A stretch of 37,803 nt of DNA, from positions 1 through 37,803 of the forward strand of contig JALHPV010000033.1 in the NCBI GenBank assembly GCA_022842285.1. Direction: 5' to 3'. The position numbers and the translations under genes were made by a program. Shown in pieces: positions 1 through 37,803 of the stretch (the stretch's first letter is position 1; every line of letters begins with the position of its first letter). The DNA comes from Kofleriaceae bacterium. Lineage in GTDB: Bacteria; Myxococcota_A; Polyangia; Haliangiales; Haliangiaceae. The notes beneath the pieces are model-generated. The model was not told the origin of the DNA and did not search any database. It saw nothing but the letters and a program-made list of their open reading frames with translations.

Positions 1-517
1 CTGCCACGCCGACCAGCGCAAGGCCGTGGCCGTCGGACATGCCACGTGCACGAAGTGCCACCAGGGCGGGCCGCACGAGCCGGCGCGGCGTCCACCGGCG
101 TGTGCCACGTGTCATGCGGCCGAGGCCTCCACGGCGCCGTCCGGACATCGTGCCTGCGCGAGCTGCCACGACGAGCACGCGGGCACGGTCCGCCCCTCGG
201 CCACCTGCGCGAGCTGCCATGCCGATCGCGCCGCCGCCGGTCACGGGACTCATCTCGGGTGCGCGACCTGTCATCGTCCGCACGGTCCCGGTGGCGTCGC
301 GACGCCGCCGGCGTGCACGACGTGCCACGCGGCCGCCTCCCGGCCGGGCCTGCATCGGGTCTCGGCCCACGCCGCATGCGCCACCTGTCACGAAGGGCAC
401 GAAGCGCGACCGCGCGATGATCGGGCGACCTGCGCGACGTGCCACGACAAGCTGCAGGATCACGAGCCGGATGCGCAGCGCTGCGCGGGATGTCACCCGT
501 TCGGTCGCGGGTCGTAG
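1..517 (+). CDS. Multihaem c-type cytochrome, C-terminal part (5' end outside window)
   Basis: The reading frame is open from base 2, so only the C-terminal part is present. It holds nine complete CxxCH haem-binding motifs (CTKCH, CATCH, CASCH twice, CATCH, CTTCH, CATCH twice, CAGCH), and the first two residues, CH, look like the end of a tenth. Spacing between motifs is short and irregular, and extra His residues could serve as distal ligands, as in cytochrome c3/c7-type and larger multihaem electron carriers. Such proteins act in the periplasm or at the outer membrane in electron transfer. The sequence between motifs is low complexity (Ala, His, Arg, Pro), so a finer family cannot be assigned. 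The last 25 bases overlap the 3' end of the convergent gene on the other strand. Confidence 0.85.
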   Translation, partial: CHADQRKAVAVGHATCTKCHQGGPHEPARRPPACATCHAAEASTAPSGHRACASCHDEHAGTVRPSATCASCHADRAAAGHGTHLGCATCHRPHGPGGVATPPACTTCHAAASRPGLHRVSAHAACATCHEGHEARPRDDRATCATCHDKLQDHEPDAQRCAGCHPFGRGS

Positions 518-1251
518 CGCAGGACGCGGCGGGCCTTGGTTCCGTCGAGGATCCCGCTCAGGTGAAAGCGGCCGGCGGATCGCGAGAGCAGCGGCCCCGG
601 GACCGGGACGTCACGCGCCCCGGACGCGCGGACGAGCTGCGTGAGCGGCAGCGTCTCCGCACCGGGGATGTTGAACACCCCGATCGCGTCCGACGTGGCG
701 GCCAGCGTGACGGCGCGGGCGTAGTCCGCGACCGACAAGACGTTGATCATCGGATCGAAGCCGAGCGGACGCAGGAAGACGCGGCTGTGCGTGAGCTCCC
801 AGAGCTGGCTCCCCGTGTCCTCGGCGAATACCTCGGCGAGGCGCAGCACGACGATCTGCAACGTCGGGCAGTCGAGCCGGGTGGAGGCTTCGAGGTCCGC
901 CGCGACGTGCTCGCGGACCCAGCGCGGAGCCCACGGAGCGAGCTCGAGCGGCGCCTCCTCGTCGAGGAGATTCGGCTCGCGTGCGCTCAGGGCATAGACC
1001 GCGCCGGCACTGCACAGGACGAACCGCCGGATCGTGGGATGGTGGGCCGCGGCGAGCACGAGCGCGCGCGTGCTCGCCGCGTCGCTTCCCGTGTGGACGA
1101 GCGTGTCGACGCCCGCCGGGGCGCCGAAGATGGCGTCGTGGATCATGCGATGACCGCGCAGTCCATCCAGTCCGATGACCCGGGCCGCCGGTAACGCCGA
1201 TGCGATCACGGATCCCAGTCGGTGACGAGCGCCGGTGACGAGCGCGATCAT
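493..1251 (-). CDS. NAD-dependent epimerase/dehydratase-like protein, degenerate active site
   Basis: A 252-residue protein with the fold pattern of extended short-chain dehydrogenases. It has an N-terminal beta-strand and glycine-rich turn (VTGARHRLG, residues 5-13), a DGLRG segment, and the strand FVLCSAGAVYA where epimerases carry S-S-x-x-V-Y. The glycine motif lacks the central Gly of GxxGxxG, and no YxxxK catalytic pair follows the Ser segment; the equivalent region reads WAPRWVREHV. It may therefore bind a nucleotide or sugar without classical SDR chemistry. Its ATG overlaps the stop of the upstream acyltransferase (ATGA), so the two are translationally coupled and probably act in the same lipid or envelope process. 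It converges with the cytochrome gene and overlaps it. Confidence 0.75.
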   Translation of the reverse strand: MIALVTGARHRLGSVIASALPAARVIGLDGLRGHRMIHDAIFGAPAGVDTLVHTGSDAASTRALVLAAAHHPTIRRFVLCSAGAVYALSAREPNLLDEEAPLELAPWAPRWVREHVAADLEASTRLDCPTLQIVVLRLAEVFAEDTGSQLWELTHSRVFLRPLGFDPMINVLSVADYARAVTLAATSDAIGVFNIPGAETLPLTQLVRASGARDVPVPGPLLSRSAGRFHLSGILDGTKARRVLRYDPRPNG

Positions 1252-1985
1252 GTCAGGTTCCGCTCCACCAACGCCGCGACCGCAGAGCGGGTGCGTGCGG
1301 CCGCCTCCGCCACTGCCACCGGATCATCGGCGTCGACGCCGGGGAAGGTGATCGGGGCGCCGTAGTGGATCGCGACCCGGTGCGGCAGGGGGAGGGGGGC
1401 GCGCGGGACGGGCAGGTACGGCGATCCGAACACGTGCACGTGCAGCTTCACGAGGACAGGCCAGCTCTCCTCGACGCCGATGATCGCGACGGGCACGACC
1501 GGAACCCGATGTCGGATGGCCAGCTCGACATGGCCGACGTTCCACTGCTGCAGCTGATAGCGGTCACGCGCGGGCTTCGCTGGGCCGCTCACTCCCTCGG
1601 GGAAGATCGCGATCAGCTCGTTCCTCTCCAGGAGGCGACGGACGTTCGTCTGCGTGCCACTCACGACTCCGCACCGTGCGAACACCGTACTGACGATGGG
1701 CAGGAGCGGCACGAAGCGGTCTGCGACGACGCGTAGCCAGCGACCCAGGCGCAGCTTCGCATCGAGCCAGAGTAGGGCCGCATCGAGAGGCAGCGTCCCC
1801 CCATGGTTGGGCACGAGGATCGCGGGGCCGGCGCCGGGCAGCTGCTCGGCGCCAACCGCCGTGAGTTGAAAGTAGTGCTTCGCGATGGGACGCAGCCATC
1901 GCGCCATCCGCTCGGCACTCGGCGGATGCAGACCGAACACGTCGTACCCGTGCCCCTCGTCGATCATGGTTACGGCCATGCCCAT
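1248..1985 (-). CDS. Lysophospholipid acyltransferase family protein (PlsC/MGAT-like)
   Basis: A 245-residue protein with LPLAT-family blocks. NHGGTLPLD (residues 60-68) is the acyltransferase motif I in the H-x6-D form seen in MGAT-like bacterial members rather than the H-x4-D of classical PlsC. FPEGVSG (128-134) is the acyl-acceptor motif III. The family transfers acyl chains to lysophospholipids or other glycerolipids at the inner membrane. The start used gives MGMAVTMIDEGHG; internal Met codons at residues 3 and 7 are possible alternatives. It lies 57 bp downstream of the globin-kinase gene on the same strand and overlaps the epimerase-like gene by four bases. Substrate unknown. Confidence 0.85.
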   Translation of the reverse strand: MGMAVTMIDEGHGYDVFGLHPPSAERMARWLRPIAKHYFQLTAVGAEQLPGAGPAILVPNHGGTLPLDAALLWLDAKLRLGRWLRVVADRFVPLLPIVSTVFARCGVVSGTQTNVRRLLERNELIAIFPEGVSGPAKPARDRYQLQQWNVGHVELAIRHRVPVVPVAIIGVEESWPVLVKLHVHVFGSPYLPVPRAPLPLPHRVAIHYGAPITFPGVDADDPVAVAEAAARTRSAVAALVERNLT

Positions 1986-2042
1986 GCAAGTTGCGAGCGA
2001 CCTGCGGGACCGGTGAGTCGCGCAACGGTTGCGTGAGCGAGC

Positions 2043-3199
2043 CTAGCCGAGGGGCAGCGAGACACCGAAGCGAGTGCCGTGGGGGCCCGTGTCGAGGCGG
2101 ATCGCTCCGCCGTGCAACGCGACGAGGCTATGCACGATCGACATCCCCAGTCCCGTGCCGCCCTCTTTGGTCGAGAAGAACGGCTCGAAGATCCGTGCTC
2201 GCACCGCCTCCGGGATTCCCGGGCCGCTGTCGTGAACCTCGAGCTCGATCGAGTTGTCGGTCGTCATGAGCTCGACGACGACCTCGCCACCGGCGAGCAC
2301 GACCTCGATCGCGTTGCGAATCAGATGATCGGCGACCTGCGTGAGCTTGGGCCCGTCGACGTTGGCCACGAGCGTCTCTCGCCCGGGGACGAACCGCAGC
2401 GTCGCGCCGCGATCTTCGGCCGCCGGCCGCTGCTCGTCGCAGACGGCGGCGACGAGCTTGACCACGTCATGCGACAGAGGATTCAGCCGCACGGGCTGGG
2501 CGAAGGTCAGGAAGTCGGTGAGGAGGCTGGTCAAGCGAACGAGCTCGGACTGGGCGAGCTCGACCGGCGTGACGAGTCGCTCCTCCGCGTCTGCGCGTCG
2601 CAGCCGCCGCTCCACGAGCTCGAGCTGGAGCTTGGCCGCGTTGAGCGGATTTCGGATCTCGTGCGCGAGCCCGGCGGTCAAGGTCTGGAGGGAGACGAGC
2701 CGCTCGTCGCGCTCCTCGCGGGTCCGTTCGCTCTGGGAGGGGCGATGCGTGAGCTGGTAGTGGCGGACGAGACAGGCGAGCTCGAGATCGAGCAACCGAT
2801 TCACCGAGTCCACGAGCGCCCACGCTTCGGCCGGCGGATAGAGCGCGGCGATCCGGTGGTGGTAGGCCATGCGGACGACGTGGATGAACGTGACCGTCCG
2901 GTGCTGCGGCCACGCCTCGGGGATGTGGCGTGCTCCGGCGTGGAGGCGCCCGACGTAGAAGGCGTGGTCATGCGGCCCGCGGAGGCTCGTTTCGAGCCAT
3001 TCGATCACGCCTTCGCGGATGCGAGACACCTGCTCGGGCGTGGCGACGCTCGGCGCGGCATCAGGGGCGTTCGCGAGCAGCTCGAGGTAGCGGTCGGCGA
3101 TCGCCGGGAGATCGGGCCGGAGTCGCTCGAGGAGCCGCGCCACTCGCGTCGTATCCTCGCTGTCGAACCGGATGAAGCCGAGCAGCTCGGCGATCGAGT

Positions 3200-3203
<4 letters not shown>
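2043..3203 (-). CDS. Globin-coupled sensor histidine kinase
   Basis: A 386-residue soluble kinase. Residues 1-150 match the protoglobin/globin-coupled-sensor pattern: an N-terminal helix with FDSEDTTRVARLLERLRP, DRYLELLAN, GVIEWLETSLRGPHD, then YVGRLHAGARHIPEAW, where H93 aligns with the proximal haem-ligand His of the family block RLRIGRVH. HisKA follows with the H-box LAHEIRNPLN (phospho-acceptor H181), then a HATPase with N-box DHLIRNAIE (292-300), G1 DSGPGIP and G2 GGTGLGMSI. No membrane segment is seen. The ATG overlaps the stop of the NtrC gene (ATGA), so the pair is translationally coupled and is almost certainly a cognate two-component system. The frame is open far upstream, but that part only shadows the NtrC gene. 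Haem binding and ligand (O2, NO, CO or redox) are inferred. Confidence 0.88.
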
Positions 3204-4600
<1,397 letters not shown>

Positions 4601-4613
4601 GAGCGACGACTGT

Positions 4614-4629
4614 AGCGATTCCCGTGCCG
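4614..4629 (-). promoter_or_regulatory. Putative sigma54 (-24/-12) promoter of the NtrC gene
   Basis: On the minus strand it reads CGGCACGGGAATCGCT, against consensus TGGCACG-N4-TTGCW. GGCACG is perfect, GG-N10-GC spacing is exact, and the -12 box has one mismatch. The first base is 29 nt before the ATG, close to the 28-nt spacing seen across the island. Predicted transcription begins almost at the start codon. Confidence 0.6.
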
Positions 4630-4634
4630 CCCCA

Positions 4635-4703
4635 CGCGCAGGTTTGGCGCATCGCCGCCCGCAAGTTTTGCGCCACTGGTGCATGGCGCGCAAACCTTGC
4701 GCG
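4635..4703. promoter_or_regulatory. Triple dyad operator/enhancer upstream of the NtrC gene
   Basis: Three 17-bp near-palindromes share the form CGCGCAA-N3-TTGCGCG. The site at 4687-4703 is perfect (7-bp arms, spacer acc). The site at 4658-4674 is CCCGCAA-gtt-TTGCGCC. The site at 4635-4651 is CGCGCAG-gtt-TGGCGCA. They fill the 105-bp gap between the hybrid-kinase stop and the NtrC start, directly upstream of the -24/-12 element at 4614-4629. They are plausible enhancer sites for the NtrC protein acting on its own gene. Related sites occur elsewhere in the island. Confidence 0.55.
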
Positions 4704-4705
4704 GT

Positions 4706-6637
4706 TTAACTCTGCGGAACCAGGAGCTCTTCGAGCGCCGCGGTCAGCTCCGTCACCTTGACCGGCTTGGTGAGATAGCGATGAAAGCCGGCATCGACGG
4801 CCCGCTTCCCATCGCTGGGCAGGGCGGCCGCGGAGAGTCCGAGGACGGGGATGGAGCGGGTCTCGGGACCTGCCTTCAGGATCCGGACGGCGTCCACCCC
4901 GCTCATCCCCGGCAGGTTGATGTCCATGATGACGACCGTCGGGCGGTGGGCCCGAATCAGCTCCAGCCCGATCTCGGCCGTCGGCGCGGTGATGAGCTCG
5001 ACCGAGCTCAGCTCGTCCATCACATCCCGCATGAAGGCGATGTTGGACGGATTGTCCTCGACGTAGACCACCTTGAAGCGAGCGGACTCGCCTTCCGTCA
5101 AGGGCGAGAGGGGGCCGGACCGCTGACGCCCGGGGAGTGGCTCGTCGGCGGGCACCTCGTGGAGCGGCACCTCGATCCAGAACGTCGAGCCCCGTCCCTC
5201 CTCCGTGGAGAAGCCGACGCGGCCGTGCATCAGCTCTGCGAGGCGCTTGCTGATGGCCAGGCCGATGCCAGTGCCCTCGATCGGACCGGTCTCCTGACCC
5301 GCTCGCTGGAACGGTTCGAAGATGCGATCGCGCTTGGCGTCGGGGATGCCGAGCCCGTTGTCGATGGTGGAGATCCGGACCCGCGTCCCGACCGGCTTCA
5401 CGTCGAAGCGCAGGAAGCCATCCTTTCGACCGTACTTGATCGCGTTCGAGCCGAAGTTCATCAGGACCTGCGCGAGCCGGGTGCGATCTGCGGTCACCAC
5501 GATCGGGCCATCCGGGAGCGGCGCGAGCTCCATCTGGATCTGGGCGCGCGTCGCCATCGGCTCGAGCGTGGTCAGCACCTCCCGCAGGACGTCTTCCAGG
5601 GAAACCTGTTCGATCGAGACGGAGACATGGCCCGACTCGATCTTGGCGAGATCGAGCACGTCATCGATGAGGCGAAGCAGGTGCTCTCCACCTCGCAGGA
5701 CGTGCTGGACGCGCTCGATCTGACGGGCATCGAGTGGGTTCCTGCGATCACGCTCGAGGAGCTGTGCAAACCCGAGCACCGCGTTCAGCGGCGTCCGGAG
5801 CTCGTGGCTCATCGACGACAGGAACTCGCTCTTGGCGGCGCTCGCCGCCTCGGCCGCCGCCCGCGCTTGCCGCAGATCCGCTTCGCGCTGCACGTCATCG
5901 GTGACGTCGGCGATGGTCGATACCGTGCCGTGCTCGGCGGTCTTCCGTGCGGTCACGCGCAGGTAGCGACCGGTGCCCGTGCGCACGTCGAGCATGCCGA
6001 TCGGATTCTGGTGGTACGCGAACCAGCGGCGCAGCAACGCATCCTTGGATTCACTGCTGAAGTCGAAGGCGCCGCTCTCCACCGCCGAGCGCAGCAGATC
6101 ATCGAAGCGCATCCCCACGATGGCGTGTCCGAGGTCGCTGCCCAGGAGCTCGCGCGCGGTGCTATTCACCATCACGACGCGGTCATGCTCGTCGAAGAGC
6201 GCGAACGCATCACTGACGGAATCGACCGCCGACGTGAGATACGCGGTGGCGCGGCGCTTCTCTCCCTCGAGCACGCGGCGCTCCGAGATGTCGCGAATGC
6301 CCGCCGTGATGAGCAGGCCCCGCTCGGTCTCGATGGGAGACAGGCTGATCTCGACGGGAAACTCGGTGCCGTCCTTGCGTGCTCCGTGGAGGTCCAGCCC
6401 CGAGCCCATCGGTCGGAGCCGCGGCGCCGCCGTGAACGACGCCATGTGCTTGGCGTGATACGGCCGCACGCGCCTCGGCACCAGCAGGTCGATGGTCCGA
6501 CCGATCAGCTCGTCGCGCTCGTAGCCGAACATGCGGGCGCCCTCGGCGTTCACCAGCACGATCCGTCCCGAGGCCTCGCACACGATCAGGCCGTCCGGTG
6601 CTGCATCGATCAGCTCGCGGAAGGGCAGGTCATCCAT
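4706..6637 (-). CDS. PAS-PAS hybrid histidine kinase with C-terminal receiver
   Basis: A 643-residue protein without membrane segments. PAS domain 1 spans about 5-120 (DAAPDGLIV, GRIVLVN, DGTEFPVEIS, ending DISERR); PAS 2 spans about 131-250 (DSVSDAFALFDEHDRVVMVN). HisKA follows with H278 in MSHELRTPLN, then HATPase (N-box NFGSNAIKYG, G1 DNGLGIP, G2 EGTGIGLAISKRLAELM) and a receiver domain with D572 in MDINLPG and K624 in LTKPVK. The ATG at 6637 overlaps the stop of the upstream REC-kinase by 8 nt; an in-frame GTG at 6655 is the alternative start. It is transcribed with the other kinases ahead of the NtrC gene and probably feeds into the same pathway. The PAS ligand cannot be read from the sequence. 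Confidence 0.92.
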   Translation of the reverse strand: MDDLPFRELIDAAPDGLIVCEASGRIVLVNAEGARMFGYERDELIGRTIDLLVPRRVRPYHAKHMASFTAAPRLRPMGSGLDLHGARKDGTEFPVEISLSPIETERGLLITAGIRDISERRVLEGEKRRATAYLTSAVDSVSDAFALFDEHDRVVMVNSTARELLGSDLGHAIVGMRFDDLLRSAVESGAFDFSSESKDALLRRWFAYHQNPIGMLDVRTGTGRYLRVTARKTAEHGTVSTIADVTDDVQREADLRQARAAAEAASAAKSEFLSSMSHELRTPLNAVLGFAQLLERDRRNPLDARQIERVQHVLRGGEHLLRLIDDVLDLAKIESGHVSVSIEQVSLEDVLREVLTTLEPMATRAQIQMELAPLPDGPIVVTADRTRLAQVLMNFGSNAIKYGRKDGFLRFDVKPVGTRVRISTIDNGLGIPDAKRDRIFEPFQRAGQETGPIEGTGIGLAISKRLAELMHGRVGFSTEEGRGSTFWIEVPLHEVPADEPLPGRQRSGPLSPLTEGESARFKVVYVEDNPSNIAFMRDVMDELSSVELITAPTAEIGLELIRAHRPTVVIMDINLPGMSGVDAVRILKAGPETRSIPVLGLSAAALPSDGKRAVDAGFHRYLTKPVKVTELTAALEELLVPQS

Positions 6638-7739
6638 GACGAGGAAATCTTGCACAGAACACGGCTCCGGGCTCCGCGTCCTCCACCCAGATCTCGCCGC
6701 CGTGGGCTTCCATGACCAGCTTGCAGAACGACAGCCCTAGCCCGCGGTTGTGACTCTTCGAGCGATCTCCACTCGTGAAGCGGTCGAAGACGGACTCCTT
6801 GCGATCGACGGGGATCCCGCTCCCCGCGTCACGCACGCGCAGCTCGACGCCGTGGCGGGTATCGGTGAGAGCGACGGTCACGGCCGTCCCGGCCGGCGCA
6901 TGGCGGAGCGCGTTCTCGACGAGGTTGGCGAGAAGCCGGTGCACGAGATCACGATCCGCGAGCACCTCGTTGGCGCCGATCGAGGCCACGAGCTCGACAT
7001 CTGCATCGGAGGCCATCGGCCGCAGCTCGTCGAGAACCTCGGTGACGAGGGGGCTCGTGGGGACCAGCTTCACGTTCGGAGCCAGCCGCCCCTCGTCCGC
7101 CTTGCTCACGTCGAGCAGGTTCGTGATCATCCGCATCAGCGCACGGGTCTCGGCGCGCATGGCGGCGGCGGCGGTCTTGGAGCGCTCGCTGCCGGTGGCA
7201 TCCCGGAGGATGCGCTGGGCGAGCAGATCGATCGTCCCGACCGGATTCTTCAGGTCGTGCACCAGGAACGTCGCGAGCTGCTCCTTCTGATACTGGAGGC
7301 GCTGCAGGTGATCGCGTTGCTGCTTCAGCTCGGCGACCAGCTCGAGCCGTTCGCCGGCGAGCCGCCGGATGTGCAGGGCGGCGCGCAGGCGCGCCACCAG
7401 CTCGTCGGGACGGAGCGGCTTCGTCAGGAAGTCATCGCCACCCGCAGCCACCGCCCGGTCGAAGGTGTCCAGCTCGCGGAGGGCCGTCGCGAACACGATC
7501 GCGACCTTCGAGCCGCCCGCCAGTGCGCGGATGCGCTCGCAGGCCACGAGGCCATCGATGCCCGGCATGCGCACGTCCATGACGATGCAGTCCACGCGCT
7601 CGCGCTCGAACTCGGCGATCGCCTGCGCTCCGTCCACCGCCTCGCGCACGGAGAAGCCTTCGTCCTCGAGGGTGGCTCGAGCCAGCGCGCGGTTCTGCGC
7701 GTTGTCATCGACGACGAGGACCGTGACCACATCCAGCAT
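6630..7739 (-). CDS. Hybrid sensor kinase with N-terminal receiver (REC-HisKA-HATPase)
   Basis: A 369-residue cytoplasmic protein. The receiver comes first (VLVVDDN at 7-13, D55 in MDVRMPG, K108 in LTKPLR), then a short coiled linker (ERLELVAELKQQRDHLQRLQYQKEQ), HisKA with H161 in LVHDLKNPVG, and HATPase (N-box NLVENALRHAP, G1 DAGSGIP, G2 GLGLSFCKLVMEAHGG). A receiver upstream of a kinase suggests a middle step in a phosphorelay or control by another kinase. It is the first gene of the minus-strand signalling operon and is divergent from the cytochrome lipoprotein gene at 7862. No -24/-12 match lies at the island spacing before it. A TATGAG hexamer 13 nt before the ATG is a possible -10 box, without a good -35. 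Confidence 0.9.
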   Translation of the reverse strand: MLDVVTVLVVDDNAQNRALARATLEDEGFSVREAVDGAQAIAEFERERVDCIVMDVRMPGIDGLVACERIRALAGGSKVAIVFATALRELDTFDRAVAAGGDDFLTKPLRPDELVARLRAALHIRRLAGERLELVAELKQQRDHLQRLQYQKEQLATFLVHDLKNPVGTIDLLAQRILRDATGSERSKTAAAAMRAETRALMRMITNLLDVSKADEGRLAPNVKLVPTSPLVTEVLDELRPMASDADVELVASIGANEVLADRDLVHRLLANLVENALRHAPAGTAVTVALTDTRHGVELRVRDAGSGIPVDRKESVFDRFTSGDRSKSHNRGLGLSFCKLVMEAHGGEIWVEDAEPGAVFCARFPRHG

Positions 7740-7765
7740 TCGCGCCCCCTACTCATACCCCCGTC

Positions 7766-7782
7766 TGCGCAACGGGTGCGGG
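7766..7782. promoter_or_regulatory. Near-dyad resembling the NtrC-gene sites
   Basis: TGCGCAA-cgg-GTGCGGG matches the CGCGCAA-N3-TTGCGCG form at 11 of 14 arm positions. It lies in the divergent region between the REC-kinase and the cytochrome lipoprotein, 52 nt upstream of the -24/-12 element at 7834. Confidence 0.3.
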
Positions 7783-7833
7783 TCGTTTCACGCTGAAGCG
7801 AAGAACTTGCGCATTCCCGGCCCCCGGCCCAGG

Positions 7834-7849
7834 TGGCATGGGCCTGGCA
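7834..7849 (+). promoter_or_regulatory. Putative sigma54 promoter of the cytochrome lipoprotein
   Basis: It reads TGGCATGGGCCTGGCA: TGGCA in the -24 box, GG-N10-GC spacing, and TGGCA against TTGCA in the -12 box. Its first base is exactly 28 nt before the ATG at 7862. The match also helps choose that start. Confidence 0.5.
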
Positions 7850-7861
7850 GCACCGGCTCGT

Positions 7862-8623
7862 ATGTACATGCGCGTCGCCGCTGCCGCCCTGCTCGTCGCC
7901 TCCGCATGTCGGCCCGAGAAACAGTATCCCCCCGCGCCCGCGATGCCCCCGCAACCGTCGTTCGTCACCCTCGTGAACTCGACGCTCGCCCGGATGCACC
8001 AGCGGTACAGCGCCGCGCGCCGCATCGAAGAGGCGATCATCTGGGGAGATCTCGCAACGGCCCAGGCCGAGGCCGGACAGCTCGCGCTCCTCGCCGAGCC
8101 GAGCGCCCTCCCCGAATGGCAGCCGTACTTCGACCGCGTGCGCGATGCGGCCCGGGAGCTCGAGGCGTCGGGCGTGATCGCGTCGGCCGCACGGCGGAGC
8201 GCCGAGCTCGGTGCCGCCTGCGCGGACTGTCATGCCGCCATCGGCGGCCGCCCCGTGTTCGATACGATTCTGCCGCCGCCGACCGGTGACAGCGTCGATG
8301 CGCAGATGCGGGCCCACGGCTGGGGCGCCGCGCGGATGTGGGAGGGCTTGATCGCCCCCGAGAATGCCCGCTGGGAAGAGGGCGCGGGGGCGCTCGTCCT
8401 CTCGCCGATCACGATCTCGGAGGTCGAACAGACCCGCCTGTCAGACAACATGGTGTCCGTGCGCAACGCCATGGGCGAGCATGTCGAGAAGATCCGCGCG
8501 TACGCGAGCAAGGCGATGACGCCTCTCACCCAGCGCGAGCGCGTCGACCTGTACGGCGAGATGCTGGTGACGTGCGCGAGCTGCCATGCGCTCGTGCGCG
8601 ACGTGGACCTCGCGCGCCAGTGA
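7862..8623 (+). CDS. Di-haem c-type cytochrome lipoprotein
   Basis: A 253-residue protein beginning MYMRVAAAALLVASAC, a short lipoprotein signal with the lipidated Cys at residue 16. It carries two haem sites, CADCH (120-124) and CASCH (238-242), separated by a mostly helical stretch. This looks like a small periplasmic membrane-anchored electron carrier or haem-based redox component; no named family is recognised. The start at 7862 is preferred over an in-frame ATG at 7838 because it gives a compact signal peptide and lies exactly 28 nt after a -24/-12 element. It is divergent from the kinase operon, which places a haem protein next to haem-sensor signalling genes. Confidence 0.82.
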   Translation: MYMRVAAAALLVASACRPEKQYPPAPAMPPQPSFVTLVNSTLARMHQRYSAARRIEEAIIWGDLATAQAEAGQLALLAEPSALPEWQPYFDRVRDAARELEASGVIASAARRSAELGAACADCHAAIGGRPVFDTILPPPTGDSVDAQMRAHGWGAARMWEGLIAPENARWEEGAGALVLSPITISEVEQTRLSDNMVSVRNAMGEHVEKIRAYASKAMTPLTQRERVDLYGEMLVTCASCHALVRDVDLARQ

Positions 8624-8626
8624 CGT

Positions 8627-8643
8627 CGCGCAAGCCGTGCGGC
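8627..8643. promoter_or_regulatory. Partial dyad (enhancer-like) upstream of the SDR promoter
   Basis: CGCGCAA-gcc-GTGCGGC has a perfect left arm and a 4-of-7 right arm relative to the NtrC-gene dyad. A perfect right-arm half-site, TTGCGCG, follows at 8667-8673. Both lie 28-75 nt upstream of the strong -24/-12 element at 8701. Confidence 0.3.
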
Positions 8644-8700
8644 TCGGACCTGGGCCCGACCGGCGATTGCGCGTGATCTCACCTCGCGGTGGTTCCAGGG

Positions 8701-8716
8701 TGGCGCGTGCCTTGCT
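8701..8716 (+). promoter_or_regulatory. Putative sigma54 promoter of the leader peptide-SDR unit
   Basis: TGGCGCGTGCCTTGCT differs from TGGCACG-N4-TTGCW at one position only. It is 28 nt before the ATG of a 13-codon open frame at 8729 and 71 nt before the SDR ATG. Confidence 0.65.
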
Positions 8717-8728
8717 CTCTCGGCGTGC

Positions 8729-8770
8729 ATGAGCATCGACATCTCGGACCACGCCACGAAGGCGGCGTGA
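8729..8770 (+). CDS. Putative 13-residue leader peptide, coupled to the SDR gene
   Basis: ATG at 8729 opens MSIDISDHATKAA and stops at 8770, one base before the SDR ATG at 8772. The ATG is exactly 28 nt from the first base of a near-perfect sigma54 promoter, the same spacing as at full-length island genes, so a leaderless transcript would begin at this codon. It could couple translation into the SDR gene. It is too short to judge from sequence alone. Confidence 0.4.
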   Translation: MSIDISDHATKAA

Positions 8771-8771
8771 C

Positions 8772-9536
8772 ATGACGACATCTACCCATGCCCGCGACAA
8801 GGTCGCGCTCGTCACCGGAGGAGCCTCCGGTATCGGCCGCGCGACGGCAGAGGCCTTTGCGGCGCGCGGCATCGCCGTCGCGGTCGCGGATCTAGACGTC
8901 GCGGGCGGCGAGGAGACCGTCGCTCTCGTACACAAGCTAGGGGGACGGGGCATCTTCATCCGCACGGATGTGTCCTCGTCGGTGTCCGTGCACACGATGG
9001 TCGAGCGCACCATCGCGGAGTATGGCCGCCTCGATATCGCCTTCAACAACGCGGGCATCGAGGGTGAGTCGGGCTCCGTCCTCGACTGTAGCGAGGCGAA
9101 CTGGGATCGCGTGCTCACCGTCAATCTGAAGAGCGTGTGGCTGTGCATGAAGCACGAGATTCCACACATGCTCCACGCGGGCGGCGCGATCGTGAACTGC
9201 GCGTCGATCGCTGGTCTGGTCGGGTTCCGGAACCTGCCGGCCTACGTCGCCAGCAAGCACGGCATCATCGGTCTCACGCGCGCGGCCTCGCTCGAGCTCG
9301 CCCGCTCGAACATCCGGGTGAACGCCGTCTGCCCGGGCGTGATCCAGACGCCGATGATCGATCGAGCCACGCATGGCGATCCGGCCCAGCGCGCCGGATA
9401 CGCCGCGGCCGAACCCGTGGGACGACTGGGTGGGGCGTTCGAGGTCGCCGACGCCGTCGTGTGGCTCTGCTCGCCCAACGCGTCGTTCGTGACCGGCATC
9501 GCGCTTCCCGTCGACGGCGGCTGGGTCGCGCAATAA
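8772..9536 (+). CDS. Short-chain dehydrogenase/reductase
   Basis: A 254-residue classical SDR: cofactor motif TGGASGIG (15-22), NNAG (92-95), catalytic S145, Y158 and K162 (AYVASK), and PG near 188. Aspartates at 40 and 42 after the second strand (VAVADLDVAGG) favour NAD(H) over NADP(H). Length and motifs fit the 3-oxoacyl-ACP reductase / glucose 1-dehydrogenase-like group; the substrate cannot be assigned. AAGGCGG lies 7-13 nt before the ATG as a ribosome binding site, which it shares with the end of the small leader frame. Expression probably depends on the sigma54-type promoter at 8701. Confidence 0.92.
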   Translation: MTTSTHARDKVALVTGGASGIGRATAEAFAARGIAVAVADLDVAGGEETVALVHKLGGRGIFIRTDVSSSVSVHTMVERTIAEYGRLDIAFNNAGIEGESGSVLDCSEANWDRVLTVNLKSVWLCMKHEIPHMLHAGGAIVNCASIAGLVGFRNLPAYVASKHGIIGLTRAASLELARSNIRVNAVCPGVIQTPMIDRATHGDPAQRAGYAAAEPVGRLGGAFEVADAVVWLCSPNASFVTGIALPVDGGWVAQ

Positions 9537-9561
9537 CCGGCAAACGAGCTTCGCCGGGGGC

Positions 9562-9578
9562 CGTGCAAACATTTCGCG
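9562..9578. promoter_or_regulatory. Near-dyad upstream of the monohaem lipoprotein
   Basis: CGTGCAA-aca-TTTCGCG has one mismatch per arm relative to the dyad upstream of the NtrC gene. It lies 27 nt upstream of a weak -24-like element at 9606. Confidence 0.3.
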
Positions 9579-9605
9579 CGCTTTCCTGGGCAACCGCCCT
9601 GCACG

Positions 9606-9621
9606 TGGCCTCGTCTCTGGG
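9606..9621 (+). promoter_or_regulatory. Weak -24/-12-like element at the island spacing
   Basis: TGGCCTCGTCTCTGGG begins exactly 28 nt before the ATG at 9634 and has a good TGGC, but the -12 GC is replaced by GG. A normal Shine-Dalgarno (GGAGG, 9624-9628) also precedes the ATG, so this may be a decayed or chance site. Confidence 0.25.
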
Positions 9622-9633
9622 TATGGAGGAACC

Positions 9634-9951
9634 ATGCGCAAGTTGTTCATCGCCAGTGCCCTCTTTCTGGCCGCCTGCACCGGCGGTGAGTCCACCGGCA
9701 TCGAGCCGGTCACGTGTTCGCCCGACTCGACGCTCACGTACGAGAACTTCGGGCGGGCGCTGATCGAGCAGCGCTGCCTGGGGTGCCACGACTCGGAGAA
9801 CCCGCGCCTCACGACGGTCGCCGCCATTCGCACGCACACGGACTCGATCCTCGATGAGGCCGTCTACACGACGTCGATGCCCGAGGGCGCGTCGATGCCG
9901 CTGTCAGAGCGCGAGATGCTCAACGAGTGGCTCGCGTGTGGGGCGCCGTAG
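9634..9951 (+). CDS. Small monohaem c-type cytochrome lipoprotein
   Basis: A 105-residue protein starting MRKLFIASALFLAAC, a clear lipoprotein signal with the lipidated Cys at residue 15. One haem site, CLGCH, spans residues 48-52 (LIEQRCLGCHDSENP), followed by a short helical tail with a Met-rich segment (TTSMPEGASMPLS) that could supply the sixth ligand. The layout resembles the small cytochrome-like domains of myxobacterial lipoproteins (haem site, then a Pro-Glu-Gly-Met-type loop, then an E-x-x-x-L-x-x-W helix). A strong ribosome binding site, GGAGG, precedes the ATG. It converges on the USP gene with a 12-bp gap. Confidence 0.82.
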   Translation: MRKLFIASALFLAACTGGESTGIEPVTCSPDSTLTYENFGRALIEQRCLGCHDSENPRLTTVAAIRTHTDSILDEAVYTTSMPEGASMPLSEREMLNEWLACGAP

Positions 9952-9967
9952 TAGCGACCCGCGCTAC
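9951..9967. terminator. Short inverted repeat between convergent genes
   Basis: GTAGCG-N5-CGCTAC lies across the ends of the cytochrome lipoprotein and the convergent USP gene. It may act as a weak bidirectional terminator. No T-run follows on either side. Confidence 0.3.
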
Positions 9968-10839
9968 GAGCGGTGGCGCGCGACGAGCACGGGCGTCCGC
10001 GCGTGTCGCACGACCTTCTCGGCGACCGAGCCCAGGATGATGCGCGAGAGGCCGGTCCGGCCCTCGCTGCCGATGACCACGAGGTCCGTCGCCGTCTGCG
10101 CGTCGAGCTCGTCGAGCACGCCGGCGCCCGCAGTGCCGACCCGGACGCTCGTCCGGATGGCGACCTTGGTCAACGTCCGCAGGGTTGCTTCCCAGCGGGT
10201 GAGCTCTTCGCGAGCCTGACTGTCGAGCAACTGCATGTAGGGCGTGTCGAGCGGACGACCGGAGTACATCACCGGCGGCTCGATGACGTGGAGCAGCGTG
10301 ATGCCAAGCCCTCCGGGCGCGGTCAGGGCGGCGGCGGTCTCCATCGCGAAGCGTGACGACTCGGAGAAGTCGACCGGGCAGAGCACGGTGCGGTACGGCT
10401 GCGGTTCGGCGTTGCGAACGGCGAGGACCGAGCACGGCGCGTGGCGGATGACCTTCTCCGCCACGGAGCCGAGCAACACGCGTCCGAGCCCGGTGCGGCC
10501 ATGTGTTCCCACGACGCATAGATCGAAGGCCTGTTGCCCGAGAAGATCGGTGATCTCCCGCCAGGCCATGCCGTTCGCGAGCCGCAAGGTCACATCGCGA
10601 GCACCCGCGAGGCGTGCGTGTTCTTCGGCGTGGGCAAGCTCGGTCGCCGCCGCGTCGGAGATCGCGGGATAGAGCGGAGCCGCGAACGCGTCCGCCGACA
10701 AGGCGACCGCGGGCAGATGCCAGACGTGGAGGATCGTCAGCTCGCCGGCAGACTCGGCCGCGAGGTGGGCGGCGGTGCGGAGCGCGAGCTCCGACCCAGC
10801 CGAGAAGTCAGTGGCGCAAAGGATCTTCTTGAACGGCAT
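9964..10839 (-). CDS. Tandem universal stress protein (two USP domains)
   Basis: A 291-residue protein made of two UspA-fold domains (about 1-143 and 147-290). Each has the nucleotide-binding aspartate in the first strand (ILCATDFS; VLCPVDFS) and a complete ATP loop G-x2-G-x9-G-S (GTHGRTGLGRVLLGS; GSEGRTGLSRIILGS), so both domains should bind ATP. Tandem USPs act in energy-limited, hypoxic or dormant states. AGGAG precedes the ATG. It is divergent from the HhH protein gene, and the shared control region holds an 11-bp inverted repeat. It is a close structural paralogue of the tandem USP at 15824. Confidence 0.93.
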   Translation of the reverse strand: MPFKKILCATDFSAGSELALRTAAHLAAESAGELTILHVWHLPAVALSADAFAAPLYPAISDAAATELAHAEEHARLAGARDVTLRLANGMAWREITDLLGQQAFDLCVVGTHGRTGLGRVLLGSVAEKVIRHAPCSVLAVRNAEPQPYRTVLCPVDFSESSRFAMETAAALTAPGGLGITLLHVIEPPVMYSGRPLDTPYMQLLDSQAREELTRWEATLRTLTKVAIRTSVRVGTAGAGVLDELDAQTATDLVVIGSEGRTGLSRIILGSVAEKVVRHARTPVLVARHRS

Positions 10840-10864
10840 GAGGAGCTCCTGTCACCGGGCTCAC

Positions 10865-10880
10865 AGCAAGCGGCGTGCAC
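10865..10880 (-). promoter_or_regulatory. Imperfect sigma54-like promoter of the tandem USP
   Basis: The minus strand reads GTGCACGCCGCTTGCT. GCACG and TTGCT match the consensus, but the -24 GG is TG, which is a serious defect. It lies 41 nt before the ATG at 10839, leaving room for the AGGAG ribosome binding site. It overlaps the left arm of the inverted repeat at 10867-10905. Confidence 0.3.
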
Positions 10881-10905
10881 GACGCCTGCTCGTTCACGCC
10901 GCTTG
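10867..10905. repeat. 11-bp inverted repeat in the USP/HhH divergent control region
   Basis: CAAGCGGCGTG (10867-10877) and CACGCCGCTTG (10895-10905) are perfect complements separated by 17 bp. Arm centres are 28 bp apart. It lies between two divergent promoter candidates and is a candidate operator or cruciform. Confidence 0.6.
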
Positions 10906-10921
10906 TGGAATGCAGGCTGCA
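10906..10921 (+). promoter_or_regulatory. Putative sigma54 promoter of the HhH protein
   Basis: TGGAATGCAGGCTGCA: TGG, GG-N10-GC spacing, and CTGCA in the -12 box. Its first base is exactly 28 nt before the GTG start at 10934. The -24 box is weaker than in other island members. Confidence 0.42.
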
Positions 10922-10933
10922 AGGTCACGACCT

Positions 10934-11788
10934 GTGACGAACGACCGCATCGCCACCGTTTTCGAGCAAGTCGCCGCACTCCTCGAACAGCAAGGCGCGT
11001 CTGCGCACCGGGTGCGCGCGTGGCGAGCTGCTGCGCAAGCCCTGCGCGAAACGACGAAGGAGGTCGCCATGGTCTACCGGGACGCGGGCCGGCCGGGCAT
11101 CGAAGGCCTGCCGCACATCGGCCCCAAGCTGGCGGCCGCCGTCATCGAGCTCCTGCTCACGCGGCGGTGTTCCACGCTCACCCGCCTCCAGGGTGATACC
11201 GAGCACGTGCTCGCCGGTGTCCCCGGCATCGGTCCGACGCTCGCGTCCCGCATCCACGCTCATCTGGGAATCGAGACTCTCGAGGAGCTCGAGCTCGCCG
11301 CGCACGATGGCCGTCTGACCAAGGTGCCGGGCTTCGGGCGTCGGCGGCTCGAGATCGTCCGCGACGTGCTCACGCAGCGCCTGGGCCGACGCCAGCCACC
11401 GTCGTCGAGCGTGCGGCTGCCTCCCGTGGAGCTGCTGCTCGAAGTCGACGCCATGTATCGGCAGGGCGCGGCGACGGAGTCCTTGCCCATGGTGGCCCCC
11501 CGTCGCCTGAATCCTTCGGGCGCCGCCTGGCTGCCGATGCTGCACACCGAACGCGACGGGTGGCACTTCACCGCCCTGTTCTCGACGACGCCGCTCGCGC
11601 ACCAGCGCGGACGCACGCGCGACTGGGTCGTCCTGCTGTTCCACCTGGAGGGGCAGCCCGAGCATCAGGCGACCGTGGTCACCGAGTGGCAGCAACCGCT
11701 GCGCGGCTTGCGGGTAGTGCGGGGGCGAGAGCGCGAATGCCGCGAGCACTACGCTCTGATGAGCGGACACGGGCAACACGCGGCGTGA
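10934..11788 (+). CDS. Helix-hairpin-helix protein related to the N-terminal half of PolX
   Basis: A 284-residue protein. Residues 1-150 match the N-terminal DNA-binding part of family X DNA polymerases: NDRIATVFEQVAALLE and RVRAWRAAAQALRE (8-kDa-like domain), then three HhH-like turns, GLPHIGPKLA (58-67), GVPGIGPTLA (95-104) and VPGFGRRRL (131-139). The nucleotidyltransferase and PHP parts of PolX are absent. A C-terminal domain (about 155-275, with ALFSTTPLAHQ, RTRDWVVLLFH, VVRGREREC) replaces them; I recognise it only as a recurrent bacterial tail of unknown function. A DNA-binding role, perhaps DNA protection or repair in stress, is inferred. The GTG start is preferred because it opens the family-like sequence and sits 28 nt from a promoter motif. 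Confidence 0.8.
   Translation: MTNDRIATVFEQVAALLEQQGASAHRVRAWRAAAQALRETTKEVAMVYRDAGRPGIEGLPHIGPKLAAAVIELLLTRRCSTLTRLQGDTEHVLAGVPGIGPTLASRIHAHLGIETLEELELAAHDGRLTKVPGFGRRRLEIVRDVLTQRLGRRQPPSSSVRLPPVELLLEVDAMYRQGAATESLPMVAPRRLNPSGAAWLPMLHTERDGWHFTALFSTTPLAHQRGRTRDWVVLLFHLEGQPEHQATVVTEWQQPLRGLRVVRGRERECREHYALMSGHGQHAA
11032..11048. promoter_or_regulatory. Near-dyad inside the HhH gene
   Basis: TGCGCAA-gcc-CTGCGCG has one mismatch per arm relative to the CGCGCAA-N3-TTGCGCG dyad. It is coding sequence, about 110 bp inside the gene and 170 bp from the USP promoter candidate, a distance from which an enhancer could act. Confidence 0.25.
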
Positions 11789-11793
11789 GGCCG

Positions 11794-12324
11794 CTATACG
11801 AGCAAGGGCTCGAGTAGCGCGCCCACCGCATACGCCGCGCCGCTCGCACCACCCGCGAGGACGATCATCTCGAGGGCACACCGCCATGCGGGCCGCGCGA
11901 CGAACCTCGCGCGGCCGGCGCCGACGACCGCGAGGGCAGCGAGGCCGAGGACGAACGAGGTCTGGAAGCGCGACATGCCGGGGAGTCCGATGAGGAAGGC
12001 GAGGAGGGGAATCGCCCCGACGACCACGAACGCCGCGAAGGTCGCGAGCCCGTGTCGCCAGGGCATCTCGGCGTCGAGTGACTCGCCGTTCTGCTCGAGC
12101 TCTGACTTGAGCCCGAGGTAGTTGCTCACCGCCATCGAGAGTCCGTCCGCGACGAGGTTGGCGAGCCCCAGCACGAGGCCAACGCCCGCCGGAAGGTCGG
12201 CGCCCGCCGCGCCGGCGATCACCGCGAGGGTCGTGATGACACCGTCCGTCGCGCCGTAGACCAGATCGCGTAGGTAGTGTCCGAGCCCATCCGCCGGCCG
12301 ACCGACGGCGGCCCCGAGCGTCAC
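11794..12324 (-). CDS. VIT1/CCC1-family metal transporter
   Basis: A 176-residue membrane protein with the VIT/CCC1 signature: DLVYGATDGVITTLAVIAGA near the N-terminus, then LGLANLVADGLSMAVSNYL, and three further hydrophobic segments (AFVVVGAIPLLAFLIG, FVLGLAALAVVGAG, ALEMIVLAGGASGAAYAVG). The family moves Fe2+ or Mn2+ out of the cytoplasm. At 176 residues it is at the short end and lacks the long cytoplasmic metal-binding insertion of eukaryotic VIT1. The GTG start overlaps the stop of the CBS-domain gene (GTGA), so the two are coupled. Iron handling fits an island rich in haem and iron proteins. It converges on the HhH gene with 5 bp between stops. Confidence 0.88.
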   Translation of the reverse strand: MTLGAAVGRPADGLGHYLRDLVYGATDGVITTLAVIAGAAGADLPAGVGLVLGLANLVADGLSMAVSNYLGLKSELEQNGESLDAEMPWRHGLATFAAFVVVGAIPLLAFLIGLPGMSRFQTSFVLGLAALAVVGAGRARFVARPAWRCALEMIVLAGGASGAAYAVGALLEPLLV

Positions 12325-12758
12325 GCCCGCGCTGCCTGGTGACGCAAGATGTCGATGTACGACACGATGCCGATCAGCGCGCCAAACTGGTCGGTGACGG
12401 GCAGGGCGCCGTGGCGAACCTCGACGAGCTTGTGCACGATCTCCTGGAAGGGCAGGTCGAAGGGAATCGTCGTCGGGGCGCGGCGCATCAGGTGAAGGAC
12501 GCGCAGCCCATGCGTACCGGCCGCGTGCTGAGACACGAACGTGCGCGGATCGCCGACGGCCGTCCGGACGTCGCGGTCACTGAGAATGCCGACAATCGTG
12601 CTGGAGACATCGACGACGGGGAGGTGCCGGATCTTCCGGTCGACCATGATCGAGACCGCATCGACGAGCAGCGTCTCCGGCTGCACCGCGATGGCATACG
12701 GGGTCATGATGTCGGCAGCCATGGTCGTGGTCTCGGTCGTGGCGACGGGAGCCTGCAT
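12321..12758 (-). CDS. CBS-domain pair protein
   Basis: A 145-residue protein consisting mostly of a CBS pair: MTPYAIAVQPETLLVDAVSIMVDRKIRHLPVVD-type block, then IVGILSDRDVR, and a second repeat with APTTIPFDLPFQEIVHKLVEVRHGALPVTD followed by LIGIVSYIDILRH. Stand-alone CBS pairs bind adenine nucleotides and act as energy sensors for partner proteins. It is translationally coupled to the VIT-type transporter, which it may regulate. The start is the ATG at 12758, 28 nt from a -24/-12 element; GGAG also lies 8-11 nt before it. Confidence 0.9.
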   Translation of the reverse strand: MQAPVATTETTTMAADIMTPYAIAVQPETLLVDAVSIMVDRKIRHLPVVDVSSTIVGILSDRDVRTAVGDPRTFVSQHAAGTHGLRVLHLMRRAPTTIPFDLPFQEIVHKLVEVRHGALPVTDQFGALIGIVSYIDILRHQAARA

Positions 12759-12770
12759 GACCGGTGCTCC

Positions 12771-12786
12771 AGCATGCGCGATGCCA
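12771..12786 (-). promoter_or_regulatory. Putative sigma54 promoter of the CBS-VIT operon
   Basis: The minus strand reads TGGCATCGCGCATGCT: TGGCA perfect, GG-N10-GC exact, ATGCT in the -12 box. Its first base is 28 nt before the ATG at 12758. It overlaps the 3' end of the upstream exported-protein gene by one base pair window only (stop at 12789). Confidence 0.5.
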
Positions 12787-12788
12787 GG

Positions 12789-13433
12789 TCACACGTCGGG
12801 CGGGATATGCGGCACGACGACGCGATCGATCCGACCGTTGGGGACGTAGCTGCGGCCCACCGGATCGAACGTGAACGCGTACGTACCTCCCGCCGGTGGC
12901 TGGAAGAACAGCCGATTGTCGCGGAGCCAGATGGCGCCCTCCGCGTGGGATTCGCCCTCCCAGGTCTCGACGACGGCGACGAAGACGGCGTCAAGGACGT
13001 GCGCTGGCCCCGGCCGATAGAACGCGACCTCCGTCGCCGCCTCGCTTCGTCCTCCGCGCACGGTGGCGAGCACGACGACCGGAGCGCCGTCGAGTCGGGC
13101 CACCGCCAGCGCGGTGATCTCGTCGGCGCTGCCGCTGCACGGCGAGCCCGGGAGTCGACCGAGCACGTGTCCCGCTCCGTCTCGAACCGTCACCCCATCG
13201 AGAAAGGACGCAGAAATCGTCTCGGCGCCCTCCGCGGCCGCAACGTTTGCGCGGACGACCCAGGTCTGGACCGCTCCGACGCTGCACCCCTCGGGCGGCT
13301 CCGGGGCGCTCGGCACGAGGCTCCCCAGGCGCACGTCGACGAGACCATGCACCCACGGGAGCGCTCCCGGGGGAGGCGCATCCGCGACGGTGGCCCCGAG
13401 CGCGACGATCGAAGCGATGGCGGTGCGGCTCAT
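12789..13433 (-). CDS. Exported protein of unknown function
   Basis: A 214-residue protein beginning MSRTAIASIVALGATVADA, a probable cleavable signal peptide. The mature part is beta-rich (DGAPVVVLATVRGG, EVAFYRPGPA, GTYAFTFDPVGRSYVP) with two Cys that could pair. No family is recognised. The ATG is divergent from the HemG-like gene across only 56 bp, and this gap contains two back-to-back -24/-12 elements. That control region ties it to the island even though its function is unknown. Confidence 0.72.
   Translation of the reverse strand: MSRTAIASIVALGATVADAPPPGALPWVHGLVDVRLGSLVPSAPEPPEGCSVGAVQTWVVRANVAAAEGAETISASFLDGVTVRDGAGHVLGRLPGSPCSGSADEITALAVARLDGAPVVVLATVRGGRSEAATEVAFYRPGPAHVLDAVFVAVVETWEGESHAEGAIWLRDNRLFFQPPAGGTYAFTFDPVGRSYVPNGRIDRVVVPHIPPDV
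13237..13253. promoter_or_regulatory. Near-dyad about 200 bp from the divergent promoter pair
   Basis: GCCGCAA-cgt-TTGCGCG has a perfect CGCAA-N3-TTGCG core. It lies inside the coding sequence of the exported protein, 193-225 bp from the two back-to-back -24/-12 elements, a typical enhancer distance for sigma54 activators. Confidence 0.3.
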
Positions 13434-13445
13434 GCCCCCACGAGC

Positions 13446-13461
13446 AGCACGACGCGTGCCG
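13446..13461 (-). promoter_or_regulatory. Putative sigma54 promoter of the exported-protein gene
   Basis: The minus strand reads CGGCACGCGTCGTGCT: GGCACG perfect, GG-N10-GC exact, GTGCT in the -12 box. Its first base is 28 nt before the ATG at 13433 and is directly adjacent to the opposing element at 13462. Confidence 0.58.
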
Positions 13462-13477
13462 TGGCGCGGACGTTGCT
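13462..13477 (+). promoter_or_regulatory. Putative sigma54 promoter of the HemG-like gene
   Basis: TGGCGCGGACGTTGCT differs from TGGCACG-N4-TTGCW at one position. Its first base is 28 nt before the ATG at 13490. There is no Shine-Dalgarno between it and the ATG, which fits a leaderless transcript. Confidence 0.65.
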
Positions 13478-13489
13478 CGGGTCGACGCC

Positions 13490-14053
13490 ATGAGCCGATA
13501 TCTCGTCGTCTACGCGTCCCACTTCGGACAGACCCGCAAGATCGCCGACCGGATCGCGGACACGATCCGGGCGCGTGGGCACATCGCCGAGGTCGCGGAT
13601 GTCGTCGCCTGCAAGGTCCCGCCGCCGGTGCAGGACTACGACGTCCTGGTGGCCGGCAGTCGGGTCGAGCTCGGCCGTCATGACGGGGTCCTGGTCGAGT
13701 ACCTCCGCGAGAGTCGCCAGGCTCTCGCCTTCATGCCGTGGGCCTTCTTCTCCGTCAGTGCCGCGGCCTCGACGCCCAACGCCGGCGCGGATCCAAACGG
13801 CTACATGGAGGTGCTCTTCTCCGACCTCGGCTCGCGGCCGACGCGGGCCAAGGCCTTCGCGGGCGGGCTGCCGTACCGGAAGTACAACTTCATCCTCCGC
13901 TTCATCATGAAGCGCGTCTCGCGAAGCGCCGGGCATACGACGGATACCTCCCGGAACCACGAGATGACCAACTGGGACGACGTCCGCGCCTTCGCCGAGG
14001 ACCTCGCGACCCTCTCCCCGCTGCGTCGCCCCGACCCGCGGATGATGGCGTGA
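13490..14053 (+). CDS. Flavodoxin-domain protein, HemG-like protoporphyrinogen IX dehydrogenase
   Basis: A 187-residue protein. YASHFGQTRKIADRIA (8-23) is the FMN phosphate-binding loop of long-chain-like flavodoxins. The C-terminal half matches menaquinone-dependent protoporphyrinogen oxidase HemG closely: FSVSAAAST where HemG has FSVNL, then FAGGLPYRKYNFILRFIMKR and a final DTSRNHEMTNWDDVRAFAEDL (HemG-type TDT...TDW...FA). HemG oxidises protoporphyrinogen IX to protoporphyrin IX at the inner membrane with quinone as acceptor, which allows haem synthesis without oxygen. The family call is good; the exact reaction is inferred, since related flavodoxins have other roles. It fits a low-oxygen, haem-linked regulon. 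Confidence 0.8.
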   Translation: MSRYLVVYASHFGQTRKIADRIADTIRARGHIAEVADVVACKVPPPVQDYDVLVAGSRVELGRHDGVLVEYLRESRQALAFMPWAFFSVSAAASTPNAGADPNGYMEVLFSDLGSRPTRAKAFAGGLPYRKYNFILRFIMKRVSRSAGHTTDTSRNHEMTNWDDVRAFAEDLATLSPLRRPDPRMMA

Positions 14054-14059
14054 GGGCTT

Positions 14060-14076
14060 CGCGCAGAACCTGCGGC
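14060..14076. promoter_or_regulatory. Partial dyad upstream of the USP-CBS operon
   Basis: CGCGCAG-aac-CTGCGGC matches the NtrC-gene dyad at 10 of 14 arm positions. A perfect half-site, TTGCGCG, lies at 14106-14112. Both lie 34-86 nt upstream of the -24/-12 element at 14146. Confidence 0.25.
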
Positions 14077-14145
14077 CGGCCGGCTGCGGCACGCAATGTC
14101 TGCCGTTGCGCGAGGCGCAGCCCTTGAGTCGCGGGCAGATACGAG

Positions 14146-14161
14146 TGGCACGACGGCCGCA
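14146..14161 (+). promoter_or_regulatory. Putative sigma54 promoter of the membrane protein-USP-CBS-USP operon
   Basis: TGGCACGACGGCCGCA has a perfect -24 box and GG-N10-GC spacing; the -12 box is CCGCA against TTGCA. Its first base is 28 nt before the ATG at 14174. Confidence 0.52.
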
Positions 14162-14173
14162 AGAGGCGCCGTC

Positions 14174-14365
14174 ATGGCCGCTGTCTTCGCGCTCGTCTTT
14201 CTCTTCGCCTTCGCTGCCACTGCCCTGTTCGTCAAGGGCCTCGCGGTGCTGTCACTCGGTACAGCCCTGACGGGTGGCGTCTTCTTCGGTCTCGCCGTGG
14301 GCGTCTTTGTCGGCCTCCTGCGGCTCGTGAAGGGCCTCGAGGAAGACCCGGAGCACGCAGCGTGA
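14174..14365 (+). CDS. Small membrane protein, two transmembrane helices
   Basis: A 63-residue protein with two hydrophobic helices (AAVFALVFLFAFAATALFV and LSLGTALTGGVFFGLAVGVFVGLL) and a short acidic C-terminus. No family is recognised. The start at 14174 is chosen over an upstream in-frame ATG at 14096 because the extra residues are not hydrophobic or conserved-looking and the promoter motif spacing fits 14174. Its stop overlaps the GTG of the next USP gene, so it is coupled to it and may anchor or partner the stress proteins. Confidence 0.7.
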   Translation: MAAVFALVFLFAFAATALFVKGLAVLSLGTALTGGVFFGLAVGVFVGLLRLVKGLEEDPEHAA

Positions 14366-14793
14366 AGTACTTCGTCGCCCTGGATGCGTCGCCGCGGGCG
14401 GCCTCCGTGCTGGCGGCGGCCGTCCAGCTCGCGCGCGCCACGGGGGCCAAGCTCACCCTGTACCGCGCCGTCGGGATCCCCGAGGACGTCCCGCGCTCCG
14501 TGCTCGGGGCGACGGATGCACGCCTCGAGGACGTGTTGATCGCCAACGCGCGAGCGGACCTCGAGCGGATGGCCTCCGCCATCGAGCCCGCGCTCGTCGA
14601 AGCGGTCGTCGCCACGTTCGCGACGGCGTGGGATGGAGTGTGTCGCGAGGCCGCCGAGCATGACGCCGACCTCATCGTCATCGGGGCCCACGGATACGGC
14701 CGCCTCGATCGAATGCTGGGAACCACCGTGGCGAAGGTCGCCAACCACGCCGATCGCAACCTCTTGATCGTTCGCAGCCGAAGGAGTGACTGA
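14362..14793 (+). CDS. Single-domain universal stress protein
   Basis: A 143-residue UspA-fold protein starting with GTG (VKYFVALDAS read as Met), with D8 in the first strand and the ATP loop GAHGYGRLDRMLGTTVAKV. The loop has G-x2-G-x9-G followed by Thr, the accepted alternative to Ser, so ATP binding is likely. The start overlaps the stop of the small membrane protein by four bases, and the CBS gene follows one base after its stop, giving a tightly packed operon. Confidence 0.9.
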   Translation: MKYFVALDASPRAASVLAAAVQLARATGAKLTLYRAVGIPEDVPRSVLGATDARLEDVLIANARADLERMASAIEPALVEAVVATFATAWDGVCREAAEHDADLIVIGAHGYGRLDRMLGTTVAKVANHADRNLLIVRSRRSD

Positions 14794-14794
14794 C

Positions 14795-15193
14795 ATGTTG
14801 ATGCCACCCGTCGACCGCTACATGACGCGTGTCCCCGTGACGATCGAACCAGGATCGTCGCTCGCCACGGCCCGCGAGATGATGACGTTGCGCATGATCC
14901 ATCACCTGCCCGTCGTCGAGCACGGGAACCTCGTCGGCATCCTGTCGGAGCGCGACGTCGAGGTCCTCGCGGCCATCCCCGGTGTCGATCTCGGTCACGT
15001 CGAGGTGTGTCGAGTGATGGGCCGGCCCCACGCCGTGTGGAGCGAGAGCGGCCTCGACTCCGTCGCGGAGCTGATGCGAGAGCAGGGCTGCGACGCCGTG
15101 GTCGTGCGCGACCAGCGGGGCCTCAAGGGCATCTTCACCGTCGTCGACGCGCTCGGCGCCCTCGACGACGTTCTCCAACGTGCGACCGCCTGA
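14795..15193 (+). CDS. CBS-domain pair protein
   Basis: A 132-residue protein with two CBS motifs: DRYMTRVPVTIEPGSSLATA, HHLPVVEHGNLVGILSERD, then VMGRPHAVWSESGLDSVAEL, CDAVVVRDQRGLKGIFTVVD. ATG at 14795 is preferred because AAGGAG (14781-14786) is correctly spaced; an in-frame GTG at 14786 falls inside that ribosome binding site. Sandwiched between USP genes, it resembles the mycobacterial hypoxic-response CBS protein Hrp1 in context, which is an analogy only. It probably binds adenine nucleotides. Confidence 0.9.
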   Translation: MLMPPVDRYMTRVPVTIEPGSSLATAREMMTLRMIHHLPVVEHGNLVGILSERDVEVLAAIPGVDLGHVEVCRVMGRPHAVWSESGLDSVAELMREQGCDAVVVRDQRGLKGIFTVVDALGALDDVLQRATA

Positions 15194-15205
15194 CCAAGGA
15201 ACCAC

Positions 15206-15778
15206 ATGTCCATCAAGCACCAGATCGTCGTTGCTTTCGACTTCTCACCGAGCTCCGAGTACGCACTCGCGAGCGCCATCGACGTGGTGGCCCGCACTGC
15301 CGGGCACGAGCTTCACATCGTGTCGATCCTCGATCGCAGCGGCGGCAAGCTCTTCCACACGCACGCCGAGATCTCGTACGAGCATGCCGATGAAGTCCAC
15401 GCCGCCATCATCGAGCGCATCCGCGAAGCGTTCGTCGGCAAGCCGAACGCCGCCGAGATCGATGTCTGTGTCCATGTTCGCATCGGCAAGCCTGTCGACG
15501 AGATCCTCGCGGTCGCCAGTGATGTCGGGGCCGACTACATCTTCGTCGGCTCCCACGGGCTGACCGGCGTCGAGCGCGTCCTGCTGGGCTCGGTCTCCGA
15601 GCGAGTCGTGCGCGAAGCGAAATGTCCGGTGATGGTCGTCAGGCCTCGTACGTATCCAAACGTCGAGCGCATGCACGTCATCGAGTACCCGCACGAGCGC
15701 AAGCCGTTTCATCCCCCGCACCGCTACAAGTACACGGACAATCGCGTCATCAAGCGCCCCGACGAGTGGCCGATCTAG
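15206..15778 (+). CDS. Universal stress protein with C-terminal extension
   Basis: A 190-residue protein. Residues 1-150 form one USP domain (VAFDFSPSSEYAL; ATP loop GSHGLTGVERVLLGSVSERVV). About 40 extra residues follow (YPNVERMHVIEYPHERKPF..., rich in His, Tyr and Arg), an unusual charged tail that may mediate contacts. AAGGA precedes the ATG by 7 nt. It follows the CBS gene by 12 bp in the same operon. Confidence 0.9.
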   Translation: MSIKHQIVVAFDFSPSSEYALASAIDVVARTAGHELHIVSILDRSGGKLFHTHAEISYEHADEVHAAIIERIREAFVGKPNAAEIDVCVHVRIGKPVDEILAVASDVGADYIFVGSHGLTGVERVLLGSVSERVVREAKCPVMVVRPRTYPNVERMHVIEYPHERKPFHPPHRYKYTDNRVIKRPDEWPI

Positions 15779-15795
15779 CCAGGTCGGCTCGAACG

Positions 15796-15811
15796 TGGAC
15801 GCGGGGTTGCA
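15796..15811 (+). promoter_or_regulatory. Putative sigma54 promoter of the second tandem USP
   Basis: TGGACGCGGGGTTGCA: TGG, exact GG-N10-GC spacing and a perfect TTGCA; the -24 box is weaker after TGG. Its first base is 28 nt before the ATG at 15824. GGAG at 15814-15817 would lie upstream of a leaderless start. Confidence 0.48.
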
Positions 15812-15823
15812 ATGGAGTCCGTC

Positions 15824-16702
15824 ATGGCTCCAACGAAGATTCTGTGTCCCGTCGACTTCTCGCCCGGATCTCGGCGGGCGCTGCTCACCGCGGTCCGCAT
15901 CGCTGCCGAGACGGGAGCGGAGCTGGTGGTCGTCCACGCCTGGTACATCCCGGCCAGCGCGTACTCCGTCGAAGCGCCATTCTCGCCGGACCTCACCCAG
16001 CAGATCGTCATCGATGCGGAGAAGCGCCTCGCGGACATCCTGGCCGAGCAGCGCGCGGGCGGTCTCACCAAGGTGTCGGTCAAGCTCCTGAATGGCGTCC
16101 CGTGGGCGCAGGTCGTGACGGAGCTCGAGACCGAGCCTTATGACCTGTGCGTGCTGGGGACCCAGGGACGAACGGGGCTCGCGCGGATCCTCCTGGGCTC
16201 GGTGGCCGCGAAGATCGTCCGCCATGCACCATGCTCGGTCCTCGCCGTGCGCCCCGACTCCGAGGCCAAGCCGTACAGCCACGTGCTCGTGCCCACGGAC
16301 TTCTCACCGCAGGCGCACCACGCGCTCGACATCGCTCCGCAGTTCGTCGCACGCGGCGGCACGATCACGCTGATGCACGTGATCGAGGTGCCGGTGGACT
16401 ACTCGGGGGCGGTCCCGATCGGCGACTTCGTGCGTGACATCGACAAGCATGCCTCGAACACGCTCGAGGCCGAAGCGAAGCGCCTCGTGACCACTACCTC
16501 CGTTCCCATCTCCACCACGGCGCGCATCGGGTACGCGGGGGTCGAGACGCTGGCAGCGATCGCGGCGGATCCGACGATCGATCTGGTCGTCGTGGGGACA
16601 CATGGGCGCACGGGCCTCAAGCGCGTGCTCCTCGGCTCGGTCGCCGAGAAGGTCATGCGTCACGCCCACTGTCCGGTGCTCGTTGCGCGGAAGCGCGGCT
16701 GA
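15824..16702 (+). CDS. Tandem universal stress protein (two USP domains)
   Basis: A 292-residue protein with two UspA domains, each with the strand-1 aspartate (ILCPVDFSPGS; VLVPTDFSPQA) and a full ATP loop (GTQGRTGLARILLGS; GTHGRTGLKRVLLGS). It resembles the tandem USP at 9964-10839 in domain order and motifs, so one probably arose from the other. The ATG at 15824 (MAPTKILCPVDFS) is chosen over one at 15812 because it matches the start of the paralogue, has GGAG 6 nt before it, and is 28 nt from a -24/-12 element. A short gap separates it from the preceding USP. Confidence 0.92.
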   Translation: MAPTKILCPVDFSPGSRRALLTAVRIAAETGAELVVVHAWYIPASAYSVEAPFSPDLTQQIVIDAEKRLADILAEQRAGGLTKVSVKLLNGVPWAQVVTELETEPYDLCVLGTQGRTGLARILLGSVAAKIVRHAPCSVLAVRPDSEAKPYSHVLVPTDFSPQAHHALDIAPQFVARGGTITLMHVIEVPVDYSGAVPIGDFVRDIDKHASNTLEAEAKRLVTTTSVPISTTARIGYAGVETLAAIAADPTIDLVVVGTHGRTGLKRVLLGSVAEKVMRHAHCPVLVARKRG

Positions 16703-17042
16703 AGATCTGCCGGCTCAGCACCGCGAGCTCGTGCCAGACCTGAGAGTTCGTGGGCGCGAGGTTCGCGATCGCTGAGGACGCGGCGGAGAGCGCCCCTGTC
16801 TCGGGCGAGGCGACGGCGCACAGCTTCGCGCACGCCCGCTCGCCACTCCCGTCATCGCCCCGGCGGGGGCTGCGCCACGAGGGGCGGGAACCACGTCGCC
16901 ATCGAGCTCCGCGCTGTGGGCGCATCGTCGAGACGTGGGGCATGTGAGACGCGTGGCTCTCAGACGCCGGAGCAGCTGGCTTGCATGACGGCACGGCACC
17001 GATCGGCGGCTCGGGACGTGCAGCCCTGCGCCTCGGGGGGCG
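16703..17042. other. 340-bp region without an assigned gene
   Basis: Between the tandem USP and the RsbRD-type kinase there is no convincing plus-strand gene. On the minus strand an open frame runs through most of it and contains a plausible-looking stretch (near 16720-16800), but it has no clear start, extends into both neighbours, and shows no family motif. No -24/-12 element at the island spacing precedes the kinase start at 17043. Confidence 0.5.
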
Positions 17043-18398
17043 ATGCTTCACGAGTTTCTTGCGACGAACGAGCACGAGCTCGCACGACGATGTCACGCCA
17101 AGGTGATCGCGCGGATGGCGCCAAAGGCTGTCTCCGCGCAGGACCATGGGGTCGCGGAGTTGATCCGGCAGCTGATCGAGACCCTGCGCAGCGAGCATGG
17201 AGTTGGTCTGGATGTGGTGCCCCTGCAGATCGGTGAGGCGGCCGAGCGCCATGGTCTCGCGTTGCTGCGGGCCGGGTATACGGTCGGCGAGCTCGTGCAC
17301 GACTACGGGGACCTGTGTCAGGCCCTCACCGAGCTCGCCCACGAAAAACGGGCCGCGATCTCCGTCGAAGAGTTCCGCACCTTCAATCGGTGCCTCGACG
17401 ATGCGATCGCCGAGTCGGTCACCGAGTTTGGCCGCGGTCGCGACCTGGCGGTGGCCGAGGTCGGCGCGGCGACCTTCAACGCCCGTCTCGGTTCACTCGC
17501 GCACGAGCTGCGGAATCACCTGAGCACCGCGACGCTCGCGTTCAGCGCCGTGCAGACGGGGTCCGTGGCGCTGAATGGCTCGACCGCCGGGTTGGTCATG
17601 GTCGGCTTGAACAATGCCTGCGACCTCATCGATCGCGCGCTCGCAGAAGTCCGCGCCACGGCCTTGCCCATGTTCAACGAGACCGTCCCTCTCGAGGAGA
17701 TCCTCGACCCGGTCGTGCTTGCGGCCAACATGGCTGCGGTCGCGCGCGACGTGTCCGTGTCGACCTCGGTCGATCCAGGCCTCGTGGTTCACGGCGATCG
17801 ACTGGTACTCGGCGCCGCCATCTTCAACATCCTGCAGAATGCCGTGAAGTTCACGCATCCGCAGGGGCGGATCTCGCTGCGGGGGTATCCCGCGAAGGAT
17901 CGCATCCTCATCGAGGTCTCGGACGAATGCGGCGGGTTGCCGCCGGGCGTGCCCGAGAAGCTGTTCCAGCCCTTCGTGCAGGCGGGCCGCGATCGGACGG
18001 GCGTCGGGCTCGGACTGTCCATCAGCCGGCGCGGCGTCGAGGCCAACGGTGGCACGCTGTCAGTACGAGACGTTCCCGGCGTGGGATGTGTATTCACGAT
18101 CGATCTGCCACGTCCTCCGCTCGCGATCGCTACGCCGTCGGTGGTGGTCCGGGCCAAGCGGCTCGCCTACGTGGCGCGCGACAGCATCCTCGGGTTGCTG
18201 AAGGACGACGAGCTCGCGCGGGTAAGTGCCGTGCAGACGGTCACCGACGACGACGAGTATCTCGATCTCGAGCGTCTCGACCGAGGCATCCAGAAGGCTC
18301 CGCTGCCGAGTCGCGTCGCTTCTCATGTGGTGCCCCGGAGCGTGGTGTCGAACGAGACCTGGCGGAAGATCATCGACGTGCTGGGCGTGATGCCTTAG
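17043..18398 (+). CDS. Histidine kinase with RsbRD-like N-terminal domain
   Basis: A 451-residue soluble protein. Residues 1-135 are all-helical and resemble the RsbRD N-terminal domain (FLATNEHELARRCHAKV, RHGLALLRAGYTVGELVHDYGDLCQAL). HisKA has H154 in SLAHELRNHLS. HATPase has N-box NILQNAVKFTHP, G1 DECGGLPPG (Gly-poor) and G2 TGVGLGLSISRRGVEANGG. About 80 residues of unrecognised sequence follow (KDDELARVSAVQTVTDDDEY..., GVQKAPLP-like segment IQKAPLPSRVASHVVPR). The kinase may respond to general stress as RsbR-type sensors do. It has no adjacent response regulator, so its target could be one of the receivers of the 2043-7739 operon. Convergent with the haemerythrin gene. Confidence 0.85.
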   Translation: MLHEFLATNEHELARRCHAKVIARMAPKAVSAQDHGVAELIRQLIETLRSEHGVGLDVVPLQIGEAAERHGLALLRAGYTVGELVHDYGDLCQALTELAHEKRAAISVEEFRTFNRCLDDAIAESVTEFGRGRDLAVAEVGAATFNARLGSLAHELRNHLSTATLAFSAVQTGSVALNGSTAGLVMVGLNNACDLIDRALAEVRATALPMFNETVPLEEILDPVVLAANMAAVARDVSVSTSVDPGLVVHGDRLVLGAAIFNILQNAVKFTHPQGRISLRGYPAKDRILIEVSDECGGLPPGVPEKLFQPFVQAGRDRTGVGLGLSISRRGVEANGGTLSVRDVPGVGCVFTIDLPRPPLAIATPSVVVRAKRLAYVARDSILGLLKDDELARVSAVQTVTDDDEYLDLERLDRGIQKAPLPSRVASHVVPRSVVSNETWRKIIDVLGVMP

Positions 18399-18425
18399 GA
18401 AGTGCGCCGATTCGCCGCCCGACCT

Positions 18426-18905
18426 CTAGCCGCGCGCGAACCAGCGACTGACCGTCTTGCCGAGGAGATCCTGGGCCACGTGGGCCAGGTTGTCGGTGGC
18501 CCACGTGTACATCCCGCGCTCTTCACTCGCAGAGTGGGCACCGAGCGTGTCCACGAGGCGCTGCAACCGCTCGGCGCGAATCGTGGGGAGCGTGAAGTCG
18601 AGGCGGATCAGGGTCACGAGCACACGGATTCGCGTGTGCTCGTCGAAGATGCGGTCCGCATCCCGAGGCCAGTGGGCGGCATACCCGGGGAGGATGACGT
18701 GGTCCTCGGCCGCCATGTGGTCGAGCAGCTCCGCCTCGAGCCTGCCCCACACGGACAGGAGGTCCACCCGATCGTTGCCAACGCCAGCGGCGAGCAGGTC
18801 TCGACACCTCACGTCGAGCCGGTCGTGATGGTCGTACAGGAGCCGATCGACCCCCTGTCGCACTGGAGCCATGTGAGGTGCGGGCTCCTCGGTCAGCTGG
18901 CTCAT
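18426..18905 (-). CDS. Haemerythrin HHE-domain protein
   Basis: A 159-residue four-helix protein with the expected di-iron ligands: DHHDRLD near residue 25, HMAAEDH (HxxxE) near 68-72, DEHTRIR, and HSASEERGMYTW (HxxxE) in the last helix. Haemerythrins bind O2 or NO, or protect iron-sulphur and haem proteins. The ATG at 18905 (MSQLTEEPAPHM) is chosen because it lies 28 nt from a -24/-12 element and the open frame further upstream has no conserved features. It is divergent from the BON gene. An O2/NO-binding protein fits the proposed globin-kinase regulon. Confidence 0.88.
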   Translation of the reverse strand: MSQLTEEPAPHMAPVRQGVDRLLYDHHDRLDVRCRDLLAAGVGNDRVDLLSVWGRLEAELLDHMAAEDHVILPGYAAHWPRDADRIFDEHTRIRVLVTLIRLDFTLPTIRAERLQRLVDTLGAHSASEERGMYTWATDNLAHVAQDLLGKTVSRWFARG

Positions 18906-18917
18906 GTCCGCGACGCG

Positions 18918-18933
18918 TGCAAGCGCGAGCCCG
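18918..18933 (-). promoter_or_regulatory. Putative sigma54 promoter of the haemerythrin gene
   Basis: The minus strand reads CGGGCTCGCGCTTGCA: GG-N10-GC exact and a perfect TTGCA; the -24 box matches only at GG and C6/G7-like positions. Its first base is 28 nt before the ATG at 18905. Confidence 0.45.
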
Positions 18934-18958
18934 CGGCAGCGTCGGCCGTCCGACGACG

Positions 18959-18974
18959 CGGCATGCATCGTGCT
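18959..18974 (+). promoter_or_regulatory. Putative sigma54 promoter of the BON gene
   Basis: CGGCATGCATCGTGCT: GGCA, G7, exact GG-N10-GC, GTGCT. It lies 71 nt before the ATG at 19030, giving a predicted leader of about 44 nt that includes a GAGG ribosome binding site. The same 71-nt distance separates the SDR ATG from its promoter. Confidence 0.42.
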
Positions 18975-19029
18975 GTCTCCCGACCCCGAGGGCGCGGCAG
19001 GTTCGTCGCACCTCGAATCGAGGACACAG

Positions 19030-19683
19030 ATGAAGAAGACCGACATGCAATTGAAGCAAGACGTCGAAGCGGAGCTGAGCTGGGACCCGAGACTGAACGC
19101 CGCGCAGATCGGCGTGACCGTCGATCAGGGAGCGGTGTCATTGTTCGGCGCCGTCGATACCTACCCTCAGAAGTGGGCTGCCGAAGAGGCGGCCAAACGC
19201 GTGAGTGGGGTTCGCGCCGTCGCGCAAGACTTGACCGTGAAGGTCGTCGGGGAGCACGAGCGAACGGACTCCGAGATCGCCGCCGCGACGCTCAATGCGC
19301 TGAAGTGGAACGTGAATGTCCCGGCGTCCGTGATGGCGAAGGTGCAGAACGGCGCCGTGACGCTGGATGGGTCTGTCGAGTGGAACTTCGAGCGCGAGGC
19401 TGCGGAGCAGGCGGTTCGCTTCCTCACCGGCGTCGTCTCCGTCGCCAACGCCATCACGCTGAAGCCGCAGGTCTCGGCCGCCAAGGTCAAGGAGAAGGTC
19501 GAGGCCGCGCTCCAGCGGCAGGCGACATCCGACGCCAACTCGATCCACATCGAGACATCGGGCGGCAAGGTGACGATGACGGGCCATGCCTCGTCGTTCA
19601 AGAGCATCCACGATGCAACGATCGCGGCCTGGGCCGCCCCCGGCGTGACCGAGGTGGTCGACCGCATGACCAGGTCGATCTGA
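19030..19683 (+). CDS. BON-domain protein with three BON repeats
   Basis: A 217-residue protein built of three BON domains (about 5-75, 78-148 and 149-217), each with the pattern D/E-I-x-x-x-V-x-x-x-L, V-x-x-G-x-V-x-L-x-G, and a closing A...V-x-x-V. No signal peptide is visible, so it is probably cytoplasmic, unlike periplasmic OsmY. BON domains bind phospholipid or stabilise membranes under stress. The start MKKTDMQLKQDVEAEL is typical and has GAGG 6-9 nt before it. Divergent from the haemerythrin gene. Confidence 0.9.
   Translation: MKKTDMQLKQDVEAELSWDPRLNAAQIGVTVDQGAVSLFGAVDTYPQKWAAEEAAKRVSGVRAVAQDLTVKVVGEHERTDSEIAAATLNALKWNVNVPASVMAKVQNGAVTLDGSVEWNFEREAAEQAVRFLTGVVSVANAITLKPQVSAAKVKEKVEAALQRQATSDANSIHIETSGGKVTMTGHASSFKSIHDATIAAWAAPGVTEVVDRMTRSI
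19221..19237. promoter_or_regulatory. Near-dyad inside the BON gene
   Basis: CGCGCAA-gac-TTGACCG has a perfect left arm and a 5-of-7 right arm relative to the NtrC-gene dyad. It lies inside coding sequence, about 260-300 bp from the haemerythrin and BON promoter candidates. Confidence 0.2.
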
Positions 19684-19698
19684 CCCGATCGAGCGCCG

Positions 19699-19727
19699 TT
19701 GACGTTGGCGCGCGCTCGCCGCGTCAA
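19699..19727. terminator. Hairpin between the BON and alcohol dehydrogenase genes
   Basis: TTGACG-tt-GGCG-N6-CGCC-g-CGTCAA forms a stem of ten pairs with a small bulge. No T-run follows, so it may be an attenuator, mRNA stabiliser or weak terminator. Confidence 0.4.
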
Positions 19728-19778
19728 GGCGCCGCGAGACGTCCGTGTCTCAGTCCCCGACATCCGTGGAGGTGAGTC

Positions 19779-20816
19779 GTGAAGAACAGCATGCAAGCAG
19801 CCGTCGTGGAGCGCCTGGGCGAGCCGCTGACGCTCCGTGAAATCGAGAAGCCATCACCGGGTCCAGGCGAAATCCTCGTCGCGACCGAGGCGTGCGGCGT
19901 GTGCCATACGGACCTCCACGCGGCCAAGGGTGACTGGCCCGTGAAACCGCGGGTCCCGTTCGTTCCCGGGCACGAAGGCATCGGACGAGTCGCCGCGGTG
20001 GGTGCGAACGTGACGGCCGTGAAGGAGGGCGACCGCGTGGGCGTCCCGTGGCTCTATTCGGCCTGCGGCCACTGCGAGCATTGCCTGAGTGCGTGGGAGA
20101 CCGTCTGTGCCGAGGCACAGTTCGGCGGCTACACGCGCAATGGTGGCTTCGCCGAGTACATCCTCGCTGACCCGAACTACGTCGCGCATATCCCCGCCGG
20201 GCTGACACCGACGGAAGCAGCCCCGCTCATCTGCGCGGGCGTGACGACGTACAAGGGCATCAAGGTGACCGATGCCCGACCGGGCGAGTGGATCGCGATC
20301 TCCGGCGTGGGAGGACTGGGGCATCTCGGGATCCAGTACGCGAAGGCGATGGGGCTCCACGTCTGCGCCGTTGATGTCGACGACAGGAAGCTCGCCCATG
20401 CGACGCGACTCGGTGCGGATGCGGTGGTCAACGCCACCCATGGCAACGTGGTGGCCGAGGTGAAGCAGGCGACCGCCGGCGGCGCGCATGGCGTGTTGAT
20501 CACGGCGCCGTCGCTGGGCGCGTTCACCCAGGGCGTCGCGATGACGCGGAAGCGTGGCACCTGCGTGCTGGTCGGGATCCCCCCCGGGGAGTTTCCGATC
20601 CCGCTGTTCGACGTGGTCGCGAACTGCATCACCGTTCGCGGCTCGTTCGTAGGTACGCGCGAAGACATGGCGGAAGCGCTCGCGTTCGCTGCCGACGGCC
20701 GGGTCAAGGCCGACGTCGAGCTGCAGCCACTGTCCGCGATCAATCACGTGTTCGAGCGGCTCGGGCGTGGGGACGTGCCGTCGCGCGTCGTCATCGACTT
20801 CGCGCGGCAGCCGTGA
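19779..20816 (+). CDS. adhP: Zinc-dependent alcohol dehydrogenase (AdhP-like)
   Basis: A 345-residue medium-chain dehydrogenase. Catalytic zinc ligands lie in CGVCHTD (C42) and GHE (H65), with a third Cys in LICAGVTTYKG. Structural zinc is bound by C96, C99, C102 and C110. The Rossmann motif is GVGGLGHLGIQYAKAMG. Together these fit the AdhP group, which interconverts primary alcohols and aldehydes with NAD(H). The GTG at 19779 has GGAGGTGA just upstream; ATG at 19791 is the alternative. It overlaps the next membrane-protein gene by four bases. No -24/-12 element is seen, so it may be read through from the BON gene. Fermentative redox balancing would fit the island. Confidence 0.92.
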   Translation: MKNSMQAAVVERLGEPLTLREIEKPSPGPGEILVATEACGVCHTDLHAAKGDWPVKPRVPFVPGHEGIGRVAAVGANVTAVKEGDRVGVPWLYSACGHCEHCLSAWETVCAEAQFGGYTRNGGFAEYILADPNYVAHIPAGLTPTEAAPLICAGVTTYKGIKVTDARPGEWIAISGVGGLGHLGIQYAKAMGLHVCAVDVDDRKLAHATRLGADAVVNATHGNVVAEVKQATAGGAHGVLITAPSLGAFTQGVAMTRKRGTCVLVGIPPGEFPIPLFDVVANCITVRGSFVGTREDMAEALAFAADGRVKADVELQPLSAINHVFERLGRGDVPSRVVIDFARQP

Positions 20817-21625
20817 GCGGACGTCCGTCCACGATCTACACGAGTCTCGCGGCCGCGGTTCTGTTCGGAGCCATGTCGTTGGCAGGGCTGCTGATCCCGT
20901 CGATGTACGCGAGGGAGACCAGCAACTGGACGGTCCAGGCGATCGCGCAGGACTGGTTCGATCTGACGGTCGCCGTGCCGTGCTTGGTGCTCGGGGCCAT
21001 CTTGGCCGCGCGGGGGTCGATGCCAGGCGTCCTCGTGCTCGGCGGCGCGCTGCTCTACGCCGTGTACACGCTGCTGATCTACACGCTCGCGATCCACCTG
21101 AACGCGATGTTCCTCGTGTACTGCGCGACGTTGGGACTCGCCCTCTTCTCGTTGATCACGCTGGCGCGCTCGACCGCATCCGAAGCCGTGCAGGCCGCGT
21201 TCGGGCCGCGGGTACCACGGCGGCTCGTCGCCGGCTTCCTCGTCTTCGTCGGCATCGCGTTCGGGGCGGTGTGGCTCTCCGAGCTGGTGCCCGCTGCGCT
21301 CTCCGGCGAGCCCCCTCCGAGCCTGGTCGCGACCGGGTTGTTCACGAATCCGATCCACGTCATCGACCTGTCGTTCGTTCTGCCGCTGCACGTGGTGGCA
21401 GGCGTCGCCTTGTGGCGGCGGCGTCCTCTCGGCTTTCTGCTGGCCCCCGTCCTGCTCGGCTTCGGTGTGCTCATGACCTCCACGATCGCGGTTCTCGCCG
21501 TGATGATGGAGCGGCAGGGAGTCGCCCAGGGCGGCTATCCGGTGGCGGTCGCGATGGCCGGCGTCGCGGCGGTGTCGCTCGCGCTCTTGCTGTGGCTGCT
21601 CTCCACCCGTCTCCGGGCTCGCTGA
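20813..21625 (+). CDS. Integral membrane protein of unknown function
   Basis: A 270-residue protein with about seven hydrophobic segments (for example LAAAVLFGAMSLAGLLIP, FDLTVAVPCLVLGAILAA, VLVLGGALLYAVYTLLIYTLA, LLAPVLLGFGVLMTSTIAVLA, AGVAAVSLALLLWLL). No catalytic or metal motif stands out and no family is recognised. The GTG start overlaps the stop of the alcohol dehydrogenase gene, so the two are translationally coupled. It converges on the OsmC gene with 6 bp between stops. Confidence 0.8.
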   Translation: MSGRPSTIYTSLAAAVLFGAMSLAGLLIPSMYARETSNWTVQAIAQDWFDLTVAVPCLVLGAILAARGSMPGVLVLGGALLYAVYTLLIYTLAIHLNAMFLVYCATLGLALFSLITLARSTASEAVQAAFGPRVPRRLVAGFLVFVGIAFGAVWLSELVPAALSGEPPPSLVATGLFTNPIHVIDLSFVLPLHVVAGVALWRRRPLGFLLAPVLLGFGVLMTSTIAVLAVMMERQGVAQGGYPVAVAMAGVAAVSLALLLWLLSTRLRAR

Positions 21626-21631
21626 TCCCCA

Positions 21632-22159
21632 CTACATGCAAGCAGCGAGGACGGGCTCTTCGACCTGCGGATACCAGTCGTCCGTGACGAGCGCGAGGGT
21701 CGTGGACGAGCTACCGAGGTCGGCGCCATCGATGGCCTTGATCTGCGTCTCGATCACCACCGGCGTCCGCAGTGACGACAACACCAGGCTGTAGCGGCGC
21801 GCGTCCTCGAGCGTCTGCTCGACCGACATCACGTTGCCGCCGATCGTCATCTCGAGCGACAGCACGATCGAGGTGAACTGGAGGCCCTCGGCGGTGCGCT
21901 CCACCGTGCCCGATGCGTGCGTCGTCCACGCGTGAATCTCGATCTGGTCGCGGGCGGCGAACGCTTCGAACGTCGTGAGGAGGCACGTCCCGATCGACGA
22001 GAGCAACAGCTGCTCGGACGACCACGTCGTCGCGTCACCGTCGAACTGCTGCGACGGCCCCGCCTCCAGGGGCTTCATCTGCTCGGACTGCACGCGAGCG
22101 CGGGCGGGCAGGGTGCGGGTGACGGTCGTGACGTGGCGGTGCGGGAACGGAGTCGGCAT
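21632..22159 (-). CDS. OsmC/Ohr-family protein
   Basis: A 175-residue protein with the OsmC fold: an N-terminal beta segment (HVTTVTRTLPARARV), WSSEQLLLSSIGTCLLTTFEAFAARD with the first redox Cys, and EIHAWTTHASGTVERTAEGLQFTSIVLSLEM. OsmC/Ohr proteins reduce organic hydroperoxides with a Cys pair. The usual second Cys motif in the middle is not obvious; a Cys lies at the C-terminal end (LAACM), so peroxidase activity is uncertain. It lies 92 bp downstream of the small zinc-binding protein gene on the same strand and has its own -24/-12 candidate. Confidence 0.85.
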   Translation of the reverse strand: MPTPFPHRHVTTVTRTLPARARVQSEQMKPLEAGPSQQFDGDATTWSSEQLLLSSIGTCLLTTFEAFAARDQIEIHAWTTHASGTVERTAEGLQFTSIVLSLEMTIGGNVMSVEQTLEDARRYSLVLSSLRTPVVIETQIKAIDGADLGSSSTTLALVTDDWYPQVEEPVLAACM

Positions 22160-22176
22160 ACGACGGCGTCACCAGC

Positions 22177-22192
22177 AGCACGAAGCAGGCCA
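22177..22192 (-). promoter_or_regulatory. Putative sigma54 promoter of the OsmC gene
   Basis: The minus strand reads TGGCCTGCTTCGTGCT: TGGC, exact GG-N10-GC spacing, GTGCT in the -12 box. It lies 33 nt before the ATG at 22159, for a predicted leader of about 7 nt. Confidence 0.45.
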
Positions 22193-22251
22193 CGACGATG
22201 GCCGCCAGGACGCTCCAGCACGCTTCAGATCGAGCGCCGCCGCTCGATGTC

Positions 22252-22536
22252 CTACTTGTGTGCGCGGCTATTCAGGTAGATCTGCATGCGGCGCAGGAAC
22301 GTCTCGTCGAACCCGCCTCCCGCGTTGCCGAGGACCGTGTCGATTCCGCACATCGGGCACAGGGCCGTCTGCTTGGCGTCGATCCAGCGGGTGACCTGCG
22401 CCGGGGTGAAGCGGCGGAAGCACGAGAAACACGCACAGCTCTCGCTGCCGAGGACCTCGACCCGATTCTTCGACGCCCGGGCCAAGGCCGCGACGTACGT
22501 CTGGTTCGCGGCCGGGGATGCGTCGGTCGTGATCAT
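22252..22536 (-). CDS. Small zinc-ribbon-like cytoplasmic protein
   Basis: A 94-residue protein with two CxxC pairs (C36/C39 in CFSCFRRF and C60/C63 in CPMCGID), arranged as C-F-x-C-x-x-x-F-x-P...W-x-D-x-x-x-T-A-x-C-P-x-C-G-I-D. I recognise this arrangement as a widespread, uncharacterised family of small cytoplasmic proteins; zinc binding is inferred. It lies between the tol operon and the OsmC gene on the same strand. A weak -24/-12-like element precedes it. Confidence 0.82.
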   Translation of the reverse strand: MITTDASPAANQTYVAALARASKNRVEVLGSESCACFSCFRRFTPAQVTRWIDAKQTALCPMCGIDTVLGNAGGGFDETFLRRMQIYLNSRAHK

Positions 22537-22545
22537 GAAACACCC

Positions 22546-22561
22546 TACACGGTTCGTGCCG
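22546..22561 (-). promoter_or_regulatory. Weak sigma54-like element of the zinc-ribbon gene
   Basis: The minus strand reads CGGCACGAACCGTGTA: GGCACG perfect, but the -12 box is GTGTA, lacking the C. It lies 25 nt before the ATG at 22536. Confidence 0.3.
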
Positions 22562-22585
22562 CGAGCGGTGCCATGTTCGTGTCAG

Positions 22586-23869
22586 CTAGTCAGACGGAGC
22601 CGGGCCCCAGTCAACGCCGGTCGCGGAGCCGCTATAGACCTTGACGGCCTTGCCGACGCCCGAGGCGTTGGCGATGAACACGCCCTGGCCAGAGCGAGCG
22701 AACGCGATGGCGCGACCGTTCGGCGAGAACGACGGCTCCTCGTTGTTGCCTTCGTTCTGGGTGATGCGGGTCATCGTCTTGGTCGAGAGGTCGAGCGTGA
22801 CGATGTCGTAGTTGCCGCCATCACGCGTGGTGTACGCGATGATCTGCTTGCCCTTCTGCGGGGACCACGTCGGCGTCGTGTTGTAGTTGCCGTTGAACGA
22901 GACCTGCTTGGCCGTACCACCGCTCGAGCTCACCACGAAGATCTGCGGACCACCGTTACGATCGCTGACGAAGGCGATCTGGCTGCCGTCGGGTGAGTAC
23001 GCCGGGGAGGTGTCTATTCCCTTGTCGTTCGTGATGCGCTTGACGATCGAGCCGTCCGACGCGTTGATGACGTAGATCTCGGCGTTGCCGTCCTTGGACA
23101 GCGTCAGCGCGATCTTGCTGCCATCGGGGGACCACGACGCGCCGGTGTTCATGCCCTTCTGCGACGAGATCTTCTTCGCGCGCCCGCCGCCACTCGAGAC
23201 GTAGAGGTCGGGGTTGTTGCGCATGAAGCTCGTGTACGCGATCGCGCCCGACGGCGACCACGCCGGCAGGATGTTCGTCGACTTGTTGTTCGAGACCTTG
23301 TAGGCATTCGCGCCGTCGAAATCCATCGCCATGATGGAGCTCGTCGACTTGCCCTTCGAGGTGAAGGCGATCTTGCTGCCGAAGAAGCCGGCCTCGCCCG
23401 TGTAGTACTTCACGACCTCGTTGCACCACTTGTGGACCGCGGCGCGCGTGTCCTTCTTCGGGTACTTCCTCGAGAGGACGGCGGTGTTGCCCTTGCTGAC
23501 CTCGTAGAGGCGGAACTCGATGTTGTCGCCGTCGAGCTTGTACTTCGCGACGCCGAGCGCCCCGACGTCCTTCCACTTCTGGGGATCGATGCCGAGACCC
23601 TCCGCCTTCAGATCGGCGAGGAACGCCGTCGGGTCGAGGACCTTGAACACGCCGGCGACGCCGAGGTCGAACGACTGGACCTGCGCGATCTCCTTCGAGA
23701 CCGAGTCCGTCTCGACCGCCGACGGCAGGGCGATTGGATAGAGGCCCTTCTTCGTCGAGGTGACGTCGACGACCTTCTCCTGCGCGAACGCGTCGGGACC
23801 ACCCAGCGAGAGGCCGACGGCGAGCAGGGCACCAATGGCTAGAGAGCTTGGAATTTGAAGCAGAACCAT
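22586..23869 (-). CDS. tolB: Tol-Pal system beta-propeller protein TolB
   Basis: A 427-residue periplasmic protein with a signal peptide ([29 protein letters not shown]). An N-terminal alpha/beta domain (residues about 35-165) is followed by a six-bladed propeller made of PD40/WD40-like repeats such as [24 protein letters not shown] and [17 protein letters not shown]. TolB links the inner-membrane Tol motor to Pal and peptidoglycan. The gene overlaps the end of the upstream TolA-like gene by 31 nt. It is the last gene of the tol operon here; no pal gene follows within the window. Confidence 0.95.
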
Positions 23870-24546
23870 TTGGTCGTGATCCCCAGTAGGTGAGTGGGTA
23901 CGGGCTCCGGCTCGCGGTTGCGCTTGGCGGAGAGCTTCTTCAAGGACACTTCAGCGAGGGTCTCGAGGTCGTCGGACGCGCTGCCACGGACCTCGATGCG
24001 CGGAATCGTGCCGTCCACCATGATCTGGATGCAGCCCTGCGGCTGCGAATCACCTTGCGCTAACTCGGGCGGCGACCACTCCATGTCGGCCACGAGGCCG
24101 GCCACGAACGGATCGCCCTTCGAGACGTCGGCGAAGCCGCGCTCGCTGCCATCGAACTGACCGATCGGCGTCTCCGTGTCGCCCGGATCGGCCGCGTCGG
24201 GATCGCGGACCGGCGGCTTGTAGTCGGGCGGCAGTGGCTTGTCCGTGTTCGGCTTCTGCGGGTCCGGCTTCTGCGGCTTCAGCGGCTCGACCTTCGTTTC
24301 ATCACGCGAGACGCCCTCGGGCTTCTCTTCCTTGATGAGCGGCGCCTTCTCCTTCTGCGGCTGCTTGCTCTTCGTCGTCTTCTTGACGGCGAGTGTGGCC
24401 TCGATCGCTTCCATCGACTCGAGCGGCGGCGGCGCGGGCTTGTCACCCGAGTCCGCGAGCACGCGCATCGGGACGATGAGCGCGGCCAGGATCAGGGCAG
24501 CGCCGAGGCCGGAGACGGCGTGGATCTCGGTGTCCTTGAGGCTCAT
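23839..24546 (-). CDS. TolA/TonB-like periplasm-spanning protein
   Basis: A 235-residue protein with one N-terminal transmembrane helix ([22 protein letters not shown]), a Pro/Lys/Glu-rich periplasmic linker (about 35-130), and a C-terminal domain ([18 protein letters not shown]...[12 protein letters not shown]). The position between tolR and tolB and the layout identify it as the TolA or TonB equivalent. The C-terminal domain has no strong family match by eye, and the linker is shorter than in enterobacterial TolA. Its ATG overlaps the end of tolR by four bases. Confidence 0.82.
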
Positions 24547-25022
24547 GGGGTCGTTGAAGGTGCTGACGCTGGAGGCCCGGGAAGGGTCTTATCGAGCTCG
24601 GAGAGCTGAAGAGTATCGGACGGTTCGGTCAACATCATGACCTTTTGCACGCCGGCGTTCTTCGCCACGGCCATGACCGTGATGACGACGGAGTACGGGA
24701 GGTCCTTGTCGGCTTCGACGTAGAGCTCGCTCTCGCGCTTCACTCGTTCGTTCGCCTTCAGCTTGGCCTCGAGCTCGCTCCAGGCAACCTGCGTCCCGCC
24801 CAGAAAGACCTTCCGTTCCGGGGAGATCGAGAGGACCAGCTTCCCTTCGGGGTCCTCGACGTTCTGCGCCGTGACCTGCGGGAGCGAGATGTCGACGCCC
24901 GTGTTCATCATCGGTGCCGTGATCATGAAGATGATCAGCAGCACGAGCATCACGTCGACGAGCGGCGTGACGTTGATCTCTGAGTTCAGCTCGTCACCGG
25001 AGCCACCGGAGCTCATGCCCAT
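24543..25022 (-). CDS. tolR: ExbD/TolR-family biopolymer transport protein
   Basis: A 159-residue protein with a cytoplasmic N-terminus ([23 protein letters not shown]), a single helix ([16 protein letters not shown]) carrying the conserved essential Asp ([11 protein letters not shown]), and a periplasmic domain ([38 protein letters not shown]). With TolQ it forms the proton-driven motor. It is followed by the TolA-like gene with an ATGA overlap. Confidence 0.93.
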
Positions 25023-25031
25023 GGTCAGCTC

Positions 25032-25727
25032 CTAGCGCAGGAAGTGCCGCTTGATGATGTTGAGATAGTCCTGCTCGAACGTCTCCATCTCGGAGCGCTG
25101 CACCTTGATGCGACGCATGAAGTAGTTGTAGGCCATCACGGCCGGGATCGCCGCCACGAGGCCGATCGCCGTCGCGAACAGCGCCTCGGCGATGTGCGGG
25201 CCGACCACCTTGAGCGTCGCCGCGCCGGAGCCTGACTCGGAGATCGACACGAACGCGAACATGATGCCGACGACGGTGCCGAGGAGGCCGATGAACGGCG
25301 CGGCCGAGCCCGTCGTGGCGAGGAACGGCACCATCGACTCGAGCTTCGTGGTCTCCGTCAGCTGCGCACGCCGCAAGGCACGCTCGACGTTCGAGAGATT
25401 GCCTTCCTTGTCGCCCTTCAGGCTTTCGTCGGAGGCGAGCTTCGCGAGCTCGGTGTACCCGGCGACGAACATCTGGGAGACGGGGCTGTTCCGCAGCGCC
25501 TGGGCGGTCTTGTAGATCTGCTCGATGTCGCGGGACTTCCAGAAGGAGTCCATGAACCGTGCGGTCTCGCCCGCAGCGCGCCGCAGGTACATCGTCTTGA
25601 AGATGATGATGTACAGGCCCACCACGAACATGAGGGCTAGCAACACCATCACACCCTTCACGGTCCAGTGGGCGTGCTGGAAGAGGCTCGGGATATCGAG
25701 GCTAACTGCGAGCGCGGCCGTCCCCAT
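25032..25727 (-). CDS. tolQ: MotA/TolQ/ExbB proton channel protein
   Basis: A 231-residue protein with three transmembrane segments: [39 protein letters not shown] and [24 protein letters not shown]. The last two carry the family blocks GLLGTVVGI and [13 protein letters not shown]. It is the first gene of the tolQRAB operon. It is divergent from the lipoprotein gene at 25772, and no -24/-12 motif lies at the island spacing. Confidence 0.94.
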
Positions 25728-25771
25728 GTCGAGGTCGGCGATAACACAGAGGCGCCTTCATCGGTCATGAT

Positions 25772-26236
25772 GTGGGCGTGAAAGCGGCTGGCGCCCTCCG
25801 TATGGCAGCAGCGACAGGTCTGTGTCTGTTCGTTCACGGCTGCATCGACGTGAACGGCGGGGCCGTCGAGCTGTCCTGGAAGCTGCGTCCGCGTTCCAGC
25901 GAGGTCGAGGACAAGTTTGTCGACTGCAATTCAGGGCTCGCCGGCACCAACCCGATCACGCGCATGCGCTTGAATTGGCAGGTCGGAGAGGTCCTGGGCA
26001 GCGAGGAGTGGCCCTGCAACGACAGTCATGGTGTGACCGGATTCGAGCTACCGACGGGTACGGCCCTCCTCACGGTCGTGCCAGTCTGTGCCGGCGGACC
26101 CGCTCTCCCCGAGTCCTACATTGCCCCCTCGGTCGAGCAACGACGCGTGACCACTGGGGATACTGTCAGCTTGGGTGCGGTGGAGCTGATCGTCACGGTG
26201 GACTACTGTGCGAGCGCTCCCTGCATCTGCGAGTGA
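25772..26236 (+). CDS. Small secreted lipoprotein, unknown function
   Basis: A 154-residue protein starting at GTG (25772; GTG at 25778 is also possible), with a signal ending FVHGC. The mature part (IDVNGGAVELSWKLR, MRLNWQV, GFELPTGTALLTVVPVC, PSVEQRRVTTGDTVSLGAVELIVTV) has an immunoglobulin-like beta pattern and six or more Cys. The opening I-D-V-x-G-G-A-V-E-L-S-W and the later fibronectin-like strands recall the three lipoproteins that follow, so it may be a shorter, divergent relative. It is divergent from tolQ with 44 bp between starts. Confidence 0.75.
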   Translation: MGVKAAGALRMAAATGLCLFVHGCIDVNGGAVELSWKLRPRSSEVEDKFVDCNSGLAGTNPITRMRLNWQVGEVLGSEEWPCNDSHGVTGFELPTGTALLTVVPVCAGGPALPESYIAPSVEQRRVTTGDTVSLGAVELIVTVDYCASAPCICE

Positions 26237-26358
26237 GTTGAGCCGATCACGCCCGGTGCGACTTGGCTGGCTCATGATTTGCCTATGACCCTCCGAGTGA
26301 AGCAACCTGCTGACGCGACGTCCAAGGTCGCGTCACCTACCCCAGGGGAAGAACCAGT

Positions 26359-27090
26359 ATGAAGAAAGTTGTCCTAGGAACGTTCATCGCGGCCGTCATG
26401 TCGCAGGCCGCAGGTTGCATCTTCGTCACCGATGACGACGGCGAGAATGCGGCCATCGACGTCGGCTGGCAGTGGCAAGAGGTCGCCTCGAACGGCGCGC
26501 TCTCCGCCTCGCAGTGCCCGCCCAACGCTTCCATTTCGCTTCACACGCAGGAAGTGGATGGGTTCGGCGATCCCATCGGGCAGGAGATCATCGACATCTA
26601 CGACTGTGAGGACGGCAGCGCCATCACGCCGCCGCTGCCGCCGGGCCGGGTCTCTACGTTCCTCACTGGCACCTCCGACGTGGGGTCCTTCACGAGCTTC
26701 CTCCAGTTCACCGATCTCACCACCGTGAACCAGGTGGTCGACTTCGAGCTGATCAACAACGGTGGCTACATCGTGTTCAACTGGGATCTCGTCGGTGAGT
26801 CGGGTGCCCCGCTCGACTGCGAAGACGTGGTCGATCTCGACGGCGTCGGCATCATCTCCACGTCGGTCACCACGCCGACGATCGCCTTCGACGATCAGTT
26901 CGAGTGCAACCAGTACTACGGCACCACGGCGCCGCTCCCCGCCGACAACTACACGGTGGCGGTCGACGCGTTCAACGCGGCGAACGAGTCGCTGGTGACC
27001 GAGGCGGTCACCCGGACGCTGACCGTCGGTGCGCTGAACGATCTCAACGAAGAGCTCGGCGTCGCCGTCATCGAAATCGCGGGTCAGTAG
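26359..27090 (+). CDS. Secreted lipoprotein, tandem paralogue A
   Basis: A 243-residue protein with lipoprotein signal MKKVVLGTFIAAVMSQAAGC (lipidated Cys 20) and a short acidic linker (FVTDDDGENAA). The mature domain is beta-rich: IDVGWQWQEV, CPPNASISLHTQEVD, GQEIIDIYDCEDG, PLPPGRVSTFLTG, NQVVDFELINNGGYIVFNWDL. The next gene encodes a near copy. Function unknown; an outer-membrane or surface role is likely from the signal. AGGGGAAG serves as ribosome binding site. Confidence 0.85.
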   Translation: MKKVVLGTFIAAVMSQAAGCIFVTDDDGENAAIDVGWQWQEVASNGALSASQCPPNASISLHTQEVDGFGDPIGQEIIDIYDCEDGSAITPPLPPGRVSTFLTGTSDVGSFTSFLQFTDLTTVNQVVDFELINNGGYIVFNWDLVGESGAPLDCEDVVDLDGVGIISTSVTTPTIAFDDQFECNQYYGTTAPLPADNYTVAVDAFNAANESLVTEAVTRTLTVGALNDLNEELGVAVIEIAGQ

Positions 27091-27124
27091 CAAACGCCCT
27101 CCGGCCATCCACCCCAAGGAAGAC

Positions 27125-27931
27125 ATGAAGAAGGTTGCCCTACTCCTGTTCCTCGCGTCCCTCGTCTCGCAGGCGGCAGGTTGCATCTTCGTCAGCGACG
27201 ATGATGACGACTCCGCCGACGTGAACAACGACGTCAACGACGACATCACCGATGACGTGACCGACGACGTGACGGACGACGGCGTCGAAGCAGTCATCGA
27301 CGTCAGCTGGACGTGGCAGGAGGTCGCCGCCAACGGCGCGCTCTCCCCGACGAGCTGTCCTCCCAACGCCGACATCTCGCTCCACACGCAGGAGGTCGAT
27401 GCCAACAACAACCCCATCGGGCAGGAGATCATCGACATCTACGATTGCGACATCGGTACGGCGGTGACGCCGCCGCTGCCGCCGGGCCGCGTCTCGACGT
27501 TCCTCACCGGCACGTCGGATGTGGGGACCTTCACGAGCTTCCTGCAGTTGACCGACCTCACCACGACGAACCAGGTCGTGGACTTCGAGCTGATCAACAA
27601 CGGCGGCTACATCGTGTTCTCGTGGGATCTCGTGGGTGAGTCTGGCGCCGCCCTCAACTGCGAGGATGTGGCGGAGATCGATGGTGTCGGCATCATCTCG
27701 ACGTCGGTCACGACATCGTCGATCGCGTTCGACGATCAGTACGAGTGCACCGACTACTACGGCACCACGTCGCCGCTTCCCGCGGACAACTACACCGTGG
27801 CCGTCGATGCGTTCAACGCGGCCAACGAGTCGCTGGTGACGGACCCGGTCACCCGGACGCTGACCGTAGGGGCGCTGAACGATCTCAATCAGGAGCTCGG
27901 CACCGCTCTCATCGAGATCGCGGGTCGGTAG
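27125..27931 (+). CDS. Secreted lipoprotein, tandem paralogue B
   Basis: A 268-residue protein nearly identical to its upstream neighbour across the mature domain (for example GRVSTFLTGTSDVG and NQVVDFELINNGGYIVF are shared). The difference is the linker after Cys 20, which is expanded by about 25 residues into an Asp/Val/Asn repeat (DDITDDVTDDVTDD). The expansion reads as slippage within a GACGAC/GTGACN repeat. The gene starts 34 bp after the first copy with AAGGAAG as ribosome binding site; it is a recent duplication. Confidence 0.87.
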   Translation: MKKVALLLFLASLVSQAAGCIFVSDDDDDSADVNNDVNDDITDDVTDDVTDDGVEAVIDVSWTWQEVAANGALSPTSCPPNADISLHTQEVDANNNPIGQEIIDIYDCDIGTAVTPPLPPGRVSTFLTGTSDVGTFTSFLQLTDLTTTNQVVDFELINNGGYIVFSWDLVGESGAALNCEDVAEIDGVGIISTSVTTSSIAFDDQYECTDYYGTTSPLPADNYTVAVDAFNAANESLVTDPVTRTLTVGALNDLNQELGTALIEIAGR

Positions 27932-27956
27932 CCCGCATCCTGTGCCAGCCGTCCCG

Positions 27957-27976
27957 GGAGCGTCCCGGGACGCTCC
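27957..27976. repeat. 20-bp perfect palindrome
   Basis: GGAGCGTCCCGGGACGCTCC is perfectly self-complementary with no spacer. It lies 26 bp after the stop of paralogue B. It can form a long stem or serve as a dimer binding site. Confidence 0.6.
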
Positions 27977-27979
27977 TCG

Positions 27980-28009
27980 CGCTCGCTCTGGCTGACACCG
28001 GAGCGAGCG
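27980..28009 (+). terminator. Hairpin downstream of the lipoprotein pair
   Basis: CGCTCGCTC and GAGCGAGCG are complementary over nine pairs with a 12-nt loop, and GTTTGCGTT follows. It is a possible intrinsic terminator for the lipoprotein genes, with a weak T-run. Confidence 0.45.
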
Positions 28010-28010
28010 T

Positions 28011-28041
28011 TTGCGTTCGAAGGGCCTACGGCGCGTAGTAT
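28011..28041 (+). promoter_or_regulatory. Possible sigma70-type promoter
   Basis: TTGCGT (28011-28016) and TAGTAT (28036-28041) are separated by 19 bp. TAGTAT ends 9 nt before the ATG at 28051, which has no Shine-Dalgarno, so the transcript may be leaderless. Confidence 0.35.
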
Positions 28042-28050
28042 CGTTTCGGG

Positions 28051-28875
28051 ATGCGCGTCGGTGCCGTTCTGTCTGCAGTTCTCGTCGTCGCGGGGTGCTC
28101 CGGCGATGATGGTGGGTCGTCGGACGATGCCCAGGCGGTCTGCGGCGACGGGGTGAGGGGCGGGGTCGAGGCCTGCGACGACGGCAACAACGAGGACGAG
28201 GATGGGTGCTCGGCCACCTGCGAGATCGAGGAGGAGCCGCCGGCGACCCTCGACGCGACGTGGGTGTTCGAGACCGTCGACGGTGGGTTCAACCAGGGTT
28301 GTCCGTCGAACGTCGACACCATGGCCTTCGTGATCCAGCCGCTCGATGCCATGGGCGATCCGGTCGGCCAGCCGTCGATCGATCTCTTCGACTGCGTGGA
28401 CGAGGAAGGCTCGGTGACCGATCTCCCGCCGGGCGAGCTGCTCGTGTACCTCGAGGCGCGGAACGGCAGCACCCCCATCGCGCAGACCTTCTCGGAGATC
28501 GTCGACGTCACCGACGAGGACAAGATCGTCGACTTCACCTTCTACAGCGATGGCGGGTACTTCTACCTCCAGTGGAACCTCGTGGGTGCGACCACCGGCA
28601 TGCCGCTCACGTGCACGAGCGTCCCGCGCCTCGACGGTGTCGGCCTCATCGCCACGCTCTCGGGCACGGCCGTTGGCATCGACCAGGAGTTCGACTGCGA
28701 CCCGCAAGAGAACACCACGGACGTGCTCGAGAACGGCCAGTACGTCCTCGATATCGATGCGATCGACATGAACAACCAGTCCATCGGCACGGCGGATGCG
28801 GTCACGGGGACGCTGGCCGGCCTGAACCAGGTCGTGGACATCGGCCTCGTGACCATCTCGATTACCGGGCAGTAG
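28051..28875 (+). CDS. Secreted lipoprotein with Cys-rich DUF4215-like segment
   Basis: A 274-residue protein with signal MRVGAVLSAVLVVAGC (lipidated Cys 16). Residues about 30-55 hold the Cys-rich myxobacterial motif CGDGVRGGVEACDDGNN followed by DGCSATC (DUF4215-like, TIGR02232-type). The remaining ~200 residues are homologous to the mature domains of the two preceding lipoproteins (ATWVFETVDGGFNQGCPSN, DLPPGELLVYL, VDFTFYSDGGYFYLQWNLVG, CTSVPRLDGVGLIATLS). This is a fusion of a surface-attachment-type segment to the same unknown domain. Confidence 0.85.
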   Translation: MRVGAVLSAVLVVAGCSGDDGGSSDDAQAVCGDGVRGGVEACDDGNNEDEDGCSATCEIEEEPPATLDATWVFETVDGGFNQGCPSNVDTMAFVIQPLDAMGDPVGQPSIDLFDCVDEEGSVTDLPPGELLVYLEARNGSTPIAQTFSEIVDVTDEDKIVDFTFYSDGGYFYLQWNLVGATTGMPLTCTSVPRLDGVGLIATLSGTAVGIDQEFDCDPQENTTDVLENGQYVLDIDAIDMNNQSIGTADAVTGTLAGLNQVVDIGLVTISITGQ

Positions 28876-28879
28876 CTGC

Positions 28880-28885
28880 TAAGGT
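28880..28885 (+). promoter_or_regulatory. Possible extended -10 element of the rhomboid-like gene
   Basis: TGCTAAGGT, an extended -10 form, has TAAGGT ending 6 nt before the GTG start at 28892. The start has no Shine-Dalgarno, so the transcript would be leaderless. Confidence 0.3.
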
Positions 28886-28891
28886 CAGCGG

Positions 28892-29635
28892 GTGAGCCAG
28901 CGCCGGCGCGGTAACTGGGCCGAGAGGCTCCCGATCACCCGGGGGGCGCTCATCGTCCTCGGTCTCGAGATCGGACTCTCGCTCGTCTGGCTCATGTCGG
29001 ACCCCGACGGCCGGTTCACGCTGGCGCAATACGCGCTCGCGACGACGGACAACGTCTGGCACGAGCAGCGGTTCTGGACGCTCGCGACGAGCATCTTCCT
29101 CGAGGACCAGTTCATCAGCCTGCTCCTGCACGGCTTCGTGATGTGGCAGTTCGTGCCGGTCCTCGAGCGCTTCTGGGGGACACCCCGCTTCTTCCGCTTC
29201 TTCGCCGTCACCTCCCTGGCCGGCACTCTCGGCGGGACCCTGGTGGGGCTCGCCACCGGGCGCGGGATGGTCCCGATCGCCGGGCTCGATCCGTTCATCT
29301 ATGCCGCGATCACGGCGTTCGGCATCGTCTACGCGAAGCAGCCCGTCCAGTTCTTCGGCGTCCTCCCGCTGACGGGGCGCCAGCTCATGCTGGGGTTCAT
29401 CGGCTTCCTGGTGCTCTTCATCGGACTCCAGCAGCTCTGGGAGCTCGGCGCGGCGTTCGCGGCGGCGATGGGGGCGGGGGCCTTGATGGTGTCGAAGAAG
29501 TGGAACCCCGGGCTCACATGGAATCGATGGCGGATCCGTCGTGCCCGCGCGAAGCTGACGGTGATCGAGGGTGGCAAGGCGGCCGCGCCGGCATCGTCGC
29601 GTCCCGGTCGCGACGAGCAGAAATGGCTGAATTAG
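28892..29635 (+). CDS. Rhomboid-like membrane protein lacking the catalytic Ser (pseudoprotease)
   Basis: A 247-residue protein with about six membrane helices and the rhomboid pattern: FWTLATSIFLEDQFISLLLHGFVMWQF (the H80 block of TM2), LERFWGTPRFFRFF, and GTLGGTLVGL. Where active rhomboids have GASG the sequence is GLDP (131-134), so the nucleophile Ser is Asp and the following Gly is Pro. No H-x-x-G is visible in the last helix. It is therefore probably an inactive, derlin- or iRhom-like member that binds membrane proteins. The GTG start comes 16 bp after the preceding stop. It is followed by the FHA-sigma54 activator. Confidence 0.8.
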   Translation: MSQRRRGNWAERLPITRGALIVLGLEIGLSLVWLMSDPDGRFTLAQYALATTDNVWHEQRFWTLATSIFLEDQFISLLLHGFVMWQFVPVLERFWGTPRFFRFFAVTSLAGTLGGTLVGLATGRGMVPIAGLDPFIYAAITAFGIVYAKQPVQFFGVLPLTGRQLMLGFIGFLVLFIGLQQLWELGAAFAAAMGAGALMVSKKWNPGLTWNRWRIRRARAKLTVIEGGKAAAPASSRPGRDEQKWLN

Positions 29636-29638
29636 TGG

Positions 29639-29644
29639 TACGTT
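29639..29644 (+). promoter_or_regulatory. Possible -10 element of the FHA-activator gene
   Basis: TACGTT ends 7 nt before the ATG at 29652, and there is no Shine-Dalgarno. This resembles the arrangement at the two preceding genes (leaderless type). It is weak as a single match. Confidence 0.25.
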
Positions 29645-29651
29645 GCCCGCG

Positions 29652-31145
<1,494 letters not shown>

Positions 31146-31151
31146 GCCGAC

Positions 31152-32096
31152 ATGCGGGCGGCGTTGGCGTGCGTTGGCCTTCTCGGAGCGTGTGGCTTCA
31201 GCGGTGCGGCGCCCTCCGTCGATGCGGGGGGGCTGGATGCCGAGCTCGACGCCGATGTGCCGGACGTCGACGCGTCGCCGGATGCTTCGCTTGGAGCGTG
31301 GGGCTCACCAATGCTCGTCGCCGAGCTCAGCTCGGGGGTGGGCGATGACGACCCCACCCTCACGAGCGACCTGCGCACCATCTACTTCGCGTCGAACCGC
31401 TTTGGCGGCCAGGGGTCTCAGGACATCTGGATGTCGACCCGCGCGGCCGTCGGCGCAGCCTGGGGTACGCCCACGGTCGTGACCGAGCTCAATACCAACG
31501 CGGTCGAATCGAACATCGACGTCAGCGGCGATGGCCGCACCATCACGTTCTCGTCCGACCGTGGCGGCTCCGGCATGGAGGTCTATGTCTCGACCCTGGA
31601 CCCGAGCTCCGGGCAGTGGCGGTCTCCCGAGCGGCTCCTGGGGCTCCGCGAGTCAGGCGATGCGACTCGCGAGTACGGGGCGCAGCTCCTCGGTGTCGGA
31701 GCGACCTTCGGGTTCGAGGTGCTCTACTGTCAGGAGCGCGATTTCGTCGACGAGAAGTTGTACTTCGCGCAGCGCCAGAGCCTCGGAGACGCATTCTCGA
31801 ACACGCAGCTGATCGCGAGCCTCGACAATCCGACGCGCGATGAATGCGATCCTTGGCTCGTGGGGCGGACGCTCTACTTCACCCGCAACGAGGGGAACTC
31901 CACACCACGCGAGATCTACTCCGCCGAGCGAATCCCTTCGACAGCCAACGACTACGACACGGTGCAGCTCATCGACGTGGGGGGCCCCGGCCAGGACAAC
32001 AGCGATCCGTGGGTGTCGCTCGACCAGCGCACGCTGTTCTTCGCGTCGCGCCGGGCCGACGGAACAACCGAGTCGATCTACATGTCGGTCCGGTAG
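31152..32096 (+). CDS. PD40/TolB-like beta-propeller lipoprotein
   Basis: A 314-residue protein with lipoprotein signal MRAALACVGLLGAC (Cys 14), an Asp/Ala-rich linker (SVDAGGLDAELDADVPDVDASPDAS), then propeller repeats of PD40 type: DLRTIYFASNRFGGQGSQDIW, DGRTITFSSDRGGSGMEVYV, RTLYFTRNEGNSTPREIYSAE and QRTLFFASRRADGTTESIYM. These resemble TolB-type WD40-like blades and suggest a surface-exposed binding platform. Substrate unknown. It follows the FHA-activator gene by 6 bp. Confidence 0.87.
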   Translation: MRAALACVGLLGACGFSGAAPSVDAGGLDAELDADVPDVDASPDASLGAWGSPMLVAELSSGVGDDDPTLTSDLRTIYFASNRFGGQGSQDIWMSTRAAVGAAWGTPTVVTELNTNAVESNIDVSGDGRTITFSSDRGGSGMEVYVSTLDPSSGQWRSPERLLGLRESGDATREYGAQLLGVGATFGFEVLYCQERDFVDEKLYFAQRQSLGDAFSNTQLIASLDNPTRDECDPWLVGRTLYFTRNEGNSTPREIYSAERIPSTANDYDTVQLIDVGGPGQDNSDPWVSLDQRTLFFASRRADGTTESIYMSVR

Positions 32097-32101
32097 CGGG
32101 C

Positions 32102-32725
32102 ATGGAGCCGCTTCGTCGCTCACAGCGCAAGTTGCGGCCCCAGGAGCCATCGCGACGAGACTCGCGCGAGGTCTTCGAGTCGATCGTGTTGGCCGCGACC
32201 GAGATCCTCGCGTCGCAGGGGATGGAGGCGATGACCACGAACCGGGTCGCGGAACGCGCGGGCGTGGGCATCGCATCCGTCTATCGCTACTTCAAGGACA
32301 AGGCCGCGATCATCGCCGAGATCGACATCCGGAATCGCCAGGCCAATGCCGCGCAGCTCGTGGCCCTGATCGAGAGCAGTGGGCCGGACGTCGCCGGAAT
32401 CGTGCGCTCGTGCCTGCGGTTCTTCCTCGACGCGCGCGATGGGCGCTCGAACGTGCGGCGCGCCTTGATGATGGAAGTCCCGCTGTCGTGGATCGCGGCG
32501 CCGGCCCGCGCGCACTGGAGCAAGGTGCTCGCCATGGCGACCGGCGCGGTGGCCTCGGCGCGCCCCGACCTGGCGCGGGACGAGATCGAGCGGCGGGTGT
32601 TCGTGGCCCTCCATGCCATCCAGGGCGTGGTGCAGGGGCAGATCGTCTTTCCGACCATCGAGCTCGAGCTCGACGACGCGGTGGCTCAGGTCGAGCGGTT
32701 GATCACGCCGTTTCTCCTGCAGTGA
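32102..32725 (+). CDS. TetR-family transcriptional regulator
   Basis: A 207-residue protein. The N-terminal helix-turn-helix is typical: VFESIVLAATEILASQGMEAMTTNRVAERAGVGIASVYRYFKDK. The ligand-binding part is helical and unspecific (VRSCLRFFLDARDGRSN, VPLSWIAAPARAHW). The start Met is chosen because the family start lies just before the RR-rich N-terminus and because the frame upstream shadows the preceding lipoprotein gene. The target is unknown; it is near the end of a run of secreted proteins and stops just before the triple hairpin. Confidence 0.9.
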   Translation: MEPLRRSQRKLRPQEPSRRDSREVFESIVLAATEILASQGMEAMTTNRVAERAGVGIASVYRYFKDKAAIIAEIDIRNRQANAAQLVALIESSGPDVAGIVRSCLRFFLDARDGRSNVRRALMMEVPLSWIAAPARAHWSKVLAMATGAVASARPDLARDEIERRVFVALHAIQGVVQGQIVFPTIELELDDAVAQVERLITPFLLQ

Positions 32726-32736
32726 CGAGGTTCGAT

Positions 32737-32898
32737 CGATCCGCACCGCCCTTCGGCGGTGCTTCGCCTCACGCTGGCGCGAGGCTCGCCCGATCCGCAC
32801 CGCCCTTCGGCGGTGCTTCGCCTCACGCTGGCGCGAGGCTCGCCCGATCCGCACCGCCCTTCGGCGGTGCTTCGCCTCACGCGGGCACGAGGTTCGCC
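32737..32898. repeat. Three tandem 54-bp repeats, each with a hairpin
   Basis: Units at 32737-32790, 32791-32844 and 32845-32898 are nearly identical; unit 3 diverges in its second half. Each holds GCACCGCC-CTTC-GGCGGTGC (hairpins at 32743-32762, 32797-32816, 32851-32870). They lie between the tetR stop and the stop of the convergent gene; unit 3 includes the last codons of that gene. They probably act as a strong bidirectional terminator and arose by repeated duplication of a gene-end terminator. Confidence 0.85.
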
Positions 32899-34148
32899 AG
32901 GTAGCAGCCGCGGACGAGCAGGTCGTGCTCGGCGGCATCGAAAGCGGCGAGGGTGCCCGCCGTCACCGGAGCCGACACGCCGAGCCGGGGCGCGCCCCGC
33001 GCGTGGACGTGGTCGCGGTCGGCGTTGTAGATGCGGTCCCAGCGGTGATGTTCGGTGGGCTCGTCGGCGAATGGTCGGACGCGGTCGAAGAGGGCAATGA
33101 GTCGATCTGTCCATGCGTCGTCCGGACAGCGGACAACGAGATCCACGGCCGGCTCGACCTTCAAGGATGCTTTCGAGCGACTCAGCCCGAACAGGTACAG
33201 CCCATGACGGTAGCGCTGCTGGAGCCACGCCCCGCGTCCCGGCGCGGCGACCAGCGAGCGTGACATCAGTGGTCCCACCGCGGTGATCGACGGCACGACG
33301 CTCGGCCCGGTGGCATCGACCTCGAGCGAGACCGCCTCGATCGTGTCGCCGTCGAGCCAGTACGCGCGTTCGCGGTCGTCGACGAGCAGGGCAGGTGTCG
33401 TGCCGGGGGCGCCGAGCACGGGCCACAAGAACCTCCCGAGCTGTCGCTGGGCGCGCGCGATCGGATCGGACGGAGGCTCGCCCGCCAGCGCGCGCTCGAC
33501 GCGAGGGCGGATCTCGTCCGGGAAGCGATCGCGCGGCCGGGGCGGCGCGCCGATCTCGAGCCACGGCGGTCCCCACGTGCGCAGGCCAGCGTCGTCGCCG
33601 AGCGTGATCATCGCGTCGAGGGCGAACGCGGTGAAGCCGAACGTGTCCGCATCCCGCAGCGCTGTGGCCGACGCCGGCGGCTGCACCTCGAACAGCGCGC
33701 GGATGCGGTCGTGACGCGGAATCGTGATCGCGCGGGTTCGTCCTCGCCGCTGGTCGAGCCAGACGAGCGCCTGCGCGTACGACAGGCGATGCTCGGCGGT
33801 CCCGTCCCGCGCGACGGCGAACAGCGCGGCATCGGCCTCGTCGTCGTAGCGGTCGCGGTAGGCGTACCAGTCGAAGCGATCGGGCTCCTCGCGGAACCGC
33901 GTGGCCCAGGTGACAATGGGGTCCGGCGTGTGCGAGCTCCGCCGGGACAGCAGGCGACCGCGCAGGTCGTACCGCTCGTAGCGAATCGGCTCGCCGTGGG
34001 GCGTCCAGTACGTCTGGACACCAACCGGCTGCCCAGAGCCCGGCTCCTCGGCGCCCTGTCGCCAGTGCGGCGTGGGGCTCGCCACGTACCGAGCGTCGGG
34101 GGGCAAGTTCGAGGGGCGCGGCGGGATCACGAGCCCTTCGCGCGCCAT
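32877..34148 (-). CDS. Protein of unknown function sharing a domain with the upstream large protein
   Basis: A 423-residue protein without signal peptide or transmembrane segments. It begins with a segment resembling MORN_2/YwqK repeats (TYWTPHGEPIRYERYDLRGRLLSRRS). The second half shares features with the large upstream protein: the strand pair ALLVDDRERAYWLDGDTIE (compare LLLDEPGRPYLFDGTRFE) and VVRCPDDAWTDRLIALF (compare LVRCPDRTWVERVTTMF). Both end with similar strands (DLLVRGCYLANLVPA and LQLLRTGYTFQRVV). The stop lies inside the third 54-bp repeat. It overlaps the upstream gene by 22 nt, so the pair is cotranscribed. Function unknown. Confidence 0.78.
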   Translation of the reverse strand: MAREGLVIPPRPSNLPPDARYVASPTPHWRQGAEEPGSGQPVGVQTYWTPHGEPIRYERYDLRGRLLSRRSSHTPDPIVTWATRFREEPDRFDWYAYRDRYDDEADAALFAVARDGTAEHRLSYAQALVWLDQRRGRTRAITIPRHDRIRALFEVQPPASATALRDADTFGFTAFALDAMITLGDDAGLRTWGPPWLEIGAPPRPRDRFPDEIRPRVERALAGEPPSDPIARAQRQLGRFLWPVLGAPGTTPALLVDDRERAYWLDGDTIEAVSLEVDATGPSVVPSITAVGPLMSRSLVAAPGRGAWLQQRYRHGLYLFGLSRSKASLKVEPAVDLVVRCPDDAWTDRLIALFDRVRPFADEPTEHHRWDRIYNADRDHVHARGAPRLGVSAPVTAGTLAAFDAAEHDLLVRGCYLANLVPA

Positions 34149-37100
34149 TCGGCGGTGATGCCCGCGAGTCGCGCGGCCTCGTTGATCGCCGTCACGACAT
34201 CAGGGGGCGTCCCCGTCAGGTCGAAGCGGGCGTGGCGGAGCCCCACGGGCGCGAGCGCGTCGATCAGGAAGGCGACGTTGTCCGCGAGGACGGTGTTCCA
34301 GCCGTAGAGCCGCGAACCGGACTTCACGGAGAGCTCGCAGTCATCGCCCTCGCGTCGCTCGATCTTCAACGAGACGTTGCTGCCGTACTGGAACACGCCG
34401 CCGAGCTCGGCCAGCGCGGGGCTCTCCGTCCTCGCCACCCGCCAGAGCTCGGCGAGCCAGGTGACGCCGGTGCGATCATGCTCCGCGCGCGTGCCCTTGG
34501 CCTCGAGGTAGGTCGTCGTGCTGCCCACATCCTGCACGAGGGTGAAGCGCACGAGCTGCTTCGCGGCGGGCTCCTCGAGCCACCGGACATCGACGGCCGT
34601 GCCGCGGTCCACCGTCACGGTGAGCTCCGTGAGCGCAGGAAACGCGCCGGCCTCGAGGACCGCTTTGATCGTCGCCGCGCCCTCGACACCGACCTCGAGG
34701 GTCGTGACGAGGGGCCGGGCCACGAGCTCGGCGACCTTGGCGTGGCCCGTCGGATAGTCCTTGTAGCGAGGGGCCAGCTCCACGCTCACGCCGCGCAGGA
34801 CCTTCAAGGATCGAAGACTGGGCGAGGCGAGCAGGCCCCGATCGGTCGCGACATCGAGATCCTCGACAGTCGACCACCACGGGCTGGCCGCGAGCTCGGG
34901 CGGCAGGTCGCCGCCCGTCTTCGCCGCGCGCACCAGGAAGCCATGGCGGACCTTCGCCCCCTTCTTGATCCACTTCGCGAGCGGCCCGGCCAGCTCCGCG
35001 ATGTGCTCGCGCTCGAGCTCGGCGAGGCGGGCTCGTCCGGACTTGTCCAGTGCATCGCCCCGCGCGGAGAGGGTGATGTGCTCCGCGCGCACGTCCTGCA
35101 TGTGGGCGGCGTACGCGAGGCGTGGGGCAGGGTCGTCCGGCGCGGCGAAGATGGCGGCGAGGAGCGCGTCGGGGCCGGTGGGCGAGGTGGCAGGGGCGCT
35201 CGGAACCGCGATGGCGTCGAGGGCGGCCTGGTCGTCGGGGTGCAAGGTCAGCGCGGCGAGTGCCTCGAGCGTGCTCGTTCGCGTGGCGAGGATCTTCTCG
35301 ATCTGCTCCGTGGCCCACGCGCCCGTCACCGTCTTCCACTTCTTGCCGTAGATGCCCGGCAGGGCCCGCAGGGGCTCCAGGATGCGCGCATCCTGGGATG
35401 CGGCGAGCCGGGCGAAGATGCGGCGCCAGACGCTCTGCGTACCACTCGACGTGAACGGGATCTCCGTCGCGATGGCGACGAGCGTCTGATCGTAGCGCGG
35501 ATCCGGCGGCCACGTCGCCAGCTGTTCGAGCCGCGGTTGTACGATCGTCGACGGGACATCGGTCAGCGTCGCGAGCAGGGGCCCGAGGGCGGCCGCATCC
35601 GGCGTCTCTGCCAGCTCGTCCCACTTCGCGATGGCGGGCTTCGTCTTGCCCGCGAGCTCGGGCCGTGCCGGAGCCGTCGCGGCGAGAGCGTCGAGGGCGC
35701 GCGCGAGCGACACCGCCGGGCGCTGGTTCCACGCGTCGCGGAGCGCGGCGAGCTTGGCGGTGAGCGTCTTCGCCGTCGCGGCGCGGCGCAACTCGGCGCT
35801 GACCCGCTCCGCCACCGCGAGGGTGACAGCAGCGGGCGGCTTCGCGACGGGCTTCGCCTTGGGGGGGGGCGCATCCCCCCGCGGGCCGACAGGCAACGCG
35901 ACGACGCGCTGGAACGTGTAGCCGGTCCGGAGGAGCTGGAGCTCGAAGCGAGCGCACCGCTCGCGGGCCTCCTCGGCGCTGGCGTGCTGACTCAGAGTCC
36001 TCGGGCCCTTGCCCTTCTCCTTGTCTTTCATCTCGAGCCGCAGCACGCCGGGGCTGCCGCTGCAGCTCATGATCGCGGTCCCGTCGACGGCGCGACTCAG
36101 TGCGGACCCGTGGGGCTCGCCGTGCGTGGAGCGATACTCGCGCGCGAACAGCCAGCCCTTGCCGGCGTCGTAGAAGGGGTCGACCTCCTTGGCTCCACTC
36201 GGCATGGTCGCGCGGAACATCGTCGTCACGCGTTCCACCCAGGTGCGGTCCGGACACCGCACGAGTGCGGACAGCACCACCTCGCCCTGCCCACGGTCCG
36301 AGTAGTACCGGGATCCTTGCAGCTGCAACATGCGGCCGCAGCGGGCGAGCGACCACCAGACGTGCTCGCCGCTCATGAAGAGCCGGCGCTCGTCGAACAC
36401 GTCGACGTCCTGGAAGTGCACGGCGTTCATCTTGTCACTGGTCTCGATGACGAGCGGCGCCGGCTCGAAGCGGGTCCCGTCGAACAGGTACGGGCGGCCC
36501 GGCTCGTCGAGGAGGAGCACGTCGCCACGGGTGGCGTCGCCCAGGTAGATCCGGAGCCCCGACCGGTGCAGCACGCGCTGGGCGAGCCGGAGCAGATCCT
36601 CCTCGGTCAACTCGGCGCGCGGGGCGGCGGCGACCTTGTCGAGGGCCTTGTCCGTCGCGCCACTCGCGAGGGCCTCGGCGGTCGTGAGGAGCTCCTTGTG
36701 ACCGGCGTCCTTCGGGAACACGGCGCGCGCAGGCGCGATCAGGGCGGCGACCTCCGCGCGATCGTGGCGCTCGATCCGCTTCTCGAGGAGCCACCACAGG
36801 ATCTTGGCCGCGCCGTCGTCTCCGCGTGCCTCCGGCTTGCGGGCGAGCCAGTCTCCCGCGACCTCGAGGCCGCACGCCGTGAGCCCGTCGGGCGCGAGCA
36901 TCCGGAAGGCCCACTCGACCTTGCCGAGCACCTTGAGATATGCGGCTACGTGACGTGACGATGAAGTCCGGAGCCGGGCGCGCACCTCCGTGTGGCGCGC
37001 GAGGGTCCAGTGGATGCGAAGCTCGTACGACGGCTTGAACTCGACGGGGTCCGCGAAGAAGTCGTCGACGAGCGCGACGTTCGGATCGGGGTCGATCGCC

Positions 37101-37803
37101 TCGCGATGCCAGATCTTGCGGCCATGCGGCGTGTACTCGGTCTCGCGCAGCGGATCCCCCGCTGCCGACCACACGCGCTTCAGGCCGAGCGGCGCGAGCG
37201 TCATGTACTGCTGCACCACGTCGACCCAGGCGGGTGGTCCCTCGCCGACGAACAGCCGGGCGGTCGTGGGGACGCCGGCGGGCCGGGGCGGGACCGGCTC
37301 GCCCTGCGGCGTGACCTCGACGCCCGCGGCATCGCGCAGGATGCCGGTGCGCCAGCCATGCCCGCTCTCGTCCGGGATGCTCTCGACCCGAACCACGCGC
37401 GGATCGACCCCGGCCCACATCGCTTCGACGGGCTCCTTGGTCGAACGTAGCTTGTAGGACTCCTTCTGCACGCCACGCACCCAGCGCGCCTCCGAGAGGA
37501 GCGTGCCGTCCGGGTGGTACTCGCGCTGGGTCCCGTCGAGGACGCCGTCGAGATACGCGGTGTCGACGTAGAGGCTGCCGTCGGCGCGATACTCCTTCCA
37601 CGGGCCTTGCCGCGTCCCATCGGCCTCGCAGGTACCGAGGACCCAGCGGTCGTCGATGGCGTCGTAGTTGGCACCGGCAGGCACCGCTGCGGGCCGATCC
37701 GGCGGCGTGGCCCACGGCGTCCCGACGGCTCGCCCCGATGCGGTCGCCGTGCTCGCAGACGCAGCGTTTGCCGTCGACGACACCGTGGCCGCCTGGAGCT
37801 TTG
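34127..37803 (-). CDS. Very large protein with MORN-like, shared-domain and TIGR02996 segments (5' end may lie outside window)
   Basis: A protein of at least 1218 residues; GTG at 37783 is the first start, but the frame is open to the window edge (KLQAAT precedes), so the true start may lie beyond. The N-terminus is Ala/Ser-rich. Residues about 45-120 form YwqK-type MORN_2 repeats (GPWKEYRADGSLYV, GTQREYHPDGTLLSEARWV). A middle region shares a domain with the downstream protein. Residues about 871-912 carry TIGR02996 (LLAAIFAAPDDPAPRLAYAAHM), a repeat-companion domain known mainly from myxobacteria and planctomycetes. The C-terminus is leucine-rich-repeat-like (LEVGVEGAATIKAVLEAG, LTELTVTVDR). 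Possibly a large scaffold. Function unknown. Confidence 0.78.
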   Translation of the reverse strand, partial: KLQAATVSSTANAASASTATASGRAVGTPWATPPDRPAAVPAGANYDAIDDRWVLGTCEADGTRQGPWKEYRADGSLYVDTAYLDGVLDGTQREYHPDGTLLSEARWVRGVQKESYKLRSTKEPVEAMWAGVDPRVVRVESIPDESGHGWRTGILRDAAGVEVTPQGEPVPPRPAGVPTTARLFVGEGPPAWVDVVQQYMTLAPLGLKRVWSAAGDPLRETEYTPHGRKIWHREAIDPDPNVALVDDFFADPVEFKPSYELRIHWTLARHTEVRARLRTSSSRHVAAYLKVLGKVEWAFRMLAPDGLTACGLEVAGDWLARKPEARGDDGAAKILWWLLEKRIERHDRAEVAALIAPARAVFPKDAGHKELLTTAEALASGATDKALDKVAAAPRAELTEEDLLRLAQRVLHRSGLRIYLGDATRGDVLLLDEPGRPYLFDGTRFEPAPLVIETSDKMNAVHFQDVDVFDERRLFMSGEHVWWSLARCGRMLQLQGSRYYSDRGQGEVVLSALVRCPDRTWVERVTTMFRATMPSGAKEVDPFYDAGKGWLFAREYRSTHGEPHGSALSRAVDGTAIMSCSGSPGVLRLEMKDKEKGKGPRTLSQHASAEEARERCARFELQLLRTGYTFQRVVALPVGPRGDAPPPKAKPVAKPPAAVTLAVAERVSAELRRAATAKTLTAKLAALRDAWNQRPAVSLARALDALAATAPARPELAGKTKPAIAKWDELAETPDAAALGPLLATLTDVPSTIVQPRLEQLATWPPDPRYDQTLVAIATEIPFTSSGTQSVWRRIFARLAASQDARILEPLRALPGIYGKKWKTVTGAWATEQIEKILATRTSTLEALAALTLHPDDQAALDAIAVPSAPATSPTGPDALLAAIFAAPDDPAPRLAYAAHMQDVRAEHITLSARGDALDKSGRARLAELEREHIAELAGPLAKWIKKGAKVRHGFLVRAAKTGGDLPPELAASPWWSTVEDLDVATDRGLLASPSLRSLKVLRGVSVELAPRYKDYPTGHAKVAELVARPLVTTLEVGVEGAATIKAVLEAGAFPALTELTVTVDRGTAVDVRWLEEPAAKQLVRFTLVQDVGSTTTYLEAKGTRAEHDRTGVTWLAELWRVARTESPALAELGGVFQYGSNVSLKIERREGDDCELSVKSGSRLYGWNTVLADNVAFLIDALAPVGLRHARFDLTGTPPDVVTAINEAARLAGITAEWRAKGS

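Follow-up and report, generated by a model that had tools for sequence, protein, structure and literature searches.

An SDR (short-chain dehydrogenase/reductase) gene of a Kofleriaceae bacterium is preceded by a 13-codon frame that starts at a fixed distance from a sigma54-type promoter and ends one base before the SDR start codon. The explanation favored here, with slightly better than even confidence, is that the sigma54 promoter of a stress cluster yields a leaderless RNA on which a translated 13-codon mini-cistron hands ribosomes to the SDR gene. The sigma54-made RNA would begin 0–3 nt from the ATG, as at most promoters with such spacing in the genus, and ribosomes would start on the 5' AUG of the leader. 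They would translate the leader through a small hairpin holding AAGGCGG, terminate at the UGA and, one base later, reinitiate at the AUG of SDR. The role of the leader would probably be ribosome delivery, the peptide itself being unimportant. The whole stretch of DNA that was analyzed (37,803 nt) is called the window. The site comprises the following features:

8701–8716 (+), sigma54-type −24/−12 promoter TGGCGCGTGCCTTGCT, from its consensus match and the motif counts in the window
8727–8729 (+), putative transcription start region, placed from the −12 element, the spacing rule and base preferences
8729–8770 (+), leader mini-cistron MSIDISDHATKAA with TGA at 8768–8770, by direct reading and coding composition
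8759–8765 (+), AAGGCGG, Shine-Dalgarno (SD)-like, in leader codons 11–13 and 6 nt 5' of the SDR ATG, by direct reading
8772–9536 (+), SDR gene, 254 aa (adh_short_C2, E 2.8e-67)

An earlier note on this DNA had described the promoter as near-perfect and among the best of the window. This was borne out, since TGGCGCGTGCCTTGCT agrees with the consensus TGGCACGN4TTGCW at all but one of its 12 specified positions (11 of 12), including the −24 GG and the −12 GC at the right spacing. The pattern TGGCN7TTGC occurs five times in the window as compared to 0.69 expected, and none of 100 shuffles reached five. The same note had stated that the start codon 28 nt from the motif opens a tiny frame and not the SDR gene, and its coordinates, the 13 codons, the TGA and the one-base gap all proved exact: the leader ATG lies at 8729, and a single C separates the TGA from the ATG at 8772 (TGA-C-ATG). 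The stop is thus as close to the following start codon as in coupled ORFs.

The spacing between motif and start codon was found repeatedly. In the window, a start codon lies 28–29 nt from nine motif-like sites, two of which use GTG; in seven of the nine the distance is exactly 28 nt, and these seven include the flavodoxin, CBS and lipoprotein-like genes and the leader. The site at 9974 is antisense within a gene and is probably a chance match. Genome-wide, the bare motif barely exceeds its reversed control (264 vs. 230); thus, the motif alone proves little and the spacing to the ATG carries the signal. When TGGCRYGN5TGCW followed by ATG within 18–48 nt was searched in the own genome, 45 pairs were obtained, and by hand count over the 31 possible distances 9 were at 28 nt, 9 at 29 nt and 3 at 30 nt. 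The share at 28 or 29 nt (18 of 45) corresponds to a binomial p of about 1e-10. Across the 16 genomes of the genus, hand sums gave 397 motifs with ATG at 28–29 nt, as compared to 40 when the ATG lay six bases further on (34–35 nt) and 27 in the reversed-pattern control. Hence, the 28-nt rule for start codons proposed earlier is strongly supported across the genus, in the form of 28–29 nt. Other families of the class also showed an excess (19 vs. 0 in G070, 25 vs. 1 in G073 and 22 vs. 0 in G251), and it was absent from some genomes of the class (0 vs. 2 in G149 and 0 vs. 1 in G260). Outside the class, a clear excess was seen in few genomes (16 vs. 1 in G318 and 13 vs. 1 in G342). As a separate observation, a genome of the same phylum and another class (G462) carries about ten near-identical TGGCACGACGTTTGCAGTCGACCGACTCGATG-like sites on many contigs, i.e., a repeated element or a multigene family.

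Most of the spaced ATGs appear to be gene starts. A total of 103 distinct sites were read (loci L112–L157 and L162–L221), and 95 of them opened a frame that was either at least 60 aa long or cut by the locus end; many of these 95 begin, as judged by eye, with a signal peptide or lipobox right at the ATG. Several of the eight short frames are likely to be true small proteins, among them what we take to be a 29-aa KdpF-like protein and proteins with a single membrane segment. Hydrophobic proteins of 27–44 aa, one of them KdpF-like, begin at the sigma54-spaced ATG in L118 (G001), L167, L174 and L204 and would escape gene-finding programs. In the own genome, frames of at least 85 aa were opened at 17 of 18 sites, and the leader site is the sole exception with a tiny frame.

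Since the −12 element lies at its usual distance, +1 would fall 0–3 nt before the ATG. At the leader, the candidates are 8727 by the usual −12 spacing and the A of the leader ATG (8729). A 4-nt SD core was found at only 10 of the 94 gene starts with 28–29 nt spacing, i.e., most lack an SD sequence as is characteristic of leaderless mRNA. In addition, C precedes the ATG in 85% of the 94 sites vs. 24 of 40 rows of the control, which were counted manually (Fisher 0.003), and this preference is the sole hint that the A itself serves as +1. The genome possesses a single rpoN gene (one PF04552 match). The simplest reading of the spacing rule, a prediction from the spacing, is a leaderless mRNA made by sigma54. 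The wider proposal is that sigma54 sets +1 at the start codon throughout the class to give leaderless mRNAs, and that where the start codon does not open the gene, a mini-cistron beginning at that position provides a ribosome landing pad for termination-reinitiation; we consider this wider proposal evenly balanced between right and wrong.

The strongest alternative, considered unlikely, is that SDR is an ordinary leadered gene with a 45-nt 5' UTR, started from its own AAGGCGG, with the ATG at 28 nt arising by chance and the frame being at most noise. Since the SD-like AAGGCGG lies 6 nt before its ATG, SDR could be read without the leader. In the homologue L010, a sigma54-like motif precedes the ATG by 50 nt, an SD is present and there is no leader. 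Moreover, at any given spacing about two motif-ATG pairs per genome should arise by chance (27–40 control matches in 16 genomes), and leaderless short-ORF translation in M. tuberculosis is pervasive and mostly functionless according to the part of PMC9094748 drawn on here. Against this alternative stands the joint position of start and stop. For a random sequence matched in composition, the probability is 0.020 that an ATG lies at 28 or 29 nt and 0.00056 that, in addition, its stop falls within 3 nt of the SDR start; the latter value applies to one promoter and loses force when all sigma54 promoters of the genome are considered. Any AUG-first RNA would, moreover, presumably be a leaderless substrate.

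The coding-like composition of the leader also argues against chance. Its codon score was 10.9 bits in frame, as compared to −15 and −6 for the two remaining forward frames; one reverse-strand frame also scored 6.2 bits. Third codon positions are G/C in 13 of 13 codons, first and second positions in 6 of 13 each. When 10,617 overlapping stretches without a stop were taken from upstream of putatively leaderless genes, 0.39% scored as high, as did 1 of 79 ATG frames in the same upstream regions and 4 of 97 true gene starts. Judged by this composition, the 13-codon frame looks coding.

Distinctly less probable is a remnant origin, in which an earlier first gene of the operon, or a displaced N-terminus, was shortened to the present leader and kept because its end provides the SD and coupling. 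In L002, the SDR homologue is preceded by a longer gene ending in KKAA with AAGGCGGCCTGACCATG, close to AAGGCGGCGTGACATG of the leader, and L004 is similar; yet an SD demands nearly the same letters, and the likeness may therefore be convergent. The window SDR is also nearer to SDRs of distant taxa (61–62% identity) than to L002 (52%). Its best homologues in 55 related genomes showed at most 52% identity and named homologues at most 62%. The leader was absent from the three nearest homologues of the family, L002–L004, which at 50–52% identity are not close orthologues.

Parallel leaders in other genomes bear on both the remnant and the ribosome delivery proposed above. A strict leader pattern ending in TGANATG gave six matches in 289 genomes of the class, and the three in-frame leaders among them were that of the window and those of G162 and G192, which belong to another family. 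The latter two (L225 and L226) have 14 codons, end in TGACATG and precede orthologous secreted proteins of 450 and 453 aa. They differ by seven changes, most of which alter the amino acid, so that frame and length, and not the peptide, appear to have been kept; with only seven changes, this is no more than suggestive. Orthologues of the L226 gene were represented by 12 matches in 8 of 10 genomes. In L291 and L293, the orthologue itself begins 27 and 29 nt from the motif, and no such site was found by a simple pattern for the remaining orthologues. In this family, the promoter-start spacing is thus preserved whether the start codon belongs to the gene or to a leader, a point that speaks for the remnant as well.

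Further arrangements of the kind were a 19-codon leader overlapping the next gene via TGATG (L219) and first cistrons of 54 codons joined by TGATG (L191) and of 50 codons joined by TGACGTG (L212). The last two loci (G004 and G008) encode related proteins of 50–54 aa that start at the sigma54-spaced ATG and lie next to or overlap a sensor-kinase-like gene. A wider search for TGATG leaders provided no support: it returned 81 rows, four of which were excluded (two cut at 80 letters, one of these also a second match at a promoter counted before, and two more second matches), and 4 of the 77 typed rows were in frame, which is no excess. Most other rows were CTG-ATG or GTG-ATG codons inside genes. 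Downstream frames were inspected in two of the four in-frame rows, with none of at least 60 aa in L228 and a doubtful one of 127 aa in L230.

That the leader is a sensing peptide controlling SDR expression through stalling or attenuation is very improbable: although mycobacteria offer a precedent, where leaderless short ORFs are said to attenuate operons (as Canestrari reportedly described in 2020), MSIDISDHATKAA has no repeated sensing codon of the kind found in attenuation leaders, the hairpin at 8750–8769 around AAGGCGG was not significant (z −1.24; 18 of 200 shuffles equally stable), and the L225/L226 changes mostly alter the amino acid. Of the earlier suggestion that the peptide may couple or regulate SDR translation, the first half is retained, with leader translation made likely by the spacing rule and coupling as the best reading; regulation by the peptide is not supported.

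The SDR gene lies in what is probably a stress cluster, with similar promoters at several genes:

2043–3155 (−), sensor histidine kinase (HATPase_c, E 2.8e-23) that carries a protoglobin domain (Protoglobin, E 5.8e-8)
3200–4629 (−), NtrC-type regulator, gene at 3200–4600 (domain matches: receiver, Sigma54_activat PF00158, Fis-type HTH)
7834–8623 (+), predicted lipoprotein-like gene of 253 aa, sigma54-like site 7834–7849, ATG at 7862 (28 nt), palindrome 7768–7780 upstream
8629–8641 (no strand), putative enhancer palindrome CGCAAGCCGTGCG (CGCAA-N3-TTGCG with one mismatch), 72 nt upstream of the SDR promoter motif
12321–12786 (−), CBS-domain gene, sigma54-like site 12786–12771, ATG at 12758 (28 nt)
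12789–13461 (−), gene of 214 aa with no Pfam match, sigma54-like site 13461–13446, ATG at 13433 (28 nt)
13462–14053 (+), flavodoxin gene, sigma54 site 13462–13477, ATG at 13490 (28 nt)
14146–14365 (+), hydrophobic protein of 63 aa, sigma54-like site at 14146, ATG at 14174 (28 nt), palindrome 14062–14074 upstream
15796–16702 (+), universal stress protein gene, weaker sigma54-like site at 15796, ATG 28 nt on

A common palindrome accompanies several of these promoters. CGCA-N5-TGCG occurs 12 times in the window (2.47 expected) and near matches to CGCAAN3TTGCG 7 times (1.62 expected); none of 100 shuffles reached 12 or 7, respectively. The motif at 7834 has a copy 66 nt upstream, that at 8701 one 72 nt upstream and that at 14146 one 84 nt upstream. 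The sigma54-like site of the regulator gene (4629–4614), with an ATG 29 nt on, has palindromes at 4660–4672 and 4689–4701, i.e., 31 and 60 nt upstream. About half of the 12 copies are inside genes, no palindrome was found within 260 nt for four of the nine promoters examined, and over the genus the combination of palindrome and motif was not enriched (83 forward and reverse matches vs. 139 controls, hand sums). Four copies of CGCAA-N3-TTGCG are perfect (2021–2033, 4660–4672, 4689–4701 and 13239–13251); two of them lie before the regulator gene, where autoregulation is possible. A sigma54-like match at 4675 (−) was rejected as a promoter because it coincides with the palindrome 4660–4672. At 32775–32872, TGGCGCGAGGCTCGCCCGATCCGCACCGCCCTTCGGCGGTGCTTCGCC occurs twice, 54 bases apart, with an inverted repeat.

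The NtrC-type regulator is the probable activator of the cluster and the adjoining histidine kinase its probable partner. The cluster contains three universal stress protein genes together with CBS, VIT1 and flavodoxin genes. From the regulator, the protoglobin kinase and the stress genes, we infer a stress cluster that may be under oxygen or redox control. The kinase and the activator (2043–4629, −) could form a heme-based oxygen sensor of a sigma54 stress cluster.

Ribosome delivery by short ORFs and translation of leaderless short ORFs are already described; a sigma54 version was not found in the literature searched. Searches of one literature collection yielded no report of leaderless sigma54 transcripts in myxobacteria or Polyangia, and the available part of a sigma54 regulon survey (PMC12316311) contains neither "leaderless" nor "start codon". 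Start-site studies of Sinorhizobium and Leptospira (PMC3616915 and PMC5243855) cover both leaderless RNAs and sigma54 promoters and, in the parts drawn on here, do not join them. If the explanation is true, activator-dependent sigma54 would place SD-independent initiation in a clade under the control of a signal of the stress or hypoxia type. A simple sequence rule would then correct gene starts and find small genes (KdpF-like and short membrane proteins) without transcript data. The leader before SDR offers a clean test of ribosome hand-over by a mini-cistron.

Sigma54 promoters with NtrC-type activators are characterized by TGGC/TGC elements, an upstream palindrome and a regulator with a Sigma54_activat domain, and the cluster of the window shares the elements and the regulator, its palindrome being a candidate activator site. 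It differs from the classical systems, which have a leader with an SD, in that the start codon would lie at about +1 to +3, mostly with no SD. Leaderless mRNAs are usually linked to sigma70-type promoters. In Deinococcus-Thermus, a −10 region adjacent to ORFs (PMC12340547) likewise entails a fixed promoter-start distance and clade-wide leaderless mRNA; according to the part of that paper drawn on here, the element is a sigma70-type −10, whereas that of the window is a sigma54 −24/−12. Translation of leaderless short ORFs is widespread in M. tuberculosis (PMC9094748, same restriction), where, as proposed here, the short ORF of a leaderless RNA begins at its 5'-terminal AUG. The mycobacterial cases are not linked to sigma54 in that part of the paper, whereas the window has a −24/−12 promoter and a stop that abuts the next gene. 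Finally, short upstream ORFs deliver ribosomes to the following gene over a very short distance, as covered in the consulted part of a review on coupling (PMC12548453). The SDR leader would act alike, with the difference that the start of its short ORF is predicted to be leaderless.

What the first reader, a model, noticed from the sequence alone, without database searches (positions are those of the whole stretch)
13434..13489. Two sigma54 promoters back to back within a 56-bp divergent gap
The gap between the exported-protein gene (ATG 13433-) and the HemG-like gene (ATG 13490) is 56 bp, exactly two times 28. The minus-strand element occupies 13446-13461 and the plus-strand element 13462-13477, with no base between them. 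Both match well (CGGCACGCGTCGTGCT and TGGCGCGGACGTTGCT). Such abutting -24 boxes would have two holoenzymes competing for the same face of DNA, so the pair may be alternately, not jointly, active.
Basis: partly seen in the sequence, partly recalled or inferred. Interest (0 to 1): 0.75.

Follow-up and report, generated by a model that had tools for sequence, protein, structure and literature searches.

The report
Abutting divergent leaderless sigma54 promoters
Two promoters for the specialised sigma factor RpoN sit back to back, with nothing between them, and appear to start both messages almost exactly at their start codons; this compact, leaderless design recurs across a soil myxobacterial family but seems not to have been described.

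Summary
The two -24/-12 elements lie at the stated coordinates (minus 13446-13461, plus 13462-13477), abut exactly, and each begins 28 nt before its ATG. The genome has rpoN and roughly 65-70 sigma54 activators. The 56 bp are "2 x 28" because in this family (Kofleriaceae, Myxococcota) most sigma54 promoters sit 28-32 nt before the start codon, predicting a leader of 0-6 nt, mostly without a Shine-Dalgarno sequence. In 834 kb of the genome, 23 of 42 strong sites have a start codon 26-34 nt downstream; a reversed control is flat. Both elements are conserved individually upstream of orthologs in relatives, where the two genes are not neighbours. The exact 56-bp geometry recurs without mismatch in four other Kofleriaceae genomes (Usp/ferritin, CBS/small ORF, DUF202/hypothetical) and never in the control pattern. 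The locus resembles the Myxococcus Nmp hypoxia regulon: the published NmpR operator GCGCA-N5-TGCGC ranked first of 5120 in a blind search of eight cluster promoters. "Alternately, not jointly active" is untested: steric exclusion is plausible, but other back-to-back pairs have 1-28 bp between elements. No start-site data exist. Verdict: real; a new variant of a known kind.

The parts
13446..13461 (-). sigma54 -24/-12 element CGGCACGCGTCGTGCT of the exported-protein gene (GG 13460-13459, GC 13448-13447; predicted TSS about 13435)
   Evidence: conserved 28-29 nt before the start in relatives
13462..13477 (+). sigma54 -24/-12 element TGGCGCGGACGTTGCT of the HemG-like gene (GG 13463-13464, GC 13475-13476; predicted TSS about 13488)
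   Evidence: conserved in Myxococcota relatives
12789..13433 (-). exported protein of unknown family (214 aa), N-terminal signal-like stretch right at the ATG
   Evidence: no Pfam or NCBIfam hit; orthologs in 5 same-genus genomes
13490..14053 (+). HemG-like flavodoxin (187 aa)
   Evidence: Flavodoxin_5 1.7e-26, above cut-off; PRK11104 HemG model 103 bits, below its cut-off of 142
13238..13252 (.). NmpR-like activator site CCGCAACGTTTGCGC (1 mismatch), inside the exported gene, 224 nt upstream of the hemG element
   Evidence: consensus from PMC11841059
3200..4600 (-). NtrC-type response regulator (receiver, sigma54 AAA+, Fis HTH), candidate activator
   Evidence: 78-86% identical in relatives' loci
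4614..4629 (-). sigma54 element CGGCACGGGAATCGCT, 29 nt before ATG 4600 of the regulator
4636..4702 (.). three NmpR-like sites (4636-4650, 4659-4673, 4688-4702) upstream of the regulator; the last two are 14 bp apart
4706..6655 (-). hybrid histidine kinase (PAS-PAS-HisKA-HATPase-receiver)
6630..7739 (-). receiver-histidine kinase
7834..7849 (+). sigma54 element TGGCATGGGCCTGGCA, 28 nt before ATG 7862 of a protein with two CxxCH motifs; NmpR-like sites at 7767-7781 and 7798-7812
8701..8716 (+). sigma54 element TGGCGCGTGCCTTGCT, 28 nt before a 13-codon mini-ORF (8729-8770) that ends 1 nt before the ATG of an SDR gene (8772)
11003..11047 (.). two perfect NmpR-like sites 15 bp apart upstream of the Usp gene 9964-10839 (minus)
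12771..12786 (-). sigma54 element TGGCATCGCGCATGCT, 28 nt before ATG 12758 of the CBS gene
15796..15811 (+). weaker sigma54-like element TGGACGCGGGGTTGCA, 28 nt before ATG 15824 of a tandem Usp gene
   Evidence: 1 mismatch; below the matrix threshold

Best explanation
The 56-bp gap consists of two complete, abutting, divergent sigma54 promoters, each spaced so that transcription starts about 2 nt before the ATG (leader 0-3 nt). Both messages, for the HemG-like flavodoxin and for a small exported protein, would therefore be leaderless or nearly so, and initiation at a 5'-terminal AUG replaces Shine-Dalgarno initiation. The gap is 2 x 28 because 28 bp from the -26 base to the ATG is the smallest leaderless sigma54 promoter, and this pair has no spare base. 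Because no activator site fits in the gap, activators must bind outside it, inside the flanking genes; the best candidate site for hemG is 13238-13252. The likely activator is the NmpR-type response regulator encoded in the same window, so the pair probably belongs to a low-oxygen/energy-stress regulon (Usp, CBS, heme, cytochrome). Shown: sequence, spacing, genome-wide and family-wide recurrence, conservation in relatives, operator enrichment. Inferred: actual start sites, leaderless translation, the activator at this pair, the oxygen signal, and whether occupancy is mutually exclusive (sterically likely, regulatory meaning unknown).
For: rpoN with the ARRTVAKYR box is present and the sigma54-activator family gives 79 matches, about 65-70 of them full domains. 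Spacing peak at 28-29 nt in this genome (28: 13 and 29: 11 of 100 listed) and in G019 (28: 21, 29: 11 of 100); offsets 16-27 empty for ATG-ORFs at score 12 or more, reversed matrix flat. Background test without the window. Only 4 of 28 such genes have an SD-like 4-mer in the spacer, while the genome as a whole shows SD enrichment at -15 to -6. HemG-like orthologs carry a sigma54 site in almost all Myxococcota relatives and in essentially none of 22 checked from other phyla; in Kofleriaceae mostly at 28-29 nt. Exported orthologs carry it at 28-29 nt. Exact 56-bp geometry in four other Kofleriaceae genomes, none at a 5-bp-longer spacer. Blind search of inverted repeats ranks GCGCA-N5-TGCGC first of 5120, the published NmpR operator (PMC11841059); paired sites 12-18 bp apart: 3 in the window, 0 in 796 kb elsewhere.
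Against: No transcription start or expression data. The scoring matrix is my approximation of the published sigma54 consensus. The minus element departs from consensus at -26 and -15 and scores only 10.1. Only one single-mismatch activator site lies near (224 nt upstream of the hemG element), none within 500 nt upstream of the exported-gene element, and the other exact-56 pairs have no NmpR-like site within 700 nt. Two Kofleriaceae HemG orthologs (L070, L071) have an SD in the spacer although their site is at 29 nt, which fits poorly with a strictly leaderless message.
Confidence: 0.78

Rival explanations
1. Only the plus (hemG) element is a working sigma54 promoter; the minus element is a chance GG-N10-GC match and the exported gene is transcribed otherwise.
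For: The minus element has 2 mismatches and a score of 10.1, and such sites are common in this GC-rich window. No strong activator site is upstream of it.
Against: It sits exactly 28 nt before a signal-peptide-type start, where sites scoring 10-12 exceed background about 14-fold. Orthologs in G008, G012, G013 and G015 have elements at 28-29 nt before a start.
Confidence: 0.13
2. Either-or switch: both promoters work but the abutting -24 boxes make holoenzyme binding mutually exclusive, so the genes are expressed alternately.
For: Zero spacing; GG centres 4 bp apart. The exact zero spacing recurs in 5 family genomes and was not found exactly at +5 bp.
Against: Most other back-to-back pairs have 1-28 bp between elements, and several divergent leaderless pairs enclose shared activator sites, suggesting co-activation. 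Exclusive binding on one DNA copy does not by itself make expression alternate across a population, since sigma54 complexes turn over.
Confidence: 0.2
3. The motif near the start codon is not a promoter but a translation-initiation or other regulatory signal.
For: Fixed distance to the ATG.
Against: The same motif lies 62 and 106 nt upstream, ahead of ordinary SD sequences, in Polyangia HemG relatives. Activator operators lie upstream of it. It matches the RpoN consensus including the invariant 10-bp GG-GC distance.
Confidence: 0.03
4. The abutment is simple genome compaction with no regulatory meaning: leaderless promoters are short, so divergent genes can end up 56-90 bp apart. (A statement about meaning, compatible with the best explanation.)
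For: A continuum of gaps from 0 to 28 bp between elements.
Against: Zero-spacer pairs occur 5 times against 0 exact for one tested longer spacer at the same 28/28 geometry, a small sample.
Confidence: 0.55

Closest known systems
Myxococcus xanthus NmpRSTU oxygen-utilization regulon (PMC11841059)
   Same: NtrC-type regulator with neighbouring kinases; CBS, Usp and heme-enzyme targets; operator GCGCA-N5-TGCGC; operator pairs 14-16 bp apart here against a preferred 14-15 there.
   Different: HemG-like instead of HemN; no protoglobin sensor found among the window's kinases. The paper describes clear intergenic promoters and, for pilR, a long leader; leaderless starts are not mentioned in the parts read.
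Divergent sigma54 promoters of E. coli (zraP/zraSR spacer, PMC8743547)
   Same: RpoN holoenzyme binds a spacer between divergent operons.
   Different: That zraP/zraSR uses shared enhancer sites and ordinary leaders is from memory, not tested; here there is no room for enhancers or leaders in the gap.
Leaderless mRNAs of S. meliloti, Bradyrhizobium and Leptospira (PMC3616915, PMC4842269, PMC5243855)
   Same: Start codon at or within a few nt of the mapped transcription start.
   Different: The Bradyrhizobium set is associated with an extended -10 motif, and its authors state no specific promoters are described for leaderless genes; a sigma54-specific leaderless class was not reported in the passages read.

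Membership tests
sigma54-dependent promoter | GG (-24) and GC (-12) 10 bp apart in a TGGCN7TTGCW context | tested here: met
   Plus 0 mismatches, minus 2 mismatches with GG/GC intact.
sigma54-dependent promoter | genome encodes RpoN and AAA+ activators | tested here: met
   a candidate activator in the same window.
sigma54-dependent promoter | activator (enhancer) sites upstream | tested here: inconclusive
   One 1-mismatch NmpR-like site at 13238-13252 for hemG; none within 500 nt upstream of the exported-gene element.
sigma54-dependent promoter | transcription lost without RpoN or with mutated GG/GC | not testable with these tools
   Needs experiment.
leaderless mRNA gene | transcription start at or within a few nt of the start codon | tested here: inconclusive
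   Predicted from -12 position: 13488 (ATG 13490) and 13435 (ATG 13433); not measured.
leaderless mRNA gene | no Shine-Dalgarno before the start | tested here: met
   Spacers CGGGTCGACGCC and GCTCGTGGGGGC lack GGAG/GAGG/AGGA; 4 of 28 in the genome set.
Nmp-type hypoxia regulon | NtrC-like regulator with associated kinases at the locus | tested here: met
   The M. xanthus NmpR sequence itself was not aligned.
Nmp-type hypoxia regulon | operator GCGCA-N5-TGCGC, paired 14-15 bp apart | tested here: inconclusive
   Met for the locus: three pairs in the window (gaps 14, 16, 15 bp), none in 796 kb elsewhere, rank 1 of 5120. Not met as a pair at this promoter pair itself: one single 1-mismatch site.
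Nmp-type hypoxia regulon | protoglobin sensor kinase NmpU | tested here: not met
   Window kinases show PAS, HisKA, HATPase and receiver domains only; the rest of the genome was not searched for it.
HemG (menaquinone-dependent protoporphyrinogen oxidase) | passes the curated HemG model | tested here: not met
   PRK11104 103.1 bits, cut-off 142; Flavodoxin_5 passes. Hence HemG-like only.

The most novel reading that the evidence does not exclude
In Kofleriaceae, sigma54 RNA polymerase has become a dedicated producer of leaderless mRNAs, and abutting divergent pairs act as one-occupant switches: only one holoenzyme fits at a time, and an activator bound inside a flanking gene decides which of two leaderless messages is made.
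Probability: 0.15. Interest if true: 0.85.

Novelty: new variant of a known kind. Interest (0 to 1): 0.62.

Why it matters
Sigma54 promoters are the tightly regulated, activator-dependent class, and leaderless translation is usually discussed for sigma70-type promoters. A whole family whose sigma54 genes mostly start at the AUG would link the two, let start sites and start codons be predicted from sequence to within a few bases, and make questions about leaderless translation under stress testable with a switchable promoter. The abutting pairs are also the tightest divergent sigma54 arrangement seen here and a clean test of whether two holoenzymes can exclude each other.

Tried and rejected
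Motif counts alone: GG-N10-GC is at chance level in this GC-rich DNA (790 against 780 expected), so motif presence without position was rejected as evidence. The first look at upstream regions read several minus-strand loci in the wrong direction; corrected. Strict pair pattern across the class: outside the family, counts equal the reversed control (about 28 against 26), so back-to-back pairs are not a class-wide feature. NmpR-like sites at 2 mismatches are at chance in the window (76 against 83 expected), so only 0-1 mismatch sites and pairs were used. NmpR-like sites near the other exact-56 pairs: none, so a common activator for all such pairs was rejected. A literature search for back-to-back divergent sigma54 promoters returned nothing; subscription papers are not held, so absence of a report is weak evidence of novelty.

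Full report
OBSERVATION. The sequence between the two start codons is 56 bp (13434-13489) and holds CGGCACGCGTCGTGCT on the minus strand at 13446-13461 and TGGCGCGGACGTTGCT on the plus strand at 13462-13477, with no base between them. Each element starts exactly 28 nt before the A of its ATG. The plus element has no mismatch to TGGCN7TTGCW; the minus element has two. Minimal GG-N10-GC matches are at chance frequency in this 68% GC window, so motif presence alone would not be convincing.

THE GENOME CAN USE THEM. The assembly (7.9 Mb, 550 contigs) encodes RpoN with an intact ARRTVAKYR box. The sigma54-activator domain gives 79 matches, of which about 65-70 are full-length domains. Two activators lie in the window: an NtrC-type response regulator (3200-4600, minus) with two neighbouring kinases, and an FHA-domain activator (29643-31145). 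Named relatives of the HemG-like gene in the same genus and family are labelled Kofleriaceae, Myxococcales or Deltaproteobacteria, so the organism is taken to be a Kofleriaceae myxobacterium.

WHY 28. In 834 kb of this genome, 42 sites scored 12 or more with an approximate sigma54 matrix. The distances from site start to an ATG opening a coding-like ORF pile up at 28 (6), 29 (5) and 30-34 (9), with none from 16 to 27, while a reversed matrix gives a flat profile. Counting GTG too, 23 of 42 have a long ORF starting 26-34 nt downstream, 3 more a short ORF at 27-32 nt, 5 an ORF at 35-150 nt and 11 nothing. Whole-genome pattern lists show the same peak in G000 (28: 13, 29: 11, 32: 12 of 100) and in G019 of the same family (28: 21, 29: 11 of 100). 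Across 189 genomes of the phylum, the 28-nt spacing against a 48-nt spacing gives 18 against 3 in G000, 32 against 0 in G019, 9 against 3 in G030 and 13 against 1 in G198, but is near parity in many other lineages. With -12 assigned to the C of the GC, a 28-nt spacing places the start 2 nt before the ATG. The proteins read from these ATGs very often begin with signal or lipoprotein peptides, which supports the start codons. Only 4 of 28 have an SD-like 4-mer in the spacer, while genes in general show a clear SD peak at -15 to -6. The 56-bp gap is thus two minimal leaderless sigma54 promoters end to end.

HOW SURE FOR EACH ELEMENT. With the window left out, sites of score 10-12 at 28 nt number 4 against 0.28 expected, and sites of 12 or more number 4 against 0.15. 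The minus element scores 10.1 and the plus element 14.3. The HemG-like gene is preceded by a sigma54 site in nearly all Myxococcota relatives checked (28-29 nt in most Kofleriaceae, 35-106 nt with longer leaders in others; L072 has none and L073 a weak one) and in essentially none of 22 relatives from other phyla, where L113 has one weak match. Orthologs of the exported gene have the element 28-29 nt before a start in G008, G012, G013 and G015, in different surroundings; in G008 the gene directly follows the hybrid kinase. The two genes are therefore each under sigma54 control in relatives, but their pairing is particular to this genome.

THE PAIR ARCHITECTURE RECURS. A strict back-to-back pattern with 0-30 bp between elements occurs 15 times in 30 genomes of the family against 1 for the reversed control, and at control level in the other 260 genomes of the class. 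In most of the family cases at least one side, usually both, has a start codon at 28-32 nt; several look like the same orthologous pair (a long lipoprotein-like gene and a gene of about 140 codons) with the element spacer varying from 5 to 28 bp. The exact window geometry, ATGs 56 bp apart with abutting elements, is found without mismatch in G012 (CBS gene and small ORF), G014 (DUF202 and hypothetical), and G027 and G029 (tandem Usp and a ferritin-like gene). The Usp/ferritin pair keeps 29 of 32 element bases but only 12 of 24 spacer bases between two species. A pattern 5 bp longer gives no exact match in the same genomes.

REGULATION. The gene content (NtrC-type regulator, kinases, Usp, CBS, VIT, HemG-like, a protein with two CxxCH motifs) resembles the Myxococcus xanthus NmpR oxygen regulon, whose operator is GCGCA-N5-TGCGC, preferably paired 14-15 bp apart (PMC11841059). 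Ranking all 5120 combinations of 5-mer inverted repeats and spacers over eight promoters of the cluster put this very sequence first. Pairs of such sites 12-18 bp apart occur three times in the window and not once in 796 kb elsewhere. HemG orthologs in 8 of 13 Myxococcota relatives have a 0-1 mismatch site within 400 nt, against 0 of 15 in others (GC content differs between the groups, so this comparison is soft). In relatives the locus is recognisable (regulator 78-86% identical), and several divergent leaderless pairs enclose the operators between them. At the pair under study no operator fits between; the nearest good one lies in the exported gene, 224 nt upstream of the hemG element. Activation from inside the flanking coding sequence is therefore inferred, not shown.

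DOES ONE EXCLUDE THE OTHER? The -24 GG centres are 4 bp apart, about 0.4 turn, so the claim of the same face is not right, although steric overlap of two holoenzymes seems likely from the known extent of sigma54 footprints (from memory). Whether this has regulatory effect is open. The spread of spacers in other pairs and the shared operators in relatives favour joint regulation with compaction; the recurrence of exact abutment leaves an either-or device possible.

LIMITS. No transcript data; approximate matrix; unnamed draft genomes; one tested alternative spacer only; the activator assignment rests on operator similarity and gene content, and the M. xanthus NmpR sequence was not compared directly.

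Noticed in passing
window 8701-8772 (+): Sigma54 element 28 nt before a 13-codon ORF (MSIDISDHATKAA) whose stop lies 1 nt before the ATG of the SDR gene: a possible leaderless leader peptide coupled to the enzyme gene.
   Followed up: partly
L130 (G000:C13:12543-12577): Second back-to-back leaderless sigma54 pair in the same genome (spacer 5 bp), a lipoprotein-like gene of 582 codons and a gene of about 148 codons, with apparent orthologous pairs in several Kofleriaceae.
   Followed up: partly
L028:10314 (+): Strong sigma54 site 31 nt before a 69-codon ORF with a GG-type leader and a Cys/Asn/Gly-rich core (LETVAGGCKSCNNN...), resembling a RiPP precursor.
   Followed up: no
L158:7814-7878, L154:1727-1851, L157:15839-16034, L155:9247-9421: Divergent leaderless sigma54 pairs in relatives with two or more NmpR-like operators lying between the two promoters.
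   Followed up: partly
window 29643-31145 (+): A second sigma54 activator, FHA-domain type, near lipoprotein-like genes at 26359 and 27125 and a sigma54-like site at 26268.
   Followed up: no
window 22177-22192 (-): Sigma54-like site TGGCCTGCTTCGTGCT 33 nt before ATG 22159 of a 175-codon ORF.
   Followed up: no
L167:2702-2763 and L168:2590-2651: Exact 56-bp abutting sigma54 pair between a tandem Usp gene and a ferritin-like gene, with elements conserved and spacers diverged between two species.
   Followed up: yes
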